Assembly (NCBI RefSeq): GCF_020037015.1
Contig: NZ_JAIQDE010000014.1
Coordinates: 124,001-188,000, forward strand
From: Corallococcus sp. AS-1-6
Lineage (GTDB): Bacteria > Myxococcota > Myxococcia > Myxococcales > Myxococcaceae
DNA: 64,000 nucleotides
Direction of reading: 5' to 3'
Within the stretch, counting starts at the first letter, position 1; each line of letters begins with the position of its first letter. A program made the translations under genes and the position numbers. This document shows positions 1-64,000 of this stretch, in pieces. Below the pieces are notes generated by a model. It was not told where the DNA came from and made no database searches. It saw only the letters and a list, made by a program, of their open reading frames with translations.

Positions 1-34
1 CGGACAGAGGCGCCCGACGGGGCCTCGTTGCATC

Positions 35-62
35 AAAACTTGTCCGACCGTCGGACCAGTTT
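35..62. promoter_or_regulatory. Imperfect palindrome, distal GTCCGAC operator-like box
   Basis: Left arm AAAACTTGTCCGAC (35-48) faces GTCGGACCAGTTT (50-62) around one central base, matching at 12 of 14 positions. The surrounding block (about 1-48) recurs as a diverged direct repeat at about 138-185, a spacing of 137 bp. The GT-N3-AC core (GTCCGAC) is the half-site type recognised by FadR-subfamily GntR regulators, and such a regulator starts 250 bp downstream. That it is an operator is inference. Confidence 0.45.
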
Positions 63-171
63 CCGCCGCGTGTACCCAAGGCCGGGCTGGACCGGTGCGG
101 GCGTGACGCCGTGCGTGCATGAACACCAAGGTGGGGCGCGGAAGAGGCGCCCGCCCGGGGCCGGTGGCCTC

Positions 172-200
172 AAAACCTGTCCGACAGTCGGACAGGTTTT
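172..200. promoter_or_regulatory. Perfect 14-bp-arm palindrome upstream of the GntR gene
   Basis: Arms AAAACCTGTCCGAC (172-185) and GTCGGACAGGTTTT (187-200) are perfectly complementary around a single base at 186. The palindrome ends about 115 bp before the start of the GntR-type regulator gene, where an operator or promoter would lie. Its core resembles FadR-type sites (GT-N3-AC with flanking T/A). Autoregulation is the simplest reading. A cruciform or terminator of an upstream gene cannot be excluded because the window begins here. Confidence 0.5.
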
Positions 201-316
201 CGCCTCCCGCCGCCCGGGGGTGGGCTTGGCAAGTCCGCGATGCGGAAGGTGGGCCGCACGTCCATGTCAGACCCCTGTGGTGGGATGGCGACGCTGGAAC
301 GAGGAGGGGGATGGGG

Positions 317-1771
317 ATGGAGCGGCGAGGACTCGTGGCGTACGTGGAAGCGCAAATCGAGCGCGATATCGCACTGGGACGGCTGCCCCCGAGCGGGCAG
401 CTTGGCTCCGAAGCGAAGCTGGCGCGTCGTTATGAGGTGTGCCGGGGCACCATCCGCGAGGCGCTGCGGCGGTTGGCGGCGCGGGGGCTGGTGGTGCAGC
501 GCCCCGGGCGAAAGACTCGCGCGGTGGCGTTGGATGAGTCACTGACGCTGGAGAACCTGGGCCTGGCGCTGCATGACGCGCGCTCCCCGCAGGCCCGGTG
601 GCTGCTGGAGGGCTACTTCAGCCTCAAGCGGCAGGTGCTGGTGGAATTGCTCGTCGACTGCTGTTCGAAGGCTTCGGACCGCGACCTGGACCGGCTGGGG
701 AGCGCGTGCTTCCGGCTCCAGGACGCGGCGCGCTGGGAGTCGGGGGCAACCTGCGCCCAGGCGGAGTTCGACCTGCTTCGGGAGGCTGCACGCGTGGCGG
801 AGCGGCCCGGGCATGTGCTCCTCGTCCAGTCCCTGCAGCGGGCCTTCATGGGAGGCGCCGCCAAACTGCTGCCGCTTCTGGGCGGAGCCGCGCTGCGCGC
901 GTGGGCCTCCCGCGCGATGGCAATGCTGCATGAGCGCGACGGGCGGGCGCTTCAGCACGAACTGCCGGCGCTGATGAAGGCTTGCGATGAGCTCGTCCTG
1001 AATGCCTTCGCCCCCGCTCCGCGGGCATCTGTCTCTGCCGAAGCCCCGCACAAACAGGAGACCAGCCTCGGTGCGCCCGCACGAGATGAAACACTGGAGC
1101 CGCACCCTTGCAACGAGGAAGGTAGCACCGCCAATTCCTCATCAGCGGCGTTACACGACGAAGCACCGGAGCACCACTCTTTCTGTGAGGAGCACAGTGC
1201 CGGCTCCTCCGTGTCAGCGACAGTGCAGGTCGACACGATCAAGCGGATCCCATGCATTGAGAAGCATGACACCTGCGTGTCAACCGCCGCGCAGGACGTG
1301 GCGCTGGAGCGGAACAACTGTGGTGAGGAGCGCAGTGCCGGCTCCTCCGTTTCAGCAACAGTGCAGGTCGATACGCTGAAGCGGATCCCATGCATCGAGG
1401 AGCCTGGCGCCTGCGTGTCAGCCCCAGCGCAGGACGTGGCGCTGGAGCGGAGTACCTGCGGTGAGGAGAAGCGTGCCCGCGCCTCCGCTTTAGCGGCAGT
1501 GCAGGTCGACGCGCTGAAGCGGCTCCCATGCATCGAGGAGATTGGCGCCTGCGTGTCACCCGCCGCGCAGGACGTGGCGCTGGAGCGGAGCACCTGCGGT
1601 GAGGAGCAGGGTGCGCGCGCCGCCTCGTCAACGACCGAGCATGACGGAACGCCGGAGCCGCGCTCTGACATGGAAAAGCGTGCCGCCGACATCGTCGCTT
1701 CAGCCACCATGCCGGACGGCGCACAGGAGTCGTGCTCCGGTGCGGAGCTGGCGGCTCCCGATTTCCCCTAA
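317..1771 (+). CDS. FadR-type GntR transcriptional regulator with Cys-containing repeat tail
   Basis: A 484-residue protein. Residues 1-75 form the GntR winged helix (LPPSGQLGSEAKLARRYEV, then TIREALRRLAARGLV and a basic wing), and residues 80-230 are a helical FCD-like effector domain of the FadR group. The remaining half is unlike the family, which usually ends near 230-260 residues. It is a low-complexity Ser/Ala/Glu tail of 22-24-residue units, most opening with a Cys and one or two Glu, three pairs of which form near-identical 46-residue blocks. The ATG at 317 is 9 nt after AGGAGG (302-307). An ATG at 311 is too close to that ribosome site, and longer upstream extensions read through the palindromes. 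It probably controls itself through the GTCCGAC boxes; target genes and effector are unknown. Confidence 0.8.
   Translation: MERRGLVAYVEAQIERDIALGRLPPSGQLGSEAKLARRYEVCRGTIREALRRLAARGLVVQRPGRKTRAVALDESLTLENLGLALHDARSPQARWLLEGYFSLKRQVLVELLVDCCSKASDRDLDRLGSACFRLQDAARWESGATCAQAEFDLLREAARVAERPGHVLLVQSLQRAFMGGAAKLLPLLGGAALRAWASRAMAMLHERDGRALQHELPALMKACDELVLNAFAPAPRASVSAEAPHKQETSLGAPARDETLEPHPCNEEGSTANSSSAALHDEAPEHHSFCEEHSAGSSVSATVQVDTIKRIPCIEKHDTCVSTAAQDVALERNNCGEERSAGSSVSATVQVDTLKRIPCIEEPGACVSAPAQDVALERSTCGEEKRARASALAAVQVDALKRLPCIEEIGACVSPAAQDVALERSTCGEEQGARAASSTTEHDGTPEPRSDMEKRAADIVASATMPDGAQESCSGAELAAPDFP
1181..1594 (+). repeat. Three in-frame 138-bp tandem repeats
   Basis: Units start at 1181, 1319 and 1457, each exactly 138 bp (46 codons). 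A degenerate fourth unit follows from 1595 and a diverged half unit precedes them. Each unit encodes a Cys/Glu-Glu opening, VQVDTLKR, a PCIE motif and AQDVALER, so it is itself two related half-repeats. The near identity at DNA level points to recent slippage or unequal exchange, and copy number may vary between strains. Confidence 0.85.
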
Positions 1772-2234
1772 CGAGCTACCGAGGACACCGAAGCGCTCGG
1801 GCTTGCTCCTTGCATTCAGGTGGCGGCACTCCTCGTGGATCCGGACTTCGGGGCGATACCGTCTCCAGCGGCCCAGGATTCCCCCTCTATGCCCGTGAAG
1901 AATGCTCCGGGGACATGATGGGCTCTCCCACCTGGGAGTCCTGTTCAACGGCTCAGCACCGCTTAGGACTTTCTTCGGGCTTTCGGCGCGTAGACTGCGG
2001 TGGGCCTCTGGCGCTTCCCTGCCCATTTCGTTGCTCGGCCTGCGTCGTGCGCGGCGAAGCCTCTTCGTGTTCGCTCTCGCACGCTCACTTCAGCTTTGTC
2101 TGCGTCCTTCTGGCGACGGACTCAACTCGAGCCCACCGTGTCCGCCCCCATGTGGGGCGGACACAGTCCAGCTCCCCTCCCCCTCGCCAGGCCACGAGCT
2201 GGACGCGGACCCGGCTTCCCTCCCCCGAACTCCG
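1772..2234. other. Intergenic region between convergent genes
   Basis: I see no credible gene in these 463 bp. Frames across it lack ribosome sites and show mixed codon positions. It lies between the stop of the GntR gene and the stop of a minus-strand gene. The only clear structure is the hairpin at 2138-2164. Local composition is less G/C-rich than the flanks around 1900-2110. Confidence 0.6.
2138..2164. terminator. Strong hairpin between convergent genes
   Basis: Arms GTGTCCGCCCC (2138-2148) and GGGGCGGACAC (2154-2164) pair perfectly over 11 bp around loop CATGT. There is no T-run on either side, so it is not a classic intrinsic terminator. Its position between two convergent stop codons suggests bidirectional termination or 3'-end protection. 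Confidence 0.45.
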
Positions 2235-2786
2235 CTACCGCGTCGCGGCCCGGCGCGCTGGCGTCCGCCCCTTCACGGTCCGGTGCGCCTGCGCCTTCAT
2301 CGCCGGAACGCGCCGCGCCTTGTGCGCCCGCGCCTTCACCGGGCCCCGGCGCGCATAGCCCGCGGGGCGCAGCGCCTTCTTCGCCACCGTCTTCTTGCGC
2401 CTCGCCGTGGCGCGCGCCGCGGGCCGCAGCGTCTTCTTCGCCGCCGGCCGCTTGCGCAGGGTCGGCCTTGCCTTGCGCGCCGGCGCCATCTCCATCCGCC
2501 GCAACTGCGACTCGAAGCGCGTCAGCGCCTTGCGGAACAGGGCCGCCTTGCGCCGCGTGTCCATGCGCCCTCCCATCACGCGGCTCCCCATGGGGACGCG
2601 CATGGCCTCGCGGCGCAGCCGGTGCGCCAGCTTCTCGTAGTGGTCCACCAGGCCGCGCGCGCGCCGCACCATCCCCATCAGCTCGCGCCGGGACAGCTCC
2701 ATCAGGTTGCGCGGCGCGCTGGCCAACACCAGCCGCATCTCCCGCGCGTTCATCAACGCCGTCCCCGTCTCCCGCATCTTGCGCAT
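2235..2786 (-). CDS. Hypothetical protein with histone-like basic C-terminus
   Basis: A 183-residue protein with two parts. Residues 1-95 are predicted helical (LVLASAPRNLMELSRRELM, then HYEKLAHRLRREAM), and residues 100-183 are almost wholly Lys, Arg and Ala with repeated KKTLRPA / KKALRPAG-like blocks, as in histone-H1-like bacterial proteins. That tail suggests binding of DNA, RNA or polyphosphate; the function is not known. The ATG at 2786 follows GGGAGGGGG by about 5 nt. An upstream TTG at 2813 lies within that ribosome site and is rejected. It lies 128 bp downstream of the ECF sigma gene on the same strand, so the two may be cotranscribed. Confidence 0.7.
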   Translation of the reverse strand: MRKMRETGTALMNAREMRLVLASAPRNLMELSRRELMGMVRRARGLVDHYEKLAHRLRREAMRVPMGSRVMGGRMDTRRKAALFRKALTRFESQLRRMEMAPARKARPTLRKRPAAKKTLRPAARATARRKKTVAKKALRPAGYARRGPVKARAHKARRVPAMKAQAHRTVKGRTPARRAATR

Positions 2787-2914
2787 GTCCGCCCCCTCCC
2801 TCGGGTTCGCCAAACAGTCGCAAGCTTTGGGGCCCCTCCCGACAGCGGCAAGGCGGCCACGGCCGGGGCCTGCCCCACCGCCCGTCCCCGGGGAACAGGG
2901 CGGATGTCCTGCAA

Positions 2915-3526
2915 TCAGCCGGATGCGCGCACCGGCGCCGCGTCCAGCAGCACCGCCAGCTTCTCCAGCCCCAGCCGCGCACGCGTCTTCACCGTCCCCA
3001 GCGGCTGGCCTGTCTTCTTCGCGATCTCACTCTGGGACAGCCCGTCGAAATACCCGAGCAGCACCACCTCCCGCTGCTCCGGCGGCAACTGCGCAATCGC
3101 CGCCCGCACCCGCGCCTGGTCCTGCGCCGCGGTGGCGGCGTCATCCGGCGACGGCGGCGTCGCGCTCACCGGAGGCGGCTGCTGCGCCACCCCCTCCACC
3201 ATCCGCGACACCGTGCCCAGCGACCGCAGCCGGTCGATGGCCCGCGTGCGCGCGATGGTCGTGACCCACGTCTCCAGTCCGCCGCGCTCCGGGTCGAACT
3301 CGCGCGCGCGCCGCCAGACGTCCAGGAAGGTCTCCTGCAGCACCTCCTCCGCGTCCGCGCGCGTGGGCAACAGCCGCACCGCGATGGCGAACGCGCGCGC
3401 GGAACACCTCGCGTAGACCTCCCGCATGGCCGCCGCGCCGCCGAGCGCCACCTGCCTCAGCAGGTCGCGGTCGGCCGACAGGTCACTCGCTTGCTGGGCA
3501 GCGGAGTCGTTGGGCGGCATGGTCAT
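2915..3526 (-). CDS. ECF RNA polymerase sigma factor
   Basis: A 203-residue sigma-70 family protein of the extracytoplasmic-function type. Region 2 is visible as REVYARCSARAFAIAVRLL, DAEEVLQETFLDVWRRA and WVTTIARTRAIDRLR. Region 4 is AIAQLPPEQREVVLLGYF with the helix-turn-helix SQSEIAKKTGQPLGTVKTR. A Pro/Ala/Asp-rich linker joins them. No anti-sigma gene is adjacent; the next gene on the strand encodes the basic protein at 2235-2786. The start is uncertain: ATG at 3526 or 3520, neither with a strong ribosome site, and a GTG at 3583 would add an atypical N-terminus. It is transcribed divergently from glgE, but nothing links the two beyond position. Confidence 0.88.
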   Translation of the reverse strand: MTMPPNDSAAQQASDLSADRDLLRQVALGGAAAMREVYARCSARAFAIAVRLLPTRADAEEVLQETFLDVWRRAREFDPERGGLETWVTTIARTRAIDRLRSLGTVSRMVEGVAQQPPPVSATPPSPDDAATAAQDQARVRAAIAQLPPEQREVVLLGYFDGLSQSEIAKKTGQPLGTVKTRARLGLEKLAVLLDAAPVRASG

Positions 3527-3731
3527 CCCGGATACCGCAACCGGAGGGGCGGATCCCAGCTTCAACCATCGGGGCCCGTCCACCCAGCCCCTCGGGCTGG
3601 GCGTCCGCTCCCCTCGTTCCTAACGTTGACAGGCCAACGCGACCAGGCGGCACCCATCTTCAATCAACAACACCCGCGCATTGCCGCCTGGAGCCACTGA
3701 CTCGGAGTCCTATAAGGGGCCGCCAGCCGAT

Positions 3732-5726
3732 ATGACCGAACGACTCGGAAGCGTGTTCATCGAGAACGTCCAGCCGGAGCTGGACGCGGGGCGCTACGCC
3801 ATCAAGCGCGTCGCCGGGGAGACCCTCACCGTCCGGGCGGACATCTTCAAGGAAGGCCATGACGTCCTCGTGGCCGTCGCCCGCTGGCGCCAGGTCACCC
3901 CCGCCGCCCAGAAGACGGACTGGGCCGAGGTCCCCCTCGCCTTCAAGAACAACGACGCCTGGGAAGGCTCCATCCCGCTCGCGAACAACGGCCGCTACGA
4001 ATTCACGATTGAAGCCTGGCCGGATCTCTTCCGCACCTGGGCCCACGAGCTGAAGCGCAAGGTGGACGCCGGCCGCGACGTGAAGAGCGAGCTGCTGGAG
4101 GGCGCCGCCCTGCTGGAGGGCGCCGCCGCGCGCGCGAAGGGCAGGTCCGCGGAGGACCACCGGCTGCTCGCCGAGGCGGGGGCCCGCCTGCGCACGCCAC
4201 CCACGCCGGACCACCTCCTCATCGCGCTGTCCTCCGAGCTGGCGGACGCCGCGTCACGGCACCCGGACCGCACGCTCGCCGGCAAGTACGACAAGGTGCT
4301 GGAGGTGTTCGTGGACCGGGAGAAGGCGCGCAACGCCGCCTGGTACGAATTCTTCCCCCGCTCCGCGAAGCGCGACGGCAAGACGCACGGCACGTTCAAG
4401 GACGCGCAGGCCTGGCTGCCGTACATCCAGAAGCTCGGGTTCGACACGGTCTACCTGCCGCCCATCCACCCCATCGGGCGCACCGCTCGCAAGGGCCGGA
4501 ACAACAGCCTGCGCGCGGAGCCCGGCGACGTGGGCAGCCCGTGGGCCATTGGCGCCGCGGAGGGCGGCCACAAGGCCGTGCACCCGGAGCTGGGCACGCT
4601 GCAGGACTTCCGCGCGTTCGTGGACGCGGCGAAGGCGCACGGCATCGAGGTGGCGCTGGACCTGGCCTTCCAGTGCTCGCCGGACCACCCGTACGTGAAG
4701 GAGCATCCGGAGTGGTTCCAGCACCGCCCGGACGGCACCATCAAGACGGCGGAGAACCCGCCCAAGCGCTACGAGGACATCGTCAACTTCGACTGGATGG
4801 GCCCCGCCCGGGACGCCCTCTGGAAGGAGCTCCGGTCCGTCGTCCTGCACTGGGTGGACAACGGCGTGCGGACCTTCCGCGTGGACAACCCGCACACCAA
4901 GCCCATGCGGTTCTGGCACTGGCTCATCCGCGAGGTGCAGGACCTGCACCCGGACGTGCTCTTCCTGTCGGAGGCCTTCACCCGCCCCAAGGTGATGAAG
5001 GCCCTGGCCAAGGTGGGCTTCACCCAGTCGTACACGTACTTCACCTGGCGCCTCTTCAAGGACGAGCTGCGCACGTACCTGGAGGAGATCACCCAGCCGC
5101 CCGTGGCGGACTACTTCCGCGGCAACCTCTGGCCCAACACGCCGGACATCCTCCCGGAGAACCTCCAGAACGCGGGGCCCGGCGCCTTCCGCCTGCGCGT
5201 GGCGCTGGCCGCCACGCTGTCCTCCGTGTGGGGCATGTACTCCGGCTACGAGCTGTGCGAGGGCCGCCCGGTGCCGGGCAAGGAGGAGTACCTGGACTCG
5301 GAGAAGTACCAGCTCGTCGCCTGGGACTGGGACCGCCCGGGCAACATCTCCGAATGGATCGCGAAGCTCAACGCCATCCGCAAGGCGCACCCCGCGCTCC
5401 AGCACTACCAGGCGCTGCGCTTCTTCGAGTCCGACAACGAGCGCGTCCTCTTCTACGGCAAGCGCTCGCCGGACGGCCTCAGCACGGTGCTGGTGGCGGT
5501 GAGCCTGGATCCGTACGCGCCCCAGGAGGCGCTGCTCCGCGTGCCCATGGAGTGGCTGGGCGTCAGCGCGGAGGAGACCTATCAGGTGCAGGAGCTGATG
5601 GCTGATCAGCGCTCGCTCTGGCAGGGTCCGGACGTGCAGGTGCGCCTGACGCCCGAACAGCCCGCGGCCATCTGGGCCGTGTACCGCTACCGCCGCACCG
5701 AACACGCGTTCGACTACTTCGAGTGA
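3732..5726 (+). CDS. glgE: Alpha-1,4-glucan:maltose-1-phosphate maltosyltransferase GlgE
   Basis: A 664-residue cytoplasmic GH13 enzyme that adds maltosyl units from maltose-1-phosphate to the non-reducing end of alpha-1,4-glucan. The N-terminal beta domain (about 1-110) and helical insert precede the barrel. The nucleophile Asp385 lies in [11 protein letters not shown] and the acid/base Glu414 in FLSEAF. The phosphate-side motif [11 protein letters not shown] is present near residue 250. Length and motif order match actinobacterial GlgE. The ATG at 3732 is taken because the homologous region begins there; its ribosome site is weak. It heads a four-gene cassette whose next three products make, phosphorylate and branch the substrates: TreS, maltokinase and GlgB. 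Confidence 0.95.
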
Positions 5727-5743
5727 CCCCTTCCGAGAGGCGT

Positions 5744-7393
<1,650 letters not shown>

Positions 7394-7399
7394 CCCCGC

Positions 7400-8734
7400 G
7401 TGACCCCCCTGGACCTGACCAAGCTGCCCGACTTCCTCAAGGCCCAACGTTGGTTCGCCGGCAAGGCGTGGCCCATCAAGAGCGTCAGCGTGGCGGACCA
7501 CGTGAACATGGAGCTGGGCACGTGCTCCTTCACCCTCGCCATCATCGAGGTCGTCTACGAGCTGGGGAACCCGGAGCGCTACCAGCTCCAGGCCCGCCAC
7601 ACGGCCGAGGGGCTGGTGAGCGCGCTGGATGACGACGACTGCGTGCGCGCCCTCTTCAACCTGGCGCGCGAGGGCCGGCAGGTGGTGTCCGGATCCGGCC
7701 GCGTGGTGGGCGAGTGGATCACCTCCACGGACAGCGGCGTGGCGCTGCCGGAGCCGCTCACGGTGCGCCGGCTCAACGTGGAGCAGAGCAACACCTCGCT
7801 GGTGCTGGGCGAGCGGGTCATCGTCAAGGTCATCCGCAAGCTGGAGGCCGGGGTGAACCCCGAATACGAGGTGGGCCGCTTCCTCGCGACGAAGACGTCC
7901 TTCCGCGCGACGCCGCAGTTGGTGGGCGCGCTGAACCTGGAGGGCCCCGCCGGCGCGACGCTCGCGCTGGCGCACCGCTTCGTGCCGGACGCCGTGGACG
8001 GCTGGAAGTACACGCTGGAGCGGCTGCGCCAGGAGAAGGCGCTCTCCGAGCGCTTCCTCGGGGAGATGCGCGAGCTGGGCGCGCGGCTGGGAGAGCTGCA
8101 CAAGGCGTTCGCCTCCGCGGGGCCGGACGACCTGGCGTTCTCCCCGGAGCCGCTGCTCCAGGAGGACCTGCAGCGCTGGAGCGCGTCCATCGTGGGCGAG
8201 CTGGGCGTGACGCTGGCGGACGCCGGGCGGCTGCACGCGGACCTGGAGGGCCGGCGCGAGAGCCTCATCGCGTACGCGAAGCGGCTGGCGCAGGTGGCGC
8301 CCTCCGGCCAGAAGATCCGCATCCACGGCGACCTGCACCTGGGGCAGGTGCTGCGCTCGGAGGGCCAGTGGCTCTTCTTCGACTTCGAGGGCGAGCCGTC
8401 CCGCTCCTTCACCGCGCGCCGGGAGAAGTACAGCGCGCTGCGCGACGTGGCGGGGATGCTGCGCTCGTTCGACTACGCGGAGGCCACCGTGGCGCTGGAG
8501 GGCGGCCAGCCGCGCGGGCGCGTGGGCCCCACCCGTGACGCGTTCCTGCAAGGCTACCGCCAGGCGACGCGCGGCGCCCCCTTCCTGCCCGACACCGACG
8601 AAGCCTTCGACACGATGTTGCGCGCCTTCGAACTGGAGAAGCTGTTGTACGAAGTGCGCTACGAACTCGCCAACCGGCCGGACTGGGTGCGCATCCCCGT
8701 CGAGGCCCTGTTGCGGATGGAGGATGCCCAGTGA
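7400..8734 (+). CDS. mak: Maltokinase
   Basis: A 444-residue aminoglycoside-phosphotransferase-fold kinase that phosphorylates maltose to maltose-1-phosphate, the GlgE donor. The N-terminal maltokinase cap begins with FLKAQRWFAGKAWPIKS. The catalytic loop is HGDLHLGQVL (309-318) and the metal-binding motif FFDFEGEP (about 326-333) carries Asp328. Length and motif order match Pep2/Mak proteins. It starts at GTG 7400, seven bases after the treS stop, and ends within glgB by a 4-bp GTGA overlap, so expression of all four genes is probably coupled. Confidence 0.93.
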   Translation: MTPLDLTKLPDFLKAQRWFAGKAWPIKSVSVADHVNMELGTCSFTLAIIEVVYELGNPERYQLQARHTAEGLVSALDDDDCVRALFNLAREGRQVVSGSGRVVGEWITSTDSGVALPEPLTVRRLNVEQSNTSLVLGERVIVKVIRKLEAGVNPEYEVGRFLATKTSFRATPQLVGALNLEGPAGATLALAHRFVPDAVDGWKYTLERLRQEKALSERFLGEMRELGARLGELHKAFASAGPDDLAFSPEPLLQEDLQRWSASIVGELGVTLADAGRLHADLEGRRESLIAYAKRLAQVAPSGQKIRIHGDLHLGQVLRSEGQWLFFDFEGEPSRSFTARREKYSALRDVAGMLRSFDYAEATVALEGGQPRGRVGPTRDAFLQGYRQATRGAPFLPDTDEAFDTMLRAFELEKLLYEVRYELANRPDWVRIPVEALLRMEDAQ

Positions 8735-10935
8735 GGAAGCCTGCGGACAGAGCACAGGTGGACGCGGAGCTGCAACGCGTGGTGGAGCTGCGCCATCCGG
8801 AGCCCCACTCCGTGTTGGGCGTCCACCCGGATGGCGACGCGGTGGTGGTGCGCGCCTACCGCCCGGAGGCCGTGGCCATCCACGTCCTGCCGGAGTTCGG
8901 GGGCAAGGTGCCCATGCAGCACCGCACCGGCGGCGTCTTCGAGGCGCGCATCAACGGCCGCACGGAGCCCTTCAGCTACCTGCTGGAGGTGGAGTACCCG
9001 GGCAAGAAGGTCTTCACGCTGCGAGACCCGTACAGCTTCCTGCCCACCATCGGGGAGATGGACCTGTACTTCGCCGGCGAGGGCCGCCACGAGCGGCTCT
9101 GGGAGCGGATGGGCGCGCACCTGCTCCACCACAACGGCGTGAAGGGCACGTCGTTCGCCGTGTGGGCGCCCACCGCCCGGGGCGTGTCCGTGGTGGGGGA
9201 CTTCAACGGCTGGGACGGCCGCCTGCACGCCATGCGGCGCATGGGGTCCTCCGGCATCTGGGAGCTGTTCGTCCCGGAGGTGGGTGAAGGCACCCGCTAC
9301 AAGTTCGAGATAAGGCCCGGCCACGGCGGCGGCCCGCTGCTCAAGGCGGACCCCTTCGCCTTCCGCACGGAGACGCCGCCCGCCACCGCGTCCGTGGTGC
9401 ATGACCTGCAGCGCTACGCCTGGGGCGACAGCGCGTGGCTGGAGGCGCGCGGCAAGCACGTGGACGCGGCCCACCACCCGTGGAGCGTCTACGAGGTCCA
9501 CCTGAGCAGTTGGCGCCGCGTGGTGGAGGACGGCGACCGGCCCATGACGTACCGCGAGCTGGCGCCGGAGCTGTCGCGCTACGCGAAGGAGCTGGGCTTC
9601 ACGCACGTGGAGCTGCTGCCCGTGTCGGAGCACCCCTACGGCGGCTCCTGGGGCTACCAGGTGGGGGGCTACTACGCGCCCACCGCGCGCTTCGGGCATC
9701 CGGACGACTTCCGCTACCTGGTGGACTACCTGCACCAGGAGGGCATCGGCATCATCGTGGACTGGGTGCCGGGCCACTTCCCGCGCGACAGCCACGCGCT
9801 GGGCCAGTTCGACGGAACGGCCCTCTACGAGCACGCGGACCCGCGCCAGGGCTCGCAGCCGGACTGGGGCACGCTCGTCTTCAACTTCGGCCGAAACGAG
9901 GTGCGCAACTTCCTCATCGCCAACGCGCTGTTCTGGCTGGAGGAGTACCACGTGGACGGGCTGCGCGTGGACGCGGTGGCCTCCATGCTCTACCTGGACT
10001 ACAGCCGGAAGCACGGCGAGTGGGTCCCCAACCGCTGGGGCGGCCGGGAGAACGAAGAGGCCATCCAGTTCCTGCGCGAGCTCAACGAGACCCTCCGCCG
10101 CAAGCACCCGGGCGTGGTCGTCATCGCGGAGGAGTCCACCGCGTGGCCCAAGGTGTCCCAGCCCGTCAGCGAGGGCGGCCTGGGCTTCACCTTCAAGTGG
10201 AACATGGGCTGGATGCACGACACGCTGTCGTACTTCTCCAAGGACGCCGTCTACCGGCAGTACCACCACAACCAGCTCACCTTCGGCCTGCTGTACGCGT
10301 TCAGCGAGCACTTCATGCTGCCCTTGAGCCACGACGAGGTGGTGCACGGCAAGGGCAGCCTGTACGGGCGCATGCCGGGGGACGCGTGGCAGAAGCGCGC
10401 CAACCTGCGCGCGCTGTTCGCGTGGATGTGGGCCCACCCGGGCAAGAAGCTGCTCTTCATGGGCGGCGAGTTCGGCCAGCCGGCGGAGTGGAACCACGAC
10501 AAGAGCCTGGACTGGCACCTGCTCCAGGATCCGGGCCACAAGGGCATCCAGAAGCTGGTGGGCGACCTGAACCGCGTCTACCGCGACGTGCCCGCGCTGT
10601 ACGACTCGGACAGCGAGCCCATGGGCTTCCAGTGGCTGCAGCCGGACGCGTCCGCGGCGAACGTGCTGGCCTTCGTGCGCCGCTCGCGCACGCCGGGCCG
10701 CCACGTGGTGTGCGTGGCCAACCTGTCGCCGGTGCCTCGCGAGGACTATCGCGTGGGCTTCCCGCTCCACGGCCGTTATGTGGAGCTGGTCAACACCGAC
10801 GCCGGGGAGTACGGCGGCAGCGGCATGGGCAACCGGGGCCAGGTGCACACGGAGGCGACGGGCTGGGACGGCCAGCCCGCGTCCGCGGTGCTCACCCTGC
10901 CCCCGCTGTCGGTGGTGTGGTTCACGCCGGGGTAG
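8731..10935 (+). CDS. glgB: 1,4-alpha-glucan branching enzyme GlgB
   Basis: A 734-residue GH13 branching enzyme introducing alpha-1,6 branches into the glucan made by GlgE. An N1 domain (20-110) and CBM48 domain (about 130-230, with FAVWAPTARGVSVVGDFNGW) precede the barrel. Catalytic residues are Asp414 (HVDGLRVDAVASM), Glu467 (VVVIAEEST) and Asp535 (LSHDEVVHGKGS). The length fits long-form GlgB with both N-terminal domains. The GTG start overlaps the maltokinase stop by 4 bp and is preceded by GGATGGAGG. No glgC/glgA-type genes occur in the window, so this cassette represents the maltose-1-phosphate route only. Confidence 0.96.
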   Translation: MRKPADRAQVDAELQRVVELRHPEPHSVLGVHPDGDAVVVRAYRPEAVAIHVLPEFGGKVPMQHRTGGVFEARINGRTEPFSYLLEVEYPGKKVFTLRDPYSFLPTIGEMDLYFAGEGRHERLWERMGAHLLHHNGVKGTSFAVWAPTARGVSVVGDFNGWDGRLHAMRRMGSSGIWELFVPEVGEGTRYKFEIRPGHGGGPLLKADPFAFRTETPPATASVVHDLQRYAWGDSAWLEARGKHVDAAHHPWSVYEVHLSSWRRVVEDGDRPMTYRELAPELSRYAKELGFTHVELLPVSEHPYGGSWGYQVGGYYAPTARFGHPDDFRYLVDYLHQEGIGIIVDWVPGHFPRDSHALGQFDGTALYEHADPRQGSQPDWGTLVFNFGRNEVRNFLIANALFWLEEYHVDGLRVDAVASMLYLDYSRKHGEWVPNRWGGRENEEAIQFLRELNETLRRKHPGVVVIAEESTAWPKVSQPVSEGGLGFTFKWNMGWMHDTLSYFSKDAVYRQYHHNQLTFGLLYAFSEHFMLPLSHDEVVHGKGSLYGRMPGDAWQKRANLRALFAWMWAHPGKKLLFMGGEFGQPAEWNHDKSLDWHLLQDPGHKGIQKLVGDLNRVYRDVPALYDSDSEPMGFQWLQPDASAANVLAFVRRSRTPGRHVVCVANLSPVPREDYRVGFPLHGRYVELVNTDAGEYGGSGMGNRGQVHTEATGWDGQPASAVLTLPPLSVVWFTPG

Positions 10936-10967
10936 GACGGGCCCGGCCTCACCGGAAGGACTGGGGC

Positions 10968-11933
<966 letters not shown>

Positions 11934-12173
11934 CCGCGGTCCAACGAGGGACGGGCCCTGGCGCCGCGTGACGCCGGGCCCCCTGCCCTCCGGGAGGAAG
12001 TCGGCCGTTCCAGGCCGGGTCGGTGACGGGGAGGCCGCCGTTGATGCGGTTCTGCGCCTGGCAATCCTGCGGGCTGTCCTTGCCGCGGATGAGGGCCGAG
12101 TTGACGAACGGGGACTCGCGAGATGCGCGCCCCTGCTCAGCCGCTTCTTGCCTGGAGGCCCAAGCTCTTCGCG

Positions 12174-12512
12174 TCAGCGCTCGTCCGAGACGAGCACTGT
12201 CTTCAGCCGCGCCAGGACGGGCTCCGGCACGTCGATGAAGGACAGGCCGACCTCGAAGCGGGCCACGGCGTCCTTGGGTAACTTGATGGCCCAGACGACG
12301 CGCGCGGTACATTCCAGCGAGCTGCCGTCCGGAAGGAACAGCTCCAGGTCCAGACGCGTGCCCACGTCCTGTGGATCATCCGAGTAGATGCGCGCGCCCC
12401 CGAGGCTGACGTCGAGCACCTGCTTCTTTTCACCCACCTTCATTCGCGCGGGACGCGAATAGAGGGGCGCGTGGATGCGAGGGAAAGCGCGGCGATCAAT
12501 GGGAGAGGTCAT
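12174..12512 (-). CDS. PilZ domain protein
   Basis: A 112-residue single-domain protein. Both PilZ signatures are present: RRAFPR (about 7-12, the RxxxR motif) and DVSLGG (about 34-39, the DxSxxG motif), followed by the expected beta-barrel strands (LDLELFLPDG, CTARVVWAIKL, RFEVGLSFID). Such proteins bind cyclic di-GMP, though some myxobacterial members do not. The start is uncertain: ATG at 12512 has only a poor ribosome site, and a GTG 12 nt upstream is possible. It stands alone, so no partner is suggested by context. Confidence 0.88.
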   Translation of the reverse strand: MTSPIDRRAFPRIHAPLYSRPARMKVGEKKQVLDVSLGGARIYSDDPQDVGTRLDLELFLPDGSSLECTARVVWAIKLPKDAVARFEVGLSFIDVPEPVLARLKTVLVSDER

Positions 12513-12627
12513 CTGGAGCGTCACGTTCCACCATCCTAGCGTGGCTGTCACGAAACGGCATATCGCCCTCCCAGCCGAGGCGGTGCCCGTGGTGCCGGCT
12601 CACCTCCCCGGTGGGTTTGAAGTCACC

Positions 12628-13401
12628 CTACCCGGCGGTCCCGCCCGGGCCCTCGAGCTCCGGTGCGTCCCGCGCCAGCTCGTCTCCGATGAGCACCTGG
12701 ATGCGGAAGGCCAGCCGCGCCTCCTGCACCACCTCCTGGGCCTGGGCTTCCGTCAGCGGCACCTCGTCCAGCCGGGCCGCCCACCGGGACTGGAAGGCGG
12801 GCAGCTCCGCGGCGGACACCGCGTTGTAGAAGGCCGTGCCCCGGCCGTTCTCCAGCTCGAACGCCCTCGCGACGAGCTCCGAGCGCTGGGGCGCGGTGTA
12901 CAGGTCCTGGACGCAGCGGGCCCAGGCATGGGCGATGAGCAGGTGCGGGGCCTCCGCCGCCACCTCGCGGATCCGCTCGGCGTGCAGCCGCGCCTCCGCG
13001 CAGGCGAACGGCTTCGTGCGCGTGTCGCCGCAGAACCAGTCCAGGTCCGCCAGCAGCGCGGAGGCCCGCCGCAGCTCCGGCAGCCGCAGCACGCGCGTGA
13101 GCGGGCCGTCCTTCAGTCCCGGCAGCACGGACTCCAGCGACTCGTAGACGACGTGGAGCTGGCGCAGGTGGTTCACGTAGTGGCGCGCCCGCACGAACTG
13201 GCCATAGACGCCGCCGTTCCACGAGCCGTGGAAGAGCGCCTCCAGGAAGGGGGACTGCTCCGCCTGGCGCCGCGCCATCCCCGTCCCCTGCTCCAGCCTC
13301 AGGGACAGCCGCTGCGTGGACGGGAGGCCCGCGAGGGCCGTGGACGCGCAAGGAAGGCGCTTGTCCCTCGCGGAGCGCCCGACGCCGCCCCAGCGGATCA
13401 T
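12628..13401 (-). CDS. Heme-oxygenase-like helical protein lacking the heme-ligand histidine
   Basis: A 257-residue protein with the heme oxygenase fold: LSLRLEQGT, QAEQSPFLEALFHG and GVYGQFVRARHYVNHLRQLHVVYESLESVL align with the first helices of HO-1/HmuO. At the proximal ligand position (xHxxAE) it has Arg44 (ARRQAE). The glycine-rich distal-helix motif GDLSGGQ is replaced by QDLYTAPQ (165-172). Ordinary heme oxygenase activity is therefore doubtful. The ATG at 13401 is chosen because alignment requires residues upstream of Met42; the ribosome site is weak. It follows the CxCGxxH mini-protein gene by 14 bp and is surely cotranscribed with it. It could be a heme sensor, carrier or divergent oxygenase. 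Confidence 0.75.
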   Translation of the reverse strand: MIRWGGVGRSARDKRLPCASTALAGLPSTQRLSLRLEQGTGMARRQAEQSPFLEALFHGSWNGGVYGQFVRARHYVNHLRQLHVVYESLESVLPGLKDGPLTRVLRLPELRRASALLADLDWFCGDTRTKPFACAEARLHAERIREVAAEAPHLLIAHAWARCVQDLYTAPQRSELVARAFELENGRGTAFYNAVSAAELPAFQSRWAARLDEVPLTEAQAQEVVQEARLAFRIQVLIGDELARDAPELEGPGGTAG

Positions 13402-13415
13402 ACCCCGGACGCCGC

Positions 13416-13673
13416 TCACTGCTTCCACCCGCCGGTGGGGGCCCCGTGGGCGGCGGCCTCGGCCGGCTCCCGCGCGTCCGCCTCGTGCGTGGGCGGCAGC
13501 TCCAACTGGTGGATCGCCTCCACCAGGGTGTGGCCCAGCGCGCGCAGGACGTCCTCCTCCAGGCGAAGCGTCACCGGCCCCACCGCCAGGTGGATGTGCC
13601 CACAACTGCACCGCGTCACTTCAGCGCACGGGCCTCGCGCCAGCACCGCCCTGCAGCATCCCTGACCGAGCAT
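13416..13673 (-). CDS. Small CxCGxxH-motif protein
   Basis: An 85-residue protein with a CSCGHIHLAVGPVTLRL core, two further cysteine clusters (GCC near the start and a following PCAEV), and a helical acidic/His C-terminus. The CxCG...H pattern suggests a metal- or heme-binding mini-protein; I do not recognise a named function. The ATG at 13673 follows TTGGAGAA by 5 nt. Longer frames upstream are rejected because they run through an AT-rich regulatory region. It is the first gene of a two-gene operon with the heme-oxygenase-like protein, so the pair may act together in iron, heme or redox sensing. Confidence 0.65.
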   Translation of the reverse strand: MLGQGCCRAVLARGPCAEVTRCSCGHIHLAVGPVTLRLEEDVLRALGHTLVEAIHQLELPPTHEADAREPAEAAAHGAPTGGWKQ

Positions 13674-13685
13674 CGCGTTCTCCAA

Positions 13686-13709
13686 TTGATTTTGACTATC
13701 GAAATCAAA
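13686..13709. promoter_or_regulatory. AT-rich inverted repeat just upstream of the mini-protein gene
   Basis: Arms TTGATTT (13686-13692) and AAATCAA (13702-13708) are spaced by 9 bp and lie 12-35 bases before the ATG at 13673. The A/T-rich dyad near genes with a heme-oxygenase fold is reminiscent of a Fur-type iron operator, but the match to a Fur consensus is poor and the assignment is a guess. Confidence 0.3.
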
Positions 13710-13781
13710 TTCATGAGGCCACAACCCCCGTCCATCGTCAAGCCCGGCCGATCCGGAGGACGGCGGAAACACCCCAAACAC

Positions 13782-13855
13782 AAACATGAAACACACCAAA
13801 CAAAGACACACATGGCAATCAATCTCAGTCAATTATTGATGTTTGTTTCATGTTT
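13782..13855. repeat. 12-bp inverted repeat in the divergent promoter region
   Basis: AAACATGAAACA (13782-13793) and TGTTTCATGTTT (13844-13855) are exact reverse complements separated by 50 bp. The flanking bases are also partly complementary. The spacing suits binding of two regulator dimers or loop formation better than a transcription terminator. Confidence 0.5.
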
Positions 13856-13922
13856 CACCCCAGAGCCAATGCCTGGGCTTTTGTTCATGTAGGCATGGGC
13901 ATTCGCCGACACGGAGAAAATC

Positions 13923-13993
13923 CCTGAAGGTTTGTTCAGGCCCGTTCAGGGGTGCGCGGGGCGGTGGGAAAAATGTCTGAAGGTTTGTTCAGG
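13923..13993. promoter_or_regulatory. Duplicated CTGAAGGTTTGTTCAGG box
   Basis: The identical 17-mer CTGAAGGTTTGTTCAGG occurs at 13924-13940 and 13977-13993, 53 bp apart (about five helical turns). Each copy is itself a short dyad (CTGAA/TTCAG). An extra CGTTCAGG half-site follows the first copy. The second copy ends 40 bp before the lipoprotein start. Candidate operator pair for that gene. Confidence 0.5.
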
Positions 13994-14032
13994 TCACCTT
14001 CCGCCATGGCCGGCGGTTATGAAAAGAGGACC

Positions 14033-15409
14033 ATGCGGCGACCACTCGTGCTGACGATCTTCCTGGGGCTGGCGTGCCTGCAGCCCGGCTGCAAGTCCCA
14101 ACCGCCCGAGGCCCCTGGCCCCTCCCCTTCGCTCCAGGACGCGGGCGTGGTGGACGCGGGGCAGCCGCCTGGCCCCTGGAGCCTCCAGGCGGCGCCGGTG
14201 GAGGTTCCAGAGGGCATGCGGAGCAGCCCGTTCGACGTGCCGCGCTCCCTGAACATCCCATCAGGCATGTCCGTGGCGGTCTGGGCACGGGTGCCGGGGG
14301 CGCGCTTCATCGCGTTCTCGCCGGAGGGCACCCTGCTCGTCTCCGTGCCCGGCCAGGGCAAGGTGATGCAGGTGCGCCCCCGCGCGGGACAGGACCCGGA
14401 GGTGACGCAGTGGGCGGGCGGCCTGGGCCGGCCCCACGACATCGTCTTCCACGAGCGCGACGGACAGATGTGGGTCTTCCTGTCGGAGAAGGACCGCGTC
14501 ACGCGCTCGCGCTGGACGCCCGGTGAGACGACGCGCGGCGCGGCGGAGACGGTCGTCTCCGGGCTGCCGGACGCGTCCCTGCCGGAGCTTCACGGCGCCT
14601 ATGGCCACGAGCTCAAGAACCTGGCGGTGGACTCCCGGCACCGCGTGTACGTGGCCATCGCGTCCACCTGCAACGTGTGCCTGGGCGACACCACCAGCGA
14701 CCCGCTGCGCGGCGCCATCTACCGGTGGGACTGGAACGGCGGCTCGCGCGAGCTGTTCGCCCGGGGCCTGCGCAACGCGGAGGGGCTGGCGTGGGAGCCC
14801 GGCACCGACACGCTGTGGGTGGCGGTCAACAACCGCGACAACACGCCCTACCCGTTCGACGACGGCACCGGCCGGTACGGCAAGGTCATCCCCGAGTACG
14901 TGGACAACCACCCGCCGGAGGCGCTCACGTCCGTGCGCCAGGGCGGCGACTACGGCTGGCCCTTCTGCAACCCCAACCCGGACTCCCCCAGCGGCCTGAA
15001 GCACATGCCCCTGGACCGCGACTACGACATGAACCGGGACGGCTCCCGGGCGGACTGCGCCGCGATGGACAGGACGGACCAGGGCATCCAGGCGCACTCC
15101 GCGCCCCTGGGCCTGACGTTCTTCGACAAGGGGGAGCTCAACCCGGCGTGGCAGCGCGGCGCGCTGGTCGCCTACCACGGCTCGTGGAATCGCACGGAGC
15201 GGACCGGCTACAAGGTCACCGTCTTCCCGTGGGACCTGGCCACGCACCAGCCCACGGCGGAGGTGGACCTGGTCACCGGCTTCACCACCCCGGACCTGGG
15301 CGTGTGGGGCCGGCCGGTGGACGTGGCCCTGGCCCCGGGCGGCGGCTTCATCGTCAGCGACGACGCCGCCGGAGCGCTCTACCGCATCGCCCCCACCGCC
15401 CGGCCGTAG
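14033..15409 (+). CDS. Secreted PQQ-type sugar dehydrogenase-like lipoprotein
   Basis: A 458-residue exported protein. MRRPLVLTIFLGLACLQPGCKS is a signal sequence with two possible lipid-attachment cysteines (GLAC, QPGC). The mature part is a six-bladed beta-propeller of the soluble glucose/sorbosone dehydrogenase family: GLGRPHDIVFH, YGHELKNLAVDSRHRVYVA, GLRNAEGLAWEP, a GGDYGWPFCNP motif typical of the family, and a final WGRPVDVALAPGGGFIVSDDAAG. The substrate and even enzymatic activity are uncertain, since many such lipoproteins are uncharacterised. The start at 14033 follows AGAGGA. Upstream frames are longer but lack a ribosome site and would bury the signal peptide. Confidence 0.8.
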   Translation: MRRPLVLTIFLGLACLQPGCKSQPPEAPGPSPSLQDAGVVDAGQPPGPWSLQAAPVEVPEGMRSSPFDVPRSLNIPSGMSVAVWARVPGARFIAFSPEGTLLVSVPGQGKVMQVRPRAGQDPEVTQWAGGLGRPHDIVFHERDGQMWVFLSEKDRVTRSRWTPGETTRGAAETVVSGLPDASLPELHGAYGHELKNLAVDSRHRVYVAIASTCNVCLGDTTSDPLRGAIYRWDWNGGSRELFARGLRNAEGLAWEPGTDTLWVAVNNRDNTPYPFDDGTGRYGKVIPEYVDNHPPEALTSVRQGGDYGWPFCNPNPDSPSGLKHMPLDRDYDMNRDGSRADCAAMDRTDQGIQAHSAPLGLTFFDKGELNPAWQRGALVAYHGSWNRTERTGYKVTVFPWDLATHQPTAEVDLVTGFTTPDLGVWGRPVDVALAPGGGFIVSDDAAGALYRIAPTARP

Positions 15410-15425
15410 CCCGGCGGCGAGCGGC

Positions 15426-15953
15426 TCAGCGCGACTCGCCGCGCGCCAGCTTCTCCACGTAGTCCGCGGGCAGCCCGGCGCTCTTCGCGCCGCGCACCAG
15501 CGCCTCCACGAAGCGCGGGCTCACCGGCCCGTCGGAGGACGCGCGGCGCGGGTTGGTCACGAACGCGGTGGCCTCCACCTCCTGGCCGTCCACGCGCACG
15601 CGCACCGTGCGCTCCACGCACATGCTGGTGACGAAGCCCTCCTTGTGCTGGACGATGGGCCAGTCCTTGCCGGGGATTTCAAAGAGTCGGCCGTACACCC
15701 GCGCGCCCGGCGCGTCCGTCAGGCCCGCCACCCGGCCGCCCCACCAGCGCGACGGGAAGTCGTACACCAGGTCCACGTCCAGCGCCTCGGCGAGCCGGCC
15801 CTCCGGCAGCTCGAAGAAGCCGTAGCTGTGCTGGTGCTTCCACTCGTCGAAGGCGGCCCGGTCCAGGATGGTCGAGTACGCGAAGTAGCGCCGGGGTGCG
15901 TTCGCGTCCGCCTGCTCGCGCGCCTTCATCACCTGATCGTAGTGCGAATCCAT
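15426..15953 (-). CDS. Gamma-glutamylcyclotransferase-like (AIG2/GGCT fold) protein
   Basis: A 175-residue protein opening with a short helix and then RYFAYSTILDRAAFDEW, the strand-loop of the GGCT fold (YxSxL-type motif). GRLFEIPGKDWPIVQHKEGF holds the glutamate that acts as general acid/base in true cyclotransferases. The reaction could be release of 5-oxoproline from a gamma-glutamyl amine or peptide, but the fold is used broadly. The ATG at 15953 has an excellent TAGGAGGA ribosome site. It is the third gene of an operon with polyprenyl synthase and a GbsR-like regulator, beginning 18 bp after the regulator stop. Confidence 0.75.
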   Translation of the reverse strand: MDSHYDQVMKAREQADANAPRRYFAYSTILDRAAFDEWKHQHSYGFFELPEGRLAEALDVDLVYDFPSRWWGGRVAGLTDAPGARVYGRLFEIPGKDWPIVQHKEGFVTSMCVERTVRVRVDGQEVEATAFVTNPRRASSDGPVSPRFVEALVRGAKSAGLPADYVEKLARGESR

Positions 15954-15971
15954 GGTCTGTCCTCCTACCGG

Positions 15972-16571
15972 CTACCGCTCGGCCTTGCCGCGCGACAGGG
16001 CGCCGTCGCGGAACGCGCCCAGCACCCCGCCCACGTCCAGGCGGGACGTCTTGATGAACAACCGCAGCGCGCGCTCCACGTGGTCGGCCAGCACGGCCAT
16101 GCGCTCCAGCCGCCGCAGCTTCTCCGCCTGCACGCCGCCAGCGCCCTCCGCCAGCCGGCGCGCCTCGGCCAGGTCCGCGCGGATGCGGGTGACGAAGGCC
16201 GCCTCGCGCTCCTCCACCACGTGCGTCACCATCCGCACCAGGTCCGTCTCCGCCGCGTAGCGCCACACCGTGTCCTGCGGCACGCGCACCCGCTGGACGA
16301 CGCCCCAGTGCTCCAGGTCGCGCAGCAGCATGGACACGCCGCCCTTGGACAGATCCAGCTCGCGCTCGATCTCACCGGCGGTCAGGGGCTCGCCGCGCAG
16401 GTAGAGCAGGCCCCAGACCCGGCCCTGGTTGCGCTTGAAGCCCCAGAACTCGATGACGTTGCCCACCGCCTCCACCGCGATGGCTTCCCATGGCGCCAGC
16501 CGTCCGTTCTCCGGCGGCGCGACGGTCTTCTGGCTCCCGGGATCCCCCCCAGTCCACAGGTAGCCCTTCAT
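15972..16571 (-). CDS. GbsR/MarR-family transcriptional regulator
   Basis: A 199-residue regulator. The winged helix is EPLTAGEIERELDLSKGGVSMLLRDLEHWGVVQRV, preceded by NVIEFWGFKRNQGRVWGLLYL, the hallmark of GbsR-type MarR proteins. The C-terminal half is helical and Arg-rich, likely for dimerisation. Its ATG overlaps the polyprenyl synthase stop by 4 bp and has AAGGGA upstream. It probably regulates its own operon: a TGAAC-type dyad sits about 30 bp before the first gene. GbsR homologues elsewhere sense choline or control osmoprotectant genes. No such genes are nearby, so the effector is unknown. Confidence 0.87.
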   Translation of the reverse strand: MKGYLWTGGDPGSQKTVAPPENGRLAPWEAIAVEAVGNVIEFWGFKRNQGRVWGLLYLRGEPLTAGEIERELDLSKGGVSMLLRDLEHWGVVQRVRVPQDTVWRYAAETDLVRMVTHVVEEREAAFVTRIRADLAEARRLAEGAGGVQAEKLRRLERMAVLADHVERALRLFIKTSRLDVGGVLGAFRDGALSRGKAER

Positions 16572-17566
16572 GCAGCGCGTCCCTTCACCTGCTGCGCGAT
16601 GCCCTCCGAAAGCCGGTGCGCCCAGCTCATCAGCTCCGCGCCCGCGGCGTCGTTGGCGAAGGGCCCCAGCTTGTCGAGCGCCGCGCCAATCTCCTGGTTC
16701 ATCATCTCCATGGACGCCTCCACCGCGCCGGTGGCCTCGATGGCGGCGCCAATCTCCCGGGTGCGCTCCGGGGTGATGACGGAGAACGCCCACGCGTCCT
16801 TGAGCTTGCGGCGCAGGGACTCGTCCCGGGACACCGCCAGCAGGATGGGCAGCGACGGCGTGCGCGAGTGCACGTCCGCGTACCGGGGCTTGCCCACGTC
16901 CGTGCCCAGGATGTCGCGGATGTCGTCGGCGATCTGGAACGCCACGCCCAGGTGCCGGCCGAAGGCGTCGAAGCGCGCCTGCGCCTCCGGCTGGTCCGCC
17001 AGCGTCGCCGCGGCCTTGCCGCACCAGCCGAACAGCGAGCCCGTCTTGCCCTCGGCGATGTAGCGCAGCCGCGTGAGCGGCAGGTTCATGTCGCCACGCG
17101 CCTCCACCTCCGCGATGGCCGCGCGGGTCATCTCCGTGACGATGGCCAGGCCGCTCTGCACCAGGCGCGCGTCCAGCAGGGACAGCCGCGACAGCGCCGT
17201 GGACAGGATGAGGTCGCCGCTCATCACCGCGACGATGTTCCCCCAGCGCGCGTTCACCGTCGGGCGGCCCCGGCGGAACATGCCCGCGTCCACCACGTCG
17301 TCATGCAGCAGGCTGGCCGAGTGGATCATCTCCGCCGCCACGCCCACGTCCACCAGCCGGGCGGCCGGCACCCCCACCACGCCACCGAACAGGCGGACGA
17401 GCATGGGACGGGCCCGCTTGCCCCCGGCTCCCAGGCACAGGTGCCGCGCCGCGTCCATCAGCGTGTCGCCCTTCACGTCCGGCCCGACGTCACCATCCGC
17501 GAGCAATTCGGTCAGACGCTGCTCCACCTGCCCCAGAAACTCCGTCAGCTCGTGAGCGACATCCAT
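16568..17566 (-). CDS. Polyprenyl diphosphate synthase
   Basis: A 332-residue trans-isoprenyl diphosphate synthase that condenses isopentenyl diphosphate onto allylic diphosphates. The first Asp-rich motif is LLHDDVVD (Asp89, Asp90, Asp93) and the second is QIADDIRD (Asp214, Asp215, Asp218). GGKRARP near residue 49 is the substrate-diphosphate site. Small residues before the first Asp-rich motif (HSASLLHDD) suggest a long-chain product such as an octaprenyl quinone tail, but product length is inference. The ATG at 17566 follows AAGGAG by 9 nt. It is the first gene of an operon with the GbsR-like regulator and GGCT-like protein, an unusual grouping. Confidence 0.92.
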   Translation of the reverse strand: MDVAHELTEFLGQVEQRLTELLADGDVGPDVKGDTLMDAARHLCLGAGGKRARPMLVRLFGGVVGVPAARLVDVGVAAEMIHSASLLHDDVVDAGMFRRGRPTVNARWGNIVAVMSGDLILSTALSRLSLLDARLVQSGLAIVTEMTRAAIAEVEARGDMNLPLTRLRYIAEGKTGSLFGWCGKAAATLADQPEAQARFDAFGRHLGVAFQIADDIRDILGTDVGKPRYADVHSRTPSLPILLAVSRDESLRRKLKDAWAFSVITPERTREIGAAIEATGAVEASMEMMNQEIGAALDKLGPFANDAAGAELMSWAHRLSEGIAQQVKGRAA

Positions 17567-17588
17567 GTGCGCGGTCTCCTTCCGGGTC

Positions 17589-17616
17589 GTTCATATAGTT
17601 CAAGACCGCGTGAACT
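17589..17616. promoter_or_regulatory. TGAACT dyad, candidate GbsR-like operator
   Basis: AGTTCA (17597-17602) and TGAACT (17611-17616) form a perfect dyad with an 8-bp centre, and a further GTTCA half-site lies at 17589-17593. The element is 23-50 bp upstream of the polyprenyl synthase ATG (minus strand), overlapping the expected promoter. Dyads of this size suit MarR/GbsR dimers, and the operon encodes one. Autoregulation is inferred. Confidence 0.45.
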
Positions 17617-17732
17617 GCACCTGAATCCCTCCTGCCCTCCAAGCGGGCGGACAGTGGGCTGAAAGCGACGAATAAGGCCGGTTGGTGTCCGGCCGGGCCC
17701 GGCGCACTCCTTGGAGGTCCGATTGAGGGGGA

Positions 17733-19265
17733 ATGCGAGCCCGTGGGAAACGAATCCCAGTGTCCGCCGCCTTCCGTCGCCGCCTCGTCCAGAGCTTCGC
17801 TTCCCTCGCCACCGGCGTCCCCCTCTTCCGCCCTGGCGCCTCGCTGCCCGGCTCGTCCGCGCCCCTGCTGGGGGCCCCTCCGCCCCCGGACGGCCGCCCG
17901 GGCCCGCCCCTGCACCGGCGCCTGAGGGCGTCGCTGAAGGTGTCCATCGTGGAGGGGATGTTCGCGGAGGTGTTCACCGCGTGTGCTGGCCCCACGGTGC
18001 TCACCGCGTGGGCCATCGCGCTGAAGCTGGGGCCCTTCCTGGTGGGCGTGATGACGGCGCTGCCGTTCTTCGCGCAGTTCGTGCAGTTCCCCGCCGCGTG
18101 GCTCACCCTCTGCTTCGGCCACCGGCGGGTGGCGCTGACGGCGGTGTGCCTGTCCCGCCTGGCCCTGCTGCCCCTGGCACTGATGCCGTGGCTGGGGCTG
18201 TCCCTGGAGGGGCGGCAGCACCTGCTGCTGGCCGTGGCCGGGGCGTCCGCGGTGCTGGCGGTGGTGGGCAACAACGCGTGGGTGGCGTGGATGGGGGAGC
18301 TCGTGCCGGGCGCCGTGCGGGGCCGCTTCTTCGGCAAGCGCACCGCGCTCACCACGCTGATGGGCACCGCCGCGTCGCTCACCGCGGGCCTGCTGATGGA
18401 CCGGCTCAAGGGGATGGACGGGGTGGGCCTGGCGCTGCCCATGCTGGCGCTCGCCGCCTGCGTCATGGGCGTCGTCACCACGCTGATGATGGCCGCGCAG
18501 CATGATCCTGCGCCCCCGGGCACCGCTCCGAAGCTGGAGCTCAAGGCGACGCTGCTGCCCTGGAAGGACGACGGGGCCCGGCGGGTGCTCCTGTACCAGG
18601 TGGCGTGGAACGCGGCGGTGGGCGTGTCCGCGCCCTTCTTCGCGCTGCACAGCCTGCAGAACCTCAAGATGACCTTCGTCATCATGGCCCTGCACGCGGC
18701 GGCGGTGGCGGGCGTGCGCGTGCTGACGGCGCCCCTGTGGGGCCGCGCCATCGACCGGCTGGGCGCGCAGCCGGTGCTGATGCTCTGCTCGCTGGGCATC
18801 AGCGCCATCCCCATGCTGTGGCTGTTGCCCTCCGCGGGGACGCTCTGGCCGCTCCTGTTCGACGTGCTCCTGGCGGGCGCGCTGTGGAGCGGCCACGGCC
18901 TGGCCATCTTCGCGCTGCCCCTCACGGTGGCGCCGCGCCACGGCCGGCCCTTCTACCTGGCGGCGTTCGCCACCGCGGGCGGGCTGGCCTACGCGGCGGC
19001 GGCGGCCCTGGGCGGGGCGCTGGCGGCGCGCGTGCCCCAGCAGTTCATGCTGGGCGGCCACCTCTGGGTGAACCTGCACGTGCTCTTCGTCGTGTCGTCG
19101 GTGGCCCGGCTGGGGGCCGCCTTCCTCGCGGCCCGGGTGAACGAACCGGGCGCCGCCACCACGCGCACCGTGGCCCAGGTGGTGGAGCGCTTCCTGCCCC
19201 GCCCCCGCCCGGCTACAGCCGGTAGTCGCGCACCATCGCCGCCACGCGCTCCGACAGGAGCTTGA
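17733..19265 (+). CDS. Major facilitator superfamily transporter
   Basis: A 510-residue integral membrane protein with about 12 hydrophobic segments, following an N-terminal cytoplasmic stretch of about 70 residues rich in Arg and Pro. Between the second and third helices it has a short basic loop (FGHRRVALT), and between the fourth and fifth it has GAVRGRFFGKRTALTT, an MFS-type loop motif. The two six-helix halves are joined by a charged linker (PKLELKATLLPWKDDG). The substrate is not identifiable. The start ATG follows GAGGGGG closely. Its last 53 bp overlap the end of the chemoreceptor gene on the opposite strand. Confidence 0.85.
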   Translation: MRARGKRIPVSAAFRRRLVQSFASLATGVPLFRPGASLPGSSAPLLGAPPPPDGRPGPPLHRRLRASLKVSIVEGMFAEVFTACAGPTVLTAWAIALKLGPFLVGVMTALPFFAQFVQFPAAWLTLCFGHRRVALTAVCLSRLALLPLALMPWLGLSLEGRQHLLLAVAGASAVLAVVGNNAWVAWMGELVPGAVRGRFFGKRTALTTLMGTAASLTAGLLMDRLKGMDGVGLALPMLALAACVMGVVTTLMMAAQHDPAPPGTAPKLELKATLLPWKDDGARRVLLYQVAWNAAVGVSAPFFALHSLQNLKMTFVIMALHAAAVAGVRVLTAPLWGRAIDRLGAQPVLMLCSLGISAIPMLWLLPSAGTLWPLLFDVLLAGALWSGHGLAIFALPLTVAPRHGRPFYLAAFATAGGLAYAAAAALGGALAARVPQQFMLGGHLWVNLHVLFVVSSVARLGAAFLAARVNEPGAATTRTVAQVVERFLPRPRPATAGSRAPSPPRAPTGA

Positions 19266-20745
19266 GCGACACGGCGGACTCGCTGGTGGCGGAGATGCGC
19301 TTCACCGTGTCGCCCATCACCGTGTTGAGCTCGTTCACGGCGGTGAAGATCTGCTCGATGCCGGTGGCCTGCTGGTTCACCGTCTGCGAAATCTGACGGG
19401 CGGACACCACGCTGTCCCGGACGATGGAGGACAACTGGCGCAGCGTGTCCCCGGACGTGCGCACCTGCGCGAGGCCCGCCTCCATGCGCTGCGTGCCCGC
19501 GGCGGTGATCTCCACCGTGGCGAAGATGGCGGTGCTGATGTCCGCCAGGATGCCGCGCACCTGGTTCGTCGCGCGGATGGACTGGTCCGCCAGGCCGCGG
19601 ATCTCCCGGGCCACCACCGCGAAGCCCTTGCCGTGCTCCCCGGAGCGCGCCGCCTCGATGGCCGCGTTCACCGCCAGCAGGTGGGACTGGTCCGCCAGGT
19701 CCTTCACCGTCTCCGTGATGCCGGAGATCTGCTCGGTGCGCTCGCCCAGGGCCATGATGCGCTCGGCGATCTGCTCCACCTGCGCGCGCAGGGCCACCAT
19801 GCCCTCGATGCTCTCCGTGATGGCGATCTCGCCCGTCTTGCCCAGCACCTCCGCGCGCTCCGCCACGTCGATGACCGTCTCCGCCGCGCGCGACGCCACC
19901 ACCGACGTCTGGCGGATCTCCTGCGCCGTCACCTGCGTCTCCTGCAGCGCGGCGGCGTGGCGGGACACCATCTCGTTCTGCCGGCCCGCGGAGTCGTTCA
20001 GGTGGTCCACCGAGCCGCGCAGCAGGTCCGACGACGCCTGGAGCTGCTGCAGCAGGTCCTTCACCTTGGACACCATCATGGAGAAGGCCTTCGCCAACTG
20101 GCCCACCTCGTCCGTGCCCCCCACGCGCACCGTCTCGCGCAGGTCGCCGTGCTCCGCGATGCGCTGGGCCGCCTCCGTCAACTGCACCAGCGGCGCCGCC
20201 ACCCGGCGCGCCAGCAGGATGCCCACCACCACGAAGAGCGAGAGCGCCAGGACGATCACCACGCTCACCCCGGTGGTGATGGCCCGCACCTGCGCGCGCG
20301 CCGACGTGCGGTTGAAGCCCACGTGCACGGTGCCCGCCCCGTTCGCGAAGCGCGCGCTCACGTCCAGCAGCTCCGCGTCCCGCACGTAGAACGTCGCCTC
20401 ACCCTGCGCGCGGCCCAGCCGGTCGCGCAGCTCCCGCATCGCGGCGGCGTACTCGCCCGCCACCGCGCGCATCTGCCCGGCCCCGTCGAAGACGGCCACG
20501 TAGGCCACCTGGTGGTGGCGCACCGCCTGCTCCAGCACCGCCTGGAGCGCCTCCGTCTGCCCTCCGGGCATCGCCGCGGGCAGCGTGGCCGCCAGCGCCG
20601 CGGGCAGCGCGCCTCCCACGTCCCGGCCCTGCGCCTCGAAGGCGGAGCTGACGCGCGGGATGAGGTACCCGAAGAAGAGGACCGTGAAGAACAGCGCCAC
20701 CAACAGCGGCGCCAGCGTGAGCTTCTGGGAGAGGGAGAGTCGCAT
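19213..20745 (-). CDS. Methyl-accepting chemotaxis protein
   Basis: A 510-residue transmembrane chemoreceptor. TM1 spans about 8-30, followed by a small periplasmic domain of about 125 residues, TM2 (about 155-180), a HAMP domain (RRVAAPLVQLTEAAQRIAEHG) and a long coiled-coil signalling domain. The hairpin tip is HLLAVNAAIEAARSGEHGKGFAVVA, the conserved CheA/CheW contact region. It has no C-terminal CheR-tethering pentapeptide and no che genes beside it, so it must serve a distant Che or Frz-like pathway. The ATG at 20745 is set by the membrane segment; ribosome site poor. A longer start at 20859 would add an unrelated 38 residues. Confidence 0.93.
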   Translation of the reverse strand: MRLSLSQKLTLAPLLVALFFTVLFFGYLIPRVSSAFEAQGRDVGGALPAALAATLPAAMPGGQTEALQAVLEQAVRHHQVAYVAVFDGAGQMRAVAGEYAAAMRELRDRLGRAQGEATFYVRDAELLDVSARFANGAGTVHVGFNRTSARAQVRAITTGVSVVIVLALSLFVVVGILLARRVAAPLVQLTEAAQRIAEHGDLRETVRVGGTDEVGQLAKAFSMMVSKVKDLLQQLQASSDLLRGSVDHLNDSAGRQNEMVSRHAAALQETQVTAQEIRQTSVVASRAAETVIDVAERAEVLGKTGEIAITESIEGMVALRAQVEQIAERIMALGERTEQISGITETVKDLADQSHLLAVNAAIEAARSGEHGKGFAVVAREIRGLADQSIRATNQVRGILADISTAIFATVEITAAGTQRMEAGLAQVRTSGDTLRQLSSIVRDSVVSARQISQTVNQQATGIEQIFTAVNELNTVMGDTVKRISATSESAVSLKLLSERVAAMVRDYRL

Positions 20746-20932
20746 CCGGGAGCGGCGCCAAATCCAGAGGAAGTCTGGGAAACGAAGCCCCCCTGGACCA
20801 TCCAGCGAGGTGCCGCATTGTGGACAATCCAGAGGAGCCGGCGCAATGGCCGCGCGCATGCCAGCCCGTGAAAGTCAGACACCGCGCCCTGGGTAGCGAC
20901 GAACCCGGGGCGCGGGGGTCAAGCCGGCCGCG

Positions 20933-22117
20933 TCAGCCGGCCTTGAGGTTGGAGGGCGCGCTCTCGTCCCACTTCCCCATCAGGGTGTTGGACGGGAGGG
21001 TCTCATCCAGCAGCTTGTGGGCGGCCTCGGCGCCGGTGACGGGCAGGCCCTTCCTGTCAATCAGGCCCAGTTGCACGAGCACGGAGGCCTGATCCCAGTA
21101 GATGTGCTCGTGGTAGAGCTTGTCGCCGCGGAAGTTCACCACCGCCACGAAGGCCGCCTCCACGTACTTCCCGGTGGGCGGGATGCCCGGGAGCATCCAG
21201 TCCATCTCGACGTCGTGGGTGAAGCTGAAGATGAACTCGTCCACCACGCGGTCCGCGCCCACCGTGCGCGACAGCAGCGTCATCTTCGTGTCCTTGGGGT
21301 TGGCGTGCACGAAGTGGTTTTCGTAGAAGCGGTGCAGGTACTCCGCGCCCACGCCCCCCGTCATCACCGGCACGCTGTTGACGTACGGGTGCGACACCAT
21401 GGTCTTCATGGTCGCGTCCGCGTCCCGGGTGGCGAACTCCAGCTCCGTGTGCTTGTCCCACAGCGCGGCCAGGTCGTAGCGCGGCCCCATCACGCGCTTG
21501 AGCAGCGCGAGCGTGCGCGTGTGCGCCGTCATCATGGAGGGCCGGTGCCAGGCCGGCGACCCCTCGCGGAAGAAGCCGTGGCGCACGCCCTGATACACGT
21601 ACAGCTCCACGTCGACGCTCACGTGCTGCTTCACCCGCGCCACCGCGGCCGGGGGCACGAAGCCGTCCCACTCCGCGTAGTGGAGCACCATGGGGACCGC
21701 GTTCTCACCCGCCTGCGCGAGCACGTCCTCCATGCCGGGCGCGCAGTAGGCCACCGCGCAGTCCACGTGCGCGTGCGCCGCCAACTGCGCGGCCAGCGTC
21801 CCGCCCAGCCCGTAGCCGAGCGCGCCGACCTGCTTCTTCCCCCGGAGCCCCACCACCTCCGGAAGCGAGCGCGCCCAGGCCACCACCGGCTTGAGGTCCA
21901 CCTCCTCCGGCTCCCCGCGCGAGGCGAGGTCCGGCACCACCACCACGTAGCCCTCTTCACTGAAGCGCTCGGCCATCAGCTTCAGGTGGGCGTTGCCCTC
22001 GAACGCCTCCACCATCAGCAGCAGCAGGGCCGGACCCGTTCCAGAGGCGGGGCGTCGCACCCACGCACGCATCGGGTCGCTTCCATCCACGGGAATCCAC
22101 GTCGAGTTGTCGTTCAT
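20933..22117 (-). CDS. Dienelactone hydrolase-like/SnoaL-like fusion, nucleophile missing
   Basis: A 394-residue two-domain protein. Residues 1-210 are an alpha/beta hydrolase of the dienelactone hydrolase family. Residues 215-394 resemble a SnoaL/NTF2-like cone domain (LWDKHTELEFATRDADATMKTM, EYLHRFYENHFVH, HEHIYWDQASVLVQLGL). The hydrolase Asp151 (EWDGF) and His180 (GVRHGFF) are present. The nucleophile elbow, normally GxCxGG, reads GYGLGG with Gly103 in place of Cys, so this domain should not form the usual thiol acyl-enzyme. Either the SnoaL domain is the active part or the hydrolase domain binds without cleaving. The ATG at 22117 follows GGGGAGGG. Confidence 0.82.
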   Translation of the reverse strand: MNDNSTWIPVDGSDPMRAWVRRPASGTGPALLLLMVEAFEGNAHLKLMAERFSEEGYVVVVPDLASRGEPEEVDLKPVVAWARSLPEVVGLRGKKQVGALGYGLGGTLAAQLAAHAHVDCAVAYCAPGMEDVLAQAGENAVPMVLHYAEWDGFVPPAAVARVKQHVSVDVELYVYQGVRHGFFREGSPAWHRPSMMTAHTRTLALLKRVMGPRYDLAALWDKHTELEFATRDADATMKTMVSHPYVNSVPVMTGGVGAEYLHRFYENHFVHANPKDTKMTLLSRTVGADRVVDEFIFSFTHDVEMDWMLPGIPPTGKYVEAAFVAVVNFRGDKLYHEHIYWDQASVLVQLGLIDRKGLPVTGAEAAHKLLDETLPSNTLMGKWDESAPSNLKAG

Positions 22118-22318
22118 CTGTCGCGCACCCTCCCCAAAGCGGACACACTTCGCGCCCGGACGGACCGGCTCCCGGACGTCTGGCATTGTAGCAAACCCTC
22201 CACATCCTTGCCTCATCTCGTGAGAGGTTTTGATGTGGATGGATTGTTGTATGCCTTTACCATGGAGTAATCAGCCGGGACTGCAATCTCTTGTCCGTGA
22301 CGCGGACGGCCTTGTGTT

Positions 22319-23563
22319 TCAGGCCGTCATCGGCTCGGCGACGCCCGCGCAGGCGGAGTGCGCGCGCGGCTCAACCAAAGCCTGACGCGGAAGACACATC
22401 GAGAAGATCGTACCGGCGTCCGGGGTGGATTCCACCCGGAGGGTGCCGCCGTGGGCCTCCACGATGCTTCGCGCGATGTAGAGCCCCAGGCCCAGGCTCT
22501 CGCGCTGGCCCGGGCCGTCGCCGCGGCGGAAGGGCTGGAAGAGCGTGGGCAGCACGTGCGCGGGGATGGGGGCCCCGGCGTTCTGGACCTCCAGGTGGAC
22601 GGTGTCCGCGCCCTGCTCATAGGTGCGCAGGCGCACGGGCGTGTCCGGCGGGCTGTACTTGAGCGCGTTGTCCAGCAGGTTGGCCACCACCTGCGCCAGC
22701 CGGTCCAGGTCCCAGACGCCCGGGAGGCTGTCGCGGGCGAAGTCGCACAGGATGGAGCGCTCCGGCCTGGCCGCGCGCAGCTCGTCCGCGAGCTTGCGGC
22801 ACAGCTCGTTGAGGTCGCCCGCGCCGGGCACCACCGGGATGCCGCCGCCCACGCGCGCGCGGGTGAAGTCCAGCAACTGGTCCACGATGCGCTGGATGCG
22901 CTCGCCGCCCCGGGCCACGCGCTCGAAGGCCTTGCGCTGGGCCTCCGGCAGCAGCTCGCGCGACAACTGGCCGTGGGCCGTGGCGAGGATGGCCGAGAGC
23001 GGCGTGCGGATGTCGTGCCCCACGATCCCCACCAACTGCTGCTCGAGCTCCGTCGCGCGCTGCAGCTCCTCCTCCACGCGGCGGCGCTCCGCCAGCTCCA
23101 GCGCCTGCTGCCGCAGCTTCTCTCCGCGCAGGTACAGCTCCACGAACACCGACACCTTGGCGCGCAGGATGTCCGGGTCCACGGGCTTGAGCAGGTAGTC
23201 CACCGCGCCGTATTCGTAGCCCCGGGTGACGTAGGCCGCTTCCCGGCTGAGCGCGGTGATGAAGAGGATGGGCAGGTGCCTCGTGCGCTCGCGGGTGCGC
23301 ACCAGGCGCGCCGTCTCCAGGCCATCCAGCCCCGGCATCTGCACGTCCATCAGCACGCACGCGTACTCGTCCAGCAGCAGCGCCTTCAGCGCCTCGTCGC
23401 CGGAGCGCACCGACACCACCTGCTGGCCAAGCGGCTCCAGGATGGCCTCCAGGGCGAGCAGGTTCGACGGCGTGTCGTCCACCAGGAGGACGCGCGCGCG
23501 AGGCGCGTCAGGCACTTCATCGGCGCGGGGGTGGGCGGACACATCGGAGACGGCGGTGAGCAC
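22319..23563 (-). CDS. Response regulator-histidine kinase hybrid (REC-HisKA-HATPase)
   Basis: About 414 residues from the chosen start. The N-terminal receiver has the acidic pair in VLLVDD, phospho-acceptor Asp73 (CVLMDVQMPG) and a Lys in LLKPVD. A coiled-coil joins it to HisKA (His183 in IVGHDIRTPLSA) and HATPase_c (N box NLLDNALKYS, G boxes ESLGLGLYIA and GTIFSMCLP). There is no membrane segment, so it is a soluble REC-first kinase as common in myxobacteria. The start is uncertain: GTG 23563 has AGGA 7 nt before it, and GTGs at 23602 and 23719 are also in frame. Confidence 0.88.
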   Translation of the reverse strand: MLTAVSDVSAHPRADEVPDAPRARVLLVDDTPSNLLALEAILEPLGQQVVSVRSGDEALKALLLDEYACVLMDVQMPGLDGLETARLVRTRERTRHLPILFITALSREAAYVTRGYEYGAVDYLLKPVDPDILRAKVSVFVELYLRGEKLRQQALELAERRRVEEELQRATELEQQLVGIVGHDIRTPLSAILATAHGQLSRELLPEAQRKAFERVARGGERIQRIVDQLLDFTRARVGGGIPVVPGAGDLNELCRKLADELRAARPERSILCDFARDSLPGVWDLDRLAQVVANLLDNALKYSPPDTPVRLRTYEQGADTVHLEVQNAGAPIPAHVLPTLFQPFRRGDGPGQRESLGLGLYIARSIVEAHGGTLRVESTPDAGTIFSMCLPRQALVEPRAHSACAGVAEPMTA

Positions 23564-23741
23564 GGGCGTCCTGGGAACGGAGGGCTTCAAGGAGGCGTTC
23601 ACTCGGGCGTTGAGGGTGGTGCGGCTCGGGGTGCGGGCACGAGGCCGGGGCCACGCGGAGCCGCCGGATGTCGAGCGCCCGCTTCCAACACGGCCCCTTC
23701 GCCGCCTTCTTCCCTGCACCTGTATTCAAAAGCCACAGCAA

Positions 23742-23784
23742 GACAGGAATTCGTAATCAAAACTGACCCGTTGCAATTCCTGTC
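23742..23784. promoter_or_regulatory. 10-bp inverted repeat before the cyclodeaminase-family gene
   Basis: GACAGGAATT (23742-23751) and AATTCCTGTC (23775-23784) are exact reverse complements with 23 bp between them, in an A/T-rich patch. The repeat ends 21 bp before the ATG at 23806 and lies upstream of the divergent kinase gene. An operator for the cyclodeaminase-family gene or for both genes is plausible. Confidence 0.45.
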
Positions 23785-23805
23785 AGGGGCGTAGACTCCG
23801 CGCGC

Positions 23806-24909
23806 ATGACGCCCCCGCTTCCCCGCACCCTGTTGCTCGGCCCCACAGACCTGCGCGCGCTCGTGGAAGGCGTGGGGCTGGACGTCCTGATGGATGAGCT
23901 CATCCAGGCGCTCACCGTGGCGCTGCGGGAGCTGGACGAGTCCGTCCTCCAGGTGCCCAAGCGGGAGGGCTTCCAGGTGGCGGGCGACCCGCGGCCCTCC
24001 GGGACGATGGGCTGGATGCCCGCCCTGCGGCGCGGGGACAGCCTGACCGTGCGGGTGGCCGCCTCCCTCCCCGGCAACCGGGGGGACTCGGGGTTGCCCA
24101 CCCTGGTCGCATCCCACAGCGTCTATGACGCGCGGACGGGCCACCTGGTGGCGGTGATGGACGGCGTGTTCGCCACGGCGCTGCGCACGGGCGCGGCGTC
24201 GGCGGTGGCCAGCCGCTACCTGGCGTCCCCGGACAGCCGGGTGCTGGGGCTGGTGGGCTGCGGCGCGCAGGCCGTGTCCCAGTTGCACGCGCTCAGCCGC
24301 GTGTTCCGGCTGGAGCAGGTGCTGGTGCACGACGTGGATCCGGACGCGGCGCGCTCCTTCGTGCGGCGCGTGGCGTTCCTGGGGCTGGACGTGCGGCCCA
24401 CGCTGCTGCCGGACCTGGAGCTGCGCTCGGACATCCTCTGCACCGCGACCACCGTCGCGCCGGGAGCTGGCGCCGTCATCTCCGGCCACGCGCTCCGGCC
24501 GCACGCGCACGTCAACGCGGTGGGCTCGGACCAGCCGGGCAAGGCGGAGCTGCCGCTGGCGCTCCTGCGGCGCAGCCTCGTCGTGCCGGACTTCCCCGCC
24601 CAGGCGCGCCTGGAGGGCGAGTGCCAGCAGCTCCACCCGGACCAGATTGGCCCGGACCTGGCCACCGTGGTGCAGCAGCCGGAGGAGTTCGAGGGCTGGC
24701 GCGAGCGCAATACGGTGTTCGACTCCACCGGCCACGCGCTGGAGGACCACGTGGTGACGCGCCTGCTGCTGGATCACGCGCGGCGCATGGGCCTGGGCAC
24801 CCTGGTGTCACTGGAGGCGCTGGGCGGGGATCCGCTGGATCCGTACTCCCAGGTGCGCACGGACGCGGCCGGACGCGCCGAGCCTCCGCGCCGCGCCACC
24901 GGCAGTTGA
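23806..24909 (+). CDS. Ornithine cyclodeaminase/mu-crystallin family protein
   Basis: A 367-residue protein of the OCD/mu-crystallin family. The Rossmann motif is LGLVGCGAQAVSQ, followed by HDVDPDAA. The N-terminal substrate region contains KREGFQVAGDPRPSGTMGWMPA and the central HLVAVMDGVFATALRTGAASAVA, which carries the family Asp and Arg. Members act as ornithine cyclodeaminases, alanine or opine-type dehydrogenases or imine reductases, so the reaction cannot be assigned from sequence. It stands alone, divergent from the kinase gene. An inverted repeat lies directly upstream. Confidence 0.87.
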   Translation: MTPPLPRTLLLGPTDLRALVEGVGLDVLMDELIQALTVALRELDESVLQVPKREGFQVAGDPRPSGTMGWMPALRRGDSLTVRVAASLPGNRGDSGLPTLVASHSVYDARTGHLVAVMDGVFATALRTGAASAVASRYLASPDSRVLGLVGCGAQAVSQLHALSRVFRLEQVLVHDVDPDAARSFVRRVAFLGLDVRPTLLPDLELRSDILCTATTVAPGAGAVISGHALRPHAHVNAVGSDQPGKAELPLALLRRSLVVPDFPAQARLEGECQQLHPDQIGPDLATVVQQPEEFEGWRERNTVFDSTGHALEDHVVTRLLLDHARRMGLGTLVSLEALGGDPLDPYSQVRTDAAGRAEPPRRATGS

Positions 24910-24996
24910 TGGAACACGTCCGTCACACAACTTCCCGCCCACGCCGCCGATAATCGCGAAAGCAACAGCTCTCCACTATTCCTGGAATCTTTCACC

Positions 24997-25863
24997 ATGA
25001 CTGTCCGCGCCACGTCCCCCCGCGCCACCGCCACCGCGCCCGCGAGCACCGCCGCCACCGCGCCCCGCACCGCCGCTCCCACGCGCGCGGCGGCCGCGTC
25101 CACGGCCCTCACGGCGCCGCCGGCCGGCCTGGGCAAGGGGGACTCCGGGGCGAAGGTGAAGCAGCTCCAGCAGGGGCTGGTGAAGCTGGGCTACATGACG
25201 CAGGCGCAGATGAACACGGGCGCCGGCTCCTTCGGGCCGCAGACCGAGGCGGCGGTGAAGAAGTTCCAGACGGACCACAAGATCTCCGCCACCGGCTACT
25301 ACGGGCCGCAGACGGCGGCGGCGCTGACGAAGGCGCTCAAGACGACGACGCCTCCGCCCACGGAGCCGGGGAAGTTCACCAAGCCGGCGGTCATCAGCGC
25401 GCCCTCGCCCAACAGCGACTCGCGCAACGGCGCGGACATCGACACCATCGTGCTGCACCACACCGGCACCAACAACGGCTCCGGGGACCTGTCGTGGATG
25501 CGCAACAAGGACAGCAAGGTGTCCGCGCACTACATGCTGGACCGCGACGGGAAGATCTACCAGCTCGTCGGTGACGACAAGCGCGCCTGGCACGCGGGCA
25601 AGGGGGAGCTGCACGGCGTCCCCACGGACGTGAACGCGCGCTCCATCGGCATCGAGATCGTCAACGACGGCAGCGGCAAGACGGCCTTCACGGAGGCGCA
25701 GTACAAGTCGCTGACGAAGCTCGTGGGCTACCTGAAGCAGGAGTACGACGTGCCCATGAAGAACATCCTGGGGCACAAGGACGTGGCCGTGCCCAAGGGC
25801 CGCAAGGACGACCCGGCGGCCAACTTCGACTGGTCCCGGCTGCGCAAGGGCATTGGCGGCTGA
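24997..25863 (+). CDS. N-acetylmuramoyl-L-alanine amidase with peptidoglycan-binding domain
   Basis: A 288-residue protein. Residues 1-45 are an Ala/Thr/Pro-rich leader without an obvious signal peptide. Residues 45-115 are a PG_binding_1 domain (GDSGAKVKQLQQGLVKLGY, then FGPQTEAAVKKFQ), and residues 130-288 are an Amidase_2 (AmpD/PGRP-like) domain. Zinc ligands are His154 (IVLHHTG), His260 (ILGHKD) and probably Asp272. It cleaves the lactyl-amide bond between MurNAc and L-Ala. The lack of a classical signal suggests export by another route or an intracellular or lysis role. Phage-like endolysins share this architecture, but no other phage genes are nearby. Confidence 0.9.
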   Translation: MTVRATSPRATATAPASTAATAPRTAAPTRAAAASTALTAPPAGLGKGDSGAKVKQLQQGLVKLGYMTQAQMNTGAGSFGPQTEAAVKKFQTDHKISATGYYGPQTAAALTKALKTTTPPPTEPGKFTKPAVISAPSPNSDSRNGADIDTIVLHHTGTNNGSGDLSWMRNKDSKVSAHYMLDRDGKIYQLVGDDKRAWHAGKGELHGVPTDVNARSIGIEIVNDGSGKTAFTEAQYKSLTKLVGYLKQEYDVPMKNILGHKDVAVPKGRKDDPAANFDWSRLRKGIGG

Positions 25864-25936
25864 GCAGCGCTCCCCGCGCCGCCCGCCCTGCCGTCGCGTG
25901 TGCACTTCCGCCAGGGCGTGCTAGAAGACCGCTCCA

Positions 25937-26254
25937 GTGCTCCGACTCTGGCTCTTCCTCTGCCTGCTGCTGCTCGCTCCCATCGGGGGCGGGCTCGCGC
26001 ACGCCTTCGGGCCGGCGCAACAGGCGGAGACGTGCCTCACGGGCTGCGCGGATGACGACGCGCAGGGCCAGTGCGCCCCCACCTGCGTGGACTGCGCCTG
26101 CTGCTCGCACGTCAGGCCCCTGGCCGTCGCCGTACCGCTGCAGGGCCTCGTGGACTCCCTGTTCCGGGAGCCCCCCATCACCCCCGAAGCCCTGGAGCCG
26201 TCCTCCGCCGACGCGGACGACATCCTCCATCCCCCCATAGTCCCTCTGGCTTAA
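25937..26254 (+). CDS. Small secreted Cys-rich protein of the copper cluster
   Basis: A 105-residue protein with a signal peptide (residues 1-23, LWLFLCLLLLAPIGGGLAHA) and a short cysteine-rich core holding seven Cys and a His (TCLTGCADD, then CAPTCVDCACCSH, residues 33-58). The C-terminus is acidic and Pro-rich. The cysteine cluster suggests periplasmic metal binding. It starts at GTG 25937 and is the first gene before the TolC-like, adaptor and RND genes, about 100 bp upstream, so it is probably part of the metal-efflux transcription unit. No named family recognised. Confidence 0.6.
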   Translation: MLRLWLFLCLLLLAPIGGGLAHAFGPAQQAETCLTGCADDDAQGQCAPTCVDCACCSHVRPLAVAVPLQGLVDSLFREPPITPEALEPSSADADDILHPPIVPLA

Positions 26255-26360
26255 GGCCCGCGTCCGCCGTCGTTCGCTCGCGCCCCGCCACCGGTGTGCC
26301 CGGCCTCCTGCCCGGGTGCATGGGTGCGCGCGGCCCGCCTTCCGCAAGAGGTCCTCTTCC

Positions 26361-27590
26361 GTGCCCATCCGTTCCGCGACGGCCGCCCTCGGGCTGGCCG
26401 CCGTCATCCTCTGGCCGCGCCCTGGTGGCGCGGATCCCTCCCGAATCTCCCTCCAGGACGCCCTCGCCCTGGCGCGCGAGCACGCCCCGGCGCTGGTCCA
26501 GGCCCGGGCCCGCGTGCGCGCCGCCCAGGGGCCCCTGGCGAGCGCCGCGCCGCTCTTGCGCGAGAACCCCCAGCTCGACGTCCAGGTGGGCTCGCGCCGG
26601 CTCCCCACGGGAGACCATGGCCTGGACCTCGCGGTGGGTCTGGCGCAGCCCTTCGAGCTGGGCGGCAAGCAGGGCCTGCGGCGCGAGGTGGCGCGCGCGG
26701 GCCTGTCCCTGGAGGGAGCCCGCCTGCGCGACGCGGAGCGGCTCCTGTTGGGGGACGTGGCCGCCGCCTACCTCCGCCTGCTGCAAGCCCGGGAGCGGCG
26801 GAAGCTGGTGGAGGCCGCGGCGGAAGCGGCGGAGCGCACCGTCCAGGCCACGGAGCGGCGCTACGCGGCCGGTGACGTCCCGGCCGTGGACGTGAACGTG
26901 GCGAAGGTGGCCCACGCCCGCGCCCGCGCGGAGGTCCAGGTCGCCACCGGCGAGGTCCAGGCCCTGCGCGAGGAGCTGGAGGCGCGCGTGGGCCAGCGCG
27001 CGAGCCCCCAGGCCACCTACGACGATGACCTGCGGTCGCTCGCGCGGGCGCCGGTCCGCGACGTGCCGGACGGCGCGGGAGCGCGCGCGGACCTGGTGGC
27101 GCTGGAGCAGGAGCAGGTCCAGGCGGAGGCCGCCGCGACGCTGGGCCGGCGCCAGGTGCTGCCGGACATAACGGTGGGCGCGCGCTACCAGAAGGAGGCG
27201 GACGAGACGGTGTTCCTGGGGACGCTCAGCGTGCCCCTGCCCCTCTTCGCCCGCGGCCAGGAGGCGCGCCTCGTGGGCGAGGCGGAGGCGAGCCGCGCCG
27301 GACAGGAGCTCGCCGCCGCGCGCACCGTCGTGCCCGCCCAGGTCCAGGCCGCGCGCCACCGCTACCGCGCGAGCCTGGCCGCCCTCGGGGACCTGGAGCA
27401 GGTGCTGCCGCTCCTGGATGACAACGAGGCGCTGGCGCAGCGGTCCTATGACGCCGGGGAGATGGACCTCGCGGCCTTCCTCCTCGTCCGGCGCGACACA
27501 TTGGAGACGCGGGCCGCGTGGCTGGAAGGCCTGCTGCGATTGGCCCTGGCCCGGGTGCAGTTGGAAGTCGAGACGGGAGTCCTGCCATGA
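26361..27590 (+). CDS. TolC-family outer membrane efflux protein (CusC/CzcC-like)
   Basis: A 409-residue outer membrane factor. It starts with a signal peptide (VPIRSATAALGLAAVILW) ending near GGADPS, and then shows two internally similar halves of long amphipathic helices (SLQDALALAREHAPALVQARARV and LVALEQEQVQAEAAATL). PLPLFARGQEARLVGEAEA is a typical second beta-strand turn. It forms the outer membrane channel of the tripartite pump completed by the next two genes. The GTG at 26361 follows AAGAGG; a more upstream ATG at 26316 gives a poor signal peptide. The stop overlaps the adaptor ATG by 4 bp. Confidence 0.88.
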   Translation: MPIRSATAALGLAAVILWPRPGGADPSRISLQDALALAREHAPALVQARARVRAAQGPLASAAPLLRENPQLDVQVGSRRLPTGDHGLDLAVGLAQPFELGGKQGLRREVARAGLSLEGARLRDAERLLLGDVAAAYLRLLQARERRKLVEAAAEAAERTVQATERRYAAGDVPAVDVNVAKVAHARARAEVQVATGEVQALREELEARVGQRASPQATYDDDLRSLARAPVRDVPDGAGARADLVALEQEQVQAEAAATLGRRQVLPDITVGARYQKEADETVFLGTLSVPLPLFARGQEARLVGEAEASRAGQELAAARTVVPAQVQAARHRYRASLAALGDLEQVLPLLDDNEALAQRSYDAGEMDLAAFLLVRRDTLETRAAWLEGLLRLALARVQLEVETGVLP

Positions 27591-28777
27591 AGCCCACCCT
27601 GCTGCTGCTGTCCGTCCTCGTGGGCCTCACCGCCTGCAAGTCCTCCAAGTCCGAACACGACGACGCGCACGAACACGGCCACGACGAGGCGGCCCCGGAG
27701 AAGCTCCACGTCGAGTCCGGGGACGTCATCCACGTGCACGTCCCCCAGGAGATGCTCCGGGACCTGCGCGTCACCACCGAGAAGGTGGAGGCCCGCCCGG
27801 GCGGAGAGAGCGTCACCGCGCTGGGCGAGCTGACCTTCAGCGAGGACGCCTACGCGGAGGTGGCCTCGCCGGTCTCCGCGCGCGTGGCCTCCGTCGCCGT
27901 GACGACGGGCCAGGCCGTGAAGCAGGGCCAGCGGCTGGCGGAGCTCCAGAGTCCGGAGCTGGGCCGTGCCCGCGCGGACCTCCAGGCCGCCCAGGCCCGC
28001 GCCGCCGCCGCCCGTCAGGCCGCGGACCGCAAGCGCACGCTGGCCGACGAGCGCATCGTCGCGCGCAAGGACGCGCAGGCCGCCGAGGCGGACGCCGCCG
28101 CCGCCGAGGCGGAGGTCGCCGCCGCGAAGGCCGCGCTCACGTCGCTGGGCGCGGGCGGCCCCGGAGGGGATGGCACGTCCGGCTTCGTGCTCAAGGCGCC
28201 CATCGACGGCACCGTCGTGGAGCGCACCGCGCGGCTGGGGCAGATGGCGGATCCCTCCCAGCCGCTCTTCCGCGTCGGAGACCTGTCGTCGCTGTGGCTC
28301 ATCGTGCACGCGTTCGAGCGGGACGCGGTGCGCCTGAAGCCCGGCGCGGACGCGCGCGTCACCCTGGCCGCGTTCCCGGGCCAGGAGTTCGCCGCGAAGG
28401 TGGGGCACGTGGGACAGCAGGTGGATCCGCGCAGCCGCACCATCCCCGTGCGCCTGGAGTTGGACAACGGCAAGGGGCTGCTCAGGCCGGGCATGTCCGC
28501 GTCGGCGTCCCTCCCGCTGGGGGATCCGGGCGCCACGCTCACGGCCGTTCCGGCGCCAGCGCTCCAGCGGCTGGCGAACGGCTGGGTGGTCTTCCTTCCC
28601 ACGCCGGAGGCCGGCGTCTTCGAGCAGCGCGAGGTGGGCCGGGGCCGCAGCCTGGGCACGCAGGTGGAGGTGCTCAAGGGGCTCTCCGTGGGCGACGAGG
28701 TGGTGGTGGAGGGCGCGTTCCTCCTCAAGGCCGAGGTGGAGAATTCCCAGGGCGGAGGCGATGAACATGGCCACTGA
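27587..28777 (+). CDS. RND periplasmic adaptor lipoprotein (CusB/CzcB-like)
   Basis: A 396-residue lipoprotein, with signal and lipobox LTAC at the start (MKPTLLLLSVLVGLTACKS). The mature N-terminus is His/Asp-rich (EHDDAHEHGHDEA) and the C-terminus again ends in a GGDEHGH-like metal-binding tail. In between are the barrel-sandwich hybrid (VSARVASVAVTTGQAVKQGQ), the alpha-helical hairpin and the beta-barrel (LGQMADPSQPLFRVGDLSSLW). His-rich ends are common in metal-type HlyD adaptors and suggest capture of periplasmic metal. It overlaps the upstream TolC-like gene (ATGA) and the downstream RND gene (17 bp). Confidence 0.9.
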   Translation: MKPTLLLLSVLVGLTACKSSKSEHDDAHEHGHDEAAPEKLHVESGDVIHVHVPQEMLRDLRVTTEKVEARPGGESVTALGELTFSEDAYAEVASPVSARVASVAVTTGQAVKQGQRLAELQSPELGRARADLQAAQARAAAARQAADRKRTLADERIVARKDAQAAEADAAAAEAEVAAAKAALTSLGAGGPGGDGTSGFVLKAPIDGTVVERTARLGQMADPSQPLFRVGDLSSLWLIVHAFERDAVRLKPGADARVTLAAFPGQEFAAKVGHVGQQVDPRSRTIPVRLELDNGKGLLRPGMSASASLPLGDPGATLTAVPAPALQRLANGWVVFLPTPEAGVFEQREVGRGRSLGTQVEVLKGLSVGDEVVVEGAFLLKAEVENSQGGGDEHGH

Positions 28778-31700
28778 TCCCCGCGAGACGTTGCCGGGGC
28801 GCATCCTCCGCGCGTCCTTCGCCCGGCCCGGGCTGACGGTGCTCATCGTCCTGGCGATGGCGGCCTTTGGCGCGGTGGCGCTGCGCAACCTGCGCCAGGA
28901 CGTGTTCCCGGACCTGTCCGCGCCCATCTTCAACGTCATCGTGCAGAACCCGGCCATGGGCGCCGAGGAGCTGGAGACGGCGGTGGCCATCCCCATGGAG
29001 GTGGCGCTGGCGGGTCTGCCCGAGGTGCGCCGCATCCGCTCCACGTCCCAACTGGGCGTCACGCAGGTGACGGTGGAGTTCGAACCGGACGCGGACTACT
29101 TCCGCAGCCGCCAGTACGTGGCGGAGCGCGTGGCGCAGGTGGAGGGCGAGCTGCCCCTGGGCACCGACGCGCCGCTCGTGTCCAGCCTCACCGGCCGGCT
29201 CAACGAGGTCTTCGAGTTCACGCTGGAGGCGGAGCCCGGCACCGCGGACCTGATGGCGCTGCGCGACCTGGCGGACTTCGACATCAAGAACCGGCTGCTG
29301 GCGGTGCCCGGCGTGTCGGGCGTGGAGCGGCTGGGCGGCTACCTGCGCCAGTTCCAGGTGCTGCTGGATCCGGATCAACTGGTCGCGCGCGGCATCACCC
29401 TGGACGAGGTGCAGCACGGCCTGGAGGGCGCCAGCGTCAACGCGGCCGGAGGCTTCGTCACGCAGGGCCCCATGGAGTGGGCCGTGCGCGCGGTGGGCCG
29501 GGCGGAGACGGTGGAGGACCTGAACAACACCGTGGTCGCGCTGCGGGACGGGACCCCGGTGCTGCTGGGGGACGTGGCGGACGTGCGCGAGGCCCCCGCG
29601 GTGCGCCGGGGCATGGCGCACCGGCTGGACGGCGAGGTGGTGAGCTGCCGCGTGAGCAAGCAGTTCGGCGCGGACACCGTGCGCGTGGCCGAAGGCGTTC
29701 GCGCGGCAATCGAGGAGCTGCGCCGTTCGCTGCCGCCGGGCGTGCACCTGCGCGTCGTCTACGATCAGTCGGAGCTGGTGGGCTCCGCGCTGGGAGGCGT
29801 GGGGCGGGCCATCCTGCTGGGCGCGTTCCTGGTGGTGGGCGTGCTCTTCCTGCTGCTGGGGGACTGGCGCGCGGCGCTCATCGTCACGCTCACCCTGCCC
29901 CTGTCGCTGGCGCTGGCGGGGCTGCTGCTCAAGGCGGCGGGCATCGGGTTGAACACGATGACGCTGGGCGGGCTGGCCATCGCGGTGGGCCTGCTGGTGG
30001 ACGCGGCCATCATCGTCGTGGAGAACGTCATCCACGACCTGCGCGAGGGCAAGGGCCGCCGCCCGGTGCGCGAAGAGGCGCTGGCGGCGGCGCTGGAGGT
30101 GGGCCGCCCCATCGCCTTCGCCACGCTCATCGTCGTCGCGGTGTTCATCCCCCTCTTCGCGATGACGGGCATCGAGGGCCGCATGTACCAGCCGCTCGCG
30201 GCGGCGGTGGTGGCGTGCCTGGCCGCGTCGCTCGCGCTGGCGCTCACGCTGGTGCCGGTGGTGTCGGGGCTGTTCCTGCGCGCGCCGCGCGAGGACTCGC
30301 AGGAGGACGTGTGGCTCATCCGCAAGGTGAAGGCCGCGTACGCGCCGCTCCTGGACCGGTGCATGCGCCACGCGGGCCTGGTGCGCGTGGTGGCGCTGGC
30401 CATCACCGTGCCCGCGCTGGGCCTGGCCTTCCTGGTGGGCAGCGACTTCATGCCCAGGCTGGACGAGGGCGCCTTCCTCCTCCAGACGGTGCTGCCCCCG
30501 GAGGCGTCCCTGGACGAGGTGGACCGCCTCAACCACCGCGTGGAGGACGTGCTGCGCGGGTTCCCGGAGGTGGAGGACGTGGTGCGCCGCACCGGCCGCG
30601 CCGAGCGCACCGAGGACCCGATGCCCCACACCCTGTCCGACGTGCTGGTGGTCCTCAAGAAGGACGCGACGGGCGGCCGCGAGGCGCTGGAGTCGCGGAT
30701 GCGCGAGGCGGTGGAGAAGGTGCCCGGCGTGTCGGTGCTCTTCACCACGCCGCTGGGGATGCGCATCGACGAGGGGCTGGGCGGCAGCCCCGCGGACCTC
30801 TCCGTGCGCGTCTTCGGGCCGGACCTGGACACCCTGGCGCAGCTCGCGGAGAAGGCACGCGCGCTGATGGCGAAGGTGGAGGGCGTGGAGGACCTGCGGG
30901 TGGAGCGGCTGAGCGGCCTGCCCCAGTTGCGCGTCGCGGTGAACCGCGCGGCGGTGGCGCGCGTGGGGCTCACGCCCGGGGACGTCATCCGGGCCGTGCG
31001 CGTGGGGCTGGTGGGTGAGGAGGCCGCGCAGATCTGGCGGGGCCAGCGCCGCTACGACCTGGTGCTCCGGCTGGCGGACCACCGCCGGGGGGACGTGAAC
31101 GCCATCCGCAACCTGCTGGTGGACGGGCACGACGGCACGCGCATCCCGCTGAGCCAGTTGGCCACCATCGAGGAGACCTCCGGCGCGGGGAGCGTGCGCC
31201 GCGAGGCGGGCAGCCGGCGCATCGCGGTGGAGGCGGGCGTGTCCGGCCGCGACCTGGGCAGCACGGCGGCGGAGGTGCGGGAGCTGCTGGCCGCGCAGTT
31301 GAAGCTGCCCACGGGCTACTTCGTGGACGTGGGCGGCAAGGTGGAGAGCCAGGAGCGCGCGGCGCAGGCGCTGACCGTGGCCATCACCCTGGCGCTGCTG
31401 GCGGTGTTCGTCCTGCTGTACCTCGCGCTGGACTCCGTGGCGGAGGCCCTGGTCATCCTGGCCACGCTGCCGGACGCGTTCGTGGGCGGCATCCTCGCGC
31501 TGCTCCTCGCGGGCGAGACCTGGAACGTCTCCAGCCTGGTGGGCCTCATCGGCCTGTTCGGCATCGCGGTGCAGAACGGCCTGGTGCTCGTGGCGCAGAC
31601 GAAGGACCTGATGCACCGGGGCAGGCCCTTCGCGGAGGCCGTGCGCGAGGCGAGCCTCGGCCGCGTGCGGCCCAAGCTGATGACCGCGGGCACGGCCATC

Positions 31701-31895
31701 CTCGGGCTCCTGCCGCTGCTGGTGCTGCCGCTGCACGGGACGGAGATTGAGCGTCCCCTGGCGGTGGTGATGGTGGGCGGGCTCGTCACGTCCACCCTCT
31801 TCACGCTGCTGGCCCTGCCCACGTTCTACGCGCTGGTGCACGGGTTCCAGGAGCGCCTCGCGGCGCGCAGGGCTGCTAGAAGGCCCGCGGCATGA
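28761..31895 (+). CDS. Heavy-metal RND efflux permease (CusA/CzcA family)
   Basis: A 1044-residue inner-membrane proton-driven pump with the RND duplication: 12 predicted helices and two large periplasmic loops. TM4 reads AVGLLVDAAIIVVEN, closer to the Cus type (AIGxMVDAA) than to the DFG...D...EN signature of divalent Czc-type pumps. A monovalent copper/silver or undefined substrate is therefore more likely. Family length and flanking adaptor and channel genes fit an HME-RND pump. The start ATG is at 28761 (28767 possible), 2-8 nt after GGAGG. It is followed without a gap by a CorE-like sigma gene, supporting copper. Confidence 0.93.
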   Translation: MNMATDPRETLPGRILRASFARPGLTVLIVLAMAAFGAVALRNLRQDVFPDLSAPIFNVIVQNPAMGAEELETAVAIPMEVALAGLPEVRRIRSTSQLGVTQVTVEFEPDADYFRSRQYVAERVAQVEGELPLGTDAPLVSSLTGRLNEVFEFTLEAEPGTADLMALRDLADFDIKNRLLAVPGVSGVERLGGYLRQFQVLLDPDQLVARGITLDEVQHGLEGASVNAAGGFVTQGPMEWAVRAVGRAETVEDLNNTVVALRDGTPVLLGDVADVREAPAVRRGMAHRLDGEVVSCRVSKQFGADTVRVAEGVRAAIEELRRSLPPGVHLRVVYDQSELVGSALGGVGRAILLGAFLVVGVLFLLLGDWRAALIVTLTLPLSLALAGLLLKAAGIGLNTMTLGGLAIAVGLLVDAAIIVVENVIHDLREGKGRRPVREEALAAALEVGRPIAFATLIVVAVFIPLFAMTGIEGRMYQPLAAAVVACLAASLALALTLVPVVSGLFLRAPREDSQEDVWLIRKVKAAYAPLLDRCMRHAGLVRVVALAITVPALGLAFLVGSDFMPRLDEGAFLLQTVLPPEASLDEVDRLNHRVEDVLRGFPEVEDVVRRTGRAERTEDPMPHTLSDVLVVLKKDATGGREALESRMREAVEKVPGVSVLFTTPLGMRIDEGLGGSPADLSVRVFGPDLDTLAQLAEKARALMAKVEGVEDLRVERLSGLPQLRVAVNRAAVARVGLTPGDVIRAVRVGLVGEEAAQIWRGQRRYDLVLRLADHRRGDVNAIRNLLVDGHDGTRIPLSQLATIEETSGAGSVRREAGSRRIAVEAGVSGRDLGSTAAEVRELLAAQLKLPTGYFVDVGGKVESQERAAQALTVAITLALLAVFVLLYLALDSVAEALVILATLPDAFVGGILALLLAGETWNVSSLVGLIGLFGIAVQNGLVLVAQTKDLMHRGRPFAEAVREASLGRVRPKLMTAGTAILGLLPLLVLPLHGTEIERPLAVVMVGGLVTSTLFTLLALPTFYALVHGFQERLAARRAARRPAA

Positions 31896-32437
31896 GCCTG
31901 TCGCCCGAAGCCATGGACGCGCTGCTGCGCCATCACCACGCGTTCCTCGCGTTCCTCACGCCGCGCGTGGGGAGCCAGGAGGCGGCGCGCGAGGTGCTTC
32001 AGGCCGCGTTCGTGAAGGGCATGGAACAGGGGGGCGCGCTGCGCGAGGAGCAGAGCGCGGTGGCCTGGTTCTACCGGCTGCTGCGCAACGCCCTGGTGGA
32101 CCGCCACCGCCGGGGCCAGCGGGAGGTCTCCACGCTGGAGTCGCTGGCCCACGAGCAGCCCCTGTCCACCGAGGACGCGAGCGGCCTGGAGGCCACGGTG
32201 TGCGGGTGCGTGGCGGGGCTCGCGGGGACGCTCAAGCCCGAGTACGCGCAAGCCGTGCGCCGGGTGGACCTGGAGGGGCTCACCGTGGCCGCGTACGCGA
32301 AGGAGGCGGGCCTCTCCGCCAACAACGCCGCCGTGCGCCTGCACCGCGCCCGGAAGGCCCTGGGCGCGCGGCTGGTGGAGCTGTGCGGCCACTGCTGCGC
32401 GCAGGGCTGCGTGGACTGCGACTGCGCGCCCGCGTGA
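31892..32437 (+). CDS. CorE-like copper-responsive ECF sigma factor with Cys-rich C-terminus
   Basis: A 181-residue ECF sigma factor of the CorE type (group ECF44). Region 2 is LLRHHHAFLAFLTPRVGSQEAAREVLQAAF and AVAWFYRLLRNALVDRHRR. Region 4 carries the helix-turn-helix TVAAYAKEAGLSANNAAVRLHRARKAL. Cysteines Cys104 and Cys106 form a CxC in the linker, and the C-terminus has CGHCCAQGCVDCDC (Cys165, 168, 169, 173, 176, 178). In Myxococcus CorE, copper binds this kind of cysteine domain and controls activity without an anti-sigma factor. The ATG overlaps the RND gene stop by 4 bp. No anti-sigma gene is present. Likely targets are the pump, lipoprotein and oxidase genes around it. Confidence 0.9.
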   Translation: MSLSPEAMDALLRHHHAFLAFLTPRVGSQEAAREVLQAAFVKGMEQGGALREEQSAVAWFYRLLRNALVDRHRRGQREVSTLESLAHEQPLSTEDASGLEATVCGCVAGLAGTLKPEYAQAVRRVDLEGLTVAAYAKEAGLSANNAAVRLHRARKALGARLVELCGHCCAQGCVDCDCAPA

Positions 32438-32502
32438 AGAATCCGCTGTAAGAGCGCGCGGGGCCGGGCGTCAGCGGGGGTGAACGCAGTGGGAGGTCAC
32501 CC

Positions 32503-33156
32503 ATGGACGTCGTCACCTTCACCCGGCCGGCCCTGCCCGCCGCCACCCTCGCCTTCCTCCTCTTCGCCATGGTGTTGCCGTCGGTGCGCCTGCGCCGCCG
32601 CACGGGCCGCCCGGCGCTGGTGCTGCACCGCTCCGGCCCGCCGCTCCAGCGCGTCATCGGCGCGGGCATGGCGCTGTTCATGGGGGCCATCGTGCTGTGG
32701 AGCGCGGCGCACCTGGCCTTCGGGGAGCAGGCGCTGGGCGTGTGGCGCGTGCCGGCCGTGCTCCGGTGGAGCGGCTGGGCCCTGGTGGCCGTGGGGTTCG
32801 CCTTCACCGTGCGGGCCCAGGTGGAGATGGGCGCGTCGTGGCGCATCGGCATCGACTCGGAGCGGACGGAGCTGGTGACGTGGGGCCTCTTCGGCGTCGT
32901 ACGAAACCCCATCTTCAGCGGGATGCTCGTCGTGGTGACGGGCATGGCGCTCGCGGCCCCGAGCGCGTGGACCGTGATGGGCTGGCTCGACTACGTGCTG
33001 CTGGTGTCGCTCCAGGTGCGGCTGGAGGAGGACCACCTGCTCGGCCTGCACGGCGCCGCCTACCAGCGCTACGCGGCGCGCGTGGGCCGCTTCCTCCCCG
33101 GCGTGGGGCGGCTGGAGGCCCCCGGCCTGGACGCCGCGCCGCGCATCACAGTGTGA
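32503..33156 (+). CDS. Isoprenylcysteine carboxyl methyltransferase (ICMT)-family membrane protein
   Basis: A 217-residue membrane protein with four or five hydrophobic segments and the ICMT/phospholipid-methyltransferase core. VTWGLFGVVRNPIFSGMLVV is the S-adenosylmethionine loop, and RLEEDHLLGLHGAAYQRYAARVGRFLPG is the C-terminal signature (LxxxHG..Y..Y). Bacterial members methylate unknown lipids or small molecules rather than prenylated proteins. It has a strong ribosome site (GGGAGGT, 5 nt). It sits inside the copper cluster between the sigma factor and TolC-like lipoprotein genes, with 65 bp separating it from the sigma gene, so cotranscription is likely. The link to copper is positional only. 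Confidence 0.82.
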   Translation: MDVVTFTRPALPAATLAFLLFAMVLPSVRLRRRTGRPALVLHRSGPPLQRVIGAGMALFMGAIVLWSAAHLAFGEQALGVWRVPAVLRWSGWALVAVGFAFTVRAQVEMGASWRIGIDSERTELVTWGLFGVVRNPIFSGMLVVVTGMALAAPSAWTVMGWLDYVLLVSLQVRLEEDHLLGLHGAAYQRYAARVGRFLPGVGRLEAPGLDAAPRITV

Positions 33157-33171
33157 CGTGCGCGGTCACAC
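33151..33171. promoter_or_regulatory. GTGTGAC/GTCACAC dyad before the TolC-like lipoprotein gene
   Basis: GTGTGAC (33151-33157) and GTCACAC (33165-33171) form a perfect 7-bp dyad with a 7-bp loop. It overlaps the stop codon of the ICMT-like gene, 146 bp before the next gene. It could be a stem-loop that separates transcripts or an operator for the lipoprotein/oxidase pair. It is not a CRP site: the spacing between TGTGA and TCACA is 9 bp, not 6. Confidence 0.4.
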
Positions 33172-33316
33172 CTGGCACGAAGCGCCCATGCGAGCGTGTG
33201 GCTTCCGACGCTGTCATTCCATGGGGTTGCGATACCTGACGCCCTGGCCCGGCCCTTGCTCGACAGGCGCCGGTGCCCTGGCTGCCGTACGGACACATCC
33301 CTTCTCGAGGTCTCGT

Positions 33317-34747
33317 GTGAATTGGAAATCCCCCTGGCTCCTCGCGGTTCTGCTGCTCGGTGGCTGCGCGTCCATCCAGAAGGAGCGCGGTCACCAGGAA
33401 GTGGCGGCGCTCGTGGAGGAGCGGACGGGCTTGAAGACGCGTTGGAACCAGGGGACGCCGGAGGACGCCCAGGTGCAGCAACACCTGGATGCCCTGCTGG
33501 CCGGCGACCTCACGTCGGACCGCGCGGTGGAGGTGGCGCTGCTCAACAACCCCGCGCTACAGGGGACGTACGAGGAGCTGGGCGTGTCCCAGGCGGACAT
33601 GGTGCAGGCCGGGCTGCTCACCAACCCGTCCTTCAACGGGAGCATCGGCTTCCCGCTGTCCTCGGACGGCGTCACCGAGCACGAGTTCTCCATCGTCCAG
33701 AGCTTCGTGGACCTCTTCACGCTGCCCCTGCGCAAGCGCGTGGCGAAGGAGCAGTTCCTGGCGGACACGCTGCGCGTCGCGCACCAGGCGCTGGCCACCA
33801 CGGCGGAGGTGCGCCAGGCGTTCACGGAGGTGCAGGCGCGGCAGCAACTGGTCGCGCTGCGCCGCGAGGTGTACCAGGCCGCGGACGCGGCGGCGGACCT
33901 GTCCCAGCGGCAGCGCGCCGCGGGCAACATCACGGTGCTCGCGCTGGCCACCGAGCAGGCCGCGCTGGAGCAGGCGCGGCTGGAGCTGGCGCAGGACGAG
34001 CTGGCGCTGGTGGAGGCGCGTGAGCACCTCACCCGCCTGATGGGCCTGTACGGCGAGAGGGTCCAGTGGAAGCTGACGCTGAAGCTGCCGGAGGTCCCCG
34101 CCTCCGAGTCCTCGCTGGAGCATCTGGAGACGCTGGCCATGCGGCAGCGGCTGGACATCGACGCGGCCCGCAAGCAGACGTCGCTGTTGTGGAACGCGCT
34201 GGAGCTGGCGCGCAGCACGCGCTTCTTCGGCCGCGTGGAGGTGGGCGTGCACACGCACCAGGACGCGAACGGGCCGCGGCTGCTGGGCCCCACGCTGTCG
34301 CTGGAGCTGCCCATCTTCGATCAACGTCAGGCGCTCATCGCGAAGCTGGAGGCGCAGCACCGCCAGGGCGAGAGCCGGCTGATGGAGCTGGCGGTCAACG
34401 CCCGCTCGGAGGTGCGCGCGGCCAGGGCGAAGCTGGTGACGCTGCGGAACATGGCGGAGCGCTACCAGAAGGTCGTGCTCCCGCTGCGCACCACCATCCT
34501 CGAGGAGTCGCAACGCCAGTACAACGCCATGCAGATCGGCCTTCCCGCCCTCCTCCTCGCGCGGCGCGAGCAGGTGGAGGCCTGGAGGGCGTACCTGGAG
34601 ACGGTCCGCGACTACTGGATGGCGCGGGCCGACCTGGAGCGCCTCGTGGGGGGACGCCTGCCCTCCACCGCCGCGCCCGCGCCCGCTCCCGCGCCCACCC
34701 CCACTCCTTCTCCCGAGCCCACCCATGAGCACCATGAATCCCACTGA
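33317..34747 (+). CDS. TolC-like outer membrane efflux lipoprotein of the copper cluster
   Basis: A 476-residue outer membrane factor lipoprotein. The signal VNWKSPWLLAVLLLGGCASIQK has an LGGC lipobox. The duplicated outer-membrane-factor repeats follow (AVEVALLNNPALQGTYEELG; GPTLSLELPIFDQRQALIAKL; RYQKVVLPLRTTILEESQRQY). The C-terminus is a Pro/Ala-rich linker closing with a His-rich HEHHESH. It begins at GTG 33317 behind GAGG. Its end overlaps the multicopper oxidase gene by 23 bp, so the two are translated from one message. It may serve the oxidase locus in the way PcoB serves PcoA-type systems, but the family is a general channel. Confidence 0.85.
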   Translation: MNWKSPWLLAVLLLGGCASIQKERGHQEVAALVEERTGLKTRWNQGTPEDAQVQQHLDALLAGDLTSDRAVEVALLNNPALQGTYEELGVSQADMVQAGLLTNPSFNGSIGFPLSSDGVTEHEFSIVQSFVDLFTLPLRKRVAKEQFLADTLRVAHQALATTAEVRQAFTEVQARQQLVALRREVYQAADAAADLSQRQRAAGNITVLALATEQAALEQARLELAQDELALVEAREHLTRLMGLYGERVQWKLTLKLPEVPASESSLEHLETLAMRQRLDIDAARKQTSLLWNALELARSTRFFGRVEVGVHTHQDANGPRLLGPTLSLELPIFDQRQALIAKLEAQHRQGESRLMELAVNARSEVRAARAKLVTLRNMAERYQKVVLPLRTTILEESQRQYNAMQIGLPALLLARREQVEAWRAYLETVRDYWMARADLERLVGGRLPSTAAPAPAPAPTPTPSPEPTHEHHESH

Positions 34748-36152
34748 CGAAACCCAGGGCCCCACCGAAACCCCCGAGTCTTCCCCCGGCCTCACGCGCC
34801 GGGGACTGCTCGCGCGCACCGGAGCCACGCTGGCGACGGGAGCCCTGCTGATGCACGGCCGCTCCGCCCAGGCGCAATCCAGCGCACCCGGCGCGAAGGC
34901 TCCGCGCGAAGGGTCCATGGCGGACACGGGCGGCGACGTGGGCCGCGGCTACCGTCCCGTCATCGTGCCCAACGGCGCGAAGCTGCCGTGGAAGATGGTG
35001 GGCGGCGTGAAGGTGTTCCACCTGGTGGCCCAGGAGGTGGAGCACGAGTTCGCGCCCGGCCTCAAGGCCACGTGCTGGGGCTACAACGGCCACGTGCACG
35101 GGCCCACCATCGAGGTGGTGGAGGGCGACCGCGTGCGCTTCTACGTCACGAACCGGCTGCCCGCGTCCACCACGGTGCACTGGCACGGCGTCCTGCTCCC
35201 CAGCGGCATGGACGGCGTGGGCGGGCTGAACCAGAAGGCCATCGCGCCGGGCGAGACGTACCGCTACGAGTTCACGGTGCGGCAGGCGGGGACGTGCATG
35301 TATCACTCGCACCACGACGAGATGACGCAGATGGCGCTGGGCATGGTGGGCCTGTTCATCATCCACCCGCGCAGGCCGGTGGGGCCGCGCGTGGACCGCG
35401 ACTTCGCCATCATGCTGCACGAGTGGCGCATCGACCCGGGCACGCAGCGCCCGGACCCCAACGAGATGACGGACTTCAACATCCTGACGATGAACGCGAA
35501 GGCGTTCCCGGGCACGGCGCCGCTGGTGGTGCGCAAGGGCGAGCGGGTGCGGATCCGCTTCGGCAACCTGAGCGCGATGGACCACCACCCCATCCACCTG
35601 CACGGCTACCAGTTCCGCATCACGGAGACGGACGGAGGCCGCATCGCGGAGAGCGCGCAGTGGCCGGAGACGACGGTGCTGGTGCCCACGGGCAGCACGC
35701 GCACCATCGAGTTCGTGGCGGACGAGCCCGGTGACTGGGCGATGCACTGTCACATGACCCACCACGTGATGAACCAGATGGGTCACGGCATCCCGAACAT
35801 GGTGGGCGTGAAGCCCGGAGACCTCGACACCAAGGTGCGGCCGCTGCTGCCCGGCTACATGACGATGGGCCAGACGGGCATGGGGGACATGGCGGGCATG
35901 CACCACATGCCCATGCCCTCGAACTCCATCCCCATGGTCGGCGGCAAGGGCCCCTACGACGAGATCACCATGGGAGGCATGTTCACGATCCTCAAGGTGC
36001 GCGACCGGCTGGACGGAGAGGGCGATCCCGGCTGGTACGCGCCGCCGAAGGGGACGCTGGCGCAGCTCGCCCACGCGGACGAACTTCGCCGGGACGGCAT
36101 CGACGTGGAGCAGCCGCCGCCCACGAAGCCCACGGGTCACCCGCACGGCTGA
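34725..36152 (+). CDS. Tat-exported multicopper oxidase (CuoB/CopA-like)
   Basis: A 475-residue multicopper oxidase. Residues 1-50 contain the Tat motif LTRRGLLARTG, so it folds with copper before export to the periplasm. The copper-ligand motifs are complete: HWHG (152-155), HSHHD (194-198), HHPIHLHG (287-294) and HCHMTHHVMNQM (341-352). A Met-rich segment follows (YMTMGQTGMGDMAGMHHMPM), as in cuprous oxidases such as CueO, suggesting Cu(I) oxidation. The start ATG overlaps the lipoprotein gene by 23 bp. Myxococcus xanthus CuoB is a likely relative. It completes copper detoxification: efflux by the RND pump and oxidation in the periplasm. Confidence 0.9.
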   Translation: MSTMNPTDETQGPTETPESSPGLTRRGLLARTGATLATGALLMHGRSAQAQSSAPGAKAPREGSMADTGGDVGRGYRPVIVPNGAKLPWKMVGGVKVFHLVAQEVEHEFAPGLKATCWGYNGHVHGPTIEVVEGDRVRFYVTNRLPASTTVHWHGVLLPSGMDGVGGLNQKAIAPGETYRYEFTVRQAGTCMYHSHHDEMTQMALGMVGLFIIHPRRPVGPRVDRDFAIMLHEWRIDPGTQRPDPNEMTDFNILTMNAKAFPGTAPLVVRKGERVRIRFGNLSAMDHHPIHLHGYQFRITETDGGRIAESAQWPETTVLVPTGSTRTIEFVADEPGDWAMHCHMTHHVMNQMGHGIPNMVGVKPGDLDTKVRPLLPGYMTMGQTGMGDMAGMHHMPMPSNSIPMVGGKGPYDEITMGGMFTILKVRDRLDGEGDPGWYAPPKGTLAQLAHADELRRDGIDVEQPPPTKPTGHPHG

Positions 36153-36204
36153 GCCCGGGGACATGAAGGCCTGTTCAGCTTCACGGGCCTGATGGAGTAG
36201 GTTC

Positions 36205-36223
36205 GGGCCTCCCCCGGAGGCCC
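36205..36223 (+). promoter_or_regulatory. Hairpin that sequesters the ribosome site of the PH-domain gene
   Basis: GGGCCTCC (36205-36212) and GGAGGCCC (36216-36223) pair perfectly around a CCC loop. The right arm contains GGAGG, the ribosome site of the gene starting at 36225. In the mRNA this stem would hide the site until it is opened. Translational control is inference; at this GC content the stem is very stable. Confidence 0.5.
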
Positions 36224-36224
36224 C

Positions 36225-36710
36225 ATGACCGCCCCACTGCCGACGCTGGAACGCCTTCCTCGTGGAGCGCTCACGCTGTTCCGCATCCGGGCGCTCCTGC
36301 GCATGGGGCTCTACGGTGGCGTCGCGTTCGCCGTGGCGCTGGGCTTGAGCTTCGCGGGCAACGAGCGCTGGCCGTTCCTGCTGCCGTGCGCGGTGGTGCT
36401 GGGCTTGAGCGTGCTGACGGCGTGGTATCCGCAGCGCGCGCACGAGCGCTGGGGCTGGGCGCTGCGCGATCACGACCTGGTCATCTCCCACGGCGTGCTC
36501 CTGCACGAGGTGGTGTCCATCCCGGCGGGGCGCATCCAGCACGTGGACGTGCACCAGGGCCCCATCGAGCGCTCACTGGGGCTCGCGCGCCTGCAGATCT
36601 ACACGGCCGCGGGCAGCGGCGCGGACGGTGAGATCCCCGGCCTGACGCGGGAGACCGCGGACGCCCTGCGCGAGCGGTTGGTGCGGCGCGAGGCCGACGA
36701 TGTCGTCTGA
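36225..36710 (+). CDS. Bacterial PH (bPH2, YdbS-like) domain membrane protein
   Basis: A 161-residue protein with two N-terminal membrane segments (about 20-65), then a bPH2 domain (WALRDHDLVISHGVLLHEVVSIPAGRIQHVDVHQGPIERSLGLARLQIYTA), the signature of DUF304/YdbS. Such proteins usually occur as a YdbS-YdbT pair, here with the next gene. Function is largely unknown; membrane stress or toxin tolerance has been reported for relatives. The last 11 bp overlap the following gene. Its ribosome site is inside a stable hairpin. Confidence 0.88.
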   Translation: MTAPLPTLERLPRGALTLFRIRALLRMGLYGGVAFAVALGLSFAGNERWPFLLPCAVVLGLSVLTAWYPQRAHERWGWALRDHDLVISHGVLLHEVVSIPAGRIQHVDVHQGPIERSLGLARLQIYTAAGSGADGEIPGLTRETADALRERLVRREADDVV

Positions 36711-38211
36711 GCCGGCGGTGCTGGCCGTCCCGGAGGAGGTGCCCTGGAAGCGGCTGAGCGCGAAGGCGCCGCTCGCGGCGCTGGTGCCCCTGTCGGCGAC
36801 GATTGGCCGCATGCTCCTGGGCGCGCTGCTGCCCACGTACTTCGCGGGGGAGCGCGGCCTTCCGGGGGTGCTCTGGGGCATCGTGCTGAGCATGGCGGGA
36901 CTGCTGCTCGCCGCCGGGCTCTATGAAGTGGCCACGCTGAGCTACCGCGTGGTGGGCGCGCAGTTGGAGATCCGCTCGGGCATCTTCACGCGCACCTCAC
37001 GCTTCATCGAGGCCGCGCGGGTGCAGAACACGGAGGTCTTGCAGCCCTTCGTGTCGAAGCTGCTCGGGCTGGTGGAGGTGAAGGTGGAGACGGCCTCCGG
37101 GGGCAAGGCGGACGGCCACCTGCGGGGCCTGACGCCGGAGGATGCCCAGGCGCTGATCCACGCGCTCCAGGCCATGAGGGGCGAAGGCACGGCGGCGGTG
37201 CTCCTGCCCGGCGAGGCCGCGCCGCCGGAGCGCGTGCTCTCCGAGGCCCACCTGGGCGGCCTGCTGCTCTACGGCGCGACCGCGCTGGGGCTGGGCGTCA
37301 TCGCGGTGGTGATGGGCGCGTTGCATGAAATCACCGAGACCTTCCACAAGCTCCTGCTGCCGTGGATGGAGGCGCACTGGGACGCGGTGGCGGCGCCGGG
37401 CATGGGCTGGTTGGCCGCGACGGTGGCGGCGCTCACGGGGCTGTTCGGCCTGTGGCTGGTGAGCGGCGCGCGAGCGGTGCTGCGGTTCCACGGCTTCCGG
37501 CTGGTGGACACGGGCACGCACCTGCGCGCGGTGGGCGGGTTGATCACCCGCCGGCAGGTGACGGTGCGGCGCGCGCGCATCCAGCAGGTGGTGCTGGATG
37601 AGCCGCTCCTGCGCCGCACGCTGGGCTTCGGTTCGGTGGAGGTGGAGACGGCGGGCGTCCGCACGGGCAAGGAGGCCGCGGACCGCGCGGAGCTGCTGGT
37701 GCCGGTGGTGCCCACGGCGCGCATGCCGGAGCTGCTGCGGGAGTTCGTGCCGGAGCTGCCCGACGCCATGCCCTTCCAGCGGGCGCATCCCAAGGCGCTC
37801 CTGCGGGCACGGATCCGCGCGGTGGGCTTGAGCGTGCTGGTGGCGGCGCCAGCGACCTGGTTCCTGGGAGCCTGGGGCGCGGTGGCCTGGCTCCTGCTGC
37901 CCGCGCAGTTGCTGGGAGCCTGGTTCGACTGGCGCTTCCAGGGATGGCACGTCACGGAGGCCCTGGTGGTGGTGCGCCAGGGCTTCTGGCGCAGGCGCAC
38001 GACGGTGGTGCAGCGCTCCCGCATCCAGTCCGTCCGCGCGAGGCAGGGCCCGCTGGAGCGCGGCTACGGCATCGGGCACGTGCGCATCGACGTGGCGGGC
38101 TCGTACGTCATCCTCCCCAGCGTGGGTTGGGACGAAGCCCAGTCGCTCATCGACGTGCTCCCGGCCCGGCGCCCCGCGCGCCGTGGGTCGCCCGTTCGGC
38201 TTCCCGGGTAG
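36700..38211 (+). CDS. YdbT-like membrane protein with repeated bPH2 domains
   Basis: A 503-residue protein with about three bPH2 units alternating with pairs of membrane helices. Repeated signatures are VVGAQLEIRSGIFTRTSRFIEAARVQNTEV, RAVGGLITRRQVTVRRARIQQVVL and VVRQGFWRRRTTVVQRSRIQSVR. The arrangement is that of YdbT, the usual partner of YdbS. The gene overlaps its upstream partner by 11 bp, and the two likely form one membrane complex. It ends 15 bp before the stop of the convergent dihydroxyacetone kinase gene. Confidence 0.88.
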   Translation: MSSEPAVLAVPEEVPWKRLSAKAPLAALVPLSATIGRMLLGALLPTYFAGERGLPGVLWGIVLSMAGLLLAAGLYEVATLSYRVVGAQLEIRSGIFTRTSRFIEAARVQNTEVLQPFVSKLLGLVEVKVETASGGKADGHLRGLTPEDAQALIHALQAMRGEGTAAVLLPGEAAPPERVLSEAHLGGLLLYGATALGLGVIAVVMGALHEITETFHKLLLPWMEAHWDAVAAPGMGWLAATVAALTGLFGLWLVSGARAVLRFHGFRLVDTGTHLRAVGGLITRRQVTVRRARIQQVVLDEPLLRRTLGFGSVEVETAGVRTGKEAADRAELLVPVVPTARMPELLREFVPELPDAMPFQRAHPKALLRARIRAVGLSVLVAAPATWFLGAWGAVAWLLLPAQLLGAWFDWRFQGWHVTEALVVVRQGFWRRRTTVVQRSRIQSVRARQGPLERGYGIGHVRIDVAGSYVILPSVGWDEAQSLIDVLPARRPARRGSPVRLPG

Positions 38212-38226
38212 CACGCTGGCGCCGCG

Positions 38227-39927
38227 TCACCCGGCGCGCCCACCCAGCGCCTTCATCCAGATGACGACCGCCACGGCCCCCGCGTCCGGGACGCCCTTCG
38301 CGCGCTCCCCCAGGTAGCTGGCCCGCCCCAGCCGCGGTGACATGCTCGCGGTCGCCTCCGCGCCCTGCTCCGCCGCGCGCGTCGCCTCCGCCCACGCCTC
38401 CCCCAGCGTCCTCCCCTCCCGGACCGCGCGCATGAGCGCCGCCGCCGCCGGGTGCAGCGCGTCCACCATCGTCCGGTCTCCCGGCTTCGCCCCGCCCAGC
38501 TCCGACACCGCCTCCGCCGCCGCTTCGAACGCCTTCGCCCACGCCGCCGCGTCCGCCGGCTTGTTCGCCAGGAAGCGCGCCGCCCGCAGCAGCGCGGTCG
38601 CGTAGAACGGCCCGGAGCTGCCGCCGATGTTCCGGCGCAGCGCCTGCCCCAGCTCCGTCAACGCCCCGGACGGCGTGGCCCACGCCCCCTCCGGCAACGC
38701 GCGGATCGCCGCCGCGCCGCGCGCCAGGCTCAAACCCAGATCTCCATCTCCCGCCTTGCTGTCCAGCTCCGTCAGCCTCGCCTCCGCCGCGTCCCAGGCG
38801 TCCGCGACCGCCAACGCCGCCGCGCGCACCTGCGCCATCACCGGCTGCGGCTTCCGGTGCCCCTCCACCGTCGGCAGCGCGGCGCGCGCGCGCACCACCT
38901 GACGCCGCGTCACCACCTGCCCCCGTCCCGGCCACGCTGGCGCCTCCGTCGGCGCGTCCAACCGCGCGAGCCGCGCGTCATCCACCTTCATCAACGTCAG
39001 CGAACACCCCGGCATCTCCAGCGCGGACAGGAACGTGCCCTGCCACGCACGCTCCACCGCCACGCCCCGGTCCGCCAGGAACGCCAGCGCCTTGCGCGTC
39101 ACGATGGCCAGCTCCATGGGCGGCGTGCCTCCCAGCCCATTCACCATCAACACCACCCGGTCGCCCCGCCCCACCTTCCGGTCCTCCACGATGGTGGACA
39201 GCAACGTGTCCGCCAGCTCGTCCGCGGGCTGCAAGGCCACGCGGCGCACGCCCTGCTCACCGTGGATGCCCAGCCCCAGCTCCACCTCCGCCTCGCCCAA
39301 CGTGAAGCCCGGCTTGCCCGCCGCCGGCACCGTGCACGGCCCCAGCGCCACGCCCATGCTGCCCAGCGCCGCCGCCGCTTCGGTCGCCTCGCGCGCCACC
39401 TCCGCCAGCGACGCGCCCGCCGCCGCCGCGGCCCCCGCCACCTTGTGCACCAGCACCACGCCCGCGATGCCCCGGCGCCGCTCGGGCTCCACCGTGTCCC
39501 GCAGCGCCACGTCGTCCGCCACCACCACCACTTCCGTCGGGATCCCCTCCGCCCGCGCCAGCTCCGCCGCGAGCCCGAAGTTGAGCCGGTCCCCCGTGTA
39601 GTTCTTCACGATGAGCAGCGCCCCCGCCGTCCCCGCCACCGCGCGGATCGCCGCCAGCACCGCGTCCGAGCTGGGCGACGTGAACACGTCCCCCGCCACC
39701 GCCGCGTGCAACATGCCCGTCCCCACGTAGCCCGCGTGCGCCGGCTCGTGGCCGCTGCCGCCGCCCGACAGCACCGCCACCCTCCTCGCCCCCAGCGCCG
39801 CCGGCACGTCCGCGCGCACCACCACCGTCTCCCCCTCCAGCAGCGCCTGCCCCGGCGCCAGCGCCACGAACCCCTCCAACATCTCCTGGACCACCGCGCG
39901 CGGCGCATTGACGAGCTTCTTCACCAT
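38227..39927 (-). CDS. ATP-dependent dihydroxyacetone kinase (fused DhaK-DhaL)
   Basis: A 566-residue single-chain kinase phosphorylating dihydroxyacetone, and often glyceraldehyde, with ATP. The DhaK half (1-330) has GGGSGHEPAHAGYVG (55-69) and His222 (LGIHGEQGV), the residue that covalently binds the substrate. The DhaL half (about 350-566) has DSKAGDGDLG (390-399) with Asp390, 395 and 397 for magnesium. The fused, ATP-using form is the type found in Citrobacter and eukaryotes, not the PTS-linked E. coli type. No glycerol or PTS genes are adjacent. AAGGAG lies 3 nt before the ATG. Confidence 0.93.
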   Translation of the reverse strand: MVKKLVNAPRAVVQEMLEGFVALAPGQALLEGETVVVRADVPAALGARRVAVLSGGGSGHEPAHAGYVGTGMLHAAVAGDVFTSPSSDAVLAAIRAVAGTAGALLIVKNYTGDRLNFGLAAELARAEGIPTEVVVVADDVALRDTVEPERRRGIAGVVLVHKVAGAAAAAGASLAEVAREATEAAAALGSMGVALGPCTVPAAGKPGFTLGEAEVELGLGIHGEQGVRRVALQPADELADTLLSTIVEDRKVGRGDRVVLMVNGLGGTPPMELAIVTRKALAFLADRGVAVERAWQGTFLSALEMPGCSLTLMKVDDARLARLDAPTEAPAWPGRGQVVTRRQVVRARAALPTVEGHRKPQPVMAQVRAAALAVADAWDAAEARLTELDSKAGDGDLGLSLARGAAAIRALPEGAWATPSGALTELGQALRRNIGGSSGPFYATALLRAARFLANKPADAAAWAKAFEAAAEAVSELGGAKPGDRTMVDALHPAAAALMRAVREGRTLGEAWAEATRAAEQGAEATASMSPRLGRASYLGERAKGVPDAGAVAVVIWMKALGGRAG

Positions 39928-40122
39928 CGACTCCTTGGAGTGAACGGACAGGGGACGGACTGCGCTCGGCGTCCACCCTTCCGCTCCACTTGCGACCCGT
40001 CAAGCTGGACCCACGGCGCGAGGCCGCGGAGAGACGCTTGTGTCACAGAAACCGCTTTCCCATTGACTCCCTGAGTTCCATGGTGATGACCATCATTGCC
40101 AGTCTCCCCAGCGCGACACGAC

Positions 40123-41388
40123 ATGGCGACCTCCCAGACAACGTCCCGGCACCCGTCCCTGCCCCGCCCCATCGAGGGTGAGCTCAAGTTGGAGCGCTCG
40201 AACGAGTTGCTCGCCGAGGCGCGCAGGTGGGTGCCCGGCGTCACTCAGACGATGATGAAGAAGCCGGACCACTTCGCGCCCGGCGCCTTCCCCGTGTTCC
40301 TCACCCGGGGCCATGGCGCCCTGGTGGAGGACGCGGACGGTCAGGAGTACATCGACTTCATCCAGGCGCTGGGCGCCAACATGCTGGGGCACAACCACCC
40401 GGCCGTCGTGGAGACGCTTCGCAAGCACCTGGCGGAGGGCATCCTCCACTCGCTGCCCACGCCGGTGGAGGTCTCCGCGGTGAAGGCGCTGGTGGAGGTG
40501 ATCCCCGGCGCGCGGATGGCCCGCTTCTTCAAGACGGGCGCGGACGCGACCTCCGCCGCCGTGCGCCTGTCACGCCACCTCACCGGCCGCGAGCACATCG
40601 TCACCGTGGGCTACAACGGCTGGCACGACCACTTCATGCATGACACCCCGGGCGTGCCCCAGACGGTGGCGAGGCTCACCACGCGCCTGCCCCTCTTCAC
40701 GCCCCAGGACGAGCCCGCGCTCCTCCAGCACCTGGAGCAGCATGGCGAACACCTGGCCTGCGTGCTCCTGGCCATCCCCTACAACCGGACCGTCACCCGC
40801 GAGTTCCTCCTCCAGGTGAAGCAGGCCTGCGCGAGGCACGGCGTGCTGTTCGTCCTGGACGAGGTCGTCACCGGCTTCCGCCTGGCCCTGGGCGGCGCGC
40901 AGCAGTACTTCGACCTCCAGGCGGACTTCGTCACGCTGTCCAAGGGCATCGCCGCGGGCATGCCCCTGTCCGCCATCGCCGGGCCGGAGAAGTTCCTCAG
41001 CCGCCTGGGCGAGCTCCACGTGTCCACCACCTTCGGCGGCGAGATGCTCTCCCTGGCCGTGTGCGAGGCCGTCATCAACGAGTACCGCCGCACGCCCTAC
41101 ATCGAGCACATCGCCAGCCTGGGCCGCCGCCTGCGCGAGGGCATCAACGCCCACGCGCGCGAGGCGGGCTCCACCCTGGAGGTCATCGGCTACGACGCCG
41201 TGCCCTTCTTCCGCTTCGACCAGGTCGTCCCCGAGCACGTCGAGAAGATGATCCCCTTCCAGGCCGGCATGGCCCGCCGGGGCGTCCTCCTGCGCCGCGA
41301 CCTGAACTTCATCAGCGCCGTGCACACCGTGGAGCAGATCGATCACACCATCGCCGCCGCGGGCGAGGTGCTGCGCGAGCTGGCCTGA
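40123..41388 (+). CDS. Class III aminotransferase (glutamate-1-semialdehyde aminomutase-like)
   Basis: A 421-residue PLP enzyme of the HemL-like group. The PLP lysine is Lys274 (VTLSKGIAAGMP), the ring-contact aspartate is Asp246 (VLFVLDEVVTGFR) and YNGWHDHFM is the substrate-side motif. HemL normally carries glutamate-1-semialdehyde to 5-aminolevulinate, but many relatives act in secondary metabolism on other amino acids. No tetrapyrrole genes are adjacent, so the substrate is uncertain. A TTG at 40096 would add nine residues; the ATG at 40123 is preferred although its ribosome site is weak. A hairpin terminator follows the stop. Confidence 0.82.
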   Translation: MATSQTTSRHPSLPRPIEGELKLERSNELLAEARRWVPGVTQTMMKKPDHFAPGAFPVFLTRGHGALVEDADGQEYIDFIQALGANMLGHNHPAVVETLRKHLAEGILHSLPTPVEVSAVKALVEVIPGARMARFFKTGADATSAAVRLSRHLTGREHIVTVGYNGWHDHFMHDTPGVPQTVARLTTRLPLFTPQDEPALLQHLEQHGEHLACVLLAIPYNRTVTREFLLQVKQACARHGVLFVLDEVVTGFRLALGGAQQYFDLQADFVTLSKGIAAGMPLSAIAGPEKFLSRLGELHVSTTFGGEMLSLAVCEAVINEYRRTPYIEHIASLGRRLREGINAHAREAGSTLEVIGYDAVPFFRFDQVVPEHVEKMIPFQAGMARRGVLLRRDLNFISAVHTVEQIDHTIAAAGEVLRELA

Positions 41389-41405
41389 GCCAGGCGAAGC
41401 ATCCA

Positions 41406-41433
41406 GCCCCCGGGATCCAAGGACCCCGGGGGC
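41406..41433. terminator. Hairpin terminator downstream of the aminotransferase gene
   Basis: GCCCCCGGG (41406-41414) and CCCGGGGGC (41425-41433) are fully complementary around a 10-bp loop, with a short CGTTTC run after it. It lies 18 bp past the stop of the plus-strand gene and 19 bp before the stop of the minus-strand dipeptidase gene, so it can act in both directions. Confidence 0.65.
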
Positions 41434-41451
41434 CGTTTCATCACGGGTGGC

Positions 41452-43485
41452 TCAGGTGCACATCAGCCACGAGCACTTGCCGGACTGGCACTCGCGGCCG
41501 GAGGAGCACAGCGAGCCCTTGGGGCGCTTGTTCACGCACTTGCCGTCGTTGGTGCCCCAGCCGCAGAACTGGTTCGAGGCGCAGTGCGAGTCCGTGGAGC
41601 AGGTGCAGACGCCCGGGATGTCACCGCAGGCGTCCAACGCGCTGCACTGGTTGGACTTGCACTCCTGGTCGAAGCGGCACGTCTCCGACACCAGCTTGGT
41701 GCTGGGGGCGTAGGCCTTGCCGCAGAGCTTCGGGTACGCCGCCTCGCGGGTGGCCTTGGCGACGTAGGGGTCGACGCCGCCGGTGTCGATGTCGTTCGCC
41801 GCGTCCGCCATGCCGGTGCGGGTGCCGTTGGCGCGCTCCCACATCCGGATGAAGGTCTCCGCGGAGCCCTCCAGGCCCGTGGTGTTGACGCCCAACTGCT
41901 TCAGGTCCTTCACCACGTCCGGCAGGAGGCCCACGTGGGCCAGGCCGTACACGTCGAAGTCGGTGCCCAGCGGCGGCGGGCCGGAGACGCGCTGCTGCTC
42001 CTCCTGCGCGTCCGCCTCCGCGCGGAAGCCCGCGGAGCACGCGCCGAAGTCACCGAAGCGCGGGCGCGTCTGCTGGATGAAGCCGTTCAGGTCCGCGCCG
42101 AAGCCCATGTTGACCTTGAGGCCCTGGCGGCCGAACTCGTACGCCTGCGCGAGCGAGCGCGTGGAGCCCTGGCAGTTGTTGGCCACCGGCGTGCGGTTGT
42201 AGTTGCGCGTCTCGTCGTGCGCGGTGCGCAGGCCGAACATGCCGCCCGTCTGGCGCACGTAGCGGACCACCCACGACGGCGTCGTCTTCTCGTTGGCGGC
42301 CAGGTCCGGGTTCATCACCTCGCGGAAGTGGCCGTGGGAGATGAACAGCGGGTAGTACGTCCGGGCCTGGGACAGGGCGAAGGCGTCCTGGACGCTCTTC
42401 TCGGACATGTGGGCCATGTCGATGAGCATCCCCTTGTTCATCATCTCCTGGACCAGCGCCTGGCCGTCCGCGGTCAGGCCCTTGGTGTTCTTGCAGTTGG
42501 CGTCCACGTCGAAGCCCAGCGTGAAGCCGTTGCCGGTGAGGCCGCAGTCCGTATCGATGTGACAGTTCTCCAGGAACTGGGCCACCTGGAAGATGGCGTT
42601 GTGCGGGGCCGCGCCGCCAAAGCGGTTGTCCAACTGGTGCACCGGCTGCAACGAGCGCACGCCCAGCGAATAGACGCGGTTCAGCTCCGCGCGCCAGTCC
42701 TTGGTGCCGAAGAGCTTGCTGGACTCGATGGAGAGCACCATGGCGAGCTTGCCCTGCGAGATGATCTGCCGGGCGTGCGCGGGCGACAGGGCGATCTCCG
42801 CCCAGTCCGTGCGCGCGTCGAAGTCGCGGGCCATCTGGAGCTGGACGTCCACGTCCATCATCTCGTCACAGGGCCGCTTGAGGTTCTGGTACGGCAGCGC
42901 CTTGCAGAGGAACTCGTTGCTGACCAGCGACACCATGACCAGGGACATGCCGCCCTGGCGGGCCTTGTTGAGCCAGCCCTCCCACGCCTGCTGATGCGCG
43001 ATGGTGTCCCAGCGCGGCCACTGGGTGGGCGTCTCCATGCGGCCCAGGTGCAGGCCGGTGTCGCCCTCGGTGCCCTCCACCTGGCCGATGACCTCCGACG
43101 CCACCGCGCCGCCCACGCCGAAGACGTCCGACAGGATGGGGATGCCGCTCAGGTTCACGCTGCCGGCGTTGGGACACAGGTTGAGCATGTCCCGCAGGTC
43201 CATGCGGACGCGCGCGTGGTCGCTCTCCGGCATGCCGCCGTCACAGCTCGCCAGCGTGCCGGTGTGGCTCCCGTGGAACCACCCGCCGCCGAAGGCCTCC
43301 TCCGCGAACATGTGGTGGTGCATCTCCGCGAAGCCGCTCACCGCCAGCGGCTGGGCCGCCTGCGCGGGCGCCTCCGGGGGAGCGGGCGGCTCGTCGGTGA
43401 CGGGGCCGCAGGCCAGCGCGAGCGACGTGGCCGCGAGCAGCGGTGAAGACAGAAATCTTGAGACAATTCGGGAGCGACGCGACAT
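41452..43485 (-). CDS. M19 (membrane dipeptidase)-like lipoprotein with Cys-rich C-terminus
   Basis: A 677-residue exported protein. The signal ends with lipobox LALAC at residue 26. The barrel domain carries M19 motifs: EMHHHMF (in place of the usual HxD), LSIESSK for the bridging glutamate, LIDMAHMS and LFISHGHFREV for the histidines, and MGFGADLNG for the aspartate. The C-terminal 80 residues hold many cysteines (TCRFDQECKSNQCSALDACG, then CTCSTDSHCASNQFC and CSSGRECQSGKCSW), like small disulfide repeats of secreted myxobacterial proteins. It may be a metal-dependent surface peptidase or an altered paralogue. The ATG at 43485 follows AAGG; a GTG at 43494 is too close to it. Confidence 0.82.
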   Translation of the reverse strand: MSRRSRIVSRFLSSPLLAATSLALACGPVTDEPPAPPEAPAQAAQPLAVSGFAEMHHHMFAEEAFGGGWFHGSHTGTLASCDGGMPESDHARVRMDLRDMLNLCPNAGSVNLSGIPILSDVFGVGGAVASEVIGQVEGTEGDTGLHLGRMETPTQWPRWDTIAHQQAWEGWLNKARQGGMSLVMVSLVSNEFLCKALPYQNLKRPCDEMMDVDVQLQMARDFDARTDWAEIALSPAHARQIISQGKLAMVLSIESSKLFGTKDWRAELNRVYSLGVRSLQPVHQLDNRFGGAAPHNAIFQVAQFLENCHIDTDCGLTGNGFTLGFDVDANCKNTKGLTADGQALVQEMMNKGMLIDMAHMSEKSVQDAFALSQARTYYPLFISHGHFREVMNPDLAANEKTTPSWVVRYVRQTGGMFGLRTAHDETRNYNRTPVANNCQGSTRSLAQAYEFGRQGLKVNMGFGADLNGFIQQTRPRFGDFGACSAGFRAEADAQEEQQRVSGPPPLGTDFDVYGLAHVGLLPDVVKDLKQLGVNTTGLEGSAETFIRMWERANGTRTGMADAANDIDTGGVDPYVAKATREAAYPKLCGKAYAPSTKLVSETCRFDQECKSNQCSALDACGDIPGVCTCSTDSHCASNQFCGWGTNDGKCVNKRPKGSLCSSGRECQSGKCSWLMCT

Positions 43486-43638
43486 GCAGTGCACCTTTCC
43501 GGGTGGAGGTTCACCGGGCGTATCAGCACCTGTTCCAGCTAATCAACTCTAGCGGTCTAAGCACGGTGACGCATGGTATTGACGCGCCGCGCAACGCAGT
43601 GGGTTGTCACCAGCTCGCGCCGTGGCCATGAGTGCTTC

Positions 43639-44781
43639 ATGGCGGCCACCGACACGTTCCCCGACCCTCCGCTCCCGGAGCTGCTGAAGCGCGCGGGACT
43701 CCTGCGGCGTCAGGGCCGGTTTGGCTCGGCCACCCAGTTGCTATGGGCCAGGTTGGAGAGCAACGCCTCGCTCATCGAGCTGTGCCGGAAGGGCTCGGAG
43801 CGCATTGCCGGTAGCGAAGCCATCCTGGCCCAATGCGATCAAAAGCTGGAAGTCGCCCGGCGCTGTCTGGACAAGCCGACGCGGCGCTGGTCCTTCACCT
43901 TCTGGGAGGTCCTCCACGAGGTGGACGGGCTGCTGCTGCTCGTGATGCCCCAGGCCATGCTGGTGCCGCGAGCACTGGAGATCCAGCAGCAGTTCGAGCG
44001 CCGGGTGACGGACGCGCGAGCCGCGCTCTGGCTCGGCACGGACAGGAGGAACGGGCCCCTGCCCCATTGTGTGCGCAGGCTCGCCCGGCTGGACACGGAC
44101 GGCTGCTGCGCCTCCACCTCCCCGCCCCTCGGCGGGGAGGAGCTTGGCTACTGCCGCCACGTGCTGCGCGGCGCGCTCGACACCGTCAACCAGCAGGTGG
44201 ACAAGACGTTCTGGCAGCTCTCCATCAACGTCTCCCTGCAGGTCTTCAGCACGCTGATGCTGCTGGGGGTCTTCATCGTCTCCGCCTTCCTGCTGTCCCA
44301 GAATTTCGTCGAGGACTGGCCCCATACCCTGGTGCGAAAGGGCCTGCTGCTCATCGGCCTCGCGGGGGCCTCCGGGGCCATCGCCTCCAACATGCTGTCC
44401 AAGGAGCGCTTCGTCGTCGCCACGGGGGCGACGAGCCGCTACTTCGCCTACCACCTGATGGTGAAGCCCGTCATCGGCGCGTTCGCGGCGCTGATGCTCC
44501 TCTTCCTGGAGCGGTCCCGCCTGCTGCTGTCCGTGGAAACACGGGACGCTTCCAGCAGCGCGGACACCGGCTCCGCCATCCTCCACATCGTCGTGAACGA
44601 CAACCAGGCGGCCTTCTTCACCATGGTCGCGCTGGCGGTGGTCGCGGGCTGGTCCGCGGACAGGCTCCTGGGCTCCGTCATGGACAAGGTGCTGAGCAAG
44701 CTCCTGGGCCAGTCGGAGAAGGTGCTGCCTCCGCCCGGTCCCCCGGTGCCTCCCTCCGAGCCGCTCCCGGAGGCGCAGTGA
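43639..44781 (+). CDS. Four-helix membrane protein beside RADAR (candidate accessory)
   Basis: A 380-residue protein. Residues 1-190 are soluble and helical. Hydrophobic segments follow at about 191-220, 231-252, 272-290 and 323-340, ending in AGWSADRLLGSVMDKVLSKL and a Pro-rich tail. Its stop is 3 bp from the rdrB stop on the other strand, so the two messages must run into each other. Known RADAR loci may carry a small membrane partner (Csx27-like or SLATT-type). This one is larger and I cannot match it to either family. Start uncertain: ATG 43639 has no clear ribosome site and a longer start at 43573 is possible. Confidence 0.7.
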   Translation: MAATDTFPDPPLPELLKRAGLLRRQGRFGSATQLLWARLESNASLIELCRKGSERIAGSEAILAQCDQKLEVARRCLDKPTRRWSFTFWEVLHEVDGLLLLVMPQAMLVPRALEIQQQFERRVTDARAALWLGTDRRNGPLPHCVRRLARLDTDGCCASTSPPLGGEELGYCRHVLRGALDTVNQQVDKTFWQLSINVSLQVFSTLMLLGVFIVSAFLLSQNFVEDWPHTLVRKGLLLIGLAGASGAIASNMLSKERFVVATGATSRYFAYHLMVKPVIGAFAALMLLFLERSRLLLSVETRDASSSADTGSAILHIVVNDNQAAFFTMVALAVVAGWSADRLLGSVMDKVLSKLLGQSEKVLPPPGPPVPPSEPLPEAQ

Positions 44782-44784
44782 CGC

Positions 44785-47571
44785 TCACGCGGGCGCGTGG
44801 GCCTCATCCCGGCGCACGGCCCTCCGGGTGAAGTGGGCCAGGGCTTCCAGCAGCTCGTCCGCCATGTGCAGCGCGCCAGGCCTCCACGGCACGGTGAAGC
44901 GCGCGTCCATGCTCGTCTGGCGGATGTTGGACAGCCACTCGTGCACCTGCCGCTCGGAGTAGCCCGCGCTGCGCGCCGCCTCGTGCAGCAGGGAGTACTC
45001 GCGCAGCAGGAAGGTGGAGAACGTGACCGGGTCGTCCGCGCCCAGCGCGATGGGGACGGGCGGCGGCGCGCCCTCCTCGGCGCACGGGGGATTGAGGCGG
45101 AGGATGGGGTGGTTGCGAAGGTCCAGCAGGTTGCCGATGAGCAGGTTGCTGGACGGGTTCACCTCCACCACGGTCCCCCGCGCGCCCACGTGCCGGCGCA
45201 TCGCGGCCTGCACCGACCGGAGCGTGGCGATCTCCGATGCGTCCAGCGGGATGTCCACCAACTGCTGCCCGCGCTGGAACACGCGCTCGTCCTCCCGGTA
45301 GGCCATGAGGACGCGCCGCACGTGGGCGGCGTTGAGCACCCGGCTCCAGTTGAGGCGGCGGAAGGCCCGGCTGAAGGCGTCCAGGCCCACGCCTCCCTCG
45401 TCGCGCGCCAGCGGCGGGCACCACAGGTTGTGCAGCACGTGGTGCGCCTCGGCCAGCACGTGCGGCGCCACGCACCTGCCGAAGACGGCCTCGGACAGCT
45501 CGCGCAGGAGGTTCTCCACCCGCTGCGGCCGTCCGGGTGGGGCCTCCGCGGACAGCGCCAGGGGCAGCCGGTAGTCGCTGTACAGCCGCCACTCGAAGAC
45601 CAGGTCCCACAGCCGGTCCTCGGCCGGCATCATCACCGCGCCCACGGACTCGGCCCACGCCCCGGGCTCCACGCCCAGCGCGGTGGCGTGGCCCAGCCGC
45701 CCTCCCGTGCGGTCCAGGAGGTAGTGCACGCTCTCGTAGATGCGGCGCAGGCCCTCCATGAGGTGCCGGTAGTCCTCGCCCACGTGCGATGTCAGCTTGA
45801 GCGGTGGCGCGCCCCGTGACTCCCGCTTCGCCGCGGCGCGCGCGGCGCCCCACCGGATGTAGCGGTACAGCGGCGCCAGCACCCACGTGGGCACGCTCAG
45901 CTCGTCCGACGCCACGTCCAGTCCCCGCACCAGCCAGAGCGACAGCGGCACCGCCCGCAGCAGGTCCACCAGGGCCTCCACCTGCACGGACTGCGCGGCG
46001 AAGTAGTCCGAATAGCGCCCGCCCAACTGCACGCGCCGCTCGGGCACCGGCTCCGCGTACGTCCCCATGCCGTGGGCGGGCGGCTGTCCCTGCGCCCAGT
46101 GGTGGCTCGGGTCCCGGTCCTTGATGAGGTGCATCACCACGCCGAACTCCGGCGACCGCCCATCCGCGACGCGCTCCCCCGTCCGGGTCAGCACGCCCCG
46201 CCATGACCGGGTGAGGGAGGTCAGCTCCTCCGCGATGCGGATGGGGTCGTCCGAGGGGCTCGTGCGCACCTCCAGCGCGGCGATGGGTTGATCCCCGCCC
46301 GCCACCGCGTACGACACCTCCGCGCGCACGGCGCTCAGGGGCCCCTTCATGGCGCGCGGACGGCCATAGAAGCGGATGAACCATTGGAGCCCCGCGGTCA
46401 GCGGCCGCTGCACGTAGGCGCGGTAGCTGAGGCACCGCACGCGCTGGACCTGCCAGAAGAGGCGCTCGAAGTGCACGTCCTGGAGGCCCGTGTGCTCCAG
46501 GGCCGCCAGGTGCTTCAGGCCCGAGCGCACCAGCCAGCGCTCGCCTCCATTGGGCGTGTCCAGCCGCAGCCGGAGCGCGATCGGATCACACCGCCGCCAC
46601 ACCTCGTCGAGCGTGGCCGGGGGCTCGGTCACGTTGTGGGTCGCCAGCGGATGCAGATCCTCATAGAGGCCGCGCAGCTCATACAGGTCGGGGAGGATCT
46701 CCGAGCGGCCCCTGGAGAGCGCCTCCAACGTCCGCGCGAGCACGCGCCTGCGCTGCGGCAGCCAGGCCCGGGACTCGGAGAGGCCGCGCACGAAGTCCAG
46801 GAGCAGGGGCGTCTCGCGGCGCAGCAGGAGCTCCGCGAGGACACAGCGGGTCACCGCGGCCGCCAGCAGCCAGCACAGCATCCGCTCCCCGTCCTCGAAG
46901 GGCACCCCGGGCCCCTTCAGCGACTTCGCATCCAGGTCTGGATCCCCCACGGCGGACAGCAGCGAGGCCCACAGCAGCGGGAAGTCCATGCCCGCGCCGA
47001 CGTGGTGGTGGACCTCCGCCACGCCGCGATCCAGCAGGTGCCGCACCAGCAGGGGCGGCTCGATGTCCACGCGCGTGGGAGGCGGCTCAACCGGCACGGC
47101 CGCCAGCAGCAGGTCCTCCGGCATCGCGAAGGTGAGCCAGCGGTAGTGCGTCAGCGCCTCCACCGCCTCCGCGCCCGTGCCCTGGAAGATGACCGTGACG
47201 CCGGGCCGCCGCTCCAGGTGGGTGTCCGCCAGGTTCCGCAGGTAGTGGAACATGGACACGCCCTGGCGTGGGGACTGCCGGTGGCGGGCGTGTCCTCGCG
47301 ACGGGAACCAGAACGCGTCGCGCACGGCGATGATCCGATCCAGCGACCAGCCGCTCGCGTGCTCCGACAGGCGCTTCTCGCACTCGCGCCAGAGCGCCCA
47401 GGTGGAGCCGTCATCGCTCGCGTCCGGAGACGGCTCCAGCTCCGTCACCGCCGAGCGGAAGGCCTCGATGCTCGTCAGCGGAAAGCTGGCGACCTCCGCG
47501 CGCACGTACGCCTCCGGGACGCGGCGGGGGGCCAGACTGCCGGCGGGTGGGCGCGAGCCGTCCTGGTTCAC
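44785..47571 (-). CDS. rdrB: RADAR deaminase RdrB (divergent adenosine deaminase)
   Basis: A 928-residue protein with a scattered adenosine-deaminase active site: HxH at His188/His190 (AEVHHHVGAGMDFPLLW), His596 with Glu599 (TSHVGEDYRHLM), His628 (GRLGHATALG), Ser808-Asn809 (NPSSN), and Asp846-Asp847 (ALGADDPVTFS). Large insertions separate these motifs, as in RdrB. It is proposed to deaminate adenosine in RNA or adenine nucleotides upon phage infection, causing growth arrest. The GTG at 47571 overlaps the rdrA stop by 4 bp, so translation is coupled; a longer frame reaching back to 48156 inside rdrA is rejected. Confidence 0.9.
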   Translation of the reverse strand: MNQDGSRPPAGSLAPRRVPEAYVRAEVASFPLTSIEAFRSAVTELEPSPDASDDGSTWALWRECEKRLSEHASGWSLDRIIAVRDAFWFPSRGHARHRQSPRQGVSMFHYLRNLADTHLERRPGVTVIFQGTGAEAVEALTHYRWLTFAMPEDLLLAAVPVEPPPTRVDIEPPLLVRHLLDRGVAEVHHHVGAGMDFPLLWASLLSAVGDPDLDAKSLKGPGVPFEDGERMLCWLLAAAVTRCVLAELLLRRETPLLLDFVRGLSESRAWLPQRRRVLARTLEALSRGRSEILPDLYELRGLYEDLHPLATHNVTEPPATLDEVWRRCDPIALRLRLDTPNGGERWLVRSGLKHLAALEHTGLQDVHFERLFWQVQRVRCLSYRAYVQRPLTAGLQWFIRFYGRPRAMKGPLSAVRAEVSYAVAGGDQPIAALEVRTSPSDDPIRIAEELTSLTRSWRGVLTRTGERVADGRSPEFGVVMHLIKDRDPSHHWAQGQPPAHGMGTYAEPVPERRVQLGGRYSDYFAAQSVQVEALVDLLRAVPLSLWLVRGLDVASDELSVPTWVLAPLYRYIRWGAARAAAKRESRGAPPLKLTSHVGEDYRHLMEGLRRIYESVHYLLDRTGGRLGHATALGVEPGAWAESVGAVMMPAEDRLWDLVFEWRLYSDYRLPLALSAEAPPGRPQRVENLLRELSEAVFGRCVAPHVLAEAHHVLHNLWCPPLARDEGGVGLDAFSRAFRRLNWSRVLNAAHVRRVLMAYREDERVFQRGQQLVDIPLDASEIATLRSVQAAMRRHVGARGTVVEVNPSSNLLIGNLLDLRNHPILRLNPPCAEEGAPPPVPIALGADDPVTFSTFLLREYSLLHEAARSAGYSERQVHEWLSNIRQTSMDARFTVPWRPGALHMADELLEALAHFTRRAVRRDEAHAPA

Positions 47572-50195
47572 GAGTGCAGTTGGATGCGGGAGGCGTCCAG
47601 CCCCGGCACCACCTCCGCCAGCGGATCCCCCATGTGGTCCACCACGGCGAACCAGGCGTTCACCACGGTGTCGAGCCACTCCTGATACCTGGCCGAAGCA
47701 GGCCCGCCGTCCGCGCCGAGCGCGCTCCGGAGCGACTCGGCCGTATTGGAGAAGTGCACCGCTTCGCGCACCCGCTGGCGCCGGAGCGCCGCCAACCGGA
47801 TCCCCTGGGCACGCCAGTCCTTCAGCAGGGCATCCCACCCGGAGCCTGCACCCGGGGCTCCAGCCGGCGACGGCAGCAGGTCCCGCGCATCGGAGGCGAG
47901 CGCGAACTCCGGCAGGACCTGGAGCGGGAGCGTGTTGCGCAGCCAGACCCGCGCCGTCCACTCCCGGCCATACACGGCGCTGCCCTTGGCGCAGTGGGAG
48001 ACGAGTTGCTCCACCTGTTGGCGCACCCGCGTTTCGTAATCCGTGACCCTGGCCTGACTCAGCTCGGGCTTCAGCACGGACATGACGCCGGGGTCCCCCT
48101 TCCAATGCCAGTGGCCCAACGGATCGCCCGCCACGGAGCAGATGTTCTCCACCCACGCCGCCTGGATGAGGCGGGCGCGCAGGTTGGCGTCCTGGGAGTC
48201 ATTGAGGAACTCCAGGGGGAGCTGACCGAGGAACGCGCGCCACTGGGCGGTGAGGATGGCGAACTCGATGAAGGTGCTCCACGAAGGAGGCGTCCACCAG
48301 GAGTCCACCTGGACGAACGGCGTCCCGTTCGTGTGCTCCACCCAGAGCTCGTGGACGGTCACGACCATCTCCGGGCTCATCTCGAAGGGCGTCACGTTCG
48401 CGCTCAGCACGCGGGGCTGCTCGAACAGCATCAGCACGTCATGCAGGATCATGAACCAGCCCGCGACGTTCGCGGGCATCGGCGCTTCGCGGCCGGCTCC
48501 CGTCAGCTCCTTCAACACCAGCACCACGTCGTGGAAGCGGCGCAGGTGGATCTCCGTGCTCAGCAGCCGGTCGTGCGATTGCGGTCCGTCTCCGTCCAGG
48601 TCGCCGGGGATCCCCCGCAGGACGCCATGGAGGCTGGTGCGCTTGACGCGACGGACGGGCTTGCCGGTCAGGTCCAGGAAGACGCGTCCCTGGTCGTCAT
48701 GCCGGAGAATGCGGTGGAGCAATTGCTCGCTCGCCCAGGCCGGCAGGTCGCTCTCGTCGATGGCGTTGCGGAGCATGTCCTTGGCGATCCGGACCGCGGC
48801 CCCGCCCTGCTCCTGAGCGCTGAAGCCAGGGGTCGATGAGCCAGGTCCATGGACCTCACGCCGGACCGCATGCCAGAGGTCCTGCAGGGTCCGCGCGGGC
48901 AGCCTGAGGGCGTTCCTGCCGGCGTGGGTGAGGATCGGCTCGTCCTTGAGCGCGCTGGATTCGTGCGCCTGCTGACCGTCATCGGCGGCGACGGCGTCCC
49001 GGTAGGCCCGCGCCACGTCGGCCTGGAGTTGATGCTTCAGGTCGAAGAGGGCGGCGAAGGATTTCAGCAGCGGTTCCCCGCTCCGCGCTCTTCCCGGCAA
49101 GTCGATGCGTCCCAGGAACTGGCCCAGGGATTCGCTCTTCCCTCCCTCCACGGTGAAGTGCCAGGCCTCGTAGGGCTCCACCGGCCTCAGCGAGATGCGG
49201 TAGCTGGGGGGCAGCGCCCGGCGCAGCGTGGTGGCGGCCTGCCGCCGGGCGATGGCGAGCGTCTCCTCCTGATCGCTCACGCCGATGCCGGCCTGTCCGG
49301 AGACGATGAACTCCTTCTGGAAGGAGCGCTCCATGAAGCGCTGGAACTCCTGGTGGCCCGCGGCCAGCACGAACCAGAGGTGGCGGCTGGCCACCATGCG
49401 CGTGAGCTTCACGATGTTGTAGAGGTGCTCGATGCTGCGGTCGACGTTGTCGATGGGCAGCACCAGCAGCACCTGGTCCCCCCCGGACGGACCGAAGCGC
49501 GGCATGGCCAGCGTGCGGGCCACGTCCTCCATGGCCTCGGCGAAGCGCGTCTGGAAGTTGGCGTAGATCTCCGACGCGCGGATCTGCTGCTCCGCGCGCA
49601 CGCGGGCATCGGTGGTGGCCGGGATGTCCTCCCACATGAACGACGCGTCACGGATGAGGTGATCCAGCTTCCCCCACGTCTCCTCCGCGCCCTCCTCCAG
49701 GATGGAGGAGGACCATCGCGCGGACTCACCCTGCGCGCCCTTCACGTGCCGCTGCTCGTCCAGCGCGGCCCGCACGCGGACCAGCAGCGTGGCCAGCAGG
49801 TTGGCATTGGGCGAAACGGGCTCCAGGTCGAGCGGCTCCAGCCAGTGGATGCGCCGCTCCAGCCGTTCGAGCATCCGCGCCAGCTCGACTTCGTGCCCCG
49901 AGTCACCGACGAAGTGCTTTGAGTCCGTCAGGGCCTGCACGGCGCTGAGCAGGAGGGTCGTCTTCCCGGAGCCACGGTCACCGGAGATGAGGAGGCTGGT
50001 GGACAGGTGCTCGTTCTCGTGGCCCGCGACTCGCGCGCTGTTCTCGCAAGCGGCCTCCAGCCAGGAGAAGAGCTTCCCGAGTCCCTCGCGGGTGGAGGTC
50101 AGCAACTGCGCCCACTCGAAGGCCCGGGCCTCCGGAAGGGGGGTGGGCAGGTACGGCGTGCGCGCGCCCGGGGCGCTGTCCGGTGTCGTTGCCAT
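47568..50195 (-). CDS. rdrA: RADAR ATPase RdrA
   Basis: An 875-residue P-loop NTPase. Walker A is GDRGSGKTT (72-80) and Walker B is VLLVLPIDNVD (about 242-252) with Asp249 and Asp252. LEPLDLEPVSPNANLLATLL near residue 120 is a family signature of RdrA-like ATPases. The rest is a long helical region with no membrane segment. RdrA and RdrB assemble into large complexes and together abort phage infection in other bacteria. The ATG at 50195 has only a weak ribosome site. It is the first gene of the operon; the promoter lies in the 135-bp gap shared with the divergent formate dehydrogenase operon. Confidence 0.88.
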   Translation of the reverse strand: MATTPDSAPGARTPYLPTPLPEARAFEWAQLLTSTREGLGKLFSWLEAACENSARVAGHENEHLSTSLLISGDRGSGKTTLLLSAVQALTDSKHFVGDSGHEVELARMLERLERRIHWLEPLDLEPVSPNANLLATLLVRVRAALDEQRHVKGAQGESARWSSSILEEGAEETWGKLDHLIRDASFMWEDIPATTDARVRAEQQIRASEIYANFQTRFAEAMEDVARTLAMPRFGPSGGDQVLLVLPIDNVDRSIEHLYNIVKLTRMVASRHLWFVLAAGHQEFQRFMERSFQKEFIVSGQAGIGVSDQEETLAIARRQAATTLRRALPPSYRISLRPVEPYEAWHFTVEGGKSESLGQFLGRIDLPGRARSGEPLLKSFAALFDLKHQLQADVARAYRDAVAADDGQQAHESSALKDEPILTHAGRNALRLPARTLQDLWHAVRREVHGPGSSTPGFSAQEQGGAAVRIAKDMLRNAIDESDLPAWASEQLLHRILRHDDQGRVFLDLTGKPVRRVKRTSLHGVLRGIPGDLDGDGPQSHDRLLSTEIHLRRFHDVVLVLKELTGAGREAPMPANVAGWFMILHDVLMLFEQPRVLSANVTPFEMSPEMVVTVHELWVEHTNGTPFVQVDSWWTPPSWSTFIEFAILTAQWRAFLGQLPLEFLNDSQDANLRARLIQAAWVENICSVAGDPLGHWHWKGDPGVMSVLKPELSQARVTDYETRVRQQVEQLVSHCAKGSAVYGREWTARVWLRNTLPLQVLPEFALASDARDLLPSPAGAPGAGSGWDALLKDWRAQGIRLAALRRQRVREAVHFSNTAESLRSALGADGGPASARYQEWLDTVVNAWFAVVDHMGDPLAEVVPGLDASRIQLHS

Positions 50196-50207
50196 GGCCC
50201 CGGAGGA

Positions 50208-50223
50208 TGGCCCTGGGGCTGCA
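50208..50223 (+). promoter_or_regulatory. Weak sigma-54-like -24/-12 element before the formate dehydrogenase operon
   Basis: TGGCCC-N5-CTGCA (50208-50223) keeps the GG and GC dinucleotides with the exact 10-bp spacing of sigma-54 promoters, with one mismatch in each half. It lies 108 bp before the first formate dehydrogenase start. Chance matches are frequent at this GC content, so this is only a suggestion. Confidence 0.2.
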
Positions 50224-50330
50224 CGGTGCGAATCACCCTGGAGTGGTGAGGGATGTCACGCCGAGGAAGCAGCGCGGGCGCGAAGTCCGAGCCTCGCGAA
50301 CGTGCACACCGTTGCGGGAGGAGGCGGCGC

Positions 50331-51800
50331 ATGAAGCCAGGGCAGCACACCCCCGAACTCGAATCCTTCTACCACCTCGGGCCCGGCCCCCTGGGGACGC
50401 ATGCCTGCCATGGCACCGCCTGCTTCGTCGCGCGCCACCTGGATGCCGCGCGCTGGCGGCAGGCCACCTCGGGTGACACCCGCGTCTACTGCCTGGGCCA
50501 GTGCTACCGGGCCCCCTCCGTGACGGGAGAGGACGCCCGCCCCGAAGTGCACGTCCGGGCACCGCAAGCCATCACGCTGGGGCGCGTCGCCCAAGGTGGA
50601 GCGCGCGACCTGCCGGAGGCCACCCGCCAGGGCGCCTACGCGGCGCTGGAGCAGGCGCTGTCCTCGCCCCCGGAGGCACTCATCGCGCAGGTGGAGCAGT
50701 CCGGGTTGCGCGGCCGGGGAGGCGCGGGCTTCCCGACCGGACGCAAGCTGCGCGCGGTGGCCGCCGCGCCCGGCGGGGAGAAGACCGTCGTGGCCAACGC
50801 GGACGAGGGCGACGCCGGGGCCTATATCGACCGCTTCCTGATGGAGGACGACCCCCACGCCGTGCTGGAGGGCCTGCTCCTGGCGGCGTACGCGGTGGGC
50901 GCTCGCCGGGGCGTCATCTACGTGCGCAAGGAGTACCCGCTGGCGGCGTGCGCGCTGCACGTGGCCCTGCACGAGGCCCACCGCGAGGGCGTGCTGGGGC
51001 CACGCATCCTGGGCAGCGCGTTCTCCTGCGAGATCTCCATCGAGGTGGGGCGCGGCAGCTACCTGTGCGGCGAGGAGACGGCGCTGCTCAACGCCCTGGA
51101 GGGACGCCGTCCCTTCGTGCGCGCGCGGCCCCCCTACCCCGCCCAGGCGGGCCTGTTCGGCCAGCCCACGCTGGTGCAGAACGTGGAGACGCTCGCCAAC
51201 CTCCCGTGGATCGCGCGCCATGGCGGCGAGGCCTACGCGGCGCTGGGAATCCCAGGCAGCCGGGGCACGAAGGTGCTGTCGCTCAACTCGCTCTTCCAGC
51301 GCCCGGGGCTCTACGAAGTGGAGCTGGGCACGCCGGTGCGCACCGTGGTGGAGGAGCTGGGAGGCGGGCTGCGCACCGGACCGCTGAAGGGCGTGCTCAT
51401 TGGAGGGCCGCTGGCGGGCATCCTCCCGCCACGGCTGCTGGACACCCCGCTGGGCTTCGAGGAGCTCCGGGCCGTGGGCGCCTCCGTGGGGCACGGCGGC
51501 GTGGTGGCCTTCGACACGCACACGTCCATCGCCGCGCTGGTGCACCACGTCTTCTCCTTCGGCGCGTACGAGTCGTGCGGAAGGTGCACGCCGTGCCGCA
51601 TGGGGGCCCGGCACGTCGAGCAGCTCTTCGCGCGCGTGCTGGAGACCGGCGCCGCCCCCCGTGCCGGCGCCGCGGACTGGGAGGAGGTCGCCGAGGCGCT
51701 GCGCCTCACGAGTCTGTGTGGACACGGCACCGGCCTGGGGGAGTTCGCCCGGAGCGTGCTGCGCTACTACCGGGAGGAGGTGGAGGCATGCTTCGGGTGA
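50331..51800 (+). CDS. NAD-dependent formate dehydrogenase beta subunit (NuoF/FdsB-like, with NuoE-like N-terminus)
   Basis: A 489-residue flavoprotein subunit that passes electrons from the formate dehydrogenase catalytic subunit to NAD. Residues 1-75 resemble a shortened NuoE/FdsG 2Fe-2S domain, with Cys26, Cys31, Cys54 and Cys58. The NuoF part follows: GRGGAGFPTGRKL for NADH, VVANADEGDAGAYIDRFLM for FMN, GRGSYLCGEETALLNALEG and CGRCTPCRMGARHV for the 4Fe-4S centre. Fusion of the E- and F-type domains replaces a separate gamma subunit. The ATG follows GGAGGAGG by 7 nt. The stop overlaps the next gene by 13 bp. Confidence 0.88.
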   Translation: MKPGQHTPELESFYHLGPGPLGTHACHGTACFVARHLDAARWRQATSGDTRVYCLGQCYRAPSVTGEDARPEVHVRAPQAITLGRVAQGGARDLPEATRQGAYAALEQALSSPPEALIAQVEQSGLRGRGGAGFPTGRKLRAVAAAPGGEKTVVANADEGDAGAYIDRFLMEDDPHAVLEGLLLAAYAVGARRGVIYVRKEYPLAACALHVALHEAHREGVLGPRILGSAFSCEISIEVGRGSYLCGEETALLNALEGRRPFVRARPPYPAQAGLFGQPTLVQNVETLANLPWIARHGGEAYAALGIPGSRGTKVLSLNSLFQRPGLYEVELGTPVRTVVEELGGGLRTGPLKGVLIGGPLAGILPPRLLDTPLGFEELRAVGASVGHGGVVAFDTHTSIAALVHHVFSFGAYESCGRCTPCRMGARHVEQLFARVLETGAAPRAGAADWEEVAEALRLTSLCGHGTGLGEFARSVLRYYREEVEACFG

Positions 51801-54451
51801 CCATCGACGGTCAGCCTCGCGAGTGCGCGCCCGGCACCGTGCTGGAGGCGCTGGAGTCCCTGGGCATCTCCATTCCCGCGCTGTGCGCCGACGCCCGCCT
51901 GACGCCGGTGGGCGCGTGCCGCACGTGCATCGTGGAGGTGCGGGGTTGCGATCATCCGGTGGCCGCCTGCACCACTCCGCTGGTGGAGGGCATGGAGGTG
52001 CGCACGCGCAGCCCCCAGGTGGAGGCGCAGCGCCGGGTGCTGCTGCGGCTGCTGGCCTCCCAGTACCCGGCCGAAGCGGTGGAGCGCCATCCGGACAAGC
52101 CCTTCCACCGCGCGCTGCGCGAGTACGGCCTGGAGGACGAGGTGCGCGGCGCACCCCGGCCGGAGTCGCTGGACGACTCGCACCCGTATCTCCACGTGGA
52201 CATGTCCCAGTGCATCCACTGTTACCGCTGCGTGCGCATCTGCGACGACGTGCAGGGCCAGTTCGTCTGGCGGGTGTGGAACCGCGGCGCCGCGACGCAC
52301 ATCCTCCCGGACGGGCCGGACCTGAGGCAGAGCTCGTGCGTGTCCTGCGGGGCGTGCGTGGACAGTTGCCCCACCGGCGCGCTGGAGGACCGCACCCTGC
52401 TGGACCGGGGCTGGCCGGAAGCATGGACGCGGACCATCTGCTCCTACTGCGGCGTGGGCTGCGAGATGGACGTGGGCACGCGGGACGGCCGCATCGTCAC
52501 CGTGCGCCCCTCCCGCGAGGGCCCGTCCAACCGGGGCCACCTGTGCTCCAAGGGGCGCTATGCCTTCGACTTCGTGACGGCGCCGGACCGCGTCACCGTG
52601 CCGCTCCTGCGCGAGGCGGGCGGCTGGCGGCGGGCCTCGTGGGACGAAGCGCTGGGCTTCATCGCGGAGCGCCTGCGCCGCCTGCGGGACGCGCACGGCC
52701 CGGACTCGGTGGGCATGCTGGGCTCCGCGCGGGCCACCAACGAGGAGAACTACCTGGCGCAGAAGCTGGCCCGCGTGGTGCTGGGGACGAACAACGTGGA
52801 CTGCTGCGCCCGCGTGTGCCACGCGCCCAGCGCCGCCGGGCTGAAGCGGATGCTGGGCACGGGCGCCGCCACCAACTCCTTCGAGGACGTGGAGCACGCG
52901 CGCACCCTGCTGGTGGCGGGCAGCAACACCACGGAGTGCCACCCCGTCGTCGGCGCCCGCATCAAGCAGGCGGCGCTCCGGGGCGCGAAGCTCATCGTCA
53001 TCGACTCGCGGCGCACGGAGCTGGCGCGCTACGCGGACGTGCACCTGCGGCCCCGGCCCGGCACGGACGTGCCGCTGCTCAACGCGCTGGCCCAGGTCAT
53101 CGTGACCGAGGGCCTGTGCGCCCCGGACTTCCTGCGCGAGCGCGTGGACGCCGTGGAGGACTTCCAGGCCTTCATCCGCGACTGGACGCCCGAGCGCGCC
53201 GCGCGGCTGTGCGAGGTGGACGCGGAGGACCTCCGGAAGGCCGCGCGCCTCTACGCCACGCACGGCCCGTCCATGATGGTGCACGGGCTGGGCATGACGG
53301 AGCACGTGCAGGGCACGGAGACGGTCATGGCGCTGGTGAACCTGGCGCTCCTCACGGGCAACCTCGGCGGGCCGGGCATGGGCGTCAACCCGCTGCGCGG
53401 ACAGAACAACGTGCAGGGCTCCGCGCACATGGGCTGCGAGCCGGGGCAGCTCACCGGCTACGTCCCCTTGGAGGAGCACCGCGCCCGCTTCGAGGACGCC
53501 TGGGGCGCGCCCCTGCCGTCCACGCCGGGGATGGACCTGATGCGGATGATGGAGGCGGCGCGCGGCGGGCGGCTCAAGGCGCTGTGGGCCTTCGGCTACG
53601 ACGTGCTGCTCACCAACCCGGGGGCGAACGCCACACGCGAGGCGCTGGAGCGGCTGGAGCTGCTGGTGGTGCAGGACCTGTTCCTCAACGAGACGGCGAA
53701 GGCCCTGGGCCACGTCTTCCTGCCCGCGTGCACGTCTTTCGAGAAGGACGGCACGTTCATGAACGGCGAGCGGCGCGTGCAGCGGGTGCGCGCGTCGCTG
53801 CCCCCCATGGGAGAGTCCCTGCCGGACTGGGAGATCCTCTGCCGGGCGGCGCGCGCGCTGGGACACCCCGAGGGCTTCGCGTTCACCTCTCCGGAAGAAA
53901 TCTGGAACGAGGTACGGCGCGTGTGGCCCGTGGGCGCGGGTCTGTCATATGCGCGGCTGGAGCGCGGCGGTCTCCAGTGGCCCTGCCCTGACGAAACGCA
54001 CCCGGGCACCCGGGTGCTGCACACCCGTGGCTTTTCCCTGGGCCCACGGGCGGCGCTGCGCCGTATCGGCTACACGCCGTCGCCGGAGGCGCGCTCGGAC
54101 GACTTCCCCTTCGTGTTGATGACGGGCCGGCGGCTGTATGGGTTCAACGCGGGCACCATGACGTCACGCACGCCCCACGCGCGGCTCCAACCCGGGGACT
54201 GGCTGGACATGGCCCCGGCGGACGCGGAGCGGCTGGGGCTCCAGGAGGGCGCGCGCGTGCGGGTGCGCAGCCGCCATGGCGAGGCGGTGTTGCCCATGCG
54301 CCGCGCGGAGGGCCTGCGGCCCGGCGAGCTCTTCACCACCTTCCACACCGCGGAGACCTTCATCAACGCCGTCATCGGACCGCATCAGGACCCGTATACC
54401 CATACGCCCGACTACAAGGTCACGGCCGTCCGGGTGGAGCACGTGGAGTAG
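51788..54451 (+). CDS. Formate dehydrogenase catalytic (alpha) subunit, molybdopterin-type
   Basis: An 887-residue molybdopterin/tungstopterin oxidoreductase. The N-terminus is a NuoG-like 2Fe-2S domain (Cys33, 44, 47, 61), followed by two 4Fe-4S motifs (CIHCYRCVRIC and CVSCGACVDSC), the MopB 4Fe-4S motif (CSYCGVGCEMDV...LCSKGRY) and the pterin domain. The catalytic metal ligand is Cys344 (CCARVCHAPS), not selenocysteine. C-terminal GTMTSRTPHARLQPGDWLDM is the pterin-binding fold. It oxidises formate to carbon dioxide; the partner upstream reduces NAD. No fdhD or Mo-cofactor genes are in view. The start lies inside the previous gene, immediately after GGAGG. Confidence 0.9.
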   Translation: MLRVTIDGQPRECAPGTVLEALESLGISIPALCADARLTPVGACRTCIVEVRGCDHPVAACTTPLVEGMEVRTRSPQVEAQRRVLLRLLASQYPAEAVERHPDKPFHRALREYGLEDEVRGAPRPESLDDSHPYLHVDMSQCIHCYRCVRICDDVQGQFVWRVWNRGAATHILPDGPDLRQSSCVSCGACVDSCPTGALEDRTLLDRGWPEAWTRTICSYCGVGCEMDVGTRDGRIVTVRPSREGPSNRGHLCSKGRYAFDFVTAPDRVTVPLLREAGGWRRASWDEALGFIAERLRRLRDAHGPDSVGMLGSARATNEENYLAQKLARVVLGTNNVDCCARVCHAPSAAGLKRMLGTGAATNSFEDVEHARTLLVAGSNTTECHPVVGARIKQAALRGAKLIVIDSRRTELARYADVHLRPRPGTDVPLLNALAQVIVTEGLCAPDFLRERVDAVEDFQAFIRDWTPERAARLCEVDAEDLRKAARLYATHGPSMMVHGLGMTEHVQGTETVMALVNLALLTGNLGGPGMGVNPLRGQNNVQGSAHMGCEPGQLTGYVPLEEHRARFEDAWGAPLPSTPGMDLMRMMEAARGGRLKALWAFGYDVLLTNPGANATREALERLELLVVQDLFLNETAKALGHVFLPACTSFEKDGTFMNGERRVQRVRASLPPMGESLPDWEILCRAARALGHPEGFAFTSPEEIWNEVRRVWPVGAGLSYARLERGGLQWPCPDETHPGTRVLHTRGFSLGPRAALRRIGYTPSPEARSDDFPFVLMTGRRLYGFNAGTMTSRTPHARLQPGDWLDMAPADAERLGLQEGARVRVRSRHGEAVLPMRRAEGLRPGELFTTFHTAETFINAVIGPHQDPYTHTPDYKVTAVRVEHVE

Positions 54452-54549
54452 CCGGGGCGCGGCGGCGAGCGGCGCCTCGCTCGTGGCACCCCGCCCTCCG
54501 CCTCCCTACCCTCATCCACGAGGTCCCGGAGTCCGGGCCGGGAGGTGCC

Positions 54550-55788
54550 ATGGCCGACGCACAGTCCCAGACCGCGTTGAGCGCCCTGCGCATCGACCGC
54601 TCCGCCGCTCCCGTGAAGCGGCGGCGCAGGCTGCGCTGGCTCATCCCCGCCGGGATCCTGGTGGGGGTGCTCGTCCTGGTGGCCGCCCTGGTGGCGCGCC
54701 GCGCGCCCACCGTGCGCGTGGCCGAGGTGCGCGAGCCGCTCCCCGGCGAGCAGCAGACGGAGCTGTCCGCCTCCGGCTACGTCGACTCGCGGCGCCGCTC
54801 GGTCATCGCGCCGCTCGTCGCGGGTCAGCTCGTGCAGGTCGCCGTGGAGGAAGGCGAGGCCGTGCGCAAGGGCCAGGTGATTGCCCGGCTGGATGACCGG
54901 GACGCCCGCGTGGTGCTGGACCGCGCCGAGGCGGCGGTGCGGGCCTCCGAGGCCCAGCTCGCCGCCTCCGAGGCCCAGACCCTCAACGCGGAGCGCACCA
55001 CGCAGCGCACGCGCAACCTCGCCAGTCAGGGCGTCATCCCCCGCGCCCAGCTCCTGGACGTGGAGACCGCGGGCCGCGCCACGGAGGAGTCCCTCAACCA
55101 GGCCCGGTCGCAGCTCGCCGTCGCCCGCCGTGCGAGCGAGGCGGCCCGCCTCCAGCTCACGCACACCGTGGTGCGCGCGCCGTTCGACGGCACCGTGTCG
55201 AAGAAGCTCGCGAACGAGGGCGCGGTGCTCGCGCCAGCCGCCCTCACCGGCACCAACCTGGGCGGCATCGTGGAGCTGGTGGACCTCAACGCCCTGGAGG
55301 TCGAGGCCGAGGTCAGCGAGGAGCAGCTCTCGCGCATCCGCATCGGCCAACCCGCGCTCATCTTCCTGGACGCCATGCCGGAGCGCGCCTTCCCGGGGAC
55401 GGCGACCACGGTGCGCCCCGCCATCGACCGCTCCAAGGCCACCGCCACCGTGCTGGTGCGCTTCCAGTCCGTCCCCCAGGGCGCGCTGCCGGACATGGGC
55501 GCCAAGGTGTCCTTCCTCCGCCAGCCGCTGCCCCCCGGGGAGCTGGCCGCGAAAGGACAGCCGCCGCGCGTGCCCGCCAGCGCGGTGGTGCGCGACGCGA
55601 AGGGCGCCGCCGTGTGGGTGGTGAAGGACGGGCGGACCACGCGCCAGCCGGTGCGCGTGGGCGAGCGCGTGGGGGACGAGGTGTCCCTGACGCAGGGGCC
55701 GGGCGCGGGCACGCAGGTGGTCGTGGCCCCGGATCCGAAGCGCCTCCGCGACGGCCGGCGCGTGAAGGTGCAGGCGGGGGGCGGATGA
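54550..55788 (+). CDS. MacA-like efflux periplasmic adaptor
   Basis: A 412-residue HlyD-family protein anchored by one membrane helix (about 28-50, LIPAGILVGVLVLVAALVA). Lipoyl-like halves (SASGYVDSRRRSVIAPLVAGQLVQVAVEEGEAV; TVVRAPFDGTVSKKLANEGAV) flank a helical hairpin. A C-terminal beta-barrel follows. It is the adaptor of an ABC exporter whose ATPase and two permeases are encoded downstream. GGAGG lies 4 nt before the ATG, and the ABC ATPase start overlaps its stop by 4 bp. The exported compound is unknown. Confidence 0.9.
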   Translation: MADAQSQTALSALRIDRSAAPVKRRRRLRWLIPAGILVGVLVLVAALVARRAPTVRVAEVREPLPGEQQTELSASGYVDSRRRSVIAPLVAGQLVQVAVEEGEAVRKGQVIARLDDRDARVVLDRAEAAVRASEAQLAASEAQTLNAERTTQRTRNLASQGVIPRAQLLDVETAGRATEESLNQARSQLAVARRASEAARLQLTHTVVRAPFDGTVSKKLANEGAVLAPAALTGTNLGGIVELVDLNALEVEAEVSEEQLSRIRIGQPALIFLDAMPERAFPGTATTVRPAIDRSKATATVLVRFQSVPQGALPDMGAKVSFLRQPLPPGELAAKGQPPRVPASAVVRDAKGAAVWVVKDGRTTRQPVRVGERVGDEVSLTQGPGAGTQVVVAPDPKRLRDGRRVKVQAGGG

Positions 55789-56480
55789 GCCTGGATGCGC
55801 CATCCGCGACGGCCCCCATGGTGCGCCTCCAGGGCGTGTCCAAGACGTACCGGCGCGGCACGGTGGAGGTGCCCGTGCTGGCCGGGGTGGACCTGACCAT
55901 CGGCACCGGCGCCTTCGAGGCCTTCATGGGCCCGTCCGGCTCCGGCAAGTCCACGCTGCTCAACCTCGTCTCCGGGTTGGACCGGCCCACCACGGGCGTC
56001 GTCGAGGTGGCCGGCCGCGACCTGGCGGAGATGGACGACCGGGAGCTCAGCGACTGGCGCGCCGCCCACGTGGGCTTCGTGTTCCAGCTCTACAACCTCA
56101 TCCCCGTGCTCACCGCGGCGGAGAACGTGGAGCTGCCCCTGTTGCTCACGCCGCTGACGCGCGGGGAGCGGCGCCAGCACGTGGCCGCGGCGCTGGAGCT
56201 GGTGGGGCTGGGCCACCGCGTGGGCCACCGCCCGCCGCAGATGTCCGGCGGCGAGCAGCAGCGCGTGGCCATCGCCCGCGCCATCGTCTCCGACCCGGAC
56301 CTCATCATCGCGGACGAGCCCACGGGGGACCTGGACCGCAAGGCGGCGGAGGCCGTGCTGGATCTCTTCGGCGTGCTCCACCGGGACCTGCACAAGACGC
56401 TCGTCATGGTGACGCACGACCCGCACGCCGCCGAGCGCGCGGGCCGCGTGCACCACCTGGACAAGGGGGTGCTCCAGTGA
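55785..56480 (+). CDS. ABC transporter ATP-binding protein (MacB/LolD-like)
   Basis: A 231-residue nucleotide-binding domain. Walker A is GPSGSGKST, the Q-loop is in GFVFQLYNLIPVLTAAENVELPL, the signature is MSGGEQQRVAIARA, Walker B is DLIIADEPTGDLD and the switch histidine is in VMVTHDPHAAE. These are typical of MacB/LolD-type ATPases. It starts with ATG overlapping the adaptor stop (ATGA), and its end overlaps the next permease GTG start by 4 bp. The likely complex is one adaptor, a dimer of this ATPase and two different permeases. Confidence 0.95.
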   Translation: MSLDAPSATAPMVRLQGVSKTYRRGTVEVPVLAGVDLTIGTGAFEAFMGPSGSGKSTLLNLVSGLDRPTTGVVEVAGRDLAEMDDRELSDWRAAHVGFVFQLYNLIPVLTAAENVELPLLLTPLTRGERRQHVAAALELVGLGHRVGHRPPQMSGGEQQRVAIARAIVSDPDLIIADEPTGDLDRKAAEAVLDLFGVLHRDLHKTLVMVTHDPHAAERAGRVHHLDKGVLQ

Positions 56481-57643
56481 ACTACGTGGGACTCGCGGGC
56501 CGCGACCTGATGCGAAACCCGCTGCGGCTGACGCTCACCGTCCTCGCGGGCGCGGTGGGCGTGACGGCCTTCATCTTCCTGAGCACCGTCGTCGACATGT
56601 TCTATTACAACGCGCGGGCCGCGCAGGTGGACCGGCTCATCGTCCGCAACAAGGTGTCCTTCACCCAGCCGCTGCCGCTGTCCTACTACGCGCGCATCGC
56701 CGCGCTGCCGGGCGTCACCTCCGTCACGCACCAGGAGTGGTTCGGCGGCACGCTGGGCGACACGCAGAAGGACTTCTTCGCCAACTTCGCCATCGACGCC
56801 CGCACCTTCCTGGACGTCTTCCCGGAGTTCATCGTCCCGCCCGCGCAGCTCGCCGCCTTCCGCGGTGACCCATGCGGCGCGCTCGTGGGGGAGCAACTGG
56901 CCCGGCGCTTCGGGTGGAAGGCGGGGGACCGGGTGACGCTCAAGGGGCAGCTCTACCCCGGCGACTGGACGTTCAACGTGCACGGCATCTACCGAGGCGC
57001 GCGGCCCGGCGTGGACACCACCGCGCTGGTGTTCGGCTACCGCTGCCTCAACGAGAGCGACCGGCTGACCGAGGCCATGAAGGACAAGGTCGGCATCTAC
57101 GCGGTGCGCGTGGACGACCCGTCGCGCTCGGCCGAGGTGGCGGCGGCCATCGACCACCTGTTCGACAACAGCCCCTTCCCGACGAAGACGGAGAGCGAGA
57201 AGGCCTTCCAGTTGGGCTTCGTGGCCATGTCCTCCGCCATCGTCACCGCCGTGCGGGTGGTGTCCTCCGTCATCCTGCTCATCATCCTGCTCGTCATCGG
57301 CAACACGCTGGCCATGGGCGTGCGCGAGCGCACCCGGGACATCGCCACCCTGCGAGCCCTGGGCTTCCGCCCGCGCACCGTGGTGGCGCTCGTCTTGGCC
57401 GAGTCCTCCTTCATCGGCCTGTGCTCGGCGGCGCTGGGCGTGACGGCCGCGCCGGTGCTGGTGAGCCTCTTCGCGAAGCTCATCGCCTCGCGGTTCGGCC
57501 CCATGCCGGACCACCTCACGCGCTGGCACACGCTCTGGGTCTCCGCGCTCGCGGCGGTGGCGGTGGCCCTGCTGGCGGGCGTGGGGCCGGCGCTGCGCGC
57601 GGTGCGGCTTCCTGTGGCGGAAGGCCTGCGGAAGGTGGCCTGA
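56477..57643 (+). CDS. FtsX-domain ABC transporter permease
   Basis: A 388-residue membrane subunit with one N-terminal helix (about 15-38), a periplasmic MacB-like domain of about 190 residues, and three C-terminal helices with the FtsX fold (VVSSVILLIILLVIGNTLAMGVRERTRDIATLRALGF carries the coupling region). Unlike MacB itself, the ATPase is a separate protein. It starts with GTG overlapping the ATPase stop by 4 bp. Confidence 0.92.
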   Translation: MNYVGLAGRDLMRNPLRLTLTVLAGAVGVTAFIFLSTVVDMFYYNARAAQVDRLIVRNKVSFTQPLPLSYYARIAALPGVTSVTHQEWFGGTLGDTQKDFFANFAIDARTFLDVFPEFIVPPAQLAAFRGDPCGALVGEQLARRFGWKAGDRVTLKGQLYPGDWTFNVHGIYRGARPGVDTTALVFGYRCLNESDRLTEAMKDKVGIYAVRVDDPSRSAEVAAAIDHLFDNSPFPTKTESEKAFQLGFVAMSSAIVTAVRVVSSVILLIILLVIGNTLAMGVRERTRDIATLRALGFRPRTVVALVLAESSFIGLCSAALGVTAAPVLVSLFAKLIASRFGPMPDHLTRWHTLWVSALAAVAVALLAGVGPALRAVRLPVAEGLRKVA

Positions 57644-57646
57644 GCG

Positions 57647-58804
57647 ATGGTGCCGCTCTTCTACAACGCCCGCAGCCTGTGGGCGCGCCGGCTGTCCACC
57701 GGCCTCACGGTGGTGGGGCTGGGGCTCGTCGTCTTCGTCTTCTCCGCGGTGCTGATGCTGGCCAACGGCATCGAGTCCGCGCTGGCCTCCGGAGGGGACG
57801 CGTCCAACGTCGTGGTGCTGCGAAAAGGGGCCACCAGCGAGCTGGTCAGCGGCCTGGAGCGGGACGCGGTGCGCATCCTCGCCACGGAGCCCCAGGTGGC
57901 GTCCGGGGCGGACGGCCAGCCGCTGGTGGCCGGAGAGCGGGTGGTGCTGCTGACGCTGCCCAGCGGCAGCACGAAGGCGATGAACACGTCCGCGCGAGGC
58001 ATCAGCGCGGAGAGCTTCGAGGCGCGGCCGGAGGTCCAGCTCGTCGCCGGGCGCAGGCCCCGGCCGGGCACCAACGAGGTGGTGCTGGGCCGCTCGCTCG
58101 TCGGGACGTCACCGGAGGCCACGCTGGGAGGGGAGCTGCGGTTCGCCCGGCAGCGCTGGCCGGTGGTGGGCGTCATCGCCGCCCGGGGCGGCGCCTTCGA
58201 GTCCGAGGTGTGGGCGGACGCCATGCGCCTGGGCACGGCGTTCGGCCGCGACGACTTCAGCTCCGCGGTGGTGCGGCTGCGCTCGCCCGCGGAGGTGGAC
58301 GCCTTCGTGAAGCGGGTGGACGCCAACCCTCGCTTCACGCTGGAGGCCAAGCCGGAGCCGAAGTACTGGGCGGATCAGGCCAGCGGGCTGGCGGCCTTCA
58401 TCCGGGTGCTGGGCCTCTTCGTGTCCTTCGTCTTCAGCGTGGGCGCGGTGCTGGGGGCGATGATCACCATGTACGCGCAGGTGGCGACGCGCGTCGCGGA
58501 GCTGGGGATGCTGCGCGCGGTGGGCTTCCGGCGGCGCAGCGTGCTGGCCAGCGTGGTGGTGGAGTCCGCCATGCTGGGCGCGGCCGGAGGCGTGCTGGGC
58601 GCGCTGGGCGCGTTGGCCACGCGGTGGATCCACATCCGCACGCTCAACTTCCAGACGTTCGCGGCGGTGAGCTTCGGCTTCTCCCCCACCCCCGCCATCC
58701 TGCTGGGCGCGCTGCTGTTCGGCACGGCGATGGGGCTGTTGGGCGGACTGCTGCCCGCGCTGCGCGCCGCGCGCCTGTCCATCCTGGACGCGCTGCGCGC
58801 CTGA
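57647..58804 (+). CDS. FtsX-domain ABC transporter permease (second subunit)
   Basis: A 385-residue paralogue of the preceding permease, with the same layout: N-terminal helix, periplasmic domain, then three helices with ATRVAELGMLRAVGFRRRSVLA as coupling region. It starts 3 bp after the previous stop. The two permeases probably form a heterodimer with the single ATPase. Final residues AARLSILDALRA match the usual MacB-like end. Confidence 0.92.
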   Translation: MVPLFYNARSLWARRLSTGLTVVGLGLVVFVFSAVLMLANGIESALASGGDASNVVVLRKGATSELVSGLERDAVRILATEPQVASGADGQPLVAGERVVLLTLPSGSTKAMNTSARGISAESFEARPEVQLVAGRRPRPGTNEVVLGRSLVGTSPEATLGGELRFARQRWPVVGVIAARGGAFESEVWADAMRLGTAFGRDDFSSAVVRLRSPAEVDAFVKRVDANPRFTLEAKPEPKYWADQASGLAAFIRVLGLFVSFVFSVGAVLGAMITMYAQVATRVAELGMLRAVGFRRRSVLASVVVESAMLGAAGGVLGALGALATRWIHIRTLNFQTFAAVSFGFSPTPAILLGALLFGTAMGLLGGLLPALRAARLSILDALRA

Positions 58805-58809
58805 AGGCC

Positions 58810-59535
58810 ATGAACCCCTCCTCCCAACCCCAGGGCGAGCGTCATGGGCTCCCCGCCATGTGGGGCCGGGCGCTCCTGCTGGGGCTGCTGCTCACGGGAC
58901 TGGCGCTGCTCGCGTCCTCGGAGGCGTTCCAGTCCCGCCTGCGCCAGGTCGTCGACGCGGTCGCGCCGATCATCTCCACGCATCCGGTGTGGGGCGCGGT
59001 GCTCTTCGTCATCCTCTCCGCCCTGTCGGCGATGCTCGCCTTCTTCTCCAGCGCGCTGCTGCTGCCGGTGGCGATCCAGGCCTGGGGAAAGGCGATCAGC
59101 GCGCTCTTGCTCTGGGTGGGCTGGATGCTGGGCGGCGCGTGCGCGTACGTCATCGCCCGCGCCTGGGGCAGGCCCGTCATCCGCAGGCTCACCTCCGCCA
59201 GCCTGCTCGCCCGTTACGAGGAGCGCATCTCCCGGCGCACGCCCTTCGGGGTGGTGCTCCTCTTCCAGCTCGCCGTCCCCTCCGAAATCCCGGGCTACGT
59301 GCTCGGGCTCGCGCGCTATGGCCTGCGCCGCTACCTGGCCGTGCTCGCCCTGGCGGAGCTCCCCTACGCGGTGGGCACGGTCTACCTGGGCGCCAGCGTC
59401 CTGGAGCGCCGCACCTCCGTGCTGCTGGGCCTGGGCGCGGCCGGCATCCTCGTGGGCCTGTGGGCCTTCCATCTGCTGCGCAAGCGCCTCGGCGCGCGGT
59501 CGCCAGCGGGCCGGAGGGGGGATGGCACCTCGTGA
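58810..59535 (+). CDS. VTT-domain (TVP38/DedA-like) membrane protein
   Basis: A 241-residue protein with five or six hydrophobic segments and the SNARE-associated/VTT core: VGWMLGGACAYVIARAWGRPVIRRL contains the GxxxAYxxxRxxGR motif, and LFQLAVPSEIPGYVLGLARYGLRRYL the amphipathic loop. Family members act as lipid scramblases or in membrane homeostasis. It begins 5 bp after the second permease stop, so it probably belongs to the same transcription unit. A link to export is positional only. Confidence 0.85.
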   Translation: MNPSSQPQGERHGLPAMWGRALLLGLLLTGLALLASSEAFQSRLRQVVDAVAPIISTHPVWGAVLFVILSALSAMLAFFSSALLLPVAIQAWGKAISALLLWVGWMLGGACAYVIARAWGRPVIRRLTSASLLARYEERISRRTPFGVVLLFQLAVPSEIPGYVLGLARYGLRRYLAVLALAELPYAVGTVYLGASVLERRTSVLLGLGAAGILVGLWAFHLLRKRLGARSPAGRRGDGTS

Positions 59536-59602
59536 CCTGCCACGGCCGGCAGCGGGCCCCACTTTGTTCCGGATGCCACGGTCACTTTCGGGAGAGCACG
59601 CC

Positions 59603-60307
59603 ATGCCTGTTTCCTGCTCGGGGGAGCAGCCCCTGTACTTCGAGGACCGTGTGGATGCGGGCCGGCGGTTGGCGCGGAGGCTGCTCGAGCGCGGGTACAC
59701 GGGCGAGGACACCCTCGTCGTGGGCTTGCCCCGGGGCGGGGTCCCCGTGGCCTACGAGGTGGCGGCGGCGCTGGGCGCCCCCTTGGATGTCTGCGTGGTG
59801 AAAAAGCTCTGCGCACCGGAGTACCCGGAGCTGGGCCTGGGGGCGGTGGCGGAGGGAGGCGTCGTCTTCCTCAACCGGAAGCTGATGGACGAGCTGGCCC
59901 TCAAGGAGGACGACCTCCGTGGAGCCATCCGCCAGAAGACCGCCGAGGTGGACGCACGCGTGAGGTGCTTCCGCCAGGAGGCCAGGCCGTCGCGGGTGGA
60001 GGGAAGGCGCATCATCCTCGTCGATGACGGCATCGCGACCGGAGCCACCGTCCGGGCGGCCCTCCAGGCGCTGCGCGCGAGAAGGCCCGGGCGGCTGGTC
60101 CTCGCCGTCCCCGTGGCGGACACCCTGACGCTCAACGAGCTGAAGCCGCTGGTGGATGACGTGGTGTGCGAGTGCTCCACCCTGTCGATGTCCGCGATCG
60201 GCCAGTGGTACCGCGACTTCCTCCAGGTGCCCGACGAGGAGGTGGTGGAGCTGCTGGCGCTGGCGCGGAGCACCTCCAAGCAGGGCCGAGGCACGGTCCC
60301 GGGATGA
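59603..60307 (+). CDS. Phosphoribosyltransferase-family protein
   Basis: A 234-residue type I phosphoribosyltransferase-fold protein. The PRPP motif is RRIILVDDGIATGAT (about 135-149), and the N-terminal loop VVGLPRGGVPVAYEVA binds pyrophosphate. Proteins of this group often accompany alpha/beta hydrolase genes, or act in unknown salvage reactions. No hydrolase is fused here. GGGAGA precedes the ATG. It follows the VTT-domain gene by 67 bp in the same direction and ends 6 bp from the convergent CBS-domain gene. Confidence 0.87.
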   Translation: MPVSCSGEQPLYFEDRVDAGRRLARRLLERGYTGEDTLVVGLPRGGVPVAYEVAAALGAPLDVCVVKKLCAPEYPELGLGAVAEGGVVFLNRKLMDELALKEDDLRGAIRQKTAEVDARVRCFRQEARPSRVEGRRIILVDDGIATGATVRAALQALRARRPGRLVLAVPVADTLTLNELKPLVDDVVCECSTLSMSAIGQWYRDFLQVPDEEVVELLALARSTSKQGRGTVPG

Positions 60308-60313
60308 CCGGCC

Positions 60314-60736
60314 TCAGGGCCCCTGGTTGTCGCGAACGGCGGCGGCGGTCTGGTCCAGCTCCGCGGACAGCAGCACCCAGAGGTCATCGAGCGAGACGAG
60401 CCCCGCCACGTGTCCCTGCTCGTCCACGATGGGCAGGCGGCGCACGCGGTGCTGCCGGAAGGCGAAGAGGGTCCTGTCGATGGAGTCCTCCTGACGGACG
60501 ACGACGGGCCGGGACGACATGGCGTCCGAGACGGGGGTGGCGGCCGGGTCCTTCCGTGCGGCCAGCACCCGGGTCACGATGTCCCGGTCCGTCAGCATGC
60601 CCACCGGACGCAGGTCCTGCTGCACCACGACGAGCGCGCCCACGTGCTGGTCGCGCAGTGCCTCCGCGGCCTCGGACACGCTCTGCGTGGGCTGGATGAT
60701 GGCCACCGGCTTGCGGCAGAACCTTGCGAGCGACAT
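60314..60736 (-). CDS. CBS-pair domain protein
   Basis: A 140-residue protein made of two CBS domains (QSVSEAAEALRDQHVGALVVV...GMLTDRDIVTRVLA and DSIDRTLFAFRQHRVRRLPIVDEQGHVAGLVSLDDLW). Such stand-alone pairs bind adenosyl nucleotides and act as energy or stress sensors, or as regulators of unknown partners. The ATG at 60736 follows GGGGAGG by 5 nt. It is convergent with the phosphoribosyltransferase gene. Confidence 0.92.
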   Translation of the reverse strand: MSLARFCRKPVAIIQPTQSVSEAAEALRDQHVGALVVVQQDLRPVGMLTDRDIVTRVLAARKDPAATPVSDAMSSRPVVVRQEDSIDRTLFAFRQHRVRRLPIVDEQGHVAGLVSLDDLWVLLSAELDQTAAAVRDNQGP

Positions 60737-60991
60737 GGTGCCTCCCCGGACGTCGCGGCCGTGCGTCCAGTCGCACGTCCCGTTGGCGAGGTGTCCCCGC
60801 GCGCGTCCTCCTCCCCAGGACGCAGCGCACGCCAGCGGCCGGATGCAACCCACGGCCCACCCGGCGCCGCCACCATGGCCCGAGTCGTACCGGAGGGCAG
60901 ACCGGATGCCCGCCGGTGTCGGATGCCCTACAGGCGCTGGTACCGGGGGACGGCTTGCCGCAATCCCTCTCAAATCCCAGCCTGGGATGCC

Positions 60992-61965
60992 ATGCAACTC
61001 CTCAAGCTGGGACTCGCCTGTGTGTTGTTGCTGGGGAGCCAGGTCGCCTGGGCGCATCCGTCGCGTCCGGCCGTCTGGGGCGAAAGCGCGATGGTGAAGG
61101 TGCGCCCGGAGACGCCTCCCCGCGTCCAGCGCTCCGTGTCGCTGACCGCCGCGCGCAACGAGTTCGTGTCGTTCCAGGTGGTGCTTCACGGAGGCCGCTC
61201 GGGCCTGCGGGGCGTGAGCGCCGTCCTGCCGGAGCTCCGCGGGCCCCGGTCGCGCATCCAGGGCGGGGACCTGCTGCTCTGCGCACGCTGCTGACCAGCA
61301 CCGTCACCGAGGTGGAGGCCCATGGGCTGCTGGAGGAGATCGACATCCTCACCGTGCTGGTCAACTTCATCGACGGAACCCAGCCTCCCTACGTGGGGGA
61401 CCAGCGCCCGAAATACGATGACTTCCTCGACCTGCCCCACCGGGAGCTGTGGCTGTACCAGAGCTGCGCGAGCCACGGCTGCTCCCCCTCGGAGCCGCCC
61501 CCGCCGGAGAACAAGCCCGGCCAGGGCTGGCCCTCGTACATGGTGGACCGCTCGGCGGCGAAGGCGCGCGGCATGCAGTGGCTGGACTTCATCAACGGCG
61601 CCAGCGGCGAGCTGTACTACCAGACGGTGGGCCTGCTCTACACCGCGTGGACGACGCAGTTCCGCTTCAATGGCAACGGTGACGGCACGCTCTTCTATCC
61701 GGGGCTGCCCTCCATCATCGGCGGCACCACCGAAATCCCCCTGCCCTCCATCCGCATGAAGCTCATCCGGCAGGGCATGCAGGACTACGAATGGCTGAAG
61801 CTGGTGAGTGACGCGGGAGACCCGGCGTATGCGCGCGCCGTGGCCCGGAAGCTCATCCCGCACGCCTGGGCGGTCCCCGACGACGGCGAGGCCTTCGACC
61901 GGGCGCGGCTCCAGCTCATCCGGCGCTACCTGCAGTTGTGCCGCGACCGCGCCACGGCGCCGTAG
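60992..61965 (+). pseudogene. DUF4091 glycoside-hydrolase-like gene with internal deletion
   Basis: The N-terminal piece (60992-61294, 100 residues) has a signal peptide (LLKLGLACVLLLGSQVAWA) and the start of the family's N-terminal domain (NEFVSFQVVLHGGRSGLRGVSAV). It hits a stop after GGDLLLC. Near 61270 a second frame opens and reads TLLTSTVTEVEAHG, IDGTQPPYVGDQRPKYDDF, a Pro-rich stretch and the DUF4091 C-terminus (GDGTLFYPG, IRMKLIRQGMQDYEWLKLV) to a stop at 61965. Intact members are far longer, so the central catalytic part has been deleted and the frame shifted at the join. A secreted hydrolase is therefore lost here. Confidence 0.75.
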
Positions 61966-61987
61966 GCCATGGCGCGCGCGGCCCCGC

Positions 61988-62350
61988 TCACGGCTCGTAG
62001 CAGGGGCCGCTCTGGCGGACCTCGACGGTGGACCACTCCGCCGCGGGGCACTGCGTGGCCAGCTCCAGCGCCTCCTCGCGCGTCTTCACGTCGATGAGGA
62101 AGAAGCCGCCGATGATCTCCTTGGACTCGGTGAAGGGCCCGTCGCTGAAGCTGAGCTTCCCGTCGCGCCGCTCCACCCGGACGCCCTCCGCGTCCGAGCG
62201 CAGGGAGTCCGCCGCCTGGAGGATGCCGCGCGCCTGGAGCGAAGCCCCGAAGCTCCGCATGCGCTCCATCCGGTCCGCCGCGACGCGCTTCTCCTCCGCC
62301 GTCTGGGGCTTCCCGCCCCCCGTCTGCATCACCACCAGCATGTACGACAT
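61988..62350 (-). CDS. YCII-related (DGPF motif) protein
   Basis: A 120-residue protein of the YciI/DGPFTE family: MSYMLVVMQTGGG start, SDGPFTESKEIIGGFFLIDVKTREEALELATQCP core, and a final VEVRQSGPCYEP. The dimeric alpha+beta barrel fold is related to chlorite dismutase and muconolactone isomerase families. These genes often sit next to ECF sigma genes of the sigma-42 type; none is adjacent here. AAGGAG lies 7 nt before the ATG. Confidence 0.9.
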   Translation of the reverse strand: MSYMLVVMQTGGGKPQTAEEKRVAADRMERMRSFGASLQARGILQAADSLRSDAEGVRVERRDGKLSFSDGPFTESKEIIGGFFLIDVKTREEALELATQCPAAEWSTVEVRQSGPCYEP

Positions 62351-62591
62351 GGCCCGCTCCTTGTTGGGGGCGCAGCCTATGCCACCGGTCCGACGCGGCC
62401 ACCACTCCCCTTGGGTTCGCCAAGGGGAGCGTCCCCTTCGCCAGGTCGGCAGGAAACCTCACGCAGGACGCGCGGTGCCCCACCTGCCGCCCTGGTTTCG
62501 CTTGGGACGTCATCCCGTTCTGTTCCCGGCTGTGCCCCTTCAATCCACGCTGGAGGGGCACACTGGGGGCACATGACGGCCCGGCCTTCCG

Positions 62592-63746
62592 CTATCTGGT
62601 GGTGATATCGTCCAAGCGCACCGAAGCAGGACGGCGGCTCCGGAGTCCAAGCTCCACCAGGGCCTGCCCCGCGTCCGTCACGGCCTTCTCAAGCTCCGCA
62701 GCGGCTTCCTCCTGTCCGAAGACGACACCCTTCCCGAGCCAGCCATTCAGCTCGGCGGCCAACGCACGCGCCGACGGGTAGCGGTCAGCGGGCGACGGCT
62801 GAAGGAGCTTGCGAAGCGGCAGGCGGAGGGGCTCGGGGAGCTTCGCGGTCAACGCCTCCAGGTCCGCCTGTGTGTAGGTCGCCGCGCGCCAGATGGCCGC
62901 CTCCGTCCGGACGTCACATCCCGCCAGCCGGGCCCGACGAATCGCACGCCGGACGCGCACGAGCTTCCGCTTCGACAGCGAAGCCTTCACCTCTTCCGTC
63001 ACGTCGTCCGGGGCATCCAGCAGGTTCCTGCCCGTGGCCAGTTCGAGCATCACAACGCCCAGATTGAACAGGTCCGAGCGCGCATCGACACGGCCGGACA
63101 GGAGCATCTCCGGGGACGCGTAATAGGTGTCCCCCTGCGGCCTGTGCACGGTGGAGGAAACGCGCCCCGGCAATGAGGACAGCGCGAGGCCGAAGTCGGA
63201 GACCCGCACGTTGCCCTTCCAGTCCACGAAGACGTGGTCCAGGTCGATGGCACGGTGAACGATGTTCAAGGGGTTGCCGTTCGCGTCCTTCGCTTCGTGC
63301 GCGTGCGCCAGCGCTTCCGCGACCCGTGCGCCGACGTGCAGCACGAAGAGGGGCGAGAACCAACGACGGCACTCCGAGACGATGGTCAGCAGGTCGCACA
63401 GGCTGTGACCGGACGGATGCTCCGTGATCACGTACCAGTAGCCTTCCGCCTTCTGCATCCCCTCGACGCGGAAGATGCCCGGGTGATCCAGGAAGGAGGC
63501 AAGGCGCACCTGCTCCTCCAGCTTCGCTCGCGCCCGCTTCACGCGCGTCATTCCCTGGTCGCTCGAAACGCCAATCGCCTTGAGCAGCACCCGGCCCTTG
63601 ATCTGCCCCTCTTCCGTGCGACGCCGCGCCACGAGGAGGCTGATTCCGTGATGCGCCTCGCCCAGGTCATCGCGGAACTCGTACTGGAAGCCATCCTTCG
63701 TGAAGAGGATGGACCCTCTTGGAGCCTTGAACTCGACTGCCGTCAT
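62592..63746 (-). CDS. Predicted Ser/Thr pseudokinase (HRD aspartate replaced)
   Basis: A 384-residue protein with a protein-kinase fold. Lys56 (VLLKAI) is the ATP lysine, Glu78 (KLEEQVRLASFLDHPGI) the helix-C partner, Asp184 (VSDFGLA) the metal ligand and SPE (211-213) the APE-like end of the activation segment. The catalytic loop reads HRAIDLDHV where HRDxKxxNx is expected: the catalytic Asp is Ala166, and the conserved Lys and Asn are also lost. It therefore probably binds ATP but does not phosphorylate well, if at all. The C-terminal part (about 290-384) is helical with no known domain. The ATG at 63746 follows GAGGAGA. Confidence 0.85.
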   Translation of the reverse strand: MTAVEFKAPRGSILFTKDGFQYEFRDDLGEAHHGISLLVARRRTEEGQIKGRVLLKAIGVSSDQGMTRVKRARAKLEEQVRLASFLDHPGIFRVEGMQKAEGYWYVITEHPSGHSLCDLLTIVSECRRWFSPLFVLHVGARVAEALAHAHEAKDANGNPLNIVHRAIDLDHVFVDWKGNVRVSDFGLALSSLPGRVSSTVHRPQGDTYYASPEMLLSGRVDARSDLFNLGVVMLELATGRNLLDAPDDVTEEVKASLSKRKLVRVRRAIRRARLAGCDVRTEAAIWRAATYTQADLEALTAKLPEPLRLPLRKLLQPSPADRYPSARALAAELNGWLGKGVVFGQEEAAAELEKAVTDAGQALVELGLRSRRPASVRLDDITTR

Positions 63747-63901
63747 CCGCCGTCTCCTCTCGCCCGGGCAACATCCCGACGCGATACCGTGCACGTTACC
63801 CAGCGGATGGGGAGGATTGGAACTACCCCGTGAGGTCGTGTCGCCCCACGAGTGGAATCCGGCGAAACCGACCACCTACCCAGGACGTCTCTTCGCCCCG
63901 C

Positions 63902-64000
63902 TCAGGGCCAGCGGTCCACAACGTGTCCGCGAACGGCGTTCGTCACGGCCTGCACCCGGCCATCCTTGAAACCCATGGCGGGGATCTCCACCACGAAGCA
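63902..64000 (-). CDS. 3' end of an unidentified gene (partial)
   Basis: On the minus strand a frame open to the window edge ends with VVEIPAMGFKDGRVQAVTNA and a short VRGHVVDRWP, then a TGA (63902-63904). About 32 C-terminal residues are visible. Codon use resembles the neighbours. It would lie upstream of the pseudokinase gene on the same strand, 155 bp away. Too short to identify. Confidence 0.45.
   Translation of the reverse strand, partial: CFVVEIPAMGFKDGRVQAVTNAVRGHVVDRWP

What the first reader, a model, noticed from the sequence alone, without database searches (positions are those of the whole stretch)
43639..50195. RADAR anti-phage locus in a myxobacterial chromosome
RdrA (Walker A GDRGSGKTT, Walker B, LEPLDLEP signature) and RdrB (HxH, HVGE, GRLGHA, NPSSN, GADDP deaminase ligands with large insertions) overlap by 4 bp between chromosomal housekeeping-type genes. 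RADAR stops phage growth through adenosine deamination in RNA or adenine nucleotides. Defence systems of social bacteria are little studied, and the membrane gene beside it could define a variant.
Basis: partly seen in the sequence, partly recalled or inferred. Interest (0 to 1): 0.85.

Follow-up and report, generated by a model that had tools for sequence, protein, structure and literature searches.

The report
Divergent three-gene RADAR defence locus
A soil bacterium of the genus Corallococcus carries a distant relative of the RADAR anti-phage system, which is thought to poison the cell's ATP during infection, with an unrecognised membrane protein that travels with it and an altered ATPase site.

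Summary
rdrA (47568-50195, -) and rdrB (44785-47571, -) overlap by 4 bp, and a membrane gene (43639-44781, +) converges on rdrB. RdrB is a clear RdrB homologue: NCBIfam 1.5e-45, E. coli RdrB 2e-26, catalytic residues conserved. RdrA is very divergent: NCBIfam 1.1e-7, profile-profile 8e-9. Both lie far below curated cut-offs, so this is a sister clade of characterised RADAR. Clade-wide, RdrA has Asn at the second Walker B acid (E. coli D222); the 14 other RdrAs compared keep Asp.

The membrane protein (four predicted TM helices, no known family) is very likely part of the locus. It adjoins rdrB in 14 of 14 genus genomes with this RdrB, sits beside RADAR in two other arrangements, is absent with rdrAB from an empty site, and shares their raised synonymous divergence.

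Likely mechanism: infection-triggered (d)ATP-to-(d)ITP deamination by RdrB, gated by RdrA (inferred from E. coli), with membrane coupling (hypothesis). Verdict: new variant of a known kind, moderately interesting.

The parts
47568..50195 (-). rdrA-like AAA+ ATPase gene, 875 aa; Walker A residues 72-79 GDRGSGKT, Walker B I248-D249-N250-V251-D252, sensor-1 position H281
44785..47571 (-). rdrB-like adenosine-deaminase-fold gene, 928 aa, GTG start, 4-bp overlap with rdrA; predicted ligands H188, H190, H596, H628, D846 and catalytic E599
43639..44781 (+). membrane protein gene, 380 aa, convergent with rdrB (3 bp between stop codons); helical N-terminal part about 30-190, four predicted TM helices about 202-220, 231-249, 272-290, 317-347
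41452..43341 (-). flank: peptidase M19-family gene; marks one edge of the insertion site, low synonymous divergence (not part of the system)
50331..51800 (+). flank: NuoF-like subunit gene, divergent from rdrA (not part of the system)

Best explanation
This is a divergent, chromosomal RADAR-type anti-phage locus with three genes. RdrA, an AAA+ ATPase whose fast-evolving C-terminal part is the likely infection sensor, assembles on RdrB. RdrB, a zinc adenosine-deaminase-fold enzyme, then converts (d)ATP to (d)ITP and stops phage growth at the cost of the cell. The convergent gene encodes a four-TM membrane protein with a helical N-domain that works with the complex, most likely as a membrane anchor or sensor, less likely as a pore effector. 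Shown here: homology of both enzymes, conservation of the RdrB catalytic residues, and co-inheritance and joint presence/absence of the membrane gene. Inferred from E. coli RADAR (PMC9994260): assembly, substrate, trigger and abortive outcome. Hypothesis: the role of the membrane protein, and any effect of the altered Walker B/sensor 1.
For: RdrB: PADLOC 4.1e-36, NCBIfam 1.5e-45, E. coli RdrB 2e-26 as a single sequence and 1.6e-34 as a 12-member profile, profile-profile E 2.9e-55 over 716 columns to five RdrBs from plasmids. Equivalents of EcRdrB H152, H154, H498, E501 and H530 (named in PMC9994260) are present in 27 of 27 aligned RdrBs. RdrA: PADLOC 3.5e-5 (9), NCBIfam 1.1e-7, profile-profile 7.9e-9 over 269 columns to five canonical RdrAs and 2.7e-23 to a second myxobacterial clade, which itself matches canonical RdrA at 1.9e-19. 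Five control proteins reach at best 2.4e-4, over 25-54 columns. Membrane gene: next to the clade-A rdrB in 14 of 14 genus genomes that have that RdrB (27, 28); co-directional after rdrB in G157 and G041, divergent from rdrA of the second copy in G000; missing with rdrAB from the M19 site in G084, G086 and G089; dS above that of the M19 flank in 10 of 10 genome pairs for all three genes; 9 of the 10 rows in its clade of the family tree lie at or near RADAR, 0 of the other 6.
Against: No activity or phage data were found for this clade. Both proteins score far below the NCBIfam equivalog cut-offs (156 of 800 bits; 30.7 of 600). Against single canonical RdrAs the clade-A profile gives only 1.3e-5 to 8.3e-4, overlapping the best control (2.4e-4, but over 27 columns). 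RdrA has lost the second Walker B Asp and the sensor-1 Asp. A 12-member RdrA profile finds no RdrA in the PDB at E<=10, nor does the single sequence at E<=1, and the RdrA model was unusable (mean pLDDT 36). The membrane gene is not universal: 6 of 8 clade-A loci outside the genus lack it next to rdrB. 'RADAR-adjacent' as a label needs 3 changes on the membrane-protein tree, not 1 (12 of 500 shuffles as low). The locus is near-universal in the genus, unusual for a patchy defence system.
Confidence: 0.8

Rival explanations
1. rdrAB is the whole defence system and the membrane gene is only a neighbour that hitchhikes in a variable chromosomal site.
For: Five clade-A RADAR loci (G132, G101, G062, G126, G099) have no such gene beside them. 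The family also has members away from RADAR. In G098 the membrane gene lies on another contig than rdrAB.
Against: Adjacency in three orientations, joint absence from the M19 site and joint presence at another site, shared raised dS, grouping on the family tree.
Confidence: 0.2
2. The locus edits RNA (A-to-I) rather than the nucleotide pool, as first proposed for C. rodentium RADAR.
For: The original RADAR report as summarised in PMC7699616 (passages).
Against: PMC9994260 reports ATP/dATP deamination and no editing of a hairpin RNA by purified E. coli RdrB; this RdrB keeps the same ligand set.
Confidence: 0.12
3. The complex is a domesticated nucleotide-metabolism or developmental machine of Corallococcus, not immunity.
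For: Present in 14 of 16 genus genomes, with unremarkable G+C.
Against: Raised dS as a block and fast protein evolution of RdrA and the membrane protein, presence at different sites with empty sites elsewhere, a second divergent copy: features expected of exchanged defence genes.
Confidence: 0.1

Closest known systems
RADAR (RdrA-RdrB) of E. coli, C. rodentium and S. suis
   Same: Tandem ATPase and deaminase genes; same zinc and catalytic residues as E. coli RdrB; motif spacing like that of the E. coli-type RdrB; RdrA similarity limited to the ATPase part, as PMC9994260 reports between characterised systems.
   Different: RdrB 928 aa against 799 in the E. coli structure; far below curated cut-offs; RdrA Walker B DN instead of DD and no sensor-1 Asp; extra membrane gene of no known family.
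SLATT- and Csx27-associated RADAR subtypes (recalled from Gao et al. 2020; seen only as passages in PMC7699616 and PMC11676413)
   Same: A RADAR pair with an accessory membrane protein. A SLATT gene directly follows rdrB in the Aureibacter plasmid locus L110.
   Different: This protein has an N-domain of about 190 aa and four predicted TM helices, no SLATT match, no profile match to the Aureibacter SLATT protein, and in Corallococcus is convergent rather than in the operon.
YLATT and DUF4257 membrane families (Pfam)
   Same: Weak similarity in the last TM helix (YLATT 0.039 in 1 of 18 members; DUF4257 in 4 of 18 members, best 0.0014).
   Different: Below the curated cut-off where scores were shown (window protein: YLATT 14.3 of 26.7 bits, DUF4257 12.1 of 27) and covering about 30-40 residues only.

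Membership tests
RADAR | rdrA and rdrB in tandem on one strand | tested here: met
   4-bp overlap; rdrA precedes rdrB on the same strand in the clade-A loci mapped (the second copy of the genome is split over two contigs)
RADAR | RdrB homologous to characterised RdrB with the His tetrad, catalytic Glu and Asp of adenosine deaminases | tested here: met
RADAR | RdrB insertions that split the deaminase core (only the spacing between ligand motifs was tested) | tested here: met
   first His to HxGE 408 residues here, 346 in the Pantoea protein, which has the E. coli numbering; HxGE His to GH His 32 in both; GH His to DD 218 in both (other rows vary)
RADAR | RdrA homologous to characterised RdrA in the ATPase domain | tested here: met
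   controls and weaker single-sequence matches in 106; no hit in the PDB searches
RADAR | RdrA active site as in E. coli: Walker B D221-D222 and sensor-1 D253 (a trait of E. coli RdrA named in PMC9994260; the Walker B pair is kept in the other RdrAs compared, sensor 1 only in part) | tested here: not met
   N250 and H281; N250 invariant in 12 of 12 clade-A RdrAs of A5. Walker A is present; R435 is a likely sensor-2 Arg, not verified against E. coli R377. I do not treat this trait as defining the family, but it is the reason to call this a variant
NCBIfam equivalogs NF041743 RdrA and NF041744 RdrB | score above the curated cut-off | tested here: not met
   30.7 of 600 and 156 of 800 bits
RADAR | RdrB dodecamer with RdrA heptamers docked on it | not testable with these tools
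   needs purification and EM; the RdrA model was unusable, RdrB was not modelled
RADAR | (d)ATP-to-(d)ITP conversion on infection and phage protection | not testable with these tools
   bench assay needed
SLATT-associated RADAR | SLATT domain in the membrane protein (Pfam profile match) | tested here: not met
   no SLATT model at E<=1 for the window protein nor at E<=0.1 for 18 family members
Csx27-associated RADAR | Csx27 homologue | tested here: inconclusive
   no Csx27 match in PADLOC or NCBIfam, but whether these libraries hold a Csx27 model was not checked

The most novel reading that the evidence does not exclude
A membrane-coupled RADAR subtype in which RdrA is a slow or non-hydrolysing, ATP-binding switch (Walker B DN, sensor 1 lost) and a new four-TM protein is the third core subunit, sensing phage at the envelope or acting as a second, membrane-damaging effector, so that trigger or output differs from all characterised RADAR.
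Probability: 0.25. Interest if true: 0.75.

Novelty: new variant of a known kind. Interest (0 to 1): 0.52.

Why it matters
What triggers RADAR is named as unknown in the paper that solved its structure (PMC9994260). A clade with an altered RdrA active site and a co-inherited membrane partner offers natural variants to test whether ATP hydrolysis is needed and whether sensing happens at the envelope. It also shows a clade, nearly fixed in a genus of social predatory bacteria, that lies far below the curated RADAR cut-offs.

Tried and rejected
Structure prediction of RdrA (6 sequences) gave mean pLDDT 36 and was not searched. The membrane-protein model (5 sequences; the contig-truncated L003 copy left out) had mean pLDDT 53 with a poor TM region. 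Foldseek gave no hit at E<=0.001 and VIA-align gave only generic helical matches (Z up to 8.4), so no fold claim is made.

Pattern-seeded scans of viral contigs with the three alignments found no relative. tblastn of the membrane protein found none in plasmids or phages at E<=0.01.

The YLATT and DUF4257 leads were rejected as non-significant; one PADLOC (CARF, 0.0087) and two NCBIfam weak hits, each in 1 of 18 members, were also set aside. The membrane-family profile finds nothing useful in the PDB. Accessory membrane proteins of two other RADARs (VanZ-like in Cetobacterium, SLATT in Aureibacter) are not detectably related to it.

Literature: 4 papers held RADAR with RdrA and RdrB, 4 held Csx27 with RADAR, none held RADAR with myxobacteria or Corallococcus in the term sets tried. 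One search listed one preprint on nucleotide signals in anti-phage defence that mentions Myxococc-; I saw only its listing. A YLATT/SLATT search returned only word-start noise in the rows shown. The library is open-access only.

Rows dropped before counts: my simple gene caller missed or truncated some genes (RdrB of L082, L085 and L093, the membrane gene of L068, some starts), so these are quoted from tblastn or ORF calls or left out. Clade-B RdrAs used were 6; the truncated calls from L090 and L094 were left out. A4 holds 18 membrane-family rows (near-identical further genus members and short fragments left out), and the tree the 16 over 300 aa. One RdrB (G081) was read one codon short of its start.
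Full report
WHAT IS THERE. The window lies on contig 5 of a 9.5-Mb genome, inferred to be Corallococcus (close relatives; two same-genus genomes have contigs of the lengths of the C. terminator and C. praedator contigs). rdrA (47568-50195, minus, 875 aa) and rdrB (44785-47571, minus, GTG start, 928 aa) overlap by 4 bp. On the plus strand a 380-aa membrane gene (43639-44781) converges on rdrB with 3 bp between the stop codons. Neighbours are a peptidase M19-family gene and a NuoF-like gene. G+C does not stand out.

FAMILY ASSIGNMENT. RdrB matches PADLOC RdrB at 4.1e-36, NCBIfam RdrB at 1.5e-45 but 156 bits against a cut-off of 800, and E. coli RdrB in the PDB at 2e-26. Profile to profile, 13 clade-A RdrBs match five RdrBs from plasmids at 2.9e-55 over 716 columns. 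RdrA is weaker: PADLOC 3.5e-5 and NCBIfam 1.1e-7, 30.7 bits against 600. Profile to profile, 11 clade-A RdrAs match five canonical RdrAs at 7.9e-9 over 269 columns and a second myxobacterial clade (B, 6 sequences) at 2.7e-23; clade B matches canonical RdrA at 1.9e-19. Against single canonical sequences the match is weaker (1.3e-5 to 8.3e-4 in five of five, over 64-250 columns). This overlaps the best control: five other proteins gave E 2.4e-4 to 0.66, but over 25-54 columns only (the ABC, GTPase and kinase labels of three controls are read by eye, the helicase and histidine kinase come). PDB searches with the RdrA sequence and with the clade-A profile found no RdrA. So membership of RdrA rests on the profile match, on the intermediate clade and on the operon with RdrB. 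Limited similarity outside the ATPase domain is what PMC9994260 reports between characterised RdrAs.

ACTIVE SITES. The residues PMC9994260 names for E. coli RdrB (H152, H154, H498, H530, E501) correspond to H188, H190, H596, H628 and E599. They and the DD pair at 846-847 are present in 27 of 27 aligned RdrBs. Spacing of the ligand motifs is like that of the Pantoea protein, which has E. coli numbering. In RdrA, Walker A is intact, but Walker B reads IDNVD. N250 is invariant in 12 of 12 clade-A RdrAs of A5, and the second copy in the genome also reads IDNVD. The second acid is Asp in 5 of 5 plasmid RdrAs and 6 of 6 clade-B RdrAs, in E. coli (D222) and in two more plasmid RdrAs. The sensor-1 Asp (E. 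coli D253) is His, Gln or Arg in 11 of 11 clade-A RdrAs; of 6 clade-B RdrAs 3 have Gln and 3 Asp there, and of 5 plasmid RdrAs 4 have Asp while the Aureibacter row does not align to Asp. Asn at this Walker B place could slow hydrolysis, or the later Asp (D252) could serve; this is undecided.

DISTRIBUTION. Of 195 Myxococcota genomes searched, 32 have an RdrB match (G016 and G188 only short ones) and 27 a match to the membrane protein (G065 and G091 only short, weak ones). In the genus (16 genomes), 14 have a clade-A RdrB and the same 14 have the membrane gene beside it, convergent (in G078 it is split over two contigs). G086 has only a 37%-identical RdrB and no membrane gene, and G088 has neither. 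Outside the genus, 8 genomes have clade-A RdrB. The membrane gene is beside it in 2 of these 8 (G157 and G041, both co-directional after rdrB; the G041 gene runs off its contig). G098 has a member on another contig, and G062 has a member of the unlinked group elsewhere. In three genomes of another genus (G112, G122, G127) a relative of the window's membrane protein (61-62% identical) lies three genes from a clade-B RADAR, while G126 has the same clade-B locus without it.

SECOND COPY. The window's genome holds another RADAR: membrane gene and rdrA, divergent, at the end of contig 5, and the rest of rdrA plus rdrB (64% identical) at the start of contig 1. Both contig ends leave rdrA homology at about the same residue (654 and 646 of the query), which suggests a repeat or inserted element in that rdrA.

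THE MEMBRANE GENE BELONGS TO THE LOCUS. (1) Adjacency in three arrangements, as above. (2) In G084, G086 and G089 the M19 site is empty: M19 is followed directly by the next conserved gene, with rdrA, rdrB and membrane gene all absent; G084 and G089 carry all three at another site. (3) Nei-Gojobori dS for five genomes: in 10 of 10 pairs all three genes exceed M19 (M19 0.076-0.146; membrane gene 0.167-0.294; rdrB 0.164-0.307; rdrA 0.144-0.374). For the window against two genomes, two genes on the far side have 0.086-0.137. The estimate ignores codon bias. (4) In a tree of 16 family members, 10 fall on one side of a fully supported branch (100/100). Of these, 7 adjoin RADAR, 2 lie three genes away and 1 (G098) only shares its genome with RADAR; the other 6 are not beside RADAR (L056 is a 3.2-kb contig). 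Against this, 'RADAR-adjacent' as a label needs 3 changes on that tree (12 of 500 shuffles as low). In the RdrB tree of 27, clade A is one side of a branch (100/100), and loci with the membrane protein beside them fall, with G098, in one subclade of 8 rows (99/100). dN/dS is 0.29-0.76 for the membrane gene, 0.39-0.62 for rdrA, 0.19-0.30 for rdrB and 0.10-0.29 for M19. The proposed sensor and the membrane protein change fastest and the enzyme slowest, as expected if the first two face the phage (inference).

WHAT THE MEMBRANE PROTEIN IS. No family is significant: YLATT 0.039 in the window protein, DUF4257 best 0.0014 in 4 of 18 members, no SLATT, nothing in PADLOC or NCBIfam for the window protein. 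Hydropathy gives four TM segments in 16 of 16 full-length members; 13 of 16 show a further, mostly weaker N-terminal peak that falls in the helical domain. The model supports a helical N-domain only (residues about 30-150 and 165-190). Its role is a hypothesis.

MECHANISM. From PMC9994260 I read the outline and abstract, parts 1-2 of 4 of the Results, the Results sections on nucleotide targeting and ATP-to-ITP conversion, the Discussion, and passages. It shows for E. coli that RdrB alone turns ATP and dATP into ITP and dITP, that RdrA enhances this and that both active sites are needed in vivo, and proposes that the RdrA C-terminus senses infection. With the RdrB catalytic residues conserved here, the same chemistry is the best guess. 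The RdrA differences and the membrane protein are where this clade may depart from it.

NOVELTY. Searches for RADAR with myxobacteria or Corallococcus returned no paper (open-access library). RADAR with accessory SLATT or Csx27 is known from reviews (passages). So: a known kind of system, in a divergent clade with a new membrane partner and an unusual ATPase site.

Noticed in passing
G000 contig 5 end (L068 9265-12828) and contig 1 start (L067 1-3602): Second RADAR copy of the same genome, with its own divergent membrane gene; rdrA is split across two contig ends, with non-rdrA sequence at both, so it may be interrupted by a repeat or mobile element.
   Followed up: partly
L150, L151 (G088): At the site next to the M19 gene, G088 carries giant ORFs (up to 3711 aa) that look like non-ribosomal peptide synthetase genes (recalled reading of the protein starts, no profile run) instead of RADAR; the site seems to be an accessory-gene hotspot.
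   Followed up: partly
L086, L087, L088, L090: A second myxobacterial RADAR clade (RdrB about 30% identical to the window's) with conserved flanking genes; a relative of the window's membrane protein lies three genes away in three of the four.
   Followed up: partly
L096 7743-10334: A member of the unlinked membrane family sits after a caspase-domain gene (PF00656) and a small gene without a Pfam match: possibly another conflict system.
   Followed up: no
L107 1946-8178: In a Cetobacterium plasmid the RADAR pair is directly followed by a VanZ-family membrane protein gene.
   Followed up: partly
L109 1622-9641: In a Rhizobium plasmid an adenylosuccinate synthetase gene lies about 0.9 kb after RADAR, possibly relevant to IMP/ITP metabolism.
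   Followed up: no
E. coli genomes: DNA similar to Pantoea rdrA occurs in 4 of 5426 complete E. coli genomes; in strain 1303 the stretch after rdrA is annotated as two CDS, the second 'adenosine deaminase', so rdrB may be split there.
   Followed up: no
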